64,000 nt of DNA from the NCBI GenBank assembly GCA_012934845.2, contig WNNJ02000896.1, positions 1-64,000 on the forward strand, read 5' to 3'. Below, piece by piece: positions 1-64,000 of the stretch (within the stretch, counting starts at the first letter, position 1; each line of letters opens with the position of its first letter). The notes beneath the pieces were generated by a model. That model saw only the letters and a list, made by a program, of their open reading frames with translations, was not told the DNA's origin and ran no database searches. This DNA is from Pomphorhynchus laevis. Its lineage: Eukaryota; Acanthocephala; Palaeacanthocephala; Echinorhynchida; Pomphorhynchidae. A program made the translations under genes and the position numbers.

Positions 1-331
1 GGGGAAGGGGGAAAGATTTTTAAAATAAGAAACCAGAAATGAAATTAAAATTTGATTTCTGAAGATTTTTTTTACAATTTTTATAAAAAACGGATGGAAT
101 CGGATATTGGAGATGCGTTAATATGAAATGTCGAATTCTTGGTCATATAAGCATAGAGAATACGTTTATTAAGCACAAAAACCATAACCATAATAATGAA
201 AAGTCAAAAATCATCAAAAAACAACTTTTAAAAACAGTCGTAACAGAATCTACCGAATCTGGACGTCCTACTTTGGAAATTATAACAAACAATACTTTCA
301 CCAAATTTGCACCAAAAATTGGTAAAAATTC

Positions 332-510
332 TTTTGAAATTCTAGGTAATTTGATGTTTTGGAAGGTCAATAATGACGTTTTTCTTTAATAAATTTGATT
401 GTTTTTATTTTAATTTTGCTTTTAACAAAAAATAATAGAAGTTCGGTTTTTTTTTAAATAATAGAAGTTCGGCCAAAAAATTGGTGAAAAAATCCCATAT
501 TTTTTGGTGA
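332..510 (+). repeat. Direct repeat, copy 1
   Basis: The block opening with GAAATTCTAGGT, followed by GATGTTTTGGAAGGTC and the phrases ATAGAAGTTCGG and AATTGGTGAAAAAATCCC, recurs at 681-850 in the same orientation with small indels. Inside this copy ATAATAGAAGTTCGG also occurs twice. Origin unknown. Confidence 0.75.
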
Positions 511-680
511 GTTTCGATTTTTTTTCAGACTTTTGGATTTTTTAACACAAATAAATGAACGGAATAGGGTGTTGATTTTACAGTGTAGGAAAAAAAGTGT
601 TAACTGAACGAGATTTCAAAACAGAAGCTCATTTAATTGAAATTTTAAAATTTTTTAAAAGATACTATGAACTAGAATTT

Positions 681-850
681 TTTGAAATTCTAGGTGATTT
701 GATGTTTTGGAAGGTCGATAATGTCGTTTTTCTTTAACATAATTGGATTAATTTTAATTTTGCTTTTAACAAAACAATTAATAGAAGTTCGGTTTTTTAT
801 TGGCAAAAAATTGGTGAAAAAAATCCCATATTTTTTAGTGAATTTAAATT
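681..850 (+). repeat. Direct repeat, copy 2
   Basis: Second copy of the block at 332-510, in the same orientation. Differences are scattered substitutions and short indels. Confidence 0.75.
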
Positions 851-1917
851 TTTTCACCAATTGGTGAAAAAATCCCTGCCAAATGTATTAAACAGTTAAG
901 TTTTATCTTCGTTCTACGCAGATATTGCGCAAACTGTTCCTCTATTTAATCTAAAAGTCAATGCTACGAACAAAGTATACGGTTTAAAAATATCGTTTTC
1001 TCTCATTTCAATTTTATGCTTTGTGTATGGCTGACTTATTATTGTGAATAAATACGATTTGGAAGTACATGTTAAATTTAAACCAAAAGCAAATTCTAAA
1101 TAGATTATTATTATCTTAATGATGCTACGAAATACAAATAAGATTTTATATTTTAAAGTATAATCTTAATAAATGTGATAAAAATTGATTTAGTAATTTG
1201 TCAATTTAAAAATTGACAAATCGTCAAAATCAATGTTTTAATTTTATTTAAAAGTTTCTATAATTGCTAATATTTCGTATATTGAATATAGCGTTAAAAC
1301 GTAGAAACATTACGAAAAATCTATCCGGTCTAAAGCTGGAATATTCACTTATTTGCGTAGTTTATAATTATAGTTATAATAAAACGCAGTAAATAATAAA
1401 AATGCTAAATTTATTTGATATACGAAACGTAATTTGCTCTATAAATATATAAACCTGATAGTATTCACCTGATAACTTTTTTTACTTCGCAATCTTTTAT
1501 TATTCAAATACAGTAAATCAGGCATTTAAAAACTTGTTCGCTGTTGTTTAGGAAATTTCAATATTGTGGTTGAGAATTATATAACTTATAAATGTGCGAA
1601 TTACCCAAAAGCAATTTTAAATAATTGTTGAACTAACAACATCTGCAATAGGAAATGCTGACTTGAAAAATTCCAACAATAAGATAGTGTTATTGTTCTT
1701 TAATTCATCTGCTCAACAACCGTTCTGGAATTTGGTGATAAAAAAGCAATTACAGATACATCAAAATACAACCTGATCTAGATGCTACTCTTTAATGGAA
1801 CATATACGGTGACTTGGCAAATGCGTTTACGTTAGATATATGTAAAATCCATAAAACTAAACAAATGATAAATTTCATGTAAGCTATCGATAACAAAGCA
1901 TCACTGCTGCAACAGCA

Positions 1918-1925
1918 TATATAAA
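1918..1925 (+). promoter_or_regulatory. TATA box of the small secreted-protein gene
   Basis: A clean TATATAAA followed by TACTGCGG lies 70 bp upstream of the ATG at 1996. This is a normal spacing for a TATA promoter with a short 5' leader. In DNA this AT-rich the match alone is weak; its position before a signal-peptide ORF is the argument. Confidence 0.45.
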
Positions 1926-1995
1926 TACTGCGGTGTATCCTTTTTCTAAAGTAAGTTTTACCGTTTAAAGTTGAGCACCTAAAATTATTAATACA

Positions 1996-2331
1996 ATGCA
2001 TCATAAATATGTGCTAATACTGGTAACTATATTCATCTTAAAGGTATACAGTATGTATCTAAATGATCACTCACTGAGCAGCGAGTATATTCCAAGACGT
2101 TATAACGGGTTTCATCGCCAATGGCGACAACCGTACGGATCCTACCGACCATGGCACGGTGATATGTCAATTGATAGCTCACCAGATAGTTCATCATATC
2201 TGTGGGGAGCAAGAAAATACGCAAACAGGCAATCAGTCTTAAGAGACAGAAGAAGATTTCCACATATTATGGACAATACAAGAAGAAATTATCCAACAAT
2301 GCAAGTAAGAAGAAACTGGTTAGCAAAGTAA
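1996..2331 (+). CDS. Putative small secreted protein (111 aa)
   Basis: A single-exon frame of 111 residues. The N-terminus looks like a signal peptide: short polar MHHKY, a hydrophobic core VLILVTIFIL, then KVYS, with probable cleavage after residue 19. The mature part is basic and rich in Arg, Tyr, Ser and Trp (IPRRYNGFHRQWRQP near residues 32-46), with few Cys, several dibasic sites and no domain I recognise. The coding stretch is clearly richer in G+C than its flanks. It has a TATA box 70 bp upstream and an AATAAA at 2489. Possible roles are a secreted peptide, gland product or neuropeptide-like precursor, all unproven. It could also be a chance ORF, but the signal peptide, TATA box and poly(A) signal together argue for a gene. 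Confidence 0.5.
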   Translation: MHHKYVLILVTIFILKVYSMYLNDHSLSSEYIPRRYNGFHRQWRQPYGSYRPWHGDMSIDSSPDSSSYLWGARKYANRQSVLRDRRRFPHIMDNTRRNYPTMQVRRNWLAK

Positions 2332-2488
2332 CTTGCATTTACATGATAGACATCTCAATATACGTTTAACTTCACAACAATTAATTCAAAAAATCAGTAA
2401 CTTTATAGAGTTATAAAGTCGCTTTTATAAGTCGCTTTAGGTGACAAAACACGAATATTCAATACTTTGATTTTTGTTTTAATTTTAC

Positions 2489-2494
2489 AATAAA
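2489..2494 (+). terminator. AATAAA poly(A) signal
   Basis: First AATAAA downstream of the 1996-2331 ORF, about 157 bp after the stop codon. Plausible 3' end signal; weak alone in AT-rich DNA. Confidence 0.35.
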
Positions 2495-2499
2495 TTCTC

Positions 2500-5400
2500 T
2501 TCTCTTATTTAATATTTGGAGGGTATCTAAAAATTATCTTGGATTATGTTTTGCGTAAAATTTTAATCAAAAAAGTTTTATCAAAATTTTAAAATTTTAT
2601 TTTTGTACAAAAAATTATCTTTAATTTATATACATATAAATTATATATTTATTTGTTTTTTATATTCGTTATAGTAATAACTATAGCGGTCAAGTATTGT
2701 TTTTAAGCGTAGTACAACACCAAAACAGAAAATAATGTACTTTATATGTGATATGCGTAGAACGATTTTGAGACGATGTGAATGTCACCTAGTAGATGTT
2801 AGCGCTGTAAAAGTATTTGCTCAGTACAATTCTAATTATATTAAAGAAAACTAGTCAAATATCAGGAACTAATAGAAAACCAGGACGCTATTTATATTAT
2901 CACAGCAATATTCGCTGTTGTGAAATGCCCAGGAGAATACAGGACACAAATAAATATATTTATTTATTTAAATAAATATATTAAATAAATATATTTATTA
3001 AATATTTAAATACAATATTTAATATATTTATTAACTATTAAAATACAAAATATTATTAAATTATTTATTAGATAGAGCAATATGATTGCAAGATAATATT
3101 ACATTATCAATGTATAACAATATTATAAATTGATATAATATATATACTTTAAAGCTAATAAAAGAATTTAGCATGTTTTCAATAAAGGAAGATAGTACGC
3201 TTAAAATGAATTATCCATATGTTCATGTTGACCCTATTTTAACGGGTGACGTACATCATAGTGTAATATATATAATACAAATATGTTTACATTTGTAAAA
3301 ACTTAATCAAATGTTGTTTGTTTATAAACGTAATTTTTATTAATCAAAATAAATATTCAAATTAAAAATTGTTATCACTTAATATTCAAAATGGCGCTAA
3401 TATTGTTTAACCGAAACTGAACATTAAATCTTTGTACTGTTTGAAACTATGCAAAGTAATATCTCGATACCCAGTTGTAAGCGATGGTTTAACGTATAAT
3501 TTATAAAATGAATCTTCACACTACAATTATGTTTTAAATGCTTATTTAAGAAGATGTAAACAACCTTCTTTTTACTCAAAATACTTAATAAATAAGATAA
3601 TTAATAACAGAATTGCTATCCTACAGAATTTATATTCAGAAAATAAAACATTCAAAGGAGTGGAATTCGATTTATATTTTGACCGGTACTCCCGACATTG
3701 TCAGGCACATCAACAAAACGTTTGGTTGAAGTATCTGACGATGACGGTTGTTCTATGGGAATTCTTCTATATACAACTTTCTGAAATTGTACGAAAAAGG
3801 AACCATTACATCATGTTTTACATGACAAAAAATTGCATGCTTCATAACTAGTTACAAACTTAAAGATTAAAGAATAAGATATCACGTGATTTAGATTAAG
3901 TGATTTTGTTAGTAAATTGTAACACATTTTCTTACAGTATTCTTTAAATTGCAAAAATTTTAAAAATTAATTATATAAAATGTAAAATAAATAATTATTA
4001 AATAAGTTAGTGCACAGAATGAGTGTTTAAGTAATATCACAGAATATCTGTTTAACAAGTAATCATTATATCAATATAATGATTACTCATTACTTATAAT
4101 GAGTAATCATTATAAGTAATTTATAATTAACTTATAATTACTTATAATATATAAATAATTATTATTTTTGATACATGTAAATATATCGAAAATATATTTT
4201 TGAAATATTTTTGTATATAAATATAATATAGGTATATTATTTTTGATGTGGACAAGCATATAATTTTTAAAAAATACCAAATCTATTAATACATGCAATA
4301 TAAATTAGTAAAATTTCATTTTTAGTGCGAATGGAAATACTTAAAATATTTTAAAATTTTAAAAGCTTGAGTATTAAATTTAAAGCGATGTTTCATCTCA
4401 TATTTCATTAAATAATTATATGTACTCCATTATTATTTTAGTTACTGGAAAATATATTCATGAAAAACTAACTTTGGAACTTTGATCAGGAAAAAAATTA
4501 TTTAAATAAAATCGATCGAGGAACTTAATCCAATTTAAATTGGTTTAAAAAATTTATGTTAGAGAATTTACATAAAATATAATCATGTAAAAAGCATAGA
4601 ATTATATTTCCATATATCTATCAAAAGAAAAAATAGTGGTTTGTAGATTCGTTCTTTGCATATATGATTAAATTATATATTCTAAAACTTTGTAAAATAA
4701 ATTTTTAATAATTTTCTTTAAATCAATTTTCCGCAATCTGCCAATCAATTTATCTAGCTTCGTTATTTGTAGAATCACAATGTATTTTAATTTACCACTT
4801 TTTCTGTAGCTTTCTCAAATAATAGCGTGAAGGATCGAATATCATTAATAGAATCACAACTAATAAGGCAAGTCTTTTGATTTAACAAGACCTTCTCGAA
4901 TAAGTATTTAATGATTTGGAAAATTCGTTTGATAAAATAATGTTTTAAAATTATTCAAGGTTTTAGATAATTTTGGTACAGACTAATAAATGATTATCAT
5001 CCATGTTGATAGTATTGAGTTTTTATTAAAATTTAATAATCTCATTGAGTTTAAAAACATTAGAATTTTCGTAAACAAATAGCATACATGATCAGTGGAC
5101 ATACCAACATATTGAGAATTTAATATATATATTTATTAAAAATAAAATGTATTTTTGGAATACAGTTGGAATTTTCTGGAAGCGGTTTATCAAAAGGTGT
5201 GTTTGTCACTTCTAAATACAAGATCTTGGTATTAATAGCAAGAATAAAAATTATGAATACATTTCATTTCATTTTTTATATAATATTAAATGAATGCATT
5301 TAATATTATATATTATAATACAAAATATATTTTAAATTACAAAATAAAAATTGTAATATAAAATTTATAATTTAAGTTTCAATTACTCCTGACAAATGAA

Positions 5401-5740
5401 ACTAAGTATACGCAGCATAATAAAAGCAAGATCTGTTGACAAATTTTAAAAACTCTGAAATTCATCGATTAAACTCTCTCTATGTCAATTTCCATATTAA
5501 TTGTACGACAAAATATTAAATATTAAAATACAAAATATTATTTATGCATTTTATATAATAATACATCTCATATCGCAAAGTAAAAAATTGTAATAAATAA
5601 TTTATAATTTAAGTTAAAATTACTCGCCAGTGAATACCTAAACAGCATAACCCAAATTAGATTTAAATTTTTATATTTTAATCTTTGATTTAATAAAAAT
5701 ATTAGATTAGATTTAAATTTTCATTGTCACAGCCCTTTAT
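2500..5740. other. AT-rich DNA without a recognisable gene
   Basis: Long A/T runs and short palindromic AT repeats (for example 2945-3060 and 4075-4145). ORFs here (3660-3851, 4110-4298) are short and compositionally random. I see no splice-bounded coding exon, RNA gene or element. Confidence 0.5.
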
Positions 5741-5749
5741 GTAGTATAT

Positions 5750-5905
5750 AATGGTGATGAACACTTTTAAACAGTATTGAGGATCCCTAAACACTTTAAA
5801 AATCTGGACACTACTGATGAAGTTCAATAAACAAAAATCGGTCATGGAATTTGATTGCTAATGAACTGTGATGGTTTCCAAATCTCAGTTATGTCCATTT
5901 TCCCC
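5750..5905 (+). repeat. Dispersed repeat, related to 22153-22310
   Basis: Shares the ordered phrases CCTAAACACTT, GATTTGATTGCT, GGACTGTGATGGTTT (here GAACTGTGATGGTTT) and AGTTATGCCC (here AGTTATGTCC) with 22153-22310. Both copies end just before a CCGTTT-containing stretch. Probably the end of a transposable element family; type unknown. Confidence 0.55.
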
Positions 5906-5947
5906 GTTCCCCGTTTATTTATTGGTAACGATTATAATGCCGTATCG

Positions 5948-5984
5948 CTTTTCGATTCGTGGATATAATCGAAAAGCGATATGT
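5948..5984. repeat. Perfect-arm hairpin
   Basis: ATCGCTTTTCGATT and its inverse AATCGAAAAGCGAT face each other across about 9 bases. Likely a foldback end of an unidentified element between the dispersed repeat and the LINE. Confidence 0.5.
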
Positions 5985-6239
5985 ACACGTTTGACACACG
6001 CTTAAACAGTGTTTAAAGCTCGAAAAACAGAAATACCCTTAATATGATTAATCGGAGGGAATTTAGCATAAGCTCTGTGCCTTGCACAGAGTTATGGTGC
6101 ATATGGATGATTATTAAAGTCACGGTACTGATTAGCACCGTTAGAGCGAAACGCGTCTACCGTTGCTGAAGTTTGTCGTCACACATAGGATGACTGGGCA
6201 TACGTAGCGACTTTGAATATTGCGAAAATAATTCGGTTC

Positions 6240-7640
6240 TATTTCTTGTTCTGATGAGGATATATAGAATGCTGCCTGGTGTTTATGCCTCCTTGTGCGG
6301 ATGTCTCAGGGCAGGTGTCCATCCATCTTTTCTGTGGTCTTCCTCTTGATATCTTTCCGTCGACCTCGATTTGAAGTGGTGCCTGCGCCAGTGTGTTCAC
6401 ATATGCCCTCAGTACATGTCCATAACATCTCACGATTGATTATCTCAGTTTGTCTGCTATGGGTGCTACGCCAAATCGCTTTCGGATGTCTTCGTTACGA
6501 ATATGGTCTTGGCGAGTTTTTCCCGCGACCCACCTTAGCATTTTCGTTTTCATACATCCAAGCTTATGTTCTGCTTCTGCTGTCATAGCCCAGCACTCAG
6601 CACCGTACATTGCTACAGGCCTTATCACGCTTCTGTAGAACTTAGATTTGAGTCTGTCTGGCATACGTTTGTCGGTCTAGACTCCAGTGGCTGTTCTCCA
6701 TTTTGTCCAGCTAGCTTTGATGCGAGTTATGACGTCTTTTGCCACTCATCCTGTGCTGGAGATGACTGATCCCAGATATTTGAACGGTTTGTCATCATAA
6801 TCTCCGTTTTAGCTTTGTTCAGTTTCAACTCAAATTGTACTAGGCGATCGTGTCATTGCTGGGCTTGCTACCCAAGATCATGTTTGTAATTAGATACCAG
6901 CATAGCATCTTCGGCATACAGTATGATCTATGGTACTTGTCTTTGCAAATCTTTCGTAATCACGTCCATAACTATGATGAATAGTAATGGGAAGAGTGCA
7001 TACCCTTTGTGCACACCGACTGAGATTGGGAATTCTCTAAATTTTCCCGCTGCTGTTAGCTCACTATTCGTAGTTCCTTTGTTCAGCATCTTCACCAATT
7101 CGATCAATTGTTCTGGTACTTCTCTGCATCTCATGGCGTTCCATAGGAGCTCATGAAGGACTCTGTCGACCGCCCTTTCAAGGTCCAGAAAAGCTACATG
7201 GGGGCTGCTTCTTCTCTCAGGGCTTTACAAGGAGTAGTCAGGCTGAGTGTATTGAATCTATGGCTCCACAGTTGCGCACAAAGACTGCTTGATTGACAGT
7301 TATTTTGATCGTTTCACGTCTTCTCTTGTCGAACACTCTCTCTAAAATCTTCATGGTGTGGTGGATAAGACAGATTGTGATGGTAGCGACAGTTGTTGTC
7401 CCGACCGGCTGCCGCATGTCTGTCATCGGTAAGGTATGCATTTGGTTCACGCTTCTAGAATGGAAGCGCTATCCAGTGGCACTGCGAGGGGAAACGGACC
7501 ACACCATCATATATATAATAGTAGTGCATAGATGTTCTGAGTAGACAACGGCCCAAGATTTCTTTCAAAATGCTGCATTCATAATAGGTATTTTTGGCAT
7601 TTCCAAGATCAAGATTGAGAATATATTTTCTGTTGATCAA
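6240..7640 (-). mobile_element. RTE-like LINE relic (RT to C-terminus)
   Basis: Read on the minus strand, broken frames give reverse transcriptase blocks in order. About 7440-7240: HHTMKILERVFDKR and NQAVFVRNCGAIDSIHS. About 7134-6930: REVPEQLIELVKMLN, then FPISVGVHKGYAL and IIVMDVITKDLQRQ. About 6660-6440: KFYRSVIRPVAMYGAECW, then KTKMLRWVAGKTRQDHIRN and FGVAPIADKLR. About 6433-6250: YGHVLRA and GRPQKRWMDT. These are the hallmarks of RTE-clade LINEs. Several frameshifts and stops make it a dead, 5'-truncated copy. Its higher G+C than the surroundings fits an inserted coding element. Confidence 0.85.
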
Positions 7641-8131
7641 TTTGTTTCTTCCTTAATTAATTTCTTGACTTAATAAAGTTTAATAAACGGAATAAGACCT
7701 CTGTGACTTGTGCATACTGTCAAGTATTTACTTTTTTATTTCAGCAAATAAAATCTGAAATTACTTTGAATATTTCGATAACAGATAGTTACCAAGAATT
7801 ATAATCTTTTATTTATAACGAGGAATCACTTAATTCATTGAAATGTTCTTGATTATATGGCAGTTCACCTTTTTTCGTTTCATAAACGCTTAATATCAAA
7901 GCTACATTACGTATTTAAAACCGCATACAAACTTTAATTTAATAACCATTTTTAGAAAGTGAGTATTAAATAAATAATTAAATATGTTATAATTAAAAAT
8001 TAGAAGTTATAATTAAATATAATAACTTATAATTTATAAGTTATAAGATTATAGTGTTATTATTTAATGATAACACTCGTTATTTGTTAAATGTTTTTTG
8101 ATACACAAAGCGGTAACACGCATTAAAACAA
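7641..8131. other. AT-rich DNA upstream of ODAD2 exon 1
   Basis: No coding signal seen. Contains a run of TATAATTAAATA palindromes (7975-8060). If ODAD2 has further 5' exons or a promoter here I could not identify them. Confidence 0.4.
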
Positions 8132-8356
8132 GTGCACTTTAGATCAGCATCGAAAGCAATAGATTGGGCGAACGTCGTAAATTTTATAAATGAGTCTTAT
8201 GATGGACTTGAGGATGGAATAACGGAAGAAATGTTCAGCGATGAAAATGTTAGCGAAGACGCTCACCTTCAGTATGAACCAAGCGATATAAATTCTTATG
8301 ACCAAGAACAGTTTCATGTCTATTCTGACGTTTCGAGACTAATGAAATTTTTGCAG
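8132..8356 (+). CDS. ODAD2: ODAD2 5'-most recognised exon (start uncertain)
   Basis: Open frame ending with TTGCAG before donor GTACAA, phase 0. It encodes an acidic stretch (GLEDGITEEMFSDENVSED) followed by VYSDVSRLMKFLQ, which fits the segment before the first armadillo repeat (family pattern IQKLxKYLK). The first in-frame ATG is at 8231; an upstream stop precedes 8132. The true 5' edge is therefore either an acceptor (for example CACTTTAG ending at 8142) or an initiator at 8231. Confidence 0.65.
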
Positions 8357-11300
8357 GTACAATAATAATGAACCACATTTTTAAATTTATTTGACAATAA
8401 TCAGATATACTAATTAACCGTAATTAATAATAATTTAATTTATAAATTAGTTATCCTTATTTCACACTTTTTAAAGCAGTGATTACTAGTTAGAAACACA
8501 ATCCATATAATTAATGTTTGAACAAATAATTAAAAATCCTTTAATCATTGAATTCTTTACTGATTGCGAAATTTTCCACTTTCATTCAAAAGTTTGGTAG
8601 TTAATAATATTAACAAATAAATATAATATCAAAAATAGTTAATGAAAAATTTATATATGCAAAATTATCATTGCAGTCTGTTGCGAAGTCATAGGAGATT
8701 GCACTCATGAAATGAAGAAATGCAAGCTTCCAATAACTCGCGAATTGTTTTAATTTATTATTATTTTAATTTAATAATTAATTATTTTATTTATAATTTT
8801 TAAATTTTAGCCTTAAAATTTATATTTTATAATATATTCTTAAATATATTTCAATATATTCTTTAATATATTTTTCAATATATTTCAATTATATTTTTGA
8901 CGTAATCATTTGTTTACTAATAAGTTGTTAATACGTTGGAGTTATGCCTGTACGTATTAAATATAATTTTGTATTTAATTTTACATATATTCAAACAATA
9001 AATAAATTTTATAATGAACTTTGTTTTTTTTTGAATAAATGTTGTTGTGACTGTGTTAGTTTAACATAAATTAATAATAAAACTGTTCCGCCCCTTAATA
9101 AACATCAAATATAATAAAATGGTCATTATAATTATAATAATTAATAATTATTATATAATTATAATTTAATTTTATTCGTGATATGCATTATCTACATAAT
9201 CTAATCTATAGTTAACCCAACTATTGAAATTCAAATTTTTTATTGAAATTCAATAAATTACTTAGTTGATTATTTGCTTATTTGATATATTAAATATTTG
9301 AACTTCGCTTGCCGTGAGTTTTAAGGGGATCTTACAAGGCGATTGCTTATAAACATTGATCAAGTTGGCTCAGTCCTACACATTAAACCAAATAAGTTAT
9401 CCATTAAATTAATATGGAATGAAAGACGGCAAAGGAAAATGATAATAATGAAAGTTTGACTACCTTCAAGTAGACGGCAATAATAACCTAAAAATTTGAA
9501 ATTTCAAAAAGTTGTTTACTTATTATTTTTAAAATCCGAGATAACGAATTTAAATTAAGTGATTAGTCTATGGCCGTTAATTATTACAATTATTTAAAAA
9601 TTATTATTATTTTGACACCTACACTCTTGCAAACTCTTGGAAGAATATATCATTATCTTCTGAAAATACGAACTTTCGTCTCACACCGAATGAATTTCGA
9701 GACGGTTTTTGTGTAATATACAATTTGACATTAACACATATATCACATCTGTGTGCTTGCAATGGGAAAGCCGACCTTGCCCATATATTCTCTTGCAAAC
9801 ATAGAGGAATGAATATATATCGGCACAATAATATAAGCGACCTCCTTATTAAATAACTGTCAAGCACAAGTCATGACATTCAAATTGAAGCGCATCTTCA
9901 AAAGGTTGGAGCAGGTGTTATATTAAAAAAACGCAATACCAGTAGAGATTAACAAGCACGATTAGACTTAGTTTGTAGTGGTCGTTTTGAAAAACGGTAT
10001 GAGAGAACGTTTTTTTGACGCTGTAATATTTAACAATCATGCCATATCGTACTCAACAAGTGATTCAACGGCGTTCGATTATCATAATAATAAAATAATA
10101 AAGTTTCTTTTAAAATAAATAATACAAGGTTCAGAGTTAACATGAAAAAGAAAAACAAATATAACAAGTCAGATCAGGGACCACAAAAAAATGTCGTTGT
10201 TAGTTTTCGCTAAAATATCATGGCCTCAGATCCAGTGGGATCTGAGCCCTCCAACCAATCAAACACTTCATCTTCCGACTGTACAACCCTGGGTCTTTCA
10301 ACCCCCCCCATTCCGAAGAATCCAATCAAGGCGAACTATGCTGGGTAAACGAGAGACAAGGAGCTTGAGAAACCTTATCCTTTGCTCCGGGGGATGTCCT
10401 CTAGAAAATAAGACTAATCCCTAGATAGCACAAGTACCCCCGAGGCGCACTTGGTTTTTCCCAATTAATGACATATGCTGAGCCCGTTTCAGGGCCCACC
10501 TAGCTCTCTTCAGAATACGTTTAAGTCTATCCTGGTCAGCTTTCGCCGACAAATTCACCGTAACGGTGAACCCCAGGTATTTTACTCGACTCGAGAATAT
10601 AGGGAATTGATGGGGTTGCAAAATGGATGAGAGTACAGAAAGTGCTTATCTGTTAAATTTCTTTTTGGTCGCAAGGGTGTTATGAAAGACAACCACCTGT
10701 GATTTGCTGGAGTTTAGAATAAGATTAGAAGTGGGGAGCTGATCTTTTAATCTTAAACAAACCGGCTGATGTCTGAGACTACATCTTTGCACCTGCGTCC
10801 TGAAAACAAGGCTGTAGTATCATCAGCGTATACCACCAGATGTAAACCGCGTTTAAATTTTCTTTAGAGTACAATGGAGGCAGCAAGATGCAAGATTGGA
10901 GAAAGTGGGGATCCTTGAGTCACACCCTTAATAGGTTAGAACTGACGCCCATCAGGGTCGTCTTCACAGAAGAATCGCTTGGTGTACAACAAAATCTTCA
11001 ACCTATTAAAAATTTTAGCAGGCAACCCGAAAGACCTGCGAGTGGAGATAACAAAAGGTATAGAGATACGGTCAAATGCAGTAGAAAAGTCAAGGAAAAT
11101 AGCCACAACGAGATGATGGCTATTATCCCGACAGAACCGCTGCACCTCACGAATTACTAAATAGACCGATCAACCTTTACCAAACCCATGAAAACCTGAT
11201 GGGATTAAATTACGCCTACATTGATGGTAGCGAATTTTACGGGCAAGGGCTTTTTCTTAAATGGAGATGAGAGAGTTTTGCATCGAAATGGGCCGCAGGT

Positions 11301-14300
11301 ATTTAGGACAGAAGACCGGATTTCTGTTAGGTATAAAAATTCTACAACTAATGTTGATCCCGGCCACATCGGACGGGGAGGCTAGTAGCATTGTGACGGC
11401 CACTCCTCTTCTCTGTTCGGCTGTCAAAAGCTGACAGACCCAAGAAGAAAGTAGAGCGACAGATTTGGAGGTGCCCTGGAGGGGCCTACAGGAGTTAGAG
11501 ATATCTGTGACAAATAGGTCCCTACTCCTGAAGTTCCCTCAAGGCGGGATAGGTTGAGGTGATTGAGTGGATCCATAATTATGTAGGGATAGCGACTCCT
11601 CTAAAACTATATCAAGACCTTTACTGCCAATCCAACCCAATGCTCTATCCTTCCAACAGACAAATTCCTTCTTCTAGAATATCTTCCAAAAGGAAGACTG
11701 AGCTGGATTAAGGGAAGCAATTTAATTTTCAAATCGTGCAAATTTTGCTACTTCTATTTTTATATTAGAAATTCAAAATAGTGCTTTTAGTAAAAGTAGC
11801 AAAATTTAAAATAAATTGTTTAGATAAATAAAGAAAATCAAAAATAAAGTTTTTAATTTTCAATATGAACATTTAAAATTAACTTAGTTATCAAACAGAA
11901 TGAACTTTAATACAAACTTTTTTAATATCAACTTTTCAATATAGTTAACGTGTTCAAATTGTTTCTCTAATTTTCTCTAATTGCCTTTTTCAAAATAAAT
12001 AACTCTTTTAGTTTGGAAGTAGATGTGCGACAAAGATCGCTTTGTGTTTACTAAGAAAGTACGATATGAGCTCGCATGTCGTATTATCGACGATAAAGAG
12101 AATTGATGGCATTGCGATAATTTTAAATCTCATTACAGATACTGATTCGGCACTTTCGGTAAATCTTTGAATACACATTCTTGATATAAGATTTTTTAAT
12201 AGATTCTAGCATTGTCTATCATGGTTGAAGCTACTAAGAACGAATTATTAGCCAAAGAGACACGTGAGCATGGTGGAATCGTTAAAGCCTTAATTGCATT
12301 AGTCACTATCCGCGATGACGGGTACATTGAAATATTTCAATTACTAGAGAATTTAACAAAAACTCCTGTGGGACGATATGAATTTCGGCAAGCAAGTGGA
12401 ATTCCATTGCTAGTAAGATTTTAATGTGTTTCTTACTTAATACTTTTAATAAATTTTAGAGTTGTCATAATGAATTCTCAATTGCTTTTGTTGTATTATT
12501 GTTGTAATTTTTATATAATTTACATATTAATTATAATTAATATTTATAATACATAATTAATTAACGTTTATGTTACTTAAAAATTGGAAACGTAGACTAA
12601 GTTTGATTAATAATTAATTAATTAATTTTGCATGAAAATTAGTCAGAGAGCTACGTTGTAGCTCTCTTTTTATATTTTACTTTGTAGATGTTGTAAAATA
12701 TTGTGTTATGGAGCAGTAACAATACAAATCAAGTTAGTCAGCTAAAAAAATAAATTTCATAAAATGAAATTTAAATTGTTTTAATTACTGAATTATTTGT
12801 ATTTAGTAATTTATAGCATTATTTCGGAGAGAATTTGGAAACTATCAATTCATAAAATAATATTCTTTAAGCTTCAAAATTTTAAAAATGTACAAGTATT
12901 TAAATTGTGAAAACTTTTGATGTGATAATGATAATGGTGTCATATAATTATGTCTAACATTTAATGACCTTATCATGTATATATTGTTGAAGTTATATAA
13001 TAATATAATTTATATATTTATTAATAATTTTTAATTAAATTATTTTTCAAATTTATGAAAATGTAATTCTAAAAATTACTAAATTTAAGCAATTAGGTCG
13101 TTTTTAAACGAAATTAAAATTTATCTTAACTTGAATCGTATTTTTTACTCATCAATATTTTATATAATACAATACGATATAATAATATATAATACAATAT
13201 AATATATATTATATAATATATATTATAATATACTATAATACAATATATATTACATACGTACTAAGGTTTAAAAATATAAATGATTTTTATGAACATTTAA
13301 AATTAACTTAGTTATCAAACAGAATGAACTTTAATACCAAAATATTTCACATTAAATATTTTAATTATCGCTATTATTGCTATTTCGGAGCGACGTTATT
13401 CACCTGGGAAGCCGGCAAAATCCTTGTATAGAATTTTACTTATCCCAACACGTTGACTACCAGCAACGTCACCCACACCGTGTCCTCTGCAGGCGTAGTC
13501 GTGGTTTATGTAAAACAACTTAAGATGAATAAATACCGAAATCTCGACGACCAGCAATACTCGTTTGCACTTGTGACTGTGGAATCGCTGGGCGCAGTAG
13601 GGTCAGGAATGACAGCGTTCCTGCAGCAGCTGAGTAATAAATTAAAGCACAACCGGAGAACCCGCTCTTTTAACTGGATAATGCAGCGACTGAGTTTGGT
13701 GGTGCAGCTGGACAACGCCACCTGCTTCATTAAATCGACCGGTGACCCTCTAATCTCAAATTATCACTTTTGATTTTAAAAAATCAAAGTTATATGTAAA
13801 TAATGTTTATAATGATTATTATTTATTTTTTTAACGATTAAATATATTTATTACATAATAAACTTATATTTATTAAAAAATATATATTTATAGTAAATCT
13901 ACAATATAAAAAAAAACAAAATTATTAGCAAAATTCGTAAGTTATTCTGATGTTTTACAACAAAATATTTGAAATTGCTTAATTTAAGTTAAAATATAAA
14001 ATTGTAATTAATATTATTGTAATAATATAAAATAATATAATTTATTATAATATGATAATATTGTAATATAATTATAAAATACTAAATATTTATTATTTCT
14101 ACAATAAGAAAATAAATCATTTATGTAATACATTTTTTAAAGAAATTAGTTATTCTTCGATTACAAATAAACGTTAAATATTTTCATGCTATAATGTTTT
14201 TCTTGCATTTTAGGTAGCTATGCTACAGATATTTTTAACTCAGGCAAAAAGTTTGTATTGTCACATTTCATCGCTTTGCAGAACGTTATATATCTGCTGT

Positions 14301-17300
14301 AAATGCAAAAAGAATCGTTTGGCTCTAGCAAGACATGGACTACCTTTAATTTTACCCACAGTTATTCGAGCATTACCAAGAACACACGTTACTTCGGCTG
14401 TTGCTCTATTGAATAGTTGCCTAGTCGAGGTAAATTTCTTTAAAAGTCATTTTGAGGTTTATATTTGCCTTAGAACTTTGACTGGGAGGTTTATATTTGC
14501 CTTAGAACTCTGACTGCATGAATAAACTGTCCTGAATACATTAAATATGCAAAGTAAATATTAAGAAAAATTTATATATTTCGGGAACGAATAGAATTCG
14601 TTATATTTGTTAGTTATAATTCCAAAAGTTATAATATTTCGATAATTCTTGCTATCAAAATAAATTGAATAAACTGTTAGTAATTTTCCTGCAGATGGTA
14701 GCAGGAACATTGCAATATCGAAATATTGTAACTTTTGGAATAAAACTAATTTCTTCATTCTTGTAAGTTTACAAAGCTATAAAGAAGAAATACATTGATA
14801 TTTTAAATTCATTAAAAAATATATTAACATTTAGTAAGCGAACATTTACTGATAACGAGCAGTTATCTTAAGATCAGCTTGAACATTTCGAAACAGTGAA
14901 AGTTTTTGAATTTCTTATCAGTTTCATCAATTGGTTTTTAAACAGAAAATATTCAATAAATTAGTGACTTTTGTATTTTATTAAGGATGTCGTCAATTTT
15001 CATTAATGTAGTTTTATCAAAATCATTGGCAAATATCAAAATTATTATATATATAGTTTGAAAAATAAATGCAGTCTTCAGAGAGTTAGTGATTTATTCA
15101 AGAAAAAAGCTTTCGGGTAGAACCGTTCTTTGATTTACAGTTTAAAATTTTTAGTCTTATACGAAATAACACACGTTACTTTGCCTTCTGCTCTTTTGAA
15201 TATTTGCCTAGTCATTAAAGTCATTTTAAGGTTTATTGTAACCTTAAAAAATCTGACGAAAGTTTTATTTCCACAATAAAATTATCTATTATCTAGTAAA
15301 TATTTAAAAACAGTCAAGACTAAATATAATCGACTTGACAATTTTTTTGTGAAATAGTCAAAGAATCTACATGTGAAAAAAGATAAATATTATTTTAAAA
15401 CATTAAAGATATTTTGACATAAATTATTATTTCAAAATTTTATCTGAAAGAATTCCAATACAACCTTATTAATTGATACAAACAGGAAAGTGCAAGCCTG
15501 CATACTTTTTCAAACTTTACCGGGAAGCTTAAACCGGAATACCACATACGCCTAGCCCACAATGGAACGTTTCGAATTTATTTTGAATTTATTATTATTG
15601 AATTTATTTTCTAAATAAATCTCACAATTTATTTAGAAAGGATAAAATAATTAAAGCATTGTTTTTTGCGAGTTCTTTCAAATCACATGAATAGGTGGAA
15701 CACATATATAAGTGTGAATATGGGCATTACAATCCGTTACTTACTTTTGCCAATTGCTAGAATCGAGTTCTTAATGATTTAATTAATGTTATCTAAATTA
15801 AAAATTAAAAATTAATTTATTTATAAATTTCTGCAAATAGAAATAATATTGTTGGTGGAAACATTTGATATCAGGGTGTCAGCACCAAGAAAGAAATTCC
15901 ACAATGAAATTGTCGCAAATGACAAAGTCACCATTTCGAACTAGTTTGTTCTCATCAGTAGCCTGTACTCCCCACAACTGGATTGAAGTTGGGAGAAAGG
16001 CTATATGGTGATTTGAAACAACGAGAGTTCCTTGTTCCCTTGCAAAGACTGGGGTTTGCAACTGCAAGCAATCACCCGTCTGCATCAAGCGCTGGAGAAC
16101 CAAGCGCGTTGTGCAACAAGATACACACCAGTTGGCTACTGGATAATACAATGCTGCACTATGATGCACTGCTGCTATGCATCCTTATCAATAAATTTCT
16201 TCAAATAGAAATAATATTGTTCGTGGAAACATTTGATATCAGGGTGTCAGCACCACGAAAGAAATTCCACAATGAAATTGTCGCAAATGACAAAGTCACC
16301 ATTTCGAACTAGTTTGTTCTCATCAGTAGCCTGTACTCCCAACAACTAGATTGAAGTTTGCAGAAAGGCTATACTGTAACTTGAAACAACGAGAGTTTCT
16401 TGTTCTCTTGCAAAGACTGGTTTTGCGACTGCAAGTATTCACCCGTTTGCATTAAGCGCCGGAGAACCAAGCGCGTTGTGCAACAAGATACACACCAGTT
16501 GGCTACTAGATAATACAATGCTGCACTACGATGCACTGCTGCTATGCATCCTTATCAATAAATTTCTTCAAATAGAAATACTATTGTTCGTGGAAACATT
16601 TGATATCAGGGTGTCAGCACCACGAAAGAAATTCCACAATGAAATTGTCGCAAATGACAAAATTTGCGACAATTTCATTGTGGAATTTCTTTCGTGGTGC
16701 TGACACCCTGATATCAAATGTTTCCACGAACAATATTATTTCTATTTGAAGAAATTTATTGATAAGGATGCATAGCAGCAGTGCATCATAGTGCAGCATT
16801 GTATTATCCAGTAGCCAACTGGTGTGTATCTTGTTGCACAACGCGCTTGGTTCTCCAGCGCTTAATGCAGACGGGTGAATACTTGCAGTCGCAAACCCCA
16901 GTCTTTGCAAGGGAACAAGGAACTCTCGTTGTTTCAAATAACCATATAGCCTTTCTTCCAATTTCAATCCAGTTGTGGGGAGTACAGGCTACTAATGAGA
17001 ACCAACTAGTTCGAAATGGTGACTTTGTCATTTGCGACAATTTCATTGTGGAATTTCTTTCGTGGTGCTGACACCCTGATATCAAATATTTCCACGAACA
17101 ATATTATTTCTATTTGAAGAAATTTATTGATAAGGATGCATAGCAGCAGTGCATCGTAGTGCAGCATTGCATTATCCAGTAGCCAAGTGGTGTGTATCTT
17201 GTTGCACAACGCGCTTGGTTCTCCAGCTATTAATGCAGACGGGTGAATACTTGCAGTCGCAAACCCCAGTCTTTGCAAGGGAACAAGGAACTCTCGTTGT

Positions 17301-20300
17301 TTCAAATCACCATATAGCCTTTCTCCCAACTTCAATCCAGTTGTGGGGAGTACAGGCTACTGATGAGAACAAACTAGTTCGAAATGGTGACTTTGTCATT
17401 TGCGACAATTTCATTGTTTAATTTATTTATGTATAAAAGTATAATATCTACTGTAAATATTATAATTAAGTGTTATCTCGATCCTATGAGATAAATAAAT
17501 TCCAAACAATGATAATTACTAATTATCAAATATGATTAGTCAAATGAATAATATTTTTTATACAAATGAATAATAAAACCGAATGAATATTCATTCGGTT
17601 TAAATGTTCTCTTAAATGGACCTTTGTGTTATCAATAATAATCATGTCATTATTTTATGTGATTAGATGCGAGCAGGTAGAAAAATACTTTACAAGCATG
17701 TCGCAGCGAGAGCGGGGCGATCTTAGATAAACAGACATTGATCGAGCGATTGGAAACCAAATTCTTCTCTTAATCCATGCCAAAATGTAGGAATATTGCT
17801 CTCTTGAGCAATGCGTATTGATCGCAGCTAGTGATTTCATAAAAAGCATCATATCATCGCACATACTACCCGACATGGAGAAGATGAAAAGCAGGAATCT
17901 GCTTCGTTCAAGACTCACAATGCGTTCACTGTATTTCCCCTTGTTTCTTGATTCATTGCTGGCCAACACGGATGCCGAGACACCACAAACATACGATTAA
18001 GCGTGCATATTAATCGATTATAATTGCGCCTGCTCAAATCGATTGCTCTGAAGTATGGAACATGCGGTTTCCAAACTTGCACCTCTCTTGCGTGTAGTCG
18101 TCCGAGCCTCGAAATCAATTCATCTTGGATATCAGTGAGCTCAGGTTCAACCCAACCCCGTTACAAATGGTTGTAAGCTGCAGCGTGAGCAACCCACGCA
18201 CGATATTGTGCCGGATTAAAGACAAAACCTCCTCGCTTGCAGACAAGGGCGTGGCTGATATAAACGCTATCTCCACAAGCTCAGACGCTCTTACTCAAAT
18301 CGGTGGGTGTCTAACCGTACTGGGCGCAGAGTGCATCCATAAATTCATCGCGACTTAGGTGGAAGCGTTCCCTCCTTACTTGTACGGCACTTAATCACGA
18401 GGAGGCACCATGGAGGCATGATAGATGATTTGGGTTATGACCAGACCAAGTCTAGCCACGCTTGGCTGCTATCTATCGATACGCAATCGGCGTCGTTCTG
18501 AATAAACCAGATTCATGTCGCGGTCTTGTAGTAAGCCCAAAGTGTTTCCAGTTTCTCCGATTTCACATGTATCGCATATGTTTGAAGAACACCCGAATTC
18601 CAGATGCGCAGAGAACTTTGGATCACATATGCCAAGTCCACCATCGCTTATAGAAGAAATTAAGATAGTCACCAGTTTTCGTTCACTCTTCGTCCGTTGA
18701 CTGTGGAACGACTTTTTCGTTGATAGATGTGTACAGATCGTTTGTGTACGACGAGCTGCATTCGACTGAGCGCATAAAATACGTCTACTTGAACTGCACC
18801 GAACGAACCAATCCGGTGTAAGCCACAAGTGGATGTATCTATTTGACGCGTGTAAAACGATCAATAAGATTAAGTATCTTAATATTAACGATCAATAAGT
18901 AAATTAAAAAAATTAATTTATTAATAATAACAAATGAATTAACGTTATATAAATAAATTAATGTTATAATTAATAGATTATGACATTAAATAAATAATAA
19001 ATTAATTAATGTTATCTAATTATTTATTATTAATAAATAATTATTAATTATAAATATATTATTATTAATTAATTATTATTTATGTTAATAAATAATAATT
19101 TAATTAATTATTTAATTAATTATTTAATTAATAATTAATTATTTATTATTATTAATTATTATTATGTTTTGATTATTATTAATTAATTATTATTTATGTT
19201 ATAAAAGTATAATATCTACCCATGATAGTTTATATCACAATTTGATATTTCAACGTGATATTTTTCATCTAAATTTTAACATCCGAAAATAATATTTTTA
19301 TCATTTTAAGGAAGTGTTTCGAGTGAGATTCAGAGTTAGTAGACTTGCAAAGGATCTGATTAGTTTTTTTCAAACGGAAAGCATCCCATTAATCAGTTTC
19401 AGTATTCATGCTCTCTACAATATGTCAGCAGATCATTTATCTTTGGACGAAATTGGACATGGATTGTCCAGTATATTTGAAAATCTATCGAAAATAAAAG
19501 ATCACTTTATACTGGAATCACTTACTGGCATTGTTGCTCGACTATCCTTACGTAGTAAACAATGGGATAAGCATCAAGACCAAATGATTGACGTTCTGAC
19601 AAAATTGCTTAAAAAGGAAGATATGGGTGATATTAAGATCGACATGTTTAAAACACTCGCCGATTTATCTAGCAAAAACAAGACTTTAATAAAACTCCAC
19701 GAACGAGGACTTGTCGATATCGCGATTAATCATTTAACATATGATGATCCAGTAGTTGCTGAATATGCTATTATAACAGTCGGCAATGCCACTAATTTAC
19801 CAAGCACTGCAAAGTAGGTATTTTGTTAATTGACAAATTTGAAACAACAAACATTTTCAATACAAATCACCACGACATTTTAAATTTTATTTCAATGAAT
19901 TTTGAGCTATACGCGTTTTTGCATGTACTTTAGGTATATTAAAATAAATTTATCTATTAAATAATTATCTCACTTTTCATAAAATCTTTTAATCTTTTAA
20001 ATGACTAAAAAGGCTTCGGCCGAAACGTCAATAAATCTGTATTGCTAATTGTTGAGTCAATTTGATTACTTCTAAAGTTATATATGGCTGAATTCGTTAA
20101 TTTAGAATCCTCAGCAGCGGTCTCAAAATCAATTATATATATTGATATTTGTAGTAACAAAAAACAGAAGAAAAACTCGATTTATTATTTATTTGACATT
20201 TCGGCTATTCGCCTTGAATAGCCGAAAGCTATTTGCTTTCGGAAATCCCGAAAGCTATTTGCTAATAACAAATTACATTTTTCGTTTGCTCAATTTGAAA

Positions 20301-20366
20301 ATCTATTAATATTTTGAAAGAATTGTCATCACGACAATCTCGAGCAACGCCGATTTGACTAATCCT

Positions 20367-20449
<83 letters not shown>

Positions 20450-23400
20450 CACGATTGTTACACAGCCGCTGGGACCCTGAATTGGGTACATTATTCATAA
20501 TTATTTAAAATTTGATTCTTACACCAGCAAAGACAAAATATTTTTATTTTATACGTTTCGGCGATCTGCCTTTTTCAATTTAATGTTCTTTATATCTCAA
20601 ACTTTTTTAAGCCTTATATATTAAAAATATATAAGAATTATAAATTAAAAAGTTTGAGATATAAAGAACATTCAATTGAAAAAGGCAGATCGCCGAAACC
20701 TATAAAATAAAAATATTTTGTCTTTGCTGGTGTAAGAATCAAATTTCAAATAATTATGAATAATGTACCCAATTCAGGGTCCAAGCGGCTGTGTAACAAT
20801 CGTGAATTACTATATATATGCCGTAAGTAGAAAAACAGGATATATATGACGTAAGTAGAAAAATAGGGTATATATAAATTGGTAGTGCGAAAAATCGTTT
20901 GAAACTGTGGTCCAGGAGCCAAAACTGGCTACGATTGATTTTAAATCCATATATGCTGCTAAATAACTGGACTTCGATCATCAACTCCATTAGTCTAATG
21001 TATCCTTCCGAGACGCTCCTAACCACCCAGCAGTCATCGTCAGTCGGATGAAGTGGTTAGGGTGCGTTTTGACTGCTTTTGTGATAACTGTAAGGACATC
21101 AGCAATTCCTCACGATGCTAGACGAAGCTTAGGTGCAGAAAGCGTTTTTACTGGCTTGCTGCGTGTGTGGATCTTCTAGTTATTTTTTATAATGTACATG
21201 GTCTCTGGATGGTCTCTTAATATATATACATAAATAGTATAAATTAAAATTAATTTATAAGCTACTTTCGATTCGGATCACTCTATGGCCGAAATATATA
21301 CGAAATATGATTATTGTCTGTACCAACAAAAAACAAAGATTTATTCTCCAATTTACGATTCGCCTTGCGGCTTCTTCAAAAATGGTGTATTTTATCTCTT
21401 TAATTTGTTAAGCTTAAAAAATAAAGAGATAAAATAAAAATACACAATTTTTGAAGAAGCCGCAAGGCGAAACGTAAATTGACGAATTGATCTTTGTTTT
21501 TTGTTGGCAGAGACCAATATATATACAAAAGCTACATCAATATAACAAGTGGCGCCACATATTTTAGTTCTATTACTAGGGGCCGAATCATGATAGCATA
21601 GCAATTCCTCCTGATAACCTCTAATTTTTATTCTGATAAAACGTATGTTATCTATTGATTAATTCATTTTAATTTTTTATTTTAACTCGATATAAGTTAA
21701 ATAAAATCTTATAACAATTATTTATTATTTAATTATTAAATTTTGATTTATTAATTTAACGATTTAAATATTGATTTATTGATTTAACGATTTAATTTTG
21801 ATTTATTGATTTATTAATTTATTGATTTATATTTTTATATTTTTATTTTTACTTATTTATTTTTATTTTATAACTATATTAAATACGTAGATTCAGTTAG
21901 CTGAATTGATTACCGCAGAAGAATATATTACGGCCTAAAAATGCGTTTAGCTGTGAACTCAAGGTCACTGGCACTTGCAAATATGCATAAAATTTGTCCG
22001 TCGTTATCATGCATACTACCAAACACTTATAGTGCTCTCACACGACTTACAGTAGACGGTAAATCGTTATGGTCAATTATTTTTATAATCAGAAATTATA
22101 TATAATATATATTATATAGTGAACTTGAAGGTCGTCTTGTAATAATCATTTTTGTTATGAACCCTTCTAAATTGTGGTAGAGGATTCCTAAACACTTCAA
22201 ACTTGTACCCTACTAATTTAGCTCAATAAAAAGACATCTTATCTAGGATTTGATTGCTGATGGACTGTGATGGTTTAAAAAATCAAGTAACCTAGTTATG
22301 CCCGTTTGCTACTTTACTTATTATAAACAACAATAGAACATGTAAAGAAGACAATGAAAAATAATATTTTTACATTTATGCCATTAATTCTTAAATAAAT
22401 TAACTAAAAGTAATGGCAGAATTACAAATTCGCTATCAATTTGGAACTGCTGCTCTGCCACAAATTCGAACAGAATAAAATTAAGATCGGTTAGGTTGTG
22501 CCCCGATTATTGTAAGGCCTGCGATATTTATGATTTCAATACACTTAAATTGTTTTAGACAACAATTTCAAACAGAATAAGTTAATTAAAATTACATGTG
22601 ATCAAGCGGTAAATTCTTAAGTGACGGTCAGCACATTCTTGCATAGTAATGAAAATCAGGACCATCTCCTTCTCTTTATGATCCGTCTTCGAGACGATCG
22701 GCCAGGGATGAATTTGTAACGGTTCTCGTTTTCGTTCTTGCTTTGTGTTTTTTATCTTTCGAATCGTTTTATTCTGAGATTTTAACATTACGACTGGAAT
22801 CGATTGAGCTTTGTTGAATCAGATATCGTTTTGTCTTCCTTCGAATGGTTATATTGTGCGTTATCAAGCTAATCGATTTCGTAGAGTTCATCATTATGAC
22901 TAGATCTCATTGAGTTTCTTTTTTGAATCATATACCGTTTTGTCCACAGTGTCGTTTGTAATTGGAGAATCGTGCGGACGAGCAAGATTGGACGTTGATA
23001 CCGTTGCTCCCTTTTCATTGTGATGTCTGATTCTTGCATAATTTGGCGTTGAGCTGATTATCTTTACTGGTACAATCAGAGGGTTAGATTTCGATCGCTG
23101 TACGAAATTTCGCAGTAATGACTGTCCTGAAATCCACCAGTCTGAAATGGAATACCAATTGAAAGATTTTCTAGGATAGTTAAGCATACGGTCGTGTGGC
23201 GTCGTGTTCGAAGACGTACATAATTACCAGCGTATCGACTGTAATGTTACCCCCAGTATTCTTTTCCATTTGGATTCAAAAGGTCTCTTAATCGAAGAGA
23301 CAATAAAATCGTTTTTTAAATTACTCCATTCAGTCTTTCACATTGTTCGTTGCAAATCGAATGATAAGAAGTAGTATGAGTGATAACCGTACCGTGACTC

Positions 23401-26400
23401 CATAGAAATTATCGAAATTCTGTTGATGTGAACTGAACGCCCCTGTCTAAATGTGTGGCCTCGTGGGCACCGAAAATAGAAAACAGATATGTAGTCATTG
23501 TATTCGTCTAGACAGGGTTATACGAAAGCGTACTTCGAATATTCGTCGATGATTGCTAATAAGTATTTATAATCGTCTGATGAGGATTTATGCCCGATAA
23601 AATCAACGAATAACCTTCAAAGGATCTTCGAGCAATGATCAGAGGCATCCGCCTTGGGCGATTGAACAAAGGTTTTAGTTCACCGTACACGGAACACAAG
23701 GAACAAACTCGTTTTATCACCTCTATTGAGAACGGAATATTCTTCTGTTTCACAAAATAATTTAGACGTTCTATTCCGTGATGGCATAAGGTATCATGAA
23801 GATCTTTAAGAAAGATACATATCATAGCGCACATGGACGAGATATGGCGTCGGCCACAGTGTCACTTTTTCTTGGCCTAAATTTGATTTCGTACCAATAA
23901 TTTGATAGTTATAACTTCCAACACAGCAGTTTTTCGTTTTCGGCTCGACTTTACCCAGAATTATTTAAGATGAAAGAAATTGACGGTTGATCTGTCACAA
24001 TCGAGAATTTCATTCTCATTGGTAGATATTACCATTTATGTATGGATTCAATTATGGTCGCTTCTTCAAGCTCAATTGACGACTGCAATTGCTCGAATTT
24101 CGTTAATGAAAGTGAGAACAATGCAACTGATCTTTCACACTATCATAGAGCTGCTGCTAACGCACATCATGAGATATCTGTCTCGACATTTAAGGGGAGG
24201 TATTATCTATAGCTGTCATGGCTGCATTGCTGATTTCGTCTATCAGATTTTGGACGCAATGAATTTGACCCAAATCCAATGAAAAAAATTGACATCGAGT
24301 AGCGGGCGTATCTTAGAGGAATAGTTAGATATCCAGTGACTGTAGTACGAAAGTAAGCCCAAGGTTCTCTTGAGTGAATTAAACGCAGTATGATCAGGTA
24401 ACTGTTTCAAGGATAGCAACTGCTCGGGGTCAGGCCTTAGTTTCCCATACGAGATCATACATCAGAGATAGCTCAATTGCTTAATTTAATACATGCATTT
24501 TGATTTCTTCAATTTCATGCGTTTATTAAGTACTTTACGGAACTCGTTGAGGTTATTGTCATGAACTTCTTGATTTTCTCCTGCCACAACAATATTAACG
24601 AAGTAAGCATAATTTGATTGTAGGTAATTTTCGATTATAATCTCGGTCATAACTCTCTGAAATATCGCCACCGAATTCGTCAGATCAAATTTCTGACGAA
24701 TTCATCTTTCTGTTTCGTTTTATAAAGTCTTGACCAAGAATTAAGGGCGAGCATAGTTCCGGTAGAATTGAAATTTTTAGAGATTGGTAGGGCATTTTTC
24801 ATATTTTCAAATATACAAAGCAATGACCAACTGTTTTGACTTTGCTATATGCAGACGCTAAGTTGATCGCTTAGACATATTTATATGTATGCAACTTGCA
24901 TATTTGCTGGGTATGAGTAAACATGAAATGTTGTACACTTCCGCTATCGACAAGTGCATGAACTGTAACGTATTCAATCTTGACGGAAATTAAACGATAT
25001 TCATGTATTGGAATTGAGCAAGTCATGCCAATGTTAGAATTCTGAATCGATGAACACGAGTATTGCGATGATCTACACACAACCCGAAATGTCTTTGTTT
25101 ACTAAATTTGTAGCAATAAAGATCTCTCGCCGGACAATCCGGTGAATTGATATCTCTTCCCTCAGAAATAACATTTGTAGAAACCTTTCGAGATTATATA
25201 GATAATCGATTTCTCATCACTATCGAACAATTGTTCTTAACATGTATTTTAGTATCTGTGGGACCCTTGAAATATGGTTGAGCTGAAGCAGAAAACTTTG
25301 GGTTGTCCGAGGTGTGTGGTATATAACTTTTGGCATATTTTTGAACAGTTTCCATGGCTCTCCTCGTTATTTTACCGTTATGTCAAGAGAGATATTATTG
25401 TACTCCAAATGTTGTCGTATAATAAAATCTTTCAACCCAAATATTAGAGCATCTCGAATGACTTCGTTAGCATAAACATTTTCCGTTACCTATCGAAAAT
25501 CTAATTCCTTTGTTAGTTGAACCAATCACCTCTTCATATGTAGTGCAGTAGACAACGAGATCATACACTTCGCTGGATACATAAATGATGAGTAGATGAA
25601 GTTTGCTAGGTGTCCTAGACGCATTTGTTGATACAATTTCTTCGATACAACTTTTGAATGTTCGAATCCAGTGCTTGAATTGAACGAGAGTGGTATCCGA
25701 TTTACCTTCAAATTGGGCGATACGCAGCATTTAGTCCATTTGAAACAGTTGTATATACACTTAAATAATTAAACAATTAAAATTAATTTAATTGTTTAAT
25801 TAAATCATTAATTTAATTAATCATTTAAACAATTTTAAAACATAATAAGTTAATTATAAGATACATGTGATCAAGCTGTAAATTCTTGAGTGACGGTCAG
25901 CACATTCTTGGTGAGTTAGAGTTAGGGCTAAAGAACCCCAGTAATTTTAAATAATAAATTGAATAATAAAGATTAATAATTGTATAAATTTCTACTTTCT
26001 ACGGTAGCGTTAATAGCCTAAAAATAAAAAGCAATGTAAAGTTAATTTTTACTGTTTTAGATTAGTAAATGACAGAGACGCCTTACAAAAGTTGTGGTCG
26101 TGTTTAAAAGATGAAAGTATGGAGTTAAGAATAAGCGCCGCTAGGGCAGCAACAAAGTGTCTACAACGTATTCCGGTAATTTTCAAAAATTAAAATTAAA
26201 ATGATATATAAATTTTAATTATGATTTTTTATGAGAGAAAATAACATATTTTTACCAATAAAAAATAAATAACACTATTGATGAGTCCTTATGATGACTA
26301 GACGGCAGTACTTAAAATAAAATAACTTTTAAACTTTGGATTATATTTTCTGATTTCAAATTGCAAAATGTAGATATTTTATAAAATACAAAATAATATA

Positions 26401-29400
26401 ATTAGTAATTAAACTTATTAAATTATAAATTATAAAATCAATATTGCAGCTAAATTAATATTTCAACCAATTTTAATATTGTTCAATTTCAATAAATTTG
26501 CTTTCATATCTATTAATAATTAAGGATATTTCTTTATATATTCATTATTAATTTTAAAAGTTGCAAAATCGTAGCTAATTGAACTGCTTAACAAATACAT
26601 AATTTATTATTGATAAACGCTTGTAAAAACGTTTAAGTTCTTCCTGGTAACAAAGAAGAAATGTGATAATAATGAATATTGAATTCAAACTTTAACGGTA
26701 TGCATCTTAAAATTAAAACAAGTAGATTATTTAATTAAGATTATGTAAGATAAATTTTTATTAGTACAATTTAGGCGATGCATAAATCTCAATTTCATTT
26801 ACTACCATATAATTAGCAAACAAAATTATATGTATAACAATAATGTAACAATAATGTTCACTTGTCAATCTAAAAGATTGACAAGTGAACATTATATGAA
26901 ATGATGTTTATGATGTTCATTTTAAATTAATAAAACGTTTTTACATTAATTTGTAAATTTGAAACAACATATTTAAATTAATATCCAAATGTACGCTTTA
27001 AGATGAAATTTTATTTGTATAATTCACGTGATGCATCAACTCACAAAAGCTTAATTTTTGAATTGTGATTCTAGCTTAAAAATGTAGAAAATGAATTTTA
27101 AAATAAAATACACGAAACAAACATATTTTCAACATATTAATTCATTCTATAATTTAATTTGCTACAAAATTATATTAAAAATTTGACATTTAAAACATAG
27201 ATTAAATGAAAACTTTATCGTTTGCAAAGATATTTTTTCAGTTACACTATTTATCAAGAACAAATTTATCTCTGAAAATTCTTGGTTTAAAAAGTTCTCA
27301 CATTAAATGTCTGCTAGAATAACGTCTAATGATAACTATAATGTCATTTAATATCATATAATATCGCAAAGTTATTATTATAAGTTATCATAATATCACA
27401 GGCAAATTATAATGTCACAAAGTGCACTTTCTTGAGTTGATGCTTATTATGGACACTTGGAGATTAATTCAAAATAGTGTGCAGGATTCTGGTTATGGAA
27501 TCCTTATCAAGCTAAAAAAGATAAAACAACTATATAAATATATCAACGATGCGGAAGAATTTAATGGTGTTTTGGTCATGATTGATAATTGGAATTGCCA
27601 ATTAGACACAAAGATTTATTGCTGAAAAAGAGCATGTAAGCTTTTGATGATAGTGTCCTTATCAAGCAAAAAATATAAAAAAGCAACTACATCTACGTAA
27701 CACTTACAGAAAATAATTCATTATTTTTGTCATGATTGGAAATTGATTTAAAATTTGTAATGATTTGAAATTTTTCAATTAGATTTGTGCCAGGCATTAG
27801 ATGTGACTTATCGGAAATATTTAGATTCCTTTATTAATTTCCTCGATAAGTTACTTTTATAATAAACTACTTGAGAATTGTTTAATCTGATTTTGTGATC
27901 GTCATCAAGTACGTGATAAAATATCGCACATCTTCTCGTTTTATGGCGTATTGATGTTATTTGCTTATATTGATCAACTCCTGTGATGTATGTCCTACAT
28001 AAGAGCAATTATAATCGCTGCACGATACACAGTAAACTTGTGTACGATGATTACGTTTTGGTTTTAGTTTGAACATTTAGAAGTTCAGTTGTCATCTCCG
28101 ACATTCATTTTGTCACAATGAATTAAGTTCCGTTCATGTGCCAGTGTTGCTTAAATAGGCCGACTTTTACATGGTATCTCATTTTTATGTATTAAGTTCG
28201 TTGGAACTTACACGAACGTAACATGAAATTCTATAAAAATGCTATCAAAAAGGTTATAAATAATTATAAGATAAAAATTTAAGATAAAAATAAAATTTAC
28301 AATTCGTTATGTAATGACTTAAATTATATCATTTATAGAATTAGTTAGCATCGCTAAGCTTCAATGTTAGTACTTTCAAACAACTTGACCTAGTTCAGTA
28401 TTCATCCGATCGAGTTGGAATTACCTTTTATCGACAAAACGATCACTTATATAAAGAACGTTGTTGCATGACTATCTACTCATTTCCAGTCAAGACAGTT
28501 CCTTTAATTCAGAGCTATTTAACCTATGGGTCATGACCCACCAGGTGGATCATGGAAGGGTTTTTGTGAGTTATAAACATTCTACTTCGGTAAAGCATTC
28601 AAATGAAACAAAAATCTTTTCTCTCATATTGATAATTTCAGATTGCTCATCTTATAATGACATCGAGGAGTAAGAGAGGCTGGAAAGACGAATTTGTAAA
28701 GTACGGTTTCACAAAGGTTGTTGAAAAGGCATAATCAACGCGCAATCCATGACTTGTAATTCGGTTCTTGTCAATGAAAGTTTGAGTGTATTCAAGTTAC
28801 TGGCCCACTTTAATAATGTACATGGTGGAGATGTAACATAAATGGAAATGAAATGAAAGAGGGCACGATTTGACCAGAAGGGAACCCTTAGAGGATTTCA
28901 ATTTGTAAAACACGAAAATCAATGTTGGAAGTTTCTTATGAAGTTGCGTACATAATTGCATGAGAAAAAGCCTCATATTGTAGTTGAAAAAAGCTAATTA
29001 AACCTGCTACACTAAAAATAGCACAACAGGTCCTTGGAGAAGAAGCGATGAAAAAGCTCAAAGATTTTCCGTTATCAAACGATGTCATTAAATCAAAAAT
29101 AGTTGAGATGAGCGAAGACGTCCTTACACAAGTTGTATATGGAATCAAAAGCAGCCCAGTACAAATTTGTTTACAGCTGGACAAATCAAAGGATGTCACC
29201 AACATTAGTCATTTGCTTGTCTTCGTTCACCATGTAGAAGACATATTCTGCAAAAAGTTGGAATTAACTGCCAAAGCAACTGACGTTTTCGGATTGTTAA
29301 ATGATTTCTTAAAACCACTTGGTATCGACTAAAATAAAATTAGTTCTATCTACACAGACGGTGAACCTTCTATGTTAGGACACAAGTCAGGTTTCGTGAG

Positions 29401-32400
29401 TTTAGTGAAAAATGCTGTCCCAAATATTGTTAACATTCATTGTGTTATTTATCTCCAGGCACTTGCCTCAAAAGCGTTGCCGAACTCTTTCAAAGAAGTT
29501 CTGGCCGCCGTAGTTCAAGTTATGAATATTATTTGTGGAAAATCGCTTAATCACAGATTTTTTAAAGCATTTTGCGAGGAAGAAGGAGCGGAATAAATAC
29601 GCTTAACAATAGGTCAGCAATCAGTCTTAAATTGAAATTCACTAAAATTTGATATTTTGTGAGTTGTTTTTGCTCTGATACAGTAATCAATTAATTGTAA
29701 AATACTGTTGTTTTTTAACTGAGAGCTGGATTTTCTCACAACTAACAAATTAACCTTCGGTAAATATAAAACCAAACAAGCTGAATAAAAGCTGAATATA
29801 ACTTTCGGAACATTGTGAGGAAACCACAATGTCCCGAAATGATAAAAAATCCGAGTCGCTGCTGTTCTATATTATAGAGTCAAAGTAATACGCGCAACAG
29901 TATTAGAGGGCGATTCAAATACAATTACAATCACATCAACATGTTAATGGAGAATCTAGCTTGGGAGATAACCGGGATAGAGTCAGTCACAACAAGCAAC
30001 CTACTTTAAAGACTGTATTTAAACATAAATATGTAATACCTGCGGGATAAGTTCATGTATCAAAATGCCTGTAAAGATTGTTACAATGTATACATAGGGC
30101 AAACGATAAAAGGTTCATCTAAAAATAATTGCTTAGCACAAATCCGAACTTAGGAAGGTGGACATTTCATCTGTCATGTTAATTATATTCCATATTAATC
30201 ACCAAGTCCGAATCAGTCTTATACAATCGATTTTGACAATACAAAGCGTTAGATCAGGAAAATAATCTTTGCTGGAAATTAAAGGACGAAGCGATGCACA
30301 TTCAATCATCACCTTTAATTATGAAAGGCAACAAAAGCAACTGGATTTTAAAATTGTCATCACATAAAATGCAATATTAAACAGCTTTAATATTATGAAC
30401 TCCCTGTAGTAATCGTGTATGAAACACAAATGTGAAGATTTAAAGTTAGTTATGTAAAATTTTGTATTAAAAGGTCATTTGCATTTAAAATAAAGTTGAT
30501 TTGTCTCTCAGTTCTCGTTAAAAACGCAAAGGCATATAATGTGATAGATAATGTTAGGCTAAATTTGGCCTATTTTCTGTAGGTTAAAAAAATTACCGAT
30601 AACACATTAAACTAAAATATTGAGCTTTTTAATTTTTTGAACAGTCTTTTGTGAGCTTTATAGTTACATTCTAAATATTAAGGAAAGTCAAATCAAAATC
30701 CGACAATTTATTGGAGGAATTCATTTGTTGGTTTCGTTATTAAAGTGTCAGTCTGTAGATGTCCTTACTGCTGTTTGTGACCTAATTTCCGAAGTTGCAA
30801 AGAACGATTACAATCTTGGCATTTTGACCGATTACAACGTATTAGGAGCAATTAGCAAGCTCATGTCTACGGTTTGTTGCAGTGGCTACTTGTTTGGTAA
30901 TTTGTAAAAATTTGATGATATAATGTTTGCGATGCGTATTTTAAATTAATAAGACGTTTTTATATTAATTTTTAAATTTGAAATAAAACAGACTTCAAAA
31001 TTAATATCAAAATGTGCACTTTTTGTTTAGAAACGAAAAATCCTCTATTTCAATGGATTTGGAACAACTATTTTTAGTAATAAAAGTTTAATTTATATCG
31101 TAAATTAAATTAAATATATTTTATTTAATTTTTAATAAAAATTTGACATTTTTAAATTCGTTTTTAAATTTGAAACAAAATAGATATAAAACTTAATATC
31201 AAAATGTGTGCTTAAAGATAAAATTTTAGTTTACAAAATATAAATCAAGTGTGAAGAACAATAGTCAACTCACAACGGATCAGAAGAGTTTTCATTGTCG
31301 GGTGCCGTGTGTTCAGGCAGTTGTTCAGAGGAGTGAAGAGGCATTAACATCCTAAGCGGACTAGTCTTCATGTAGACACGTGGAATGTCATATCGCTAGC
31401 GGGGAAGGAACCAGAATTAGTTGAGGAGATGTTCTCTTCGGTCTAGAAATAATTGGAGTGACTTCTCGTCACTATTCGAGATCTGGAACTAAACTTTTAG
31501 ATCACGTTTGAACTTGAAAAATTCGGGAGTTACCAACGGAAAGCAACGACATGCAGGTGTAGAGATACTTACAAGTCCCCGGTTGTCGATCGTGGTAAAG
31601 AGCTTAACCCAGTGAACGAAATGCTGTCGTCTTTTAGACTTTTAGTCAAAGAGGGAAATGGATAACTGTAGTGTGTGCGTATGCTCCTAACATTATCTCG
31701 GAATATGCAGCCTTCGTGGAAGATCTTCAAGCTCTGCTTGATAGTACTCTTGTTGGAGATTCCCTCGTTCTAGTGGGTAACTTCAATGCTCATGTTAGTA
31801 GCGACAGTAGCACATGGAAGGGAGTGTTGAGGAGGAACGGAGTCTCCCATCTGAATGTGAGTGGTGTTGAATTATTGCACTTTTGTTCTCGTAACAATTT
31901 GTGCGTAACCAACACTATGTTTGAAGATGAGGAGATCCATAGATGCACATGGCATCAGGATTCTCTCAGTCAAAGATCAATATTCGATTCTGTAATCGAA
32001 TCATCTGATCTGCGACTTAATGTTCTGGACGCTCGTGTGAAGAGAGGGCTAAGCTGTCAAGCGATCACCACCTTGTAGTTAGTGAATTTCGATGGCAGGA
32101 TCGGATGCTAGACAACCCTGGTGAACCTAAATGTTGTGTGAGGGCGTGCTGGGAGCGGCTAGCAGATATTTCTGTCAAAGAACGTTTATCTGGCTACATC
32201 CAGGAGGTCTTCTCTCGGTTGCCAGAAGAGGTGAAAATTGATCAGGATGGAAAATGTTTAGATCCTCGCTTGCCAAAGTAACTGTGAAAAGTTGTGGCTC
32301 GAAGGCCTTAGGTGCTTGTCGCGGAAGAAATACTCGAACTGCTTGGTGGACATTAACAGTTACAGATTTTGTCCAACAAAAGAAGCTGGCTTATAAGGCA

Positions 32401-34230
32401 ACTTTGTCAGATTAATAAGTGGAAGCTGTAGACAAGTACCGAAGAGCAAAGAGAGCTTCAGCGCGAGAGGTAACTGAAGCGAAAAAGGCGGCTTGGGAGA
32501 AGGTTAAAGAGCACTTAGAACTTGATTTCAGGTCAGCTTCGAAGATGTTTTGGAGGACGATCAGGAACCTTCGTGTTGGAAAGCAGAAAACTCATCAAAC
32601 TGTCTATGGCATGAGAGGATCTATGCTGACTGACATTGAAGAAATTCTTGGTTGTTAAAAAGAGCATTTCAGGAGTTGCCTTAATCCTGTGGATATGGCT
32701 TCTCTTGTAGAAGTAGTACCTTTAGAACCAAGGGAAGAGCTCATCTCTTTAGAAGAGGTTATTGCAGTTGTTAAAAAACTTTGTAATAACAAGTCTTCTG
32801 AAGTAGATAAAATTTAACCTGAAGCTTTAAAGGCTCTCGATGTTGTTGGCATGAAGTGGCTAACACAAACCTTTAACGTTGCATTGAAGTCGGGCAGGTT
32901 CCTAGTGAGTGCCGAAGTAGGGTGGTGGTACTGATCTTTAAGATAGTGGCCGAAGAGTGTGTTCTAATTATCGGGGCATTTTCTTCCGCGGTGGTGCATT
33001 CGTTCGAACTAGGTAGTTTTCAAAATCAAATTGGAATGACAATTGATCGAGTTTCTTTATTTTCAAAATAAAGAAGACAATCTCAAATTTTCTACACATC
33101 GTTTTAATTTACAAAATCTGATACGATAATTACTGAATGGGAACTGGATTTCTTTCTAACACTCGATTTAAACAAAACAATTATACTGTCAATAGTTATA
33201 CAAAAACACAAAGCTAAAGCCATATTGGCATTATACATTGTTATCAATATGCCAGAGCTTCTGACGAAAATTCAAAATTCATTAAAAATTAACATTTTAA
33301 ATAAATTATTGATGTTTCTTTTTCAATGCTTAAATAATCAATTTACATGTGATTTTTGTTATATTCGTTCTAATGTTAAATTAATTTAATTTAAATCAAT
33401 ATTTTGATTTTCAATTGTGAGCTTTGGAGATCTGTAAGTGAAATTGTGAATCGTAATTTGCAATACTGATTTTGATATGGTATAATGACGAATTTCAATT
33501 GGACTTGAACGAATCTATCATCACGATTCAATTATTTGATCAAAGTATTTATACAGAACGACTGTTGTAGAATCGAACATATGGGTATTACACATGATAA
33601 TCATAAATAAAGATTATTAAGGATAATCATGATTTGTCATTTATTTGAGATAACAATAAAATTTTAATTTTATTTTTAGCTCACAAAATAAACTTGCAAT
33701 AACGCAACAATTTATTTACCATTTACATTCTTTGATTACTTCTAAATATTTTGTTCGTAGACAAATGTTCACCTGCGAGGAAGTATTGGACTGGCTTTAG
33801 CTCAATGTGTTCGAAATAACACAAATAAGAAGGCGTTTGCAAGTGCATTGTCGATCCAACCATTGATAAAGTTTATGAACACAGATGATGAGCGGATATG
33901 GAGGGGAGTATCTTGTGCTCTAAGAGAGCTGTCAAAGTGCCCATCAAATTGCATGACAATCTACAATACAAATCCAGTTGAGGTATTGCGATGCAAGTTT
34001 GATTTCTATTCAGTTATTAATTTAAGCATCTCTTGAAAATGGTTGCTTCCTGTAACGAAGATACGTCGTATGACGCAGCAATGTGTTTGAGATCATTGAG
34101 ATTGCTGGCAATGGAATATAAGAATAAGCAAGAAAGGATGTTCTTCAGTCCTGGTGATAATATCCAAGAGCCGGCAGAACTGCAAGATCTTTTCTCAACT
34201 TTAACGCCGATCGAATCGCTAATATTGTAA
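8132..34230 (+). CDS. ODAD2: ODAD2/ARMC4 (gudu) orthologue, armadillo-repeat axonemal protein, whole locus
   Basis: Eight coding exons (8132-8356, 12203-12412, 14214-14429, 19311-19813, 26061-26175, 30683-30871, 33761-33982, 34027-34230) join in consistent phases into about 627 residues of armadillo repeats. Diagnostic stretches: FIGGIHLLVSLLK, then AVCDLISEVAKNDYNLGILT, ALRELSKCPSNCMTIYN and AMCLRSLRLLAMEY. From memory of the family these follow human ARMC4/ODAD2 in order (VGGLELIVNLLK; VCAAI.NIAKD.ENLAVITDHGV; ALYQLS.D..NCITMH; CISNIRRLAL). ODAD2 docks outer dynein arms on ciliary or sperm axonemes; in flies gudu acts in spermatogenesis. The divergent N-terminus is incomplete: no convincing initiator Met or 5' exon was found. 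Introns span 44 bp to 6.2 kb and are full of transposon relics. It is convergent with the minus-strand repeat gene beyond 37 kb. Confidence 0.85.
9619..9867 (-). other. Unassigned 82-aa ORF in ODAD2 intron
   Basis: Minus-strand frame with a non-random look (FPLQAHRCDICVNVKLYI, then SRNSFGVRRKFVFSEDN). It lies just beyond the 3' end of the LINE at 10.1 kb. I do not recognise it; it may be a transposon coding fragment. Confidence 0.25.
10080..11710 (-). mobile_element. LINE relic (RT and 3' region)
   Basis: On the minus strand: LVVAIFLDFSTAFDRISIPF and LPAKIFNRLKILLYTKRFF (11145-10950), then a GVTQGSPLSP-like block and LVVYADD (about 10930-10820), then VKYLGFTVTVNLSAKADQ (10575 down). These are RT motifs A, B and C. 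The order and the ATTATT-rich 3' end near 10080 show a non-LTR element inserted antisense to ODAD2. Stops and frameshifts are common. The upstream half (11160-11710) is too decayed for a clade call; jockey/R1/I-type is likely. Confidence 0.8.
11863..11914 (+). repeat. About 50-bp direct repeat, copy 1
   Basis: The run beginning ATGAACATTTAAAATTAACT and ending GAATGAACTTTAATAC recurs essentially unchanged at 13288-13337, flanking ODAD2 exon 12203-12412. Confidence 0.8.
12139..12158 (+). CDS. ODAD2: Candidate 20-nt ODAD2 microexon
   Basis: ATACTGATTCGGCACTTTCG sits between CATTACAG and GTAAAT. Read with two nucleotides completing a split codon it gives TDSALS. This supplies exactly the residues missing between MKFLQ and ILALSIM when compared with the family pattern LKGGNQTATVIAL. 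It would need the preceding exon to end in phase 1, whereas the visible donor at 8357 gives phase 0, so a one-base discrepancy remains. Confidence 0.4.
12203..12412 (+). CDS. ODAD2: ODAD2 exon (arm repeat 1)
   Basis: Acceptor TTTTTTAATAG, donor GTAAGA, phase 0 at both ends, 70 codons. Encodes ILALSIMVEATKN, GGIVKALIALVTIRDDGY and EFRQASGIPLL. The last residues run straight into the next exon (VAMLQIF) as an armadillo helix. Confidence 0.85.
12645..12667. repeat. Perfect 10-bp hairpin
   Basis: AGAGAGCTAC, three loop bases, then GTAGCTCTCT and a T run. It stands out in the intron; no function is assigned. Confidence 0.5.
13288..13337 (+). repeat. About 50-bp direct repeat, copy 2
   Basis: Second copy of 11863-11914, lying just upstream of the LINE tail at 13.39 kb. 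Confidence 0.8.
13390..13775 (+). mobile_element. LINE C-terminal tail fragment
   Basis: A GC-rich island in AT-rich intron with one long frame containing YSFALVTVESLGAVGSGMTA, then FLQQLSNKL and RLSLVVQLDNATCFIKST. The pattern F-x-P/L-V-x-x-E-S-x-G-x-x-G ... R-L-S ... N-A matches the extreme C-terminal tail of a group of non-LTR reverse transcriptases. It is a fragment only, not a host gene. Confidence 0.55.
14214..14429 (+). CDS. ODAD2: ODAD2 exon (arm repeat 2)
   Basis: Acceptor TTGCATTTTAG, donor GTAAAT, 72 codons, phase 0 at both ends. Contains CKKNRLALARHGLPLILPTV and SAVALLNSCLVE, aligning with the family segment NKEAIRKAGGIPLLARLL. A decayed copy of its 3' half lies at 15168-15260. 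Confidence 0.85.
15168..15260 (+). pseudogene. Decayed duplicate of the 3' end of an ODAD2 exon and its donor region
   Basis: AACACACGTTACTT, then GCTCTTTTGAATATTTGCCT and AAAGTCATTTTAAGGTTTAT, line up with 14383-14470. That segment is the 3' third of the exon 14214-14429 and the start of its intron. The copy lacks the GTCGAGGTAAATT donor through a short deletion, so it is not usable as an exon. Confidence 0.65.
15928..16011 (-). ncRNA. Hammerhead ribozyme, copy L1 (intact)
   Basis: Minus strand. Stem III is TCACCAT (16011-16005) pairing with ATGGTGA (15934-15928). The cleavage base A is at 16004 (triplet ATA). Stem I is TAGCCT (16003-15998) with AGGCTA (15964-15959), extended by CTCCC/GGGAG (15995-15991 with 15972-15968). 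The core CTGATGA is at 15958-15952. Stem II is GAAC/GTTC with loop AAACTA, then GAAA. Stems I and II are closed and stem III open, so the topology is type III. All catalytic-core residues are present. Confidence 0.92.
16296..16379 (-). ncRNA. Hammerhead ribozyme, copy L2 (core intact, weak stem III)
   Basis: Minus-strand copy with CTGATGA (16326-16320), stem II and GAAA intact, and stem I TAGCCT/AGGCTA intact. The 5' side of stem III has changed to TTACAGT, leaving one mismatch and two G-U pairs, and the upper part of stem I is weakened. Predicted cleavage is 368 nt from that of copy L1. Confidence 0.8.
16939..17022 (+). ncRNA. Hammerhead ribozyme, copy R1 (core mutated)
   Basis: Plus-strand copy with CTAATGA (16992-16998) in place of CTGATGA. 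The invariant G5 is changed, which should abolish cleavage. Stem III also has one mismatch (TAACCAT). Stem I, stem II (loop CAACTA) and GAAA are kept. Confidence 0.8.
17307..17390 (+). ncRNA. Hammerhead ribozyme, copy R2 (intact)
   Basis: Stem III is TCACCAT (17307-17313) with ATGGTGA (17384-17390), 7 bp. Cleavage is predicted after A17314. Stem I is TAGCCT (17315-17320) with AGGCTA (17354-17359), extended by CTCCC (17323-17327) with GGGAG (17346-17350). Core CTGATGA is 17360-17366. Stem II is GAAC (17367-17370) and GTTC (17377-17380) around AAACTA. GAAA is 17381-17384. It fits the hammerhead consensus CUGANGA ... GAAA with an NUH cleavage triplet. Confidence 0.92.
17655..18870 (-). mobile_element. 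LINE C-terminal relic
   Basis: A GC-rich block on the minus strand. Near 18680-18560 it reads SISDGGLGICDPKFSAHLEF, the GGLGIxDP signature found after the RT domain of some LINEs. Near 17790-17680 it reads YILAWIKRRIWFPIARSMS and VYLRSPRSR, matching the tail consensus W-x-x-x-R-x-S-F-x-x-x-R-S ... R-G-S-R-S. Frames are broken between. Same type of tail as at 13.4 kb and 55.5 kb. Confidence 0.6.
18880..19300. other. Low-complexity AT stretch before ODAD2 exon
   Basis: TTAATTAATTATTTATT-type palindromic low-complexity sequence with no coding content, ending at the acceptor of exon 19311. Confidence 0.6.
19311..19813 (+). CDS. ODAD2: ODAD2 exon (long central arm-repeat exon)
   Basis: Acceptor CATTTTAAG, donor GTAGGT at 19814, 167 codons plus 2 nt (phase 2). 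Contains SRLAKDLISFFQTE, HALYNMSADHLSLDEIGHG and LIKLHERGLVDIAINHL. The two leftover bases join the A at 26061 to make Lys, in frame with the next exon. Confidence 0.87.
20369..20446. repeat. (TA)n microsatellite
   Basis: About 39 uninterrupted TA units directly abutting the MITE at 20447. Open frames reading IYIYIY on the minus strand are artefacts of it. Confidence 0.95.
20447..20807. mobile_element. Foldback MITE, 361 bp
   Basis: Two arms of about 165 bp, 20447-20613 and 20642-20807, are near-perfect inverted copies around a short AT centre. Ends are ATTCACGATTG and CAATCGTGAAT. It lies between the (TA)n tract and TACTATATATA, so it probably inserted into TA-rich DNA. No coding capacity. 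Confidence 0.85.
21317..21513. mobile_element. Foldback MITE, about 197 bp
   Basis: Inverted arms (TCTGTACCAAC ... and ... GTTGGCAGAGA) of about 90 bp around GCTTAAAA. Each arm contains GAAGAAGCC-GCAA-GGCGAA, a tetraloop hairpin followed by GAAAC in the right arm. Non-coding. Confidence 0.8.
22153..22310 (+). repeat. Dispersed repeat, related to 5750-5905
   Basis: Shares the ordered phrases CCTAAACACTT, GATTTGATTGCT and GGACTGTGATGGTTT with the 5.75-kb copy, in the same orientation. Confidence 0.55.
22535..22641 (-). repeat. 3' terminal repeat of the gypsy relic
   Basis: ACATGTGATCAAGC, AAATTCTT and GTGACGGTCAGCACATTCTT (plus strand) recur at 25863-25910. The upstream part (TACACTTAAA, AATAAGTTAATTA) is also shared. 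Read on the minus strand the repeat begins near TGTGCTGACCGTCAC, as expected for an LTR starting TG. Confidence 0.7.
23556..23834 (-). pseudogene. Integrase zinc-binding fragment of the gypsy relic
   Basis: LHDTLCHHGIERLNYFVKQK and VKRVCSLCSVYGELKPLF-like residues form the HHCC finger (H-x-x-x-x-H ... C-x-x-C). It continues to SFEGYSLILSGI, where FERISIDFKGP is usual. Confidence 0.8.
24243..24700 (-). pseudogene. RT / RNase H fragments of the gypsy relic
   Basis: FQRVMTEII, AYFVNIVVAG (the YxDD region, decayed) and EFRKVLNKRMKLKKSKC at 24671-24486. Then LRPDPEQLLSLKQLP and LKRTLGLLSYYSHWISNYS at 24458-24270, the conserved connection to RNase H. The catalytic DD is lost. Confidence 0.75.
24871..25080 (-). 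pseudogene. Protease fragment of the gypsy relic
   Basis: VHALVDSGSVQHFM carries the aspartic-protease motif (A/H)xLVDSGS. Position between gag and RT fits. Confidence 0.7.
25467..25740 (-). pseudogene. gag-like fragment of the gypsy relic
   Basis: Minus-strand frame MLRIAQFEGKSDTTLVQFKH, then WIRTFKSCIEE. Position at the 5' end of the element and general pattern fit gag; sequence recognition is weak. Confidence 0.5.
25750..25910 (-). repeat. 5' terminal repeat of the gypsy relic
   Basis: Partner of 22535-22641; about 80 bp aligns well and the inner part carries an AT-rich expansion (25767-25830). The gag-like frame starts only about 20 bp inside it, so the leader is very short or deleted. 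Confidence 0.65.
26061..26175 (+). CDS. ODAD2: ODAD2 exon (arm repeat)
   Basis: Acceptor ACTGTTTTAG, donor GTAATT, 115 nt, entered in phase 2 and left in phase 0. Encodes LVNDRDALQKLWSCLKDES and ISAARAATKCLQRIP. This matches the family segment IIDRLDGVRLLWSLLKN. It is too short to stand out as an ORF and was found by reading across the intron. Confidence 0.85.
26900..27060 (+). repeat. Intronic repeat, copy 1 of 3
   Basis: TTTTAAATTAATAA, CGTTTTTA and AATTTGAAAC, followed by TAATAT and CAAATGTACGCTTTAA, recur at 30925-31030 and 31140-31250 in the same orientation in the next ODAD2 intron. Confidence 0.55.
27800..28090 (-). mobile_element. Penelope-like element GIY-YIG endonuclease relic
   Basis: On the minus strand VYCVSCSDYNCSYVGHTSQEL gives the GIY-YIG pattern (VYC-x2-C-x-x-x-x-x-YVG-x-T), seen in PLE endonucleases as VYxxxCxxCxxxYVGxT. 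After a frameshift the ORF 28008-27808 continues DDDHKIRLNNSQV, corresponding to the DHxFDWxNxKIL region. No RT is adjacent. Confidence 0.65.
28650..29600 (+). mobile_element. hAT (ZBED-like) transposase relic
   Basis: About 28665-28730 reads KRGWKDEFVKYGFT, the start of a BED-finger region. From 28930, EVAYIIA-EKKPHIVVEKS, KIAQQVLGEEAMKKLKDFPL (two frames) and SSPVQICLQLDKSKDVTNIS follow. Then IYTDGEPSMLGHKSGFVSLV and IHCVIYLQALASKALP. Order and motifs match ZBED5/SCAND3-type hAT transposases. Internal stops and the loss of everything after about 29600 make it dead. Confidence 0.85.
29950..30420 (+). mobile_element. Penelope-like element GIY-YIG endonuclease relic
   Basis: Plus-strand frames read KTVFKHKYVIPAG, then NACKDCYNVYIGQTIKGSS, a GIY-YIG core (C-K-D-C-x3-YIGQT), then FDNTKR and KLKDEAMHIQSSPLIMK after frameshifts. 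This is the C-terminal endonuclease of a PLE in the opposite orientation to the relic at 27.8 kb. Confidence 0.7.
30683..30871 (+). CDS. ODAD2: ODAD2 exon (arm repeat)
   Basis: Acceptor AATATTAAG, donor GTTTGT, 63 codons, phase 0 at both ends. FIGGIHLLVSLLK and CDLISEVAKNDYNLGILT are among the best matches to ARMC4 in the locus. Confidence 0.88.
30925..31250 (+). repeat. Intronic repeat, copies 2 and 3
   Basis: Two tandem copies (30925-31030 and 31140-31250) of the motif block also at 26900-27060, including TAATATCAAAATGTG and AATTTGAAA. Confidence 0.55.
31290..33010 (+). mobile_element. LINE relic with AP endonuclease and N-terminal RT
   Basis: About 31665-32075: VCAYAPNIISEYAAF, VLVGNFNAHVSSDSSTW, VTNTMFEDEEIHRCTWHQD and SIFDSVIESSDLRL, an APE-type endonuclease (GDFNAH and WxxxxxxxxxxxDxV signatures). 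Linker 32090-32660: VRACWERLADISVKERLSG, then VDKYRRAKRASAREVTEAKK. RT start 32690-32975: LISLEEVIAVVKKLCNNKSS and ALDVVGMKWLTQTFNVALKS, breaking off near the SNYRGI block. It is 3'-truncated with several frameshifts. Not a host gene. Confidence 0.85.
33761..33982 (+). CDS. ODAD2: ODAD2 exon (arm repeat)
   Basis: Acceptor TTTGTTCGTAG, donor GTATTG, 74 codons, phase 0. Encodes TNVHLRGSIGLALAQCV, NKKAFASALSIQPLIKFM and ALRELSKCPSNCMTIYN. The following intron is only 44 bp. Confidence 0.88.
34027..34230 (+). CDS. ODAD2: ODAD2 terminal exon with stop codon
   Basis: Acceptor TAATTTAAG after a 44-bp intron, 67 codons and TAA. HLLKMVASCNEDTSYDA and CLRSLRLLAMEYKNK close the last armadillo repeat; the tail ends LTPIESLIL. 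An ATTAAA at 34235 may serve as poly(A) signal. Confidence 0.85.
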   Translation, partial: HLLKMVASCNEDTSYDAAMCLRSLRLLAMEYKNKQERMFFSPGDNIQEPAELQDLFSTLTPIESLIL

Positions 34231-37033
34231 AATTATTAAAAACATTACCTTTAACAACTAATATATAAGTTTAATATATTTTTTATTTTAAATAATTTAT
34301 AGATTTATTAGATGTTTCTGATAATATAGAGAAAAGTATGTTTTTGATTTTATTTCAAAATTACAATTTTATTAAAACATTTTTATTTCAAATCAATATT
34401 TATTACTAATGAAAGACGATACAAGGATTTATTATTTCAATGATACTTGTACAATCTGCTTGATATGTAAAATTAAAGTAAAATTTAGTTACCACTCTTC
34501 CCATTCAATTTAAAACGAATTAAACACATTAATACAATTTATAATTACTCATTAAAAACAAAAGGTTTGTTCGCTAAATGAATTTTAATTTATGAATGCT
34601 ACTAGATATGATATGTACATTAGCCCACGTATTTAAGATGTGTATTTAAATGTTCGTTGTCAGTTCTACATTTTGATTTGTATTTTTTATTGAATATTTT
34701 TATTCCTGAAACTAGACTATAATCCATTTTTAGACACCGGTCCGTTTTGCTTTCGGATGAGTTCCTTCCTTGGGTAATTGATATGCAAGACTATACAAGT
34801 TATCTAGATTAGTAGAAATACAGATTTCCTACTAATCTGTATTGTGGGTTCCAATATCAACATTGGAACAAGGCGAATTTTTTTATGTTTTGTGAGCATT
34901 GTCTAGTTTATATTCGAGGGGTTTCCTTATTGAATGTCTCTCCTTATTTATGGCATTCGATAAATATGATGAGCTAACACATTCAATAAGTAACACATTC
35001 GTGCAGTGTTCACCCTGCATCTTTAGAATACACTTTGATTACGTTTTATCTTGTTTTAACCTTAACCCGGCTCAAAATGTTCCGGATAACAGCGGATTAC
35101 TTCCAAGAAGATATTCACATTAAACTGTTGTTTAACTTTTGTTTAAACTTTTCTTCCAGATTGAAGAAAAGATTATTCATGATGTAGATGATTTAAATTA
35201 TCTTAAGGTATTGTACTCGAGGGACGGCATGGAACAATGGATCTACATCTCTTCGATAATCTTTGTTATTACCTTATTCTCGTAGTCTTATCAAACAATA
35301 GGCAATATTAACGAATAAAGCCGAGCTGCCCATATAGTTTTTCAAATCCTCATCAGCAGCATGAATCTCAATAATTTAAAATTACCTAAATGTCCCAAGT
35401 CGTATTCATTGTCTTATTAATTTATGCTTACATTCACTGTTTATGTAAAATTTCTAAGTGACTATTTATAGGCAAATCCAGATGAAAAATATGTATTACT
35501 TTATTTTCCGATAAATAGTCATTGAGCACGACAATGTATTCTTTTGACTTTGTATAATGAAAAAGTGCCTAGGAAAATAAGGTTACATTCCCTAACTTTT
35601 ATCCATTTATTTATATCGTCTTTCATTATTAACGGATGAAAAGTTTTCTAAGATAACGACTAAGTTGCCAGATCAGGCATAATCAATATGCGGTATACGA
35701 CAGAGAGTATCAACGAATTTTGTACTCCTACTTAAACTTTTATTATGAAACCTGCCTTATCGTCAATATATACTCAAGCGCCTCTTTTCGTAAAGTTATA
35801 ATTTAATCACGATTAATGCTACAAGAATCGATTATTGACGGTTGATTTTATTGATTTATTAGAGAGTTATTAAGTCACTACTACCAGTAAAGCTTAGATA
35901 CTGTAAGCCTTCTATTGTATTATCCAGGCAACATAGAATTAAAGAACATCTACGTCTCAAATAACTTTTCTAGCCAAAGAAGCTCCTTTCTGTACTTTTA
36001 TTCAGTCGAAAATGATATGGGGTTGCATGACACGATTATGTCTTATTTTACAGAATATTGAAGTGATTTATTTTCACGTTTGATATTTTCAAAATTACAA
36101 CATATTTGATATTTATAACAAATAATTTATAATACAGAGAACGCAGTTTAGGTATTTATTTCAGCAGCAATAAGTTAAATATCAGAGCATAATAGGTCGT
36201 ATACATTTTCCTTAAAGCATTGATCGAAACTTCAACTAAAAGATACAATAATGATCAAAGAGTCATTAAGTAAATAAATACATACGTTATTAATTTATTT
36301 CTAAAAAATAAATTAACAAATTTATTAATTAAATTTAATTAATATATTTTAAAATTATTTTTTAATAATAATTTTTAAATTAATTAAAAAATTAAATTTT
36401 TTTATTATTTTTTAAATAAAAATTTAATCATTCACCTAATTTACTTTAAAATTATTTAAGCCGAATCAACGGAAACAATTTAAAAATCTACAAAATCACA
36501 ATTTACCAATATTTATATAATACTGTCACCAAATACAGATTTGCGGAATCTCAAAATCTGCTAACTGATAATCGTTTGAAAATGTGCAAGATCTAAAAAT
36601 AATTATTCTTCATGATTGGCTGCCACTCAATGCGAAACTTAAAAGATTATCCGGAAACCAAATTTATACCAAGCATTCCCTATAGTCTAAACCAAGCATT
36701 CCCTATATTGTAGGGAATGACTAGGGCCGTTTTAATATCTCGCGATCATGAAATTTGACCTTACCATTTATCATAATAAATATTATTAAAATGTGATAAA
36801 ACTGCAATGTGATTATTTGTAGAAAAATTATTGTAAGCTATTTATGATATTACTTTGAAAACTAAAGTAGTATTTAAAACTAATAATTAATTATGTCGTC
36901 ACTAACATAATGTGTGACGTAGTAATAGAGGATTTTTACCTACATATGATAGATATAACTTCACATAAAAACTGAAAACTAAAACATTTCAATTAATCTA
37001 ATTGAAATAAAGTTAAAAATCAAGGTCACTTAC
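34231..37033. other. Intergenic or 3' region between two convergent genes
   Basis: No convincing exon. ORF 34899-35123 is isolated and unremarkable. The 3'-terminal exon(s) of the minus-strand repeat gene should lie here or nearby, but I could not identify one. Contains an AT low-complexity block at 36280-36430. Confidence 0.5.
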
Positions 37034-37102
37034 ACTACTGAATCACTACTAGAAAGAACCATGATTGAAGGGGTTGATTTAAACTTGGAATCGTATAAAT
37101 TC
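37034..37102 (-). CDS. Repeat exon N (69 nt)
   Basis: Acceptor TAATTGTTTAG, donor GTAAGT. Encodes YDSKFKSTPSIMVLSSSD. Most 3' exon I can identify; it has a donor, so at least one more exon must follow. Confidence 0.77.
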
Positions 37103-40100
37103 CTAAACAATTAATTAATTAATTAATTTGTGTACGATATTATATTAGTGTACAAATAATTGTTAGTTGATTTGCAATAATAAGTAATTTCTTACTTATT
37201 TTTAAGTTATTTTTCTTATTATTTATTTTATGTTTTTGTATAATTCACATTATTTAATAAAAACATTATATTGCATTATATGATTAATGCTAATAATATT
37301 AATATAATTAATATTTTATTTAATATTTCAATGAAAATATAAAATAATATATTATTAAATAATATATATTATATAATAATATTATATAATATAATGATAT
37401 ATATCATTATTTTAATAATATTATTAAAATATTATTAATCATATTAATAATTATAATTATATTATATTAATAATATTATCATGATAATATTATTAAACAT
37501 ATAAATAGTAGTTAGTTTATTGGTGTCTCATCGAAGTTCATTGGTGTCTCAATAAACTTCGCGAATAGGCGACTACGATGGTACGGCCGCGTTCTTCTCG
37601 CAAACGAACATCAACCATTAATAAGGCTCATTAGCGTGACAATGGAAAAAGCGGACTTTGACACGAAGCGGAACAAATGCTGAAGAAAAAGAAGAATATA
37701 ATACAATATTAATATCATATTTATTATATAAATAATATATTAGTTTATTATATATATTAAAAATATATATTAATATTTAATATAAATTAAAATATTAAAA
37801 AATGTTATATATTGAAAAAAATTGACTGATCATAAATTCTATCAATTCGTTCGAATGTTCGAAAACATGTGAGAAAATCTCGTGCGTATAAAAATATTAG
37901 TTATACGTTTGCTTAATTCAAACTTTTCTATTCATTGACGAAACGTAAAAATCAGTATTTATACATTTAAAATAACAATATTAATAAATAATAATTATTT
38001 ATTTATACATTTAACTTATCAATCAAGCATTTAATGTTGGAGCCAAAACACTTTTCGAAGGATTTTCAAAAAGTTTACCATTTAGCGATTAAAATTATTT
38101 AGCTACCAACAAACCGGTAGCATCATTTTTAATCCTTTAAATATAAACCTAGATCATACAAAATCTGTCAGTGCTACGATTGAAATTACTAAAGAGACAT
38201 ATAACGTTAAGAAATATTTGAAATTAAAACGAATACATCTTAAAGTTGAATGAATTGAATGAAAACATTTGGAGACTCTTGATATAATAGTATTATCCCG
38301 ATATAATATATTTAAATGTATAAAATATTCCTGGCAAAGTGGCATTAGTATTTTAAAAAATTTAGCCCCTGAGTTTAGCCCCAATAATATGCACACCAAC
38401 ACGAACAGATTAAAGCCCCAGATTTGGTTAATTTTAATTATATAAAATTAACCAAAATTATTTTAATCTCTAAATAAACGCTTATTATTGGTAATAAAAA
38501 ATATTAAATCAATTTGTACAAAAACATTATATGCTTGCGAAATTCGTTTAATAAAGTGGTGTTTTAAAAAATGATAGTAAATATAATTAGATCTTATACA
38601 GGCCGATCTTCTACAGAAACTGGTGTTTTTACTATATGGTTTTACCATATAGTAGATGATAGATACAACAGTAAAATAGTTAAACAAATTGTAGTTTATA
38701 GTTCATGAATTATTTACTGTTTTTAATCCTACAATTAATTTTGGTTTGAATAATTTGATTAATTATTCAAATTAATTAATTAATAATGAATTAATAATGA
38801 ATTAATAATGAATTATTAATTAATTTTTTGATTGATTTTGCTTCCAAATAAACACTACTTAGTGTTAAGTAGCGATAAAGATATTTGATGGACTTTAAAA
38901 CAGAAAATATGGTCTGCTATATTTCCTTCATGTAAATATAATTAGATTTGACACAGACATAGTAGAAACTGATGCTTCACAGAAATTAACAAGTATCTCA
39001 GTATTGTATATTGGAGTAATATTCCTCGGCTTTTTCACTTTTCTTGAGAACAAAGGCAGTTTGTTCTAGTAGCTATCTGAAAAAGGAAAGAGATGTTGTG
39101 ATCCATAAAAGTCTGATAGGTAGTGGATTTCCTACTTTAGCTATTAAAAAATCTTATTTCAAAGATAACAGCGTTACGACCAGACATATAAGATCTCAAT
39201 TTGAGAAAAAAATATTGGTGTTATATATATTGATGATAGATGGAATAATCCATTCTACAATTGATTTTGCGTTTAATATTCTTTCTTTTGTCATTGCTAT
39301 TGCTTTTGTAATTTTATATCTGTTTTTTTGTCAAGTTGTTGTTCATTGTGAATTTCAGTGTTTTGATGTTTTGAACTTCTGCTATGTGATGATTATCATA
39401 TAACTAGCAATTTTAAAAAACTATTTCATAGTGTTTCCTGATTATGATAGAATTTAGCTATCGAATATCCGATTTCAATAAACTTCTATTCACTCTCTCC
39501 TTGACAGAGAATTTTTCTGGACAGAGGATATAAATACCTTTACAGAAAAACAACGATTAACCTAAAAATCACGGATACTTACAACCGTGAATCATTTCTA
39601 GGAAGAACCACTATTGAAGGGTTTGACATAATCTTAGAATCGTGCAAATTCCTAAGCAATAAAATAATAATTTTATAAGAATAATTAAAAATGAATTTGT
39701 GTACTAAATTATATCAGTATAAAATTTTTTTTAGCCAAAGTAGCGTATGGCATAAAAGGGTATCTTAAACCAAACTATAAGTTGTTCGTTTCACAAAATA
39801 TACGGTGTACGCCCAATATAAAACCAAAATGTTCAATCACATGTTAAATGGTAAAACGCTTGACGTATTTATTTATTGATGGCAGTTTTAACAATAAAAA
39901 GGCATTTGAAATAAATATAATTTATAATTAAAATTAATTTAATAAATTAATTTAAAAAAATTATTTTAATTATTAATTAAAATTAATAATTGAAATTAAT
40001 CATTTAAAGCAAAAATGAGAAATCTTAGATTTCAGACAAAACATTATACTGATAAAATTTCACCAATCCGTCCAAATGTTCGAAACATTTGAACGGATTG

Positions 40101-43100
40101 GCTCAACATTCATTTTATAGAAATGAATAGAAATTCTTTTAGGTAGTGCTTGGCTATGAGAGTATTGTTTTTAACAAACTATGAATTGTGTTGTCACTAA
40201 CATTAATGTGTACCTATAGAGATACTAAATAACTATATAAGAACGATATAAATAAAATATAACGATATTAATATTAATATTATTAACGATATTAATATTA
40301 TATACCGATACTGTAATTTATAAAAAAAATAATGTTTTTTGTGTAATTTTTACACAAAAGAAATATATTAAAACTCGAAGATACTTACAACGTTGAATCA
40401 TTATTATAAAGAACCAATAATGAAGAGTTTGATTTTAAATTGGAATCGTACAAAAACCTAAATAATAAATAATAACTAAAATTACAAAAACATTTATAAA
40501 TGTGTTATTAATTTGTGTATTTTTTGAAAATATTGTATAACTTTTGTTAAGGTACTTTTTGTTATAAAGCCAAATTTATTCAGTTACATGATTTACTGCG
40601 GGTTCACACGAACTAAACATTTCGAAATATAATGGTTATAATGGTTATATAATGTATATAATAGTTATATACAAATAAAAATGTGGCAAATTTGTCAAGA
40701 TAAATAACTGAATTATAAGAATAAGCTACTGACCTACATCGTAATCAAATACTTTATTGTCAATGTTTATTGTCAATATTGCCATCTACGCCCAATACAC
40801 ATTTCAGATTTTGGAAAACATATCAGCTAATGACGAATTTCAAATAATTCGAGATCGGGATTAATATTGTAATGTTAGAAAATCTTGTTTAAATGGAATA
40901 TTCATCAATTTTCAGAAATACTTTGATTCTGATACATCAGATGATTCAATTTTGTGGCAAAATGCCTTCGTCTTATTGCCGCTACTCATCACATTCAACA
41001 CATACGATTCCTTACCCGCTTATAAAGTGACATTCGATCTTTCATAAATACTAGTCCAGTTTAGAAGTTGACATTAATTTCGATCTTTAGTGAAAACTAC
41101 TTTGTAAATTAACAGCTGTGCAAACCAACAATGTGTTGACCATTGAAACAAATGTTTAATTTTACAAATACTTACATCCGAATATTACCATGAAAATACA
41201 ATGAAGTGTTTGATTCAAAGGTAGTATTACTAATAAATCTAAACAGATAATGTATAAGTTTTATATATTTGTAAAATAAGATATATTTTAGTAATTGCAT
41301 ACTTCTAACGCACAAATAATTTGGATATTTTTTTATATAGAACATAAAAATATAATAATATTGTTAATGAATGGACACTGTTTTGGACATGAAGAAGCAT
41401 TTATCTTTGCATATACAATAATATTATTATGATATAATATGATAGGATAATAATTGTGAAAAAATATTAAATGATATTTTACATAATAATATTATATAAT
41501 AATACAATATAACTTATATTGCCATCTAATTAGTATATCAATAATATACTAATAATATACTAATATACTAATAATATATAATATACTATATCGTATATCA
41601 TATACTATTATAATTTTTTATTATTTATTTATCATAAATACTTTTATTATTTTACTTTTATAATAATTCATTGATTCTAATATCCTATAGGCTTCATAAA
41701 AAATTGTATAAATTAACTAATTTGATATCCGATCCAGCGATTAAATGATAAACCGATATTATTAAATTCTTTAAATTAATGTACAACTGTGGATATATGG
41801 ATAAACAATTCCACAATATATTTTAATTAGATTTATAATACAAAAATTAATGTATAAAAAATATTAAATATAAAAATTTCAATTACATATCAAAACATTA
41901 TAAAAATACATTTAAACTCTTAATTGTAAACTTTTAAAGAAGGATGGGGATTTCAATATAAGGAATTGGGCGAGATAATCAAATTGCATAATTTGGAAAG
42001 GGTCATCGACGTTTATTGACATTTGCGGTTAAAGAATTTGGGGTCAAATAACGATAATATATCAGTTATACCTGAATAACTCTAATCTTTATTCAAATAT
42101 ATAATAAAGATCAATCGTTACATAAATAATCTAAAATTTAAAAAAAAATTAATTATAGAAAATCCCAAAATTACGATATTTATATTTTTAATTTATCACA
42201 CGTAAGGTAGTATCAGTTAACTGATCTAATTTGAACTTGTTGACAAAATTCCAAAAAGAAATCAAAAGTACAACATTTGCACAACGTTTATTGTGCAAAA
42301 TAATGTTACGAAATTTTTATAAAGCATTTTCTGAATGAGCAATTGATAAGTGACAGGAAAAGTTATAAAAGGATATGATGAGATGCAGAAACAGTAAAAA
42401 TCTAATCAACTTTTGATTAGATTAGGCTACCCATACCGATACTATTTATTAAAAAAATGGTATCGGTTTTCCATAAAGAAGATGGAAAACCATCTTCTTT
42501 AGTTTTAGTTTTTAACAAAACTAATTGGGTCATTATGTTGGCCTGAATAAAAAACGATTTATAAGATAAATAAGATATCGGAAAAATCTAATCAACTTTT
42601 GAATATTTTGAAAAAATATATAATTATCTACACATCACTCTTTATTAATTTAGAAAATGGTATCGGTTTTCCATAAGGAAGATTTATACATTAAAAAGAA
42701 TTTTATTACCTCAATTTCCACTCTATGAAAAGCTTTACATAAAAGTGATTTAAATCACTTAAATCACTCATTTATATGTTTAAATTAAGTTAATTAATAA
42801 AAGTTTTAACAACAAAAATATGTGAGCGCTGGGTCATTATATTGGCCTGAATAAAACGATTAATAATCAACATGGAAAAACGATTTATAAAAATAAAATA
42901 ATTAAATATTATACTCAAAATAATTAGATTATTTAAAATTCACTTACATCGTGTCGACAGTAGCGGAAATAACTATTGAAACATTTGACACAAACTTGGT
43001 GTGGAAGAGTAACCTAAATAATAAATTTAGTATTTCAACATTTATTTACGATCACGATTCATAATCATGATCTGAGTGAAAAATAAAGACAATAAAAACA

Positions 43101-46100
43101 ATTTTAAAATTTTAAAATAATATAGAGGCGTGTTTTCGGTAAAGCATTTTTAACCTAAAAATGCACAATTTAACATATTTTGTTACATGAAATTAAGATA
43201 TATTGTCGTTAGATCGTAACTTGATCGAAAATCATTTTTAACAAAAAAATATCTTTAAACTTTTTATTAAAAAATTTTTATTGATGAAAACTGATAATCC
43301 GTGTACATGGTGAATTATTTTATTTATGTATAAAATATTATACAGTTACAATCTACCGTAGATGTTACCAGTAATAATGACTAACATTTAAATTGATTTT
43401 ATATAAAATGTCATTTCGCTAAGCTGTTATTTTATTTATAAAAGTATGTATCTTAAAGAATAATCAGATAACAACCTTTTATATTACTTGTATATTATAT
43501 TTCATTGAAAATTTTAAAATTTTAATCATTAAAATTTTAATTTTATCAATTGTAATTTTATTTTTTATAAAGATTTTACATTAATTTTGAAAACATTATG
43601 CAATTCTTGAAGTATTAATGATGTATTTTTTTAAAGTAGTTGTACTATTGATATCAGAACACGATACAATAAAAAAGAACAACTTTTATAAAATTGAAAT
43701 GCTTTATTTAAAATTTATAGTTACTTACAATCTACCGTAGATGTTACCAGTTATATTGAGTAATGAATATAACAGTTTCAAACACAGTTTGAATAAATAC
43801 ACTTAAAGAATAAATAATTTAATAATTTTATGTATAAACGAAATAAGGTGATTTAGAACAATTCCCATTTACTTAAATATTGTGACATTCCATTTAAAAC
43901 AATAATAAGATTATTAAAATATGATTAAACTTTGATATGATATTATGTTGCGAAGGCATTTTTTATATTATTTAATTATTTATTATTTATAATAAATAAT
44001 TAATTAATTAATTAAAAATAATTTAATTAATTAATTAATTAAAAATAATTAATTATTATTTTTTAATTATTCAAGTATATAAAATACGTAGACTCAGTTA
44101 TCTGATATGATTTGTACTAAATAAAATCAATGTATAAAATTATTTTTATAAATTGATAAATGTATAAAATTGGGTGTGTGCCAGTTCCTCCTTGTTGTGC
44201 CCTAGAAGCTACCTGCAGCATACCAGCTGCAGGGTGTGCTAAAAGCGGACAACTCCTGGTGGCAATGCCATACGACAGGATAATCAGGAGGATATTAACA
44301 AAAGTCGTTATCAATGATAAAGTCCTTCAATATCGCACTAGAGCTAGGACGTACACTGCAAAATACCAGGCGAGACTTCTCAGACTCTCAGACATCTCAG
44401 ACTTCTCGTAGAATTCTGAGAAGAATCGACGTTTGAGACTTCCGAACTTCGCCGAACAGGCTCTTAATGGGACAAAATAGAGCACAAAATCCAACATAGC
44501 CGACCTCGCATCAAAGCTGGATAAAGGCTTAAAAAAGAAGAATAATGTATAAAATTGTTTTACAACACTAGGGTGAGACACAAAAGTTAGATTAAATTAA
44601 ACTTTAAATTTTGTGATACTAATATTAGCACATTTTCATTGTGATACATTTTTACAAAAGCGTAAAAAATTATTTGCGTCGTATTTAAATTTAAAAATGA
44701 ATAATCTCACGGGCATTGAAAGATGGTGTTTCCAATAGATTTTAACAACATGCGTAAAGATTTAGCGATGAAAATTCCAAAAGCAAATAAACGTTTAAAA
44801 ATTTTAAATCTAAGACATTTTATCGGTTTAAATTTTTATAAAAATCAAATATCCTGATTATTCATCTATATACAAAAGAGCATAAATTAAGATAATTTTA
44901 TAAAAATAGTCTGATTTTCGAGAAATTAATTATAAATCAAAAGCGGACATGAAATGTCTTTGAATTCAGAAAAAATCAGACTGATCGTATTTCATTAATT
45001 CGTTCGAATGTTCGAAAAAATATGAGAACATTTCAAAAGTACTTCAAATGCCGACGGCAACTTTCATCTGTTTGTTTAAAGTGTACACAATATATATAAA
45101 TACTTTTATATAACAGATTTTTTTATATAACTTTTCAAATATATCGACTTATATATGTAGTAATTCGAAGCTTATTGGTGAGCTTTCATAAACTTAAGTA
45201 GATGTTTTGATTTAGTTAATCCGTGGTTTAGTTAAAGAATTTTAAATATTAACTACAATGCACTCTACATAACTTTATCCAAAAAGGTTATTTTAAATAC
45301 CATAGATACTTACAACATTGAACCAGCACTAGAAAGAACCAGTAATGAAGAGTTTGATTTAAACAAAGAATTGTAAAAATCCCTAAACGATAAAAATATC
45401 ATTTACAAAAATTATAAAAACTTAAAAAATTTGTTATTAAATTTACTAATGTTTGAAGAGATTGAGTAATATTTAATTAAACTTTCGGAATAATAAAATG
45501 AAATAAAAATCATCCTGATTGTTCAAAACCCTGCATTGCACAACAATACAGATTAAACCTAAGCTATGCGAACACGATAGCATGCAAACCGATAACGTGC
45601 CGACCAGATTATAAATATTATAATCAAAATAATAATGATACTTACATGTCAATCTTACCAGTAACATATATTGAAGTTTTTGAGACAATGGTAGTATTGT
45701 GAAATGCTCTAAAACATTATTAGTAAACTCTAAAATTTATTGAGTAAAATATACTTCAAATTCACTAATAATCTGATTATATTTTAAAATACACAACAAT
45801 AAAAATATAATAATATTATTAGACTGCAATGTTATATAATTGCCAAACTGATACAGTTTGTTATAATAATATAATTTTATTGCATTATAGAAATATAGAA
45901 ATAAATTATAGAAATTATTGCTGAAGAAACTTAGAATACTAAAAGTACTAATTATTCAGCTAATTATAATCGAGGACAAACCGAAATTACCAAAGTTTTA
46001 CTAAACACCACAATTGAAGAATTTTATAATATATTAAACTGAGACAGTATTTATCACGTGCTATCACTAAACTTCTTGCTGTTTTATCAAGTTCAATCGA

Positions 46101-49100
46101 GTTCGAAAAATTCTATCGAGAATTCTAGCTGTTGGGGCAAGGTGAGGTCTTCGCATATTGCTATGCGAAGAACTGTCGTAACAGGCCTCAAACCGAGCGC
46201 ACCGCTATTTTAATAGTTCCTGTTCATGATGCTGCAGTACCGAACTTACAGCAGGAAGCAACTAAAAGCGCCCATCATGTGTCACTTTATAATACCCATA
46301 CATCCCACAAATCCTTCACTGCTAGATCAACCGAGGCATTTAGCATCGATGCTATCACTGCTATCTTAACCAGATCATCCATCATTTGCCTGAATCTTTT
46401 CTATTATCAATCATTGCACTCAAAGGTCGACTCGATTCTCTACGCACTTCACGAATCAAATCTCGATATCCTCTGCCTAGCAACTGAAACCTAGCAAGGA
46501 AATGATGATATTGCCATTCGTCGTCTATGACTTAATGGTTACTCTGTTACCTATTTTCCTCGACCTCTTCGTAACTCCAGCCACGAAACTTTAGTTCGTC
46601 AAGGTAATTTAATCATTCTAACCAAGTTTACCTTCACTGTTACTGCTATTAGCTCATCCTGTCTTTCACTCACCACTTTTGAACTACTTGATTTACAGCC
46701 CAGGATCCTCGTCACCATCATCCATATTCTTTGAAGAGCGTGACCCAGGAATATCTGACCACAACATCGTCTCAATTAGAATTAATCTAGACCATGTAGA
46801 CAAATCTCATAGGGTAGCCACTTTTTGAACATGGTCTTCTTTGTTGCTTGTGGATTTCACTTCTGAACTAGCTTCTTCTACACTATATACTTCCTTGTTC
46901 CCATTTCCGCCTGATTTCCTTGCCAACCTTTACTACTTCTAAGTTTCTTTCATTGTCAATTACATTCTTCCGCTACAAAATTCCTACTATCACTAAACAC
47001 TCTGATCCTTGGTTTGACAGTGAATGTCGCTCATGCAGTCGTATTCTCCGTAGCCTATAGAGAACGTGTAAGCATTTTATTTATCGCTGCACTATCGCCC
47101 TATTTCCATCCATCCACGATCAATTGCCCAACAAAAGCCGTCATAATCGTTCGTTTCTTCAGACTAAAGCTACACTCTTTTGGAATAATCACATATCATC
47201 CGCGACTTCTGATCAGAAGCGCTGGAAAGTATTAAATCAACTCTTTCCGCGTGCATATTCTTTGTTCGTTTGCTCAATCGATCTTTCAATTTTCGCTAGT
47301 TATCTCAAATTTAAACTTTACAATGTATGTCTTACTTTTCCACATCTTGGTTACTCTTCAGTCATTGTAACATCATGCCTTCCTAAACTTTTCCACTTAT
47401 CGCCTATGTCTTCTTATTAAATTATCGTACTGAACTCTTCCTCCCCTCATGATCTTTTAACAACAACTGTCCTTAAATCTATTGCCCGCGCACTAGTATC
47501 TTTCTTCGGTAAACTATTTAACTCGTGTATTCGACTAAAGATCTTCTTTACTGCAAGGAAGGCTGGCACTAGCTGTCCGCTCATAAAATCCAAATCTCTT
47601 GACCTTGATCTCCCATCGTCTTGCCGTCCTATATCACTACATAATCCTATTTTGAAACTCTCTGAAACACTCATTTTTCACCAAGTCATACCCAACCTAA
47701 ATTCGTCAAACATTCTTCCTCAATATCAAGCCCCATACCGTAAACTCAGCTCCACTGAAACTGCTTGTCACAATGCCAATGGGTGATCTTATCTTGGCTC
47801 GCGATCAACAGTTAACTTCCCTGTTCATTTCGCTTGATTTGTCGTCGACTTTTTTACATTGTAGATCAATCTATTCTCCTTCACCTCCTTCAACATCGTT
47901 ATGGCTTCTCAACTTCTCTCTTAAATGCTTCTCGTCATATTTTATTGGCCACTCTGTCACTGTATCATTCGACAATGCAGTTAGTTCAGCGTTCGCTATA
48001 CCCCGTAGTGTACCGCAAGGTTATGTACTCAGTTCTAAATCCCACGAAATATAGTGTTCTTTGGATCCACCCTTGCCGCATGCAGATTCAACCTTATACT
48101 GCTCTCTTTTTCAATGGACATCGCCTTCCTTACTGGATTCCATTACATTTCTTGGAGTAATTATATGCTCCACTCGTTCTCATCATTTACACTAAAAAGG
48201 TTCGTTCCTGTTATCCTATTCTCTGTGACATTCGTCGCATTCAAAATAAAAAAAAACAAATTTTTCCATTTTCAACACTCTAATGGGCCCCCTCATGCCA
48301 CATCGTCTTAACAATTGCACCTCACTTTTTTCCTCAAATTCCCCATCTTGCGTTATTGCCCCTCTGTATCGATTTATTCGCAAAACAGCCCGCATAATTC
48401 TTCGACGCAGGCGTTAAAATCCCATCTATAATAAATTTATCAGCCTTCATTGACTGAATGTGCATAATCGAGTTTAATATTACTTTGATGTTTTCGCTTT
48501 TCGTTTACTTTATCATCCCCTCCGTATCTTCAACGAGAATTGCAATGTGCTGAATATTTGTCTTCCAGAGCAATTCTTTCAAACAACCAGTTTCTGCTAC
48601 ACATTCCTAGTCATCTTTACGATATAAATTTAAAGTAGTTTTAATTGATGTTAATTTAATGTTCATATCTAGATATACACCTTCTTTATCATCGATATTG
48701 GTTTTATTAAGAATAAGGCTACCTGGATAAATTTGTTCGCTTATTGAATACAAATGATTAGAGTTAAATACACATATATCATCAATATATCGAAACATAT
48801 ATTTCATATCGTTATATAATTTAGATTTATTTTTTAAATTGTTATGAACAAATTCATATTCTATAAAGCTTAAAAACAAGTTAGCTATAATTGGGCTACT
48901 ATTACCACCCATTGGAACACCTATTACTTGTCTAAATATAGATGTCCCTATCTTTAAATAATTTTGATTTATCAAAATATTAAGGATTCTATTAGTTCAA
49001 TTTTATCCATATATTTATATTTATTTGATGGTTTAATTTTTGTTAGATAGGCGTTATAATTATTATAACATATATATGTATATTTTTTCCGAATATAAGA

Positions 49101-52100
49101 TTAATTAATTTTACTAACGCTTCTTTAATATCTACTAATTCTAGATTTGTATAAAGCGTACTGATATCGTATGTATTTATATTTTGAAAATTTATTCCTT
49201 TTGTGTGATCTAAAAATTCTTAAATATATATTTTTGTTATAGAAAATACAAATTAATGAAAACTGTAAATTCATTCTGGAGTTTGTGATGAAATTTGTTA
49301 TCGAGAATTCAAAAATTTTTTTGATGAAAATTTTCTGATGGCAAGTACAAAGAAACAATAATTTATAATAAAAGTAGATGTTGCTGTTTCAATAATAGCA
49401 TAGAAATGTGAAAAGCGCAGCATTCTATTCGTTTAATATCGTAATGTAAAACTGTAGGATAATTTTTATAACTTAGGCAGACAATACATTTTAATATTTG
49501 AAATTGTCTCTTTTTGGTCGAATGTGCCTCACAAATTAGCTGCTATTATCAAGAAAAATGTGCAATTTTCAACGAACATATAAAAGTAAATTACCGTTAC
49601 TAATCAATTTATTCAAATAAAAACAGTCATTTCATAAGGATGTGATCGTTTATTAAATATCTTTTTAAAATTGTACCATCATATTTATTGTGAAAACATA
49701 ATACCAAGCAAGTGTCAGGTAGAAGTAATAAATCATTAAATTAAACAGTACATTATCTCAGTATGCCAACAGGCTAAATCAATTCATTAACTTTGATAAT
49801 GTGTCAATTTTGTATAGTTTTTAGGATAATTAGATTAAGCTGACATATGAACTTTGGTTCTCGCCATATTTAATTTAGGAAAGTGTATTTTCAAATATTG
49901 TAAAGGTCTTAAGTGATTGATAACTTACATTTGTGTACGTAGTCCTCGTACATGCATTAAATAATATATATTTCCTTGAACAGTAATTCTAAAATGTAAA
50001 ATATGAAAAAGAACAGATATGTATAGAATCAAGTATATAAATTTGATTTGAGTAGAAATTATTAGAAAAATACGAATTTTATAATATCGAAAAATAAATA
50101 TTACCAAAAAATGGATAATTTTAAATTCGTTGCTACTTACAAACCAAATGAAACGTCTGATTCAATGATTGAATTGTATAGCTTTCTAAACATTTATTTA
50201 TAAATAATAAGAGTAAACAAAATATGATATGAACTTACTGATTACAATCATAAAAATAAAATTTTAAACCCGATCAAAGTATTACTAGAAGTCAATTCCA
50301 ATTATAACTACTGTTTTGCACTGTAAAACAGTTGTTGATCTTCTTAACTAACTAATATCTGGGATTGATGGTTATTAATATTGTAGGTTTGAAAATAATA
50401 AGGACGAGTACTGTAATTAAAAATTAAATCTTGGAGAATAAAAACTATCATAAGATGATTGACCAGAGTCCGATGTATAGATTGAAAAAGAATAAACGAG
50501 ATTATTTAATGGCATGTAATGCATCTAAGCAAAAGATAATTAATTCTTATATCTCGTAACAAAGAATTTAAAAGGAGTTTCAAAAGACTCAGTACAACAC
50601 AAAAGATATTAACAAAATATTTTGCTTATTAGATTTATAGAACATTCAGACGAGTTGATAGGGAGATATACGCCAAACTTCAGACAAGTCGAATTATGAA
50701 GAATCTAAAATAGTTCATTTGCCGAAACTAATAATCTTCATTGTGAACTACAAACAAAATGATCAGAGAAAAATAAACACGACAATTCATTTTAAAATTC
50801 ATTTTAAAGTTAATTCATTTTATTAATCAAATTCTATTAAAATTCATTTTTAAATCTAGGCAATAATAACGATGTGGTGCGACGAAAATGATAATAGCCA
50901 AAAGCTTTTAAAAGAATAATTTCAATTGACGGTTTAATAGAATAAAGAAGATTAATAAATAGTTTATAAAAACGTCAAAAAATTGTGCAAAGATTAAAAC
51001 ATGGTTGGTTTGATGATTTTAAACGACACCTAGCATACGATTTATTGCATGATATTTTAATAGCACCAATTGAAAAATTACAATTGTAAAATTTATATTG
51101 TAGCAATATATCATAACAGCATGTAGACGATGTATAAATGTATACTTTATTAACAGAACATCTTAAGTTAGGCAACTTATAGATAATAAATCTATTTTGT
51201 TTATTATTAAACCAATTTTTTTGAAAAACAAGGTAGAAAGTTTTACACGAATTCACAATTACATACAATCTGCAAGCTATGCAAAAAAATGAAATTTTTT
51301 TTAGAATAAATATGCAGTTTATAAAAAATTGACAAAAACTCAATTAGCCAAAGCAGCTAGAATCATACTACAAAATCTGATGTTTTTACAGACATTATTT
51401 TTTCGCAAAATCAAACAAATAATAAAATAGTAAAAGTTAATCATAAACTCAATTTGTAATTCAGAAATTTTTTAATTACATAAAGTTATAAGTTGCGATG
51501 ATTTAAAAATTAGTATCTAAATAAAATTCTGCTCTTATAATCAATAAAAATATCAGCAATAGACAATTACCTTCTAGACAGATGACTATTTAAAAAAATA
51601 CAAGTAGATTGGGATCGATAATGAAAAAACAACAGAACGATTGAATTTCAAATAATCCTTATAGGATTATTGTTGTAAGATAAGTACTTATTAATATAAT
51701 TTAACAATTAAAATGAAATCAATGAAATCAAAAAGTACAAAAGTTTGAAAAATTATAAAATCAAATTCAGTTCTACTTACATTTCTGTGAAGTTCCCAGA
51801 GAATACAAGTGAAGAGTTTGATTTAAAGATAGTATCGTGCATATTTCTAAATATTAAAATTAACAATTTTATGGTTACGGAAGAAACGTAAGATAAAAAG
51901 ATAATGAAAAACGTCAAAATATTTTATATTCTTAAAATTATTCTATTTAAGACATAGATTATTTATAATTATGTTATCACCATTTCGGCAATTTATAAAG
52001 CACCACACACAAAAACAATATTTTGCTAACAAATATTTGCAATATTACAGTATGAATACAACAATATAGATTACAAATTTGAATATAGATTACAAATTTA

Positions 52101-55100
52101 TACAAATATTGATTTATCTTAATTTATAATTTTTATCCTTGTTCTTTATTTTTATATTAATTTATATTAATTTATCTTAATAAATATTAAGTTATATTTT
52201 TACTTATTAAACAAGTGGATTAAACAAGTGAAGAGTTTGATTTAAAGATAGTATCGTGTATATTTCAAATATTAAAATTAACAATTTTATGAGTATGAAA
52301 GAAACGCAAGTTATATATAAACGTAAGTTATATATAACAACTTTATTTTTAATAATATCTTGTTGATTTATATATTTAACTCTTTGATTTTATTTTTATA
52401 GTAACCTAGTTTAAAATATGTATCTATTTAATTATTTAAATGATTTTGAAGAAAACTAATATCATTACAAATTGTTGCAATTCTTAAAATTTCATTATTT
52501 AATGTATTATATTTTATATTATATGGTATGCATGAATGCTCATGCAAAAATATGTTTCTTGTAAATTTAAATATGTCATCTTTACGATATAAATTAATAG
52601 TAGTTTTAGTTAATGTTAATTTAATGTTCATATCTAGATATACACCTTCTTTATCATTAATATTGGTTTTGTTAAGAATAATGCTTTCTGGATAAATGTG
52701 CTCACTAATTGAATAAAAATTATTAGAATTAAATACACATATATCATCAATGTATCGAAACATATATTTCATATATTTATATTGTTTAGATTTAGTTTTT
52801 ACACAGTTATGAACAAATTCATATTCTATAAAGCTTAAAAACAAGTTAGCTATAATTGGGCTACTATTACCACCCATTGGAACACCTTTTACTTGTCTAA
52901 ATATAGATGTCCCTACTTTTAAATAATTTTGATTTATTAAAATATTTAAGGATTCTATTAATTCAATTTTATCCATATATTTATATTTACTTAATATGTA
53001 TATATTAAATTATTAAAATGATTTTGAAGAAAGACAATATCATTACATATTGTTACAATTCTTAAAATTTCATTATTTAATGTACTATATTTTATATTAT
53101 GTGGTACGCATGAATGCTTATGCAAAAATATGTTTCTTGTAAATTTAAATATGTCATCTTTACGATATAAGTTAATAGTAGTTTTAGTTAATGTTAATTT
53201 AATGTTTATATCAAGATATAAGCATTAAATAAAAGCATGTCATTGCAGTTGCTGCCACTAAGAGCAGAAAATATTAGGCCCTGTATGATGAATTGGACAG
53301 TAGGCAAGCGCAAAATACATTATACCGCCTGGCTAAAAATCGACAAAAACAGATTGAGGATATTGGTCGTTTTCATCTTATCAATGAGTACTGAAAACTC
53401 ACAAATGATAAGAAAAAGGTGTGCTAAATATTATGGTAATACCATGAGATGTTCAGCACAACTGAATTTCCTTATCCAGCGGTCTCTCTATCAATCCTGT
53501 CTCGGTTCTATTGAAGAAATCTCAATAAGGAAGAATTTACAGCCGCTCTATATAATTTATGACTAGCAAAGGCTACAGACACAGATGATATACCATCAGA
53601 ATTGTGAAAGTTGTCATGCTAGCACCGGTATAATGGCTCACAGCGTTCTGAAACAGGGTATTGCGTGAAAGACAAATGCCTCGTGACTGGACAGAGTTTG
53701 GCTGTGCCAATTTGGAAACACAAGGAGTGTCCAGCAGATTGCTTAAACTATCGCCAGATAAGGCTGTTATATCACACGATGAAGATTCTTGAGAGAGTAA
53801 TATAACAAGACTTCGACTTATTGTGGAGATTACAGTGAACCAAACTGGATTTGTAAAGGGATATGGAACGATAGACGCCATTCAGGCATTAAGCGTTGAT
53901 GCATTAACACTGCAAAAGGCTCAAGCCACTGTATATTGCCTTTCTTGACCTCGAAAAAGCGTTTGATATAGTACCCGGGAACGTTATCTGATTCGCAATA
54001 ATAGGACATAATGTGTCAGGTGAGATATTTGAGTGGTTAAAGATCCTATGCACGCACTCGGCGAGTGAAGTGACATCCGGCGCTGGACTGTCACAATCAT
54101 TCCAAAAGGAATGATTGTGACATTCATCGGGTGGGAGTACACCAAGGATCCGTTTTATCACATCATGGTCATCCTGGTCATAAATGCAATCACTAGCGAC
54201 CTACTATGGTCTGTTCCATGGACTATCCTGTACACTGATGATGTAATGGGTGTATACAAGGATAGAAACAAATTTGAGCTACAAGTCCGTGCGTGAAAAG
54301 ATCAGCTGGAAAATAATATCCTACGCCTAAATCTTAAGAAGACAGTTATGCTGATTACAAATTCCGTAGCAGATAACTTCCAGATTAATGGTATTAAAAT
54401 TAAAACGAAAGAGGACTTTCCATGCACGGGCAACACCGTAGCATCAGACGGGTCGATTTAAGTTGAGATCACTAGGAGGATCAACTGTACGTGTGCAAAA
54501 TGGCGCGCAATGACTGGCGTAATATATGATAAAAAATGCCAAATAATCTTAAATCAAAGATATACCGCATCGTCATTCGCCTAGACGCACTATTTAGAAC
54601 AGAGTGCTGCCCTGCTACAAACTAAAGCGCACTCAAATTAGCAGCAATGGAAATGCGAGTGCTGATGTGGATGGCCGGCATTACACTTCTCGATCACATA
54701 AGAAATAATAACATCAGAAAACGATTAGGAATTCAGCTGATAGAAGAAAAATTGCGGGAAGCCCGATTACAATAATTTGAACATGTCACCCGCGCAAGCA
54801 CAACCACCATCAGAAGGAGTGGGATGGACTAGTTGTATCAGGAAAACGACCCCTTAGACGTTTTAAGCAGAAATGTTTGAACACAATAAGAATGGATGTG
54901 ATGATAGTTGTGGTAACAGCAGAATGCGCGATGTACAGAGAAAAGTGGAGGCATGTGGTCAAAAAGCCAGACTCGTAACGAAACGGAACATACGCTGAAG
55001 AAAAATACGAAGATGTGGTATGCAGATAATGTGTGTTACATTAGAGACGTCTCTGGATTATTAAAAGTATTAAAAAGAATATCGTCAATCGGAAAATATT

Positions 55101-58100
55101 ATGCTTATCATGTAAAGAGATAACGAAAAAAGAGATTATTATGTCAAGAGATATATTCAGAAATACCAAATACTTACACACCCTGAGAATGCATGAAATG
55201 TGATAAGAATGTTTGGACAATGTGCTCTACTTATTCTTACAGATAGTATTGTGGTTCTTGGAAGCCAGGGCGGTACATCGAATTTCGTAGACACCGAATT
55301 TAATTTAACAACCATTAAATGAAAAAATAGTGAATGGGTTAAAATGGTGAAATATTTGCCATATATAGTAAATGTTGATTATCATGCATCATATTATGCC
55401 TTCTGTCATGGATTACAACATAAATGAAGGTTTACAATAAGAACGTGGGCATTAAATAAGGATTTAATGTTACCATTACCGGTTAGGTTAGGCAAACTTG
55501 GTATCTACCTAATATAGGCGATATAAATGTAGAAATCGAATTGATCGAGACGTATGACAAAGCATTATTAAAGTTGAATTCTGCTGATGAAAAAATGACA
55601 TAATAAAATGTGTCAGATAAACACTCATTATTAACGCAGGCATTAGTTGGTTTGAACCAGAACATGGACCAACATGCCATTCAGATGACGAGATAGGCTG
55701 CGGACTAAGGAGCCTAGTCATGATTAGCACTAGCCCAGGAAGAAAACACGGATGCATGCTAAGTCCACAAGAATTTCAGGATGCAATGTGTACAAGATAT
55801 AGATTGCAATCGAAAAATGTTTCGAAAAAATGTGCGTACGGCACAGAATTTTCAGTTTCGTATGCTCTATCATGAATAATAGGTGGTACCAAAATTATAA
55901 AGAATGATCTCCAGAGGAAAGTATTGGAAACAAAATTAGCAGATACATGTAGATATGTAACTATTGAGCAAAACCTACAGAGTTGCTTTATCTATTAATT
56001 CTGAAGTAGTCGGTGGCACCGACTACTTCAGAATGCAACGTTCAACTGTAACGTTCTCGTTCGCAAAAGGTATTTACAAATAGCAAACTTTAAAAATTAT
56101 AGCAAAGAAAAAGTCAAAAAGTAAGAGAAAAAAAATGTCATAATTGAGGGCAAAGCGACATAAATTGAATAATTGATCAATAATTGAATAATGGCATAAT
56201 TAAACTAGCGACAGCAACATCTATGTGTATCCAAGCTTCGAGACATAATACTGAAACTAAAATTAAGACTGACGAGAGAAGATTAAAAATAAATAATCGT
56301 GAAGATCAAAAAATATTATTGACATCAATTGACCGATAACCTATTTATCTGTATAAAAAATTTATAATCAATTGCGGATAATGCAATTTAAAACAATATA
56401 ATAATTCGGTCAGAAAGAAGGTATAGTCAATATATCTGAAAGAAAATCTATACCATGCAAATTAATGAAGAAAATGCACATAATATCTTATAGATTAAAA
56501 CGTGTAATGTTTTTATTATTCACAGCTTAACTTGGACAAAATCCCCAGCGCCTATCGCAATGGGGAATTTCTTATTCCCTTCGATCCAGTGTGGTCTCAA
56601 GTAGGGCCTTGTAGCTACATAACTTCGACTTATTCTACTTCTTAGTAAACTTCCTAAAGAAATTGCTTGGCACACGCTTCTCTACCATTTATTCAGCCTT
56701 ACATCTGGTACACGACTAATGATGACACTTTGAATCTGAGCGAATATAAGAATATGCAATTAAAGAATATACTGTCTTGTGAAGCCACCTTTCACAAGGT
56801 TTCTTAATAATATTTTCCAATAATATTTTGTTGATTTATACTTCTCCGTTAAAAGAAGAAAAAGAAATCATCAAACTTGCTTGAAAGTTAGTAGAAAAAT
56901 AATGTTGTATCATAATCTAGTTTCAGTATTTCTGACAGAGGTTATATTACCAGGGATAAAACCCACATGTCAATAATAACTTGTCAGTAGAACAAATCAT
57001 ATCACATAACTTAGTTTACGTTTTTTAAATGTCTACGTTGCGCAATTTAAAACAATATAATTATTCGGTCAGAAAGAAGCAAATTCACATAATATGATTA
57101 CAACATTAACACAAAAGTATTGGCTTATTCAAAACAACCATATACTCACATCACTGAAACTTTGCCAGCTATATCCAGTAAGAAGTTGGATGTAATGATA
57201 GAATTCTTAAACTGTCTAAACAAAATATTAATTTTATATGAATAAAAGAAATCATTTTGAAGTGCATAAACGCTAGTTGGTATTAATCGTAAATAATAAA
57301 ACCGAATCTACTGCGAAAGCATCATTGGGCACCAATAATTATCAATGCATTATATATACATTTTATATACATTATATACATTATAATGCACTATCATATA
57401 ATATATTGAAGAATCAATATAAAGAATGCTTGCAATATTAAAATAGCAATAGAGTGTTGCACTATTCCACATTGATTTATCCCAAAGCAGTATGACATTT
57501 TTTTGAAGGTTTGATTGATGAATATTGCAATATTGTCTATCGAATATACGAAATATTACACACAAATTTAAAGTCGTTTAACTCATTGCTATAATAGTAA
57601 GTTAAACGTCACTGTTTGACGCTATTGATATAAGATGTACACAGTTCACATAACTTGTAAAAGATTTTAAAGATAACTTCAGAGTTATCACAATAAAACC
57701 AGCTTTTAATCATCATGCAATTGCACTTTACAATTTATTAAACTCAATTTGGCACATAATTGGCTATTAAAATTCTTTAATAAATTCTTAATACGATATA
57801 CACGAAATCAGTGGTGTAGATTTTCAATTTAAGTATTGTGGATTTTCAATTTGTTCATTTGGTATAAACGATATTTAATCGTAAAGACAATTTATCAAAC
57901 AATATACAAGCGCATCAAATGTAAAAGTTGTAGATTTTCTATTTGTTCATTTAGTATAAATAATGTTTAATCTCAAAGGTGATTGATCCAACACAATACA
58001 AGCACATAAAAACTTGTCTAGACACAATTTTGTAAATCAGAAACCCCGTCTATAAAGTATAAAAAGTAATAACTAAAAACAAATATTTAATGTATTCCGT

Positions 58101-61100
58101 ATCATTTACATGGCCTTCTTAATTTACAACGAGGATTTCGCGAATAAAATTGTTTTAATTACAAACACATCTTTGAAGATTACGACCATATCGCAATAAT
58201 ATAGTTGTCTTTGGAAAGGCAACTTTATTAGCTTTAGAAAGACAACAGTATTGTCTTCAAAACAATACGAAGTCTTCGGATATTGTCTTCAGAAATACAA
58301 ACGAACAATAATTGAAGCAGAATGAAATATTATAACGAAGACCATACCAATATTTCACTTACATCTTACGCACATTACCAGAAATGGACAGCACCGAGTT
58401 TGATTCAAATACGGTATTTTTAATCTTTCTAAAAAAGAAAACATCGTGGTTATTTTGAAACATTACATTTTGTTATAAGATTGGTGTCGAAGGTTTAAAA
58501 CACAGTTGAGTCATTCGACAGGTTCTAAGCAAACAATTCCATGAATTTTGCAATCATATGATCAGTGATAAATTATTTATTAATAATATCAATATATTTA
58601 ACATTATTCAAATAATTTCGATTTTGATAATAGAGACCTGAGATACGTGAATATATATTGAGGTAGAGTGTCTAATACAATGCATACTTTATTGTTACAT
58701 CAAAATATACAAATTGACATTCATTTATTTATTAGTAGAAAGCTTTAATATCAATCTAGGAAATACATTATTTGTTTCGTCTGTGAAATTTATTTAAAAT
58801 AAATTTTTATATAAACATAAAATTTCCAAACTTCTTTATTTATATCAATAACATAATATTAAAAATATTTAATATTACATCGTGATTATATTTAATAATT
58901 ATTTATTAATAATATCTTAATTATATATCAAATATTACAAATAATTTATATAATGTTAATAAAATTATTCATTTGATGTTTTTAATTCTTAATTAAAAAC
59001 ATTAAAAACATTAAACTAGGCGGTTTAATCAACGGTTCCATTGATTTTGCAATAATTTGATCAGCGATCAAATAGATTATATAGAATATATAATTCTATA
59101 GGAATCCAGGAAGTAGTTGAAAAATTGTACGAAACTTTCCTGCAAATTTTAAATTACTTTCCGGTCTAACACTTTTCGAAATAGATTTTGAGAGCAGGTC
59201 TTGTAATCTTTTAATGTAAGGAGGTTATACTGCTCTATACTTAAATGACCTGCTCTCGAAATTTATTTCGAAAAGTGTTGGACCTGTAAGGAGTTTATAA
59301 GAGGCTGGACATTTTGTGAGTGTATGTTGGAATTGACGGTTAAATAGTATAAAGAAGATTAATAAATAATTTATAAAAACGTTGAAAAATTGTGCAAAAA
59401 TTAAAAAATTGCTAGTTTGATCATTTTGAAGCACATGTAGCATACGATCTATTACCTGATACTTAAAAAGCCACAATTAAAGAAAATATTTTATTTCTTA
59501 AAAAACAGAATATCGTAATAACTAATTATTTGACCACAGCACTTTGTTTGGCTAAGCAGTCTTGTTGGTTGTATAAAATAATGTTTTTACAGACATTATT
59601 TTTCGCAAAATCAAACAAATAATAAAAAAGTATGAGTCATATACTTTAAATATAGTAAATTTAAAGATAGTATCGTGCATATTTCTAAATATTAAAACAA
59701 AACGTTTTACCGAAATTTAAAGTTATAAAATTTTAAATTTATTAATAAATAAAAGGCGTCTGTTTATTAAAATAACAGACGTCTGTTATTTAAAATAACA
59801 GACTATGTATTAGAATACGGATAAGAATTCTGCAGAAGGAACTGATATGCTATCAGTTTTCGGACCCTATTCCTTGACTTAACATAGCAGTGGAGCCAAA
59901 TGCATGCTAATGTCGTATTTCCTCTGGTGAAATTTGATTATTTAGTGTACCTTATTCTAATACAAAGCATATTGTTTATTATTCATTCTTAAACAAATTT
60001 CTATTGAATAGTTTAAATATATTTTAAATAATATTTGGTTGATTTATACTTCTTTATTAATTCGGACACGCACTTCTCATAGTGCATGTCCGAAACACCG
60101 AATGCGAGTTTATCATATTTTATCAGCAATAAGTGTGACATATTCCGTACAAATATCATCGTTATGAGCATGGTCTAGTCTTGTGAGTTCACTGGTCCAT
60201 GGCAGCATCTTTGTGGCAAACCGATTTTCATCTGCCTTTGCAAAAACACTTGACTATATTATAGTATAGTGCCTTTATATTGACCAGTATAAATGCCCTG
60301 GACGGATAACTGTTTGATAAATAATGGATTTTAGATTATCCTTAATTTTCTGATCGCCTAAAACAAAGTTGTTTTTAACTATTTATCCCAAGTTGCGTTT
60401 AAATGCTACTTTAAATGCTAATTTGATCAGCGATAGATGATCAAATAGATCATATAGAATATGATCTATATGATCATTGTGGCAAACCGATTTTCATCTG
60501 CCTTTGCAATAGCACTTAACTATATTATAGTTCAGTGCCTTTATATTGACCAGTATAAATGCCCTGGACGGATAACTGTTTGATAAATAATGGATTTGAG
60601 ATAATCCTTAAATTTTCGATCGCTCAAAACAAAGTTGTTTTAACTATTTATCCCAAGTTGCGTTTAAACGTTAAGTGCTCACGTAAGACAAGTACCCGTC
60701 GGTAAATATGGTATAGTCAATATATCTGAATTTATCGGCGCGAGGTAAATCTATACCATGGATTTCAAAGAATTAATGAAGAAAATGCTACAACTTTTAT
60801 TTATCTACTCTTATAGTAAACATGTTAAAACGTGTAATGTTTTTATTATTCGGACAGCTTAACTTGGATGCAGCATATTATCCCCAGCGCCTAGCTCGCA
60901 ATGGGGAATTTCGATATTAGTCTACCCTTCGATCCAGTGTGGTCTCATCAGTAGGGCCTTGTAGCTACATAACTTCGACTTATTCTACTTCTTAGTAAAC
61001 TTCCTAAAGAAATTGCTTGGCACACGCTTCTCTACCATTTATTCAGCCTTACATCTGGTACACGACTAATGATGACACTTTGAATCTGAGCGAATTAATG

Positions 61101-63940
61101 AAGAATATGCAATTAAAGAATATACTGTCTTGTGAAGCCACCTTTCACAAGGTTTCTTAATAATATTTTCCAATAATATTTTGTTGATTTATACTTCTCC
61201 GTTAAAAGAAGAAAAAGAAATCATCAAACTTGCTTGAAAGTTAGTAGAAAAATAATGTTGTATCAATAATACATAGTTTCAGTATTTCTGACAGAGGTTA
61301 TATTACCAGGGATAAAACCCACATGTCAATAATAACTTGTCAGTAGAACAAATCATATCACATAACTTAGTTTACGTTTTTTAAATGTCTACGTTGCGCA
61401 ATTTAAAACAATATAATTATTCGGTCAGAAAGAAGCAAATTCACATAATATGATTACAACATTAACACAAAAGTATTGGCTTATTCAAAACAACCATATA
61501 CTCACATCACTGAAACTTTGCCAGCTATATCCAGTAAGAAGTTGGATGTAATGATAGAATTCTTAAACTGTCTAAACAAAATATTAATTTTATATGAATA
61601 AAAGAAATCATTTTGAAGTGCATAAACGCTAGTTGGTATTAATCGTAAATAATAAAACCGAATCTACTGCGAAAGCATCATTGGGCACCAATAATTATCA
61701 ATGCATTATATATACATTTTATATACATTATATACATTATAATGCACTATCATATAATATATTGAAGAATCAATAGAAAGAATGCTTGCAATATTAAAAT
61801 AGCAATAGAGTGTTGCACTATTCCACATTGATTTATCCCAAAGCAGTATGACATTTTTTTGAAGGTTTGATTGATGAATATTGCAATATTGTCTATCGAA
61901 TATACGAAATATTACACACAAATTTAAAGTCGTTTAACTCATTGCTATAATAGTAAGTTAAACGTCACTGTTTGACGCTATTGATATAAGATGTACACAG
62001 TTCACATAACTTGTAAAAGATTTTAAAGATAACTTCAGAGTTATCACAATAAAACCAGCTTTTAATCATCATGCAATTGCACTTTACAATTTATTAAACT
62101 CAATTTGGCACATAATTGGCTATTAAAATTCTTTAATAAATTCTTAATACGATATACACGAAATCAGTGGTGTAGATTTTCAATTTAAGTATTGTGGATT
62201 TTCAATTTGTTCATTTGGTATAAACGATATTTAATCGTAAAGACAATTTATCAAACAATATACAAGCGCATCAAATGTAAAAGTTGTAGATTTTCTATTT
62301 GTTCATTTAGTATAAATAATGTTTAATCTCAAAGGTGATTGATCCAACACAATACAAGCACATAAAAACTTGTCTAGACACAATTTTGTAAATCAGAAAC
62401 CCCGTCTATAAAGTATAAAAAGTAATAACTAAAAACAAATATTTAATGTATTCCGTATCATTTACATGGCCTTCTTAATTTACAACGAGGATTTCGCGAA
62501 TAAAATTGTTTTAATTACAAACACATCTTTGAAGATTACGACCATATCGCAATAATATAGTTGTCTTTGGAAAGGCAACTTTATTAGCTTTAGAAAGACA
62601 ACAGTATTGTCTTCAAAACAATACGAAGTCTTCGGATATTGTCTTCAGAAATACAAACGAACAATAATTGAAGCAGAATGAAATATTATAACGAAGACCA
62701 TACCAATATTTCACTTACATCTTACGCACATTACCAGAAATGCACAGCACCGAGTTTGATTCAAATACGGTATTTTTAATCTTTCTAAAAAAGAAAACAT
62801 CGTGGTTATTTTGAAACATTACATTTTGTTATAAGATTGGTGTCGAAGGTTTAAAACACAGTTGAGTCATTCGACAGGTTCTAAGCAAACAATTCCATGA
62901 ATTTTGCAATCATATGATCAGTGATAAATTATTTATTAATAATATCAATATATTTAACATTATTCAAATAATTTCGATTTTGATAATAGAGACCTGAGAT
63001 ACGTGAATATATATATTGAGGTAGAGTGTCTAATACAATGCATACTTTGTTGTTACATCAAAATATACAAATTGACATTCATTTATTTATTAGTAGAAAG
63101 CTTTAATATCAATCTAGGAAATACATTATTTGTTTCGTCTGTGAAATTTATTTAAAATAAATTTTTATATAAACATAAAATTTCCAAACTTCTTTATTTA
63201 TATCAATAACATAATATTAAAAATATTTAATATTACATCGTGATTATATTTAATAATTATTTATTAATAATATCAATTTACTTAACATTATTTATATAAT
63301 TTTTGGATTAAATTATAAAAGCGTTCGAAAATAATGATAAACAATTATAAAACATGATGCCGTGTTAGAAAAATTGCAAATATTTTTAACTAAACTATGA
63401 AAGATATACTTTGATATAAAGAGCGATAATTTATAAAGAATTATAGGAGCTAAATCGAAAAAATAGTAATTTTATTATTGATATTTTGCAAACCTTAGTT
63501 TGAATCTTCAGAAAATTACTTCAGAGTAATTTTCTGAAGATGCTAACAGAGGTAAGCGAAATAAAAAGTTTTCCTATTTTCTTTGATCTAGATATAATAA
63601 TTATGATGCTTTTATACTTGAAAAAATAAATATTTTTAATTTAATATGTTTAAAAAGTTATATTTAATAAAACTTTATTTTTAAAATAGTTGATAAATAA
63701 TTATTGGATCAAATAAAAAAGGAAAACTGTCTATTGATATTTCGCTAACTTCTGTTAGCATCTTCAGAAAATTACCATCGAAAAGGATAGTAAAAAAATT
63801 TATTGATATTTCGCTAACTTCTGCTAGCATATTGTGAAAATTACCTGTAATTTTTAAAATTAACAAACACTTACAGAACTGCAACATTGCCAGATCCGTA
63901 TATCAAAAAATTCGATTTCACGCTAATATTGTCAAGCACT
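37034..63940 (-). CDS. Multi-exon gene built from one-repeat exons of about 22 residues, whole locus
   Basis: Sixteen minus-strand exons of 45-69 nt, each bounded by TTTAG-type acceptors and GTAAGT or GTGAGT donors, each a multiple of three, each starting with one and ending with two nucleotides of a split codon (phase-2 introns). Joined they read open for about 338 residues with no stop. Most encode one repeat: h-x-N-[ST]-x-[FI]-x-S-N-x-[SF]-L-x-[IV]-x-G-N-[VI]-x-h. Alternating hydrophobic residues with conserved Asn and Gly suggest a solenoid; FxSN and GNV resemble parallel beta-helix coils. NSS/NTT/NFT sequons would fit a secreted protein. The first exon lies beyond 64 kb and the last was not found. 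I do not recognise the family. The exons could be constitutive or alternative cassettes. Confidence 0.75.
37560..37700 (+). mobile_element. 3' end fragment of an RTE-like LINE
   Basis: GCGGAACAAATGCTGAAGAA followed by AAAGAAGAATATAATAC matches the 3' end of the RTE-like relic at 54.97-55.01 kb (ACGGAACATACGCTGAAGAA), followed by an AT-rich tail. Only about 140 bp remain. Confidence 0.6.
39044..39403 (+). other. Unassigned 119-aa ORF antisense in an intron
   Basis: SSSYLKKERDVVIHKSLIGS, SVTTRHIRSQFEKK and a C-terminal hydrophobic run. It starts at a non-ATG or uncertain codon, has no recognised homology and is not flanked by splice signals of the antisense gene. Probably chance. Confidence 0.15.
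39583..39651 (-). CDS. Repeat exon M (69 nt)
   Basis: Acceptor TATTGCTTAG, donor GTAAGT. Encodes HDSKIMSNPSIVVLPRND. Confidence 0.77.
40389..40457 (-). CDS. Repeat exon L (69 nt)
   Basis: Acceptor TTATTTAG, donor GTAAGT. Encodes YDSNLKSNSSLLVLYNND. Confidence 0.77.
41176..41238 (-). CDS. Repeat exon K (63 nt)
   Basis: Acceptor ATCTGTTTAG, donor GTAAGT. Encodes SNTTFESNTSLYFHGNI. Confidence 0.78.
42393..42890 (+). repeat. Local imperfect tandem duplication in an intron
   Basis: ATCTAATCAACTTTTGA, ATGGTATCGGTTTTCCATAA and GGGTCATTATGTTGGCCTGA, then ATAAAA, each occur twice in the same order (about 42393-42560 and 42583-42890). Confidence 0.65.
42948..43013 (-). CDS. Repeat exon J (66 nt)
   Basis: Acceptor TTATTTAG, donor GTAAGT. 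Encodes HTKFVSNVSIVISATV. Confidence 0.75.
43337..43395 (-). pseudogene. Degenerate repeat exon remnant
   Basis: CAATCTACCGTAGATGTTAC, also found in the degenerate exon at 43733, recurs here beside CAGTTA in place of the donor. The minus strand reads ITGNIYGR, but the upstream half has stops and no acceptor. Confidence 0.5.
43727..43799 (-). pseudogene. Degenerate repeat exon with a frameshift
   Basis: Acceptor TTCTTTAAG and donor GTAAGT are present, but the exon is 73 nt. The first half reads FIQTVFETV in the usual phase; the second half (LNITGNIYGR) is in the +1 frame. A single-base insertion has disrupted it, or it is no longer spliced. Confidence 0.6.
44180..44530. other. GC-rich unassigned patch in an intron
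   Basis: About 350 bp with much higher G+C than its flanks, open frames on both strands and the inverted pair CTGCAGCATACC/CAGCTGCAG. Composition suggests an inserted element, but no motif is recognised. Confidence 0.35.
45314..45382 (-). CDS. Repeat exon I (69 nt)
   Basis: Acceptor ATCGTTTAG, donor GTAAGT. Encodes YNSLFKSNSSLLVLSSAG. First of the 23-residue subtype, shared with exons L, M and N. Confidence 0.78.
45646..45708 (-). CDS. Repeat exon H (63 nt)
   Basis: Acceptor GTTTTAG, donor GTAAGT. Encodes HNTTIVSKTSIYVTGKI. Confidence 0.76.
46080..48600 (+). mobile_element. LINE relic (CR1/L2-like) with endonuclease and RT
   Basis: 46410-46700: SKVDSILYALHESNLDILCL, then GYSVTYFPRPLRNSSHETLV and TTFELLDLQ, an endonuclease N-terminus. 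46710-46800: GISDHNIVSIRINLDHVD, the SDH motif. 47820-48040: SLFISLDLSS-F, HSILLHLLQHRYGFSTSLL and SVPQGYVLSS, RT motifs A to B. Numerous frameshifts and stops. Order fits CR1/L2/Daphne-type elements. Confidence 0.8.
48607..49350 (-). mobile_element. Penelope-like reverse transcriptase relic 1
   Basis: Minus strand: INTYDISTLYTNLELVDIKE and ALVKLINLIFGKNI (about 49170-49060), then IFRQVIGVPMGGNSSPIIAN and LFLSFIEYEF, then YMFRYIDDICVFN (the RT YxDD box) and DKEGVYLDMNIKL (48975-48630). This resembles PLE-type RTs with GIPMGTNCAPLxANLFL and RYxDD. A one-base deletion near 48985 and truncation after YRKDD make it non-functional. Confidence 0.7.
49929..49988 (-). CDS. Repeat exon G (60 nt, second half-repeat)
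   Basis: Acceptor TACATTTTAG, donor GTAAGT, same phase as its neighbours. Encodes ITVQGNIYYLMHVRG. It carries the x-V-x-G-N-I half of a repeat, so F and G look like one repeat split by an intron. Confidence 0.65.
50141..50185 (-). CDS. Repeat exon F (45 nt, first half-repeat)
   Basis: Acceptor AAATGTTTAG, donor GTAAGT. Encodes YNSIIESDVSFG. It holds only the first part of a repeat; the missing G-N-I part is supplied by exon G. Confidence 0.7.
51781..51846 (-). CDS. Repeat exon E (66 nt)
   Basis: Acceptor AATATTTAG, donor GTAAGT. Encodes HDTIFKSNSSLVFSGNF, followed by TE. Partial copies exist at 52209-52270 and 59650-59695. Confidence 0.8.
52209..52270 (-). pseudogene. Degenerate copy of repeat exon E
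   Basis: AGTGAAGAGTTTGATTTAAA and GATAGTATCGTGTATATTTC match exon E (51781-51846), but the acceptor AG is lost (TTTGAAA) and the donor half is missing. Confidence 0.6.
52428..52990 (-). mobile_element. Penelope-like reverse transcriptase relic 2
   Basis: A 182-residue open frame: MDKIELIESLNILINQNYLK, IFRQVKGVPMGGNSSPIIAN, MFRYIDDICVFN, IYPESIILNKTNINDKEGVY and FKFTRNIFLHEHSCIPYNIK. It is the best-preserved member of the family in the window; the YIDD box is intact. The finger domain is missing upstream. Confidence 0.72.
53010..53225 (-). mobile_element. Penelope-like RT 3' fragment
   Basis: About 210 bp closely matching 52433-52645 in the same orientation (shared TGATTTTGAAGAAA, AATATGTTTCTTGTAAATTT and ATGTCATCTTTACGATATAA). 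It is a partial tandem copy of relic 2, interrupted by the RTE-like LINE that follows. Confidence 0.75.
53230..55020 (+). mobile_element. RTE-like LINE relic
   Basis: Plus-strand broken frames: YRLAKNRQKQIEDIGRFHLI (53320-53390), LAVPIWKHKECPADCLNYRQ and IRLLYHTMKILERVI (53700-53805), GFVKGYGTIDAIQALS (53850-53895), AFLDLEKAFD (53935), SVPWTILYTDDVMGVYKDRN (54210-54270), KSKIYRIVIRLDALFRTECC (54550-54610), RVLMWMAGITLLDHIRNNNI (54655-54715) and KCLNTIRMDV (54870). Complete from linker to 3' end but with many stops. Confidence 0.85.
55180..55224 (-). CDS. Possible repeat exon D (45 nt)
   Basis: With acceptor GTAGAG and donor GTGTAAGT, the phase-compatible reading is TLSKHSYHISCIL. It aligns with the second half of exon H (VSKTSIYVTGKI). 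Overlapping donor and acceptor choices exist, so boundaries are tentative. Confidence 0.45.
55480..56060 (+). mobile_element. LINE C-terminal domain relic
   Basis: INAGISWFEPEHGP and GCMLSPQEFQDAMCTRYRLQ, then SKKCAYGTEFSVSYALS and NDLQRKVLETKLA, match a zinc-knuckle-like block found after the RT domain in some LINEs (L-x-x-F-R-D-A-L-C-L-R-Y ... C-x-C-G-x-x-F-x-x-x-H-A-L-x-C). The His and second Cys are degraded. Confidence 0.65.
57150..57215 (-). CDS. Repeat exon C1 (66 nt)
   Basis: Acceptor TTTGTTTAG, donor GTGAGT. Encodes KNSIITSNFLLDIAGKV. Confidence 0.78.
58363..58428 (-). CDS. Repeat exon B1 (66 nt)
   Basis: Acceptor TTTTAG, donor GTAAGT. Encodes KNTVFESNSVLSISGNV, the exon closest to the repeat consensus. 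Confidence 0.8.
59161..59285. repeat. Foldback sequence
   Basis: GGTCTAACACTTTTCGAAAT and TTTTGAGAGCAGGTC face GACCTGCTCTCGAAA and ATTTCGAAAAGTGTTGGACC across about 45 bases. Small MITE-like inverted repeat. Confidence 0.75.
59330..59700. repeat. Shrunken duplicate of the exon E region
   Basis: AAAGAAGATTAATAAATA, AATTGTGCAAA and AGCATACGAT (59345-59455), TTTTTACAGACATTATTTTT and CGCAAAATCAAACAAATAAT (59582-59630), and finally TTTAAAGATAGTATCGTGCA (59660-59680), match 50937-51060, 51378-51430 and 51821-51846 in order. So an exon E unit was copied here and then lost most of its sequence, including the donor half of the exon. Confidence 0.75.
60210..60665 (+). repeat. 190-bp tandem duplication
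   Basis: TTGTGGCAAACCGATTTTCA through TTTATCCCAAGTTGCGTTTA occurs at 60210-60402 and 60477-60665, separated by about 75 bp containing repeated GATCATATAGAATATGATC-type palindromes. Confidence 0.85.
61506..61571 (-). CDS. Repeat exon C2 (66 nt)
   Basis: Acceptor TTTGTTTAG, donor GTGAGT. Encodes KNSIITSNFLLDIAGKV; identical to exon C1. Confidence 0.76.
62719..62784 (-). CDS. Repeat exon B2 (66 nt)
   Basis: Acceptor TTTTAG, donor GTAAGT. Encodes KNTVFESNSVLCISGNV; identical to exon B1 except Ser to Cys. Part of the 2.5-kb duplication. Confidence 0.78.
63480..63850. repeat. Cluster of inverted repeats with GAAGATGC/GCGAAAT hairpins
   Basis: CTGAAGATGCTAACAGA, a GCTAAC/GTTAGC hairpin and GCGAAAT occur on the plus strand at 63530-63562 and inverted at 63742-63778. 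A weaker inverted copy lies at 63803-63837. TCTTCAGAAAATTACTTC and its inverse form a further palindrome at 63508-63542. Similar in design to the MITE arms at 20.6 and 21.4 kb. Confidence 0.65.
63875..63940 (-). CDS. Repeat exon A (66 nt)
   Basis: Acceptor CATTGTTTAG, donor GTAAGT. Encodes DNISVKSNFLIYGSGNV in the only open phase; the other two phases contain stops. Most 5' exon in the window. Confidence 0.75.
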
Positions 63941-64000
63941 CTAAACAATGAATTATTATCTTTATATAAATGTGAGACAAAAATACGATGTTGAATTCTT

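Follow-up and report, generated by a model that had tools for sequence, protein, structure and literature searches.

A mirror-image hammerhead repeat of Pomphorhynchus laevis: a probable type III retrozyme bearing the insertion marks of Penelope-like elements

Introduction

The 64,000-nt stretch of Pomphorhynchus laevis DNA analysed here (the window) contains an inverted repeat built of four ~368 bp units, two per strand, with hammerhead motifs on both strands. This locus raises the question of how such a mirror-image array arises and which enzyme put it there. According to the part of PMC7761336 cited here, no conserved motif of animal retrozymes reveals the enzyme that mobilises them. For the head-to-head copies of Penelope-like elements (PLEs), the cited section of PMC3846280 leaves open the choice between antisense self-priming and a sense template. 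Our analysis indicates that the array probably arose as a single insert of a non-autonomous retroelement, namely an animal retrozyme whose ribozyme is of the unusual type III and which a PLE mobilised. PLE-style insertion marks would explain the mirror-image shape of the repeat and point to the kind of enzyme.

Results

The features of the window are listed in Table 1. The preliminary description of a four-copy motif in a palindromic ~368-bp repeat was confirmed, the inverted arms being 97% complementary between 15817-16288 and 16662-17133 and 95% complementary between 15890-16420 and 16898-17428. The array itself was real, but its limits, first given as 15841-17419, were corrected to 15825-17417 by the 13-bp target-site duplications that flank it. 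Whole-unit identity was 0.973 between the two outer units and 0.976 between the left outer and right inner units, values that do not bear out a mirroring of the outer units through both arms copying one multimer.

Table 1. Positions of the insert, its hammerheads and the host-gene exon in the window.
Feature	Positions	Strand	Remarks
Left target-site duplication copy	15812-15824		13 bp, TTAATTTATTTAT
Left arm	15825-16661	-	~2.3 units; ribozyme sense on minus strand
Left arm outer 3' end	15825		q96, at the second 3' end site of the family; inward, the arm stops at the junction
Intact type III hammerhead	15928-16011	-	Predicted cut after A16004
Hammerhead, core intact, stem III weakened	16295-16380	-	Predicted cut after A16372
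Head-to-head arm junction	16650-16667		Symmetric, 6-nt loop GACAAA
Right arm	16662-17417	+	~2 units; ribozyme sense on plus strand
Damaged hammerhead	16939-17022	+	CTAATGA core, one stem III pair broken
Intact type III hammerhead	17307-17390	+	Predicted cut after A17314; sense to ODAD2
Right arm outer 3' end	17417		q20, outside both family 3' end sites
Right target-site duplication copy	17418-17430		13 bp, TTAATTTATTTAT
ODAD2 exon in open stretch (host gene of the insert)	30641-30907	+	Matches ODAD2/ARMC4 chains from axoneme structures at E 8e-17

The two outer 84-nt motifs are identical in sequence and have the features of the hammerhead class, namely three stems round CUGANGA, GAAA and NUH, with stem III open. 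Their core consists of CTGATGA, GAAA and an AUA triplet; the open stem III has 7 bp, stem I has 6 bp plus an upper hairpin and contains an internal loop, and stem II has 4 bp, with 6 nt in loop II. The fold reached -28.5 kcal/mol (z -3.48), and 0 of 200 shuffles were as good. When both strands of the 64 kb were searched with a strict type III descriptor, only these two copies matched, and no match was generated from 60 random first-order Markov windows. Each strand carries one intact type III hammerhead fold, for which self-cleavage is predicted. The hammerhead consensus claimed for these outer copies was upheld. The two inner ones are damaged or weakened: in the minus-strand inner copy, stem III has two wobbles as well as one mismatch, and the best fold of this copy is something other than a hammerhead. 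As first proposed, a minus-strand transcript may in principle release a 368-nt monomer by cuts after A16372 and A16004, although the inner copy is weakened. Hammerhead biochemistry predicts that a CTAATGA core is dead; if so, monomer release from the plus-strand arm would be impossible.

The covariance match expected at both intact copies was absent, an outcome that the preliminary description had named in advance as a refutation. The Rfam hammerhead models gave no match in the whole window at the gathering score, and none in the insert region or a 96-base stretch at E<=10. A genome run with RF00008 (68 of 56174 candidates scored) returned 22 weak matches, none of them at a mapped repeat copy. 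RF00008 is a 54-position model, and an Rfam match is not a structural requirement of the hammerhead class. We read the missing match as a limit of this model, because covariation between two subfamilies independently backs the fold; the reader may weigh it otherwise. Subfamilies A and B differ by compensatory changes in all three stems. Four pairs changed on both sides, and 54 covariation cells were counted against a shuffled mean of 20.3, a level that none of 500 shuffles reached; in register, 95.1% of the cells were paired, as against 33-42% when slid. Rfam matches to microRNAs, snoRNAs and sRNAs, located mostly on the palindrome's hairpin, all fell below the cut-offs and were rejected.

A search of the genome for further 368-bp units, suggested in the preliminary description, yielded many dispersed copies of a 367-369-nt unit with a GC content of 41-43%. 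The core pattern matched 201 times genome-wide and the reversed pattern 0 times, the ribozyme core starting at q331 in subfamily A and at q332 in subfamily B. No frame of the six was open in all 65 full units, the shortest longest open stretch being 19-42 aa over six frames, and a coding unit was rejected on this ground; a Pfam scan of a unit reading frame gave no match. One antisense frame of the unit has a median of 99 aa.

Ends were mapped at 60 loci, which provided 86 arms with 3' ends and 80 resolved 5' ends. Two sites ~46 nt apart accounted for 65 of the 86 3' ends, 35 at q48-63 and 30 at q93-106, corresponding to +89 to +100 and +134 to +142 from the ribozyme core. The other 21, including the right arm in the window, lay at neither site, and at least two of these (C1880 and L046) were truncated where the contig stops. 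Of 40 testable loci, 16 (11 of them whole palindromes) lay between direct duplications of 10-16 nt, compared with 1.2% of 1560 mismatched flank pairs; three of the 16 (L011, L019 and L032) are simple AT repeats, and in the remaining 24 loci a duplication of >=10 nt was absent. The dispersed copies, the duplications and the fixed 3' ends therefore indicate that the family spreads by retrotransposition.

These data also bear on two explanations that dispense with reverse transcription by a PLE. The name 'retrozyme-like or satellite', first applied to the repeat, stands in its first half, backed by fold, covariation and genome-wide copies, whereas 'satellite' is a poor fit to dispersed copies. 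An ordinary satellite with a relic ribozyme, spread by unequal crossing over and chance rearrangement, would suit the long arrays of L022 and C836 (~9 units each) and L030, where three units form a higher-order pattern; such arrays probably reflect growth after insertion. Against a satellite, which we consider highly improbable, stand the short dispersed copies, the duplications flanking the inserts, the constant 3' ends, the single orientation shared by the palindromes and the compensatory changes in the three stems. Still more improbable is a DNA transposon of the foldback or MITE kind, with a hammerhead present by chance in its terminal inverted repeats: inverted arms do lie between direct duplications, but many copies have a single arm with one fixed end, the duplications vary in length (10-16), and most palindromes have unlike ends.

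All 25 palindromes (L012 dropped) were in -/+ orientation, that is, joined 5' to 5'. Where both outer ends were on-site, 12 of 13 palindromes had one end of each kind (P 0.0016 if ends are independent); in the other 12 of the 25, an end lay elsewhere or was unresolved. The arms of a palindrome were closest kin in 8 of the 17 loci compared, a number that includes both L011 and its copy L012; this ruled out that they always are. The notion that every 5' end coincides with the cleavage site was dropped in favour of a smaller excess: 9 of the 80 resolved 5' ends were within 2 nt of the predicted cut and 71 were elsewhere (P ~3e-6, uniform model, all 86 arms). The nine include one pair from adjacent arrays in C3215 and another pair from the two arms of locus L009. 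This excess suggests that self-cleaved sense RNA served as template.

With the same retrozyme and PLE machinery, palindromes might instead form when a single cDNA snaps back and primes itself, in place of priming from both DNA strands. Among the 21 palindromes in which each arm had a resolved 5' end, 4 (C2844, L009, L032 and that of the window) had a junction symmetric within 10 nt, and the window's junction could be a snap-back product; self-priming is also favoured for rotifer Penelope elements in the cited part of PMC3846280, there on an antisense template. However, 17 of the 21 junctions were asymmetric, with 1-7-nt overlaps or short fillers, outer ends at different sites in 12 of 13 palindromes are unexpected if one arm copies the other, and the surplus of 5' ends where sense RNA would be cleaved indicates a sense template. 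We regard snap-back as unlikely.

The geometry of the ends was compared with that of PLE relatives in the same genome. In one family, 31 of 40 rows ended at +126 to +140 from a hammerhead-like core, and in a second, 30 of 44 rows ended at +88 to +94; two inverted pairs listed for the first family (C210 and C2221) had one end of each kind. Two 3' sites and one-of-each palindromes are the published 'tail' signature of PLEs, in which one of the head-to-head pLTRs may bear a tail and 8-10-bp duplications occur (PMC3846280, in part). PLEs, which had not been named as the mechanism before, are a stronger link than satellites. Sequence shared by the unit and PLE RNA was rejected, since comparison of the unit with 20 GIY-YIG or RT loci of the genome revealed nothing beyond 11-13-mers.

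A LINE or another reverse transcriptase could also be considered, with palindromes formed by twin priming. LINEs, too, give variable duplications and inverted copies, and a LINE-like endonuclease fragment was recognised by eye in the window at 31638-32078 (no Pfam match). In classical twin priming, however, the arms are not known to overlap over the same template part, whereas here they do. Two fixed internal 3' end sites, the lack of an A-tail or simple-repeat tail common to the ends examined, and 3' offsets matching PLE relatives also count against a LINE, and we think this origin quite doubtful.

The exon in Table 1 bore out ODAD2 as host gene. ODAD2 is a cilia gene. Cutting of its pre-mRNA by the one intact sense copy is possible on sequence grounds and unsupported by the present analysis; intramolecular pairing of the long inverted arms could compete with the ribozyme fold. 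The ORF at 19314 had no Pfam match and no homologue at E<=0.001, its sole match in the PDB being a designed armadillo protein, and the ORF at 12203 had no PDB match at E<=1. Viral contigs scanned with a ribozyme pattern gave 0 matches.

Discussion

We lean, with some reserve, towards the view that the palindromes are frozen records of target-primed reverse transcription by a PLE protein, in which both strands prime at different fixed sites on ribozyme-cleaved sense RNA and the cDNAs are joined, the type III retrozyme imitating the hammerhead-to-start spacing of PLEs without shared sequence. We infer that the unit RNA cleaves itself, that both DNA strands act as primers and that the reverse transcriptase is that of a PLE. 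A cycle may be proposed from the covarying fold, the two 3' sites, the one-of-each palindromes and their 5'-to-5' joins, the duplications round whole palindromes, the cut-site 5' excess and the PLE-like end geometry. Multimeric retrozyme RNA would be transcribed, cut itself and be recognised by the PLE protein. Primed by the cut target DNA, reverse transcription would begin inside the RNA, either ~90 or ~135 nt downstream of the point where the ribozyme core starts. After a staggered cut, both strands would be extended, typically one from each start site, and the two cDNAs would run inward, each towards its template's 5' end, which in some cases would be the ribozyme cleavage site. Joining there would produce a head-to-head palindrome between target-site duplications.

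In agreement with this cycle, the cited parts of PMC11167929 describe two internal RT start sites and the cutting and extension of both strands for PLEs. Against it, the RT start site of the lizard PLE did not differ between the two DNA strands in vitro, and ribozyme mutants left insertion unchanged (PMC11167929); nor was cross-mobilisation between PLE types seen in the rotifer study, as far as the cited section of PMC3846280 goes. The fixed 3' ends, the ribozyme offset and the one-of-each palindromes, all shared with PLEs, offer a concrete, testable answer to the question of which enzyme spreads retrozymes. As to the origin of head-to-head PLE copies, the 5' ends at the ribozyme cut, together with junctions that are asymmetric in most cases, speak for sense RNA as template and for two cDNAs.

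The type III hammerhead is now placed in a young, dispersed animal retroelement, a combination for which we found no report in the open-access literature. The repeat behaves like animal non-LTR retrozymes and shares the features by which these are recognised, with tandem units of ~150-450 bp, one hammerhead each, GC below 50% and duplications >4 bp; relative to the published family it can be no more than a variant, because stem III and not stem I is open. As outlined in the cited parts of PMC7229834 and PMC7761336, animal non-LTR retrozymes likewise have tandem 170-400 bp units with one hammerhead each, low GC and duplications >4 bp, and are found beside PLEs, but their hammerheads are type I, and those parts do not describe fixed 3' end sites or one-of-each palindromes. 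Plant LTR retrozymes, in the account cited from PMC7229834, are also non-autonomous and non-coding and carry type III hammerheads; they have ~600-1000 bp between ribozymes, 4-bp duplications and LTR signals, in contrast to the 368 bp and 10-16 bp found here.

Toad and termite HDV-like RNAs and dipteran genomes contain extended type III hammerheads, which resemble the unit's in being from animals and in their short basal stem I, internal loop and extra hairpin, whereas their stem II has 6 bp instead of 4 bp, and the termite genomic motifs are isolated and outside repeats, while ours lie in repeats (PMC7936874, in part). PLEs encode an RT and GIY-YIG frame, and the 368-bp unit has no RT or endonuclease reading frame. 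In the sections cited from PMC11167929 and PMC3846280, the PLE hammerhead is a minimal type I, unlike the type III of the unit; there, as here, a hammerhead occurs with two internal RT start sites and an optional tail, and head-to-head inverted repeats, tailed on one, lie between ~10 bp duplications in AT-rich targets. Head-to-head inverted copies, a tail on one arm and two 3' end sites are the PLE traits found in this retrozyme.

Structure of the insert and its host gene

The array in the window is arranged head to head, with two left units on the minus strand and two right units on the plus strand and a repeat of 367-368 bp, in agreement with the palindromic array of 368-bp repeats, with two motif copies per strand, given in the preliminary description. 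Because a 13-bp duplication encloses the entire array, the boundaries of the insert were set as listed in the table below. The insert sits within a plus-strand gene, one exon of which aligns with roughly residues 865-937 of ODAD2 chains, as expected for the host gene named earlier. An open stretch further along resembles a LINE endonuclease by eye; a Pfam search of 31671-32078 gave no match.

Coordinates of features in the window
Feature	Position	Strand	Remark
13-bp duplication, left copy	15812-15824		direct, bounds insert
Insert	15825-17417		bounded by the duplication
13-bp duplication, right copy	17418-17430		direct, bounds insert
ODAD2-matching exon	30641-30907	+	
Open stretch	31638-32078	+	
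RT fragment	48607-48975	-	reverse transcriptase
RT fragment	52428-52976	-	reverse transcriptase

Hammerhead fold and covariation

Four 84-nt hammerhead copies had been described; two are intact and identical to each other, and the other two are not intact. Across the window a strict descriptor picked out the two intact motifs alone; it gave no match in 60 random windows. The predicted fold (-28.5 kcal/mol, z -3.48) leaves stem III open, as proposed earlier, and by this topology the hammerhead is type III. The Rfam hammerhead models did not recognise the motif, and the covariance match sought in the preliminary description was not obtained.

Ribozyme-bearing units (89, of which 59 distinct) were collected from 38 genome regions and the window, and the 52 distinct units of 92 nt were aligned, seven of other lengths being left out. 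Subfamilies A and B are set apart in this alignment by one double change per stem: A-U to G-C in stem III (18/52), C-G to U-A in stem I (17/52), and A-U to G-C in stem II (17/52). A fourth pair, in stem III, is changed on both sides in 2/52. Paired cells amounted to 95.1%, versus 33-42% with the partner strand slid by 1-3. The 54 doubly changed cells, which tally sequences and represent few evolutionary events, yet are spread over all three stems, were a count reached in 0 of 500 shuffles, and the same held for the covariation score; doubly changed pairs, four in all, were no more numerous than in shuffled alignments. Genome-wide (249 Mb), the core pattern matched 201 times and the reversed pattern never; among the matches listed (about half of the 201), at least one, C1164:8897, looks unrelated.

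Genome-wide family

Searches with two unit queries gave at least 166 and at least 175 matches. Subfamily B is young: units in contigs C1075 and C536 are 100% identical to the query, itself the C536 unit. Mean identity among 65 full units, subfamilies mixed, was 97.4% within loci versus 92.2% between loci. At L030 (C1715:29700-35900), variants in the ribozyme region recur at every third unit, a higher-order repeat of the kind satellites show. A further ribozyme variant with the loop TCAATTA occurs in C6, C254, C440, C645, and C1175; its sequence suggests another subfamily, sampled in part, in L067. Loci L011 (C2113) and L012 (C2517) carry the same insert and flanks, apart from a difference of one unit, and may be either a segmental duplication or two haplotypes.

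Ends of the arms

Sixty loci were mapped: sequence was used for 42 (the 38 regions, L067-L069, and the window), and coordinate rows, among the matches listed out of 155, for the other 18. Arms of at least 80 nt numbered 86, L012 being left out as a copy of the L011 site. With q denoting position along 16662-17029 of the window, 35 of the 3' ends lie at q48-63 (site 1), 30 at q93-106 (site 2), and 21 elsewhere; those fixed by a duplication fall at about q49-56 or q93-102. On the rotated unit (r1 = q184), the predicted ribozyme cut falls just before r103 (subfamily A) or r104 (subfamily B); of the 80 resolved 5' ends, 9 are at r102-106 and 12 in the wider interval r100-110. A second, smaller excess (7/80) lies at r168-173, or q351-356 of subfamily B (L013, L023, L031, L038, L042, L044, and others). 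These ends fall where stem II of the ribozyme meets GAAA, and RT may have been halted there by the ribozyme fold. At C3215, two same-strand arrays (2963-3517 and 3763-4616), with 245 bp between them, both begin at the predicted cut.

Palindromes and duplications

Two facing arms of at least 80 nt were present at 25 loci (L012 left out), with the 5' ends inward in all 25 and outward in none; at L032 an internal 27-nt piece makes one step of opposite orientation. Both outer ends lie at a site in 13 palindromes, 12 of which have one end at each site, the exception (L043) having both at site 1. The other 12 (C1880, C2984, C769, L009, L020, L023, L027, L031, L034, L046, L067, and the window) have at least one outer end elsewhere or cut by a contig end.

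At 16 of 40 testable loci the insert is flanked by duplications of 10-16 nt, against 1.2% of 1560 mismatched flank pairs; simple AT repeats account for three of the 16. Palindromes make up 11 of these 16 loci, 17 palindromes having been tested, and since duplications bound them, these palindromes look like single insertion events. Arms overlap by 1-7 nt, abut, or are joined by short filler. Among the 21 junctions with both 5' ends resolved, 4 (the window's included) are symmetric within 10 nt and 17 are asymmetric. Left and right arms were mutually closest among loci in 8/17 cases.

Penelope-like elements in the same genome

Coding stretches for GIY-YIG, an endonuclease domain of Penelope-like elements (PLEs), are abundant in the genome (75 matches). 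Near those at L050, L052, and L054-L057 lies a putative hammerhead-like motif (CTGANGA, short stem II, GAAA), similar in sequence pattern to minimal PLE hammerheads. Ends were mapped with 361-nt queries spanning two such motifs (families 1 and 2), the query's own row being dropped each time. Measured from the core, family 1 ends lie at +126 to +140 in 31 of 40 rows, +86 to +101 in 3, and +147 to +169 in 6; in family 2, whose 44 rows include some mutual duplicates, 30 rows end at +88 to +94, 9 at +78 to +84, and 5 elsewhere. The retrozyme 3' ends lie at +89 to +100 (35) and +134 to +142 (30). Two inverted PLE pairs from the family 1 search have one end of each kind, in C210 (+128 and +86) and in C2221 (+90 and +140, an apparent pair with arms 627 nt apart). 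The retrozyme unit seems to preserve the geometry of PLEs but not their sequence, nothing longer than 11-13-mers being common to it and 20 GIY-YIG or RT loci.

The RT with fragments in the window, also found at L048 and L061, has at least 150 near-identical genome copies. At L048 the RT part has a GIY-YIG stretch upstream of it, the permuted domain order of Naiad-type PLEs. The GIY-YIG stretch of L049 (C2432:22469-25627), with a hammerhead-like motif directly upstream, resembles, by eye, the host repair gene SLX1.

Comparison with known elements

The simplest account of these sequences is that the array would be a type III retrozyme mobilised by the enzymes of PLEs. Animal retrozymes have been described with type I hammerheads, and PLEs proposed as their movers (PMC7229834, PMC7761336). 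Most palindromes would arise by priming from both target strands, with sense RNA as template. In rotifer PLEs, pLTRs stand head to head with a 31-bp tail optional on one, duplications are 8-10 bp, pLTRs are enough for a host gene to be carried in trans, no PLE type was seen to mobilise another, and antisense self-priming was preferred, the question being left open (PMC3846280). A lizard PLE protein cut and extended both DNA strands in vitro and began RT at two internal sites, accounting for the genomic tail, with no difference of start sites between strands; insertion was unchanged by ribozyme mutants, and no RNA-seq reads started or finished at the ribozyme cut (PMC11167929). The one-of-each end pattern is stronger than expected from these in vitro data, and the two start sites would have to be coupled to produce it.
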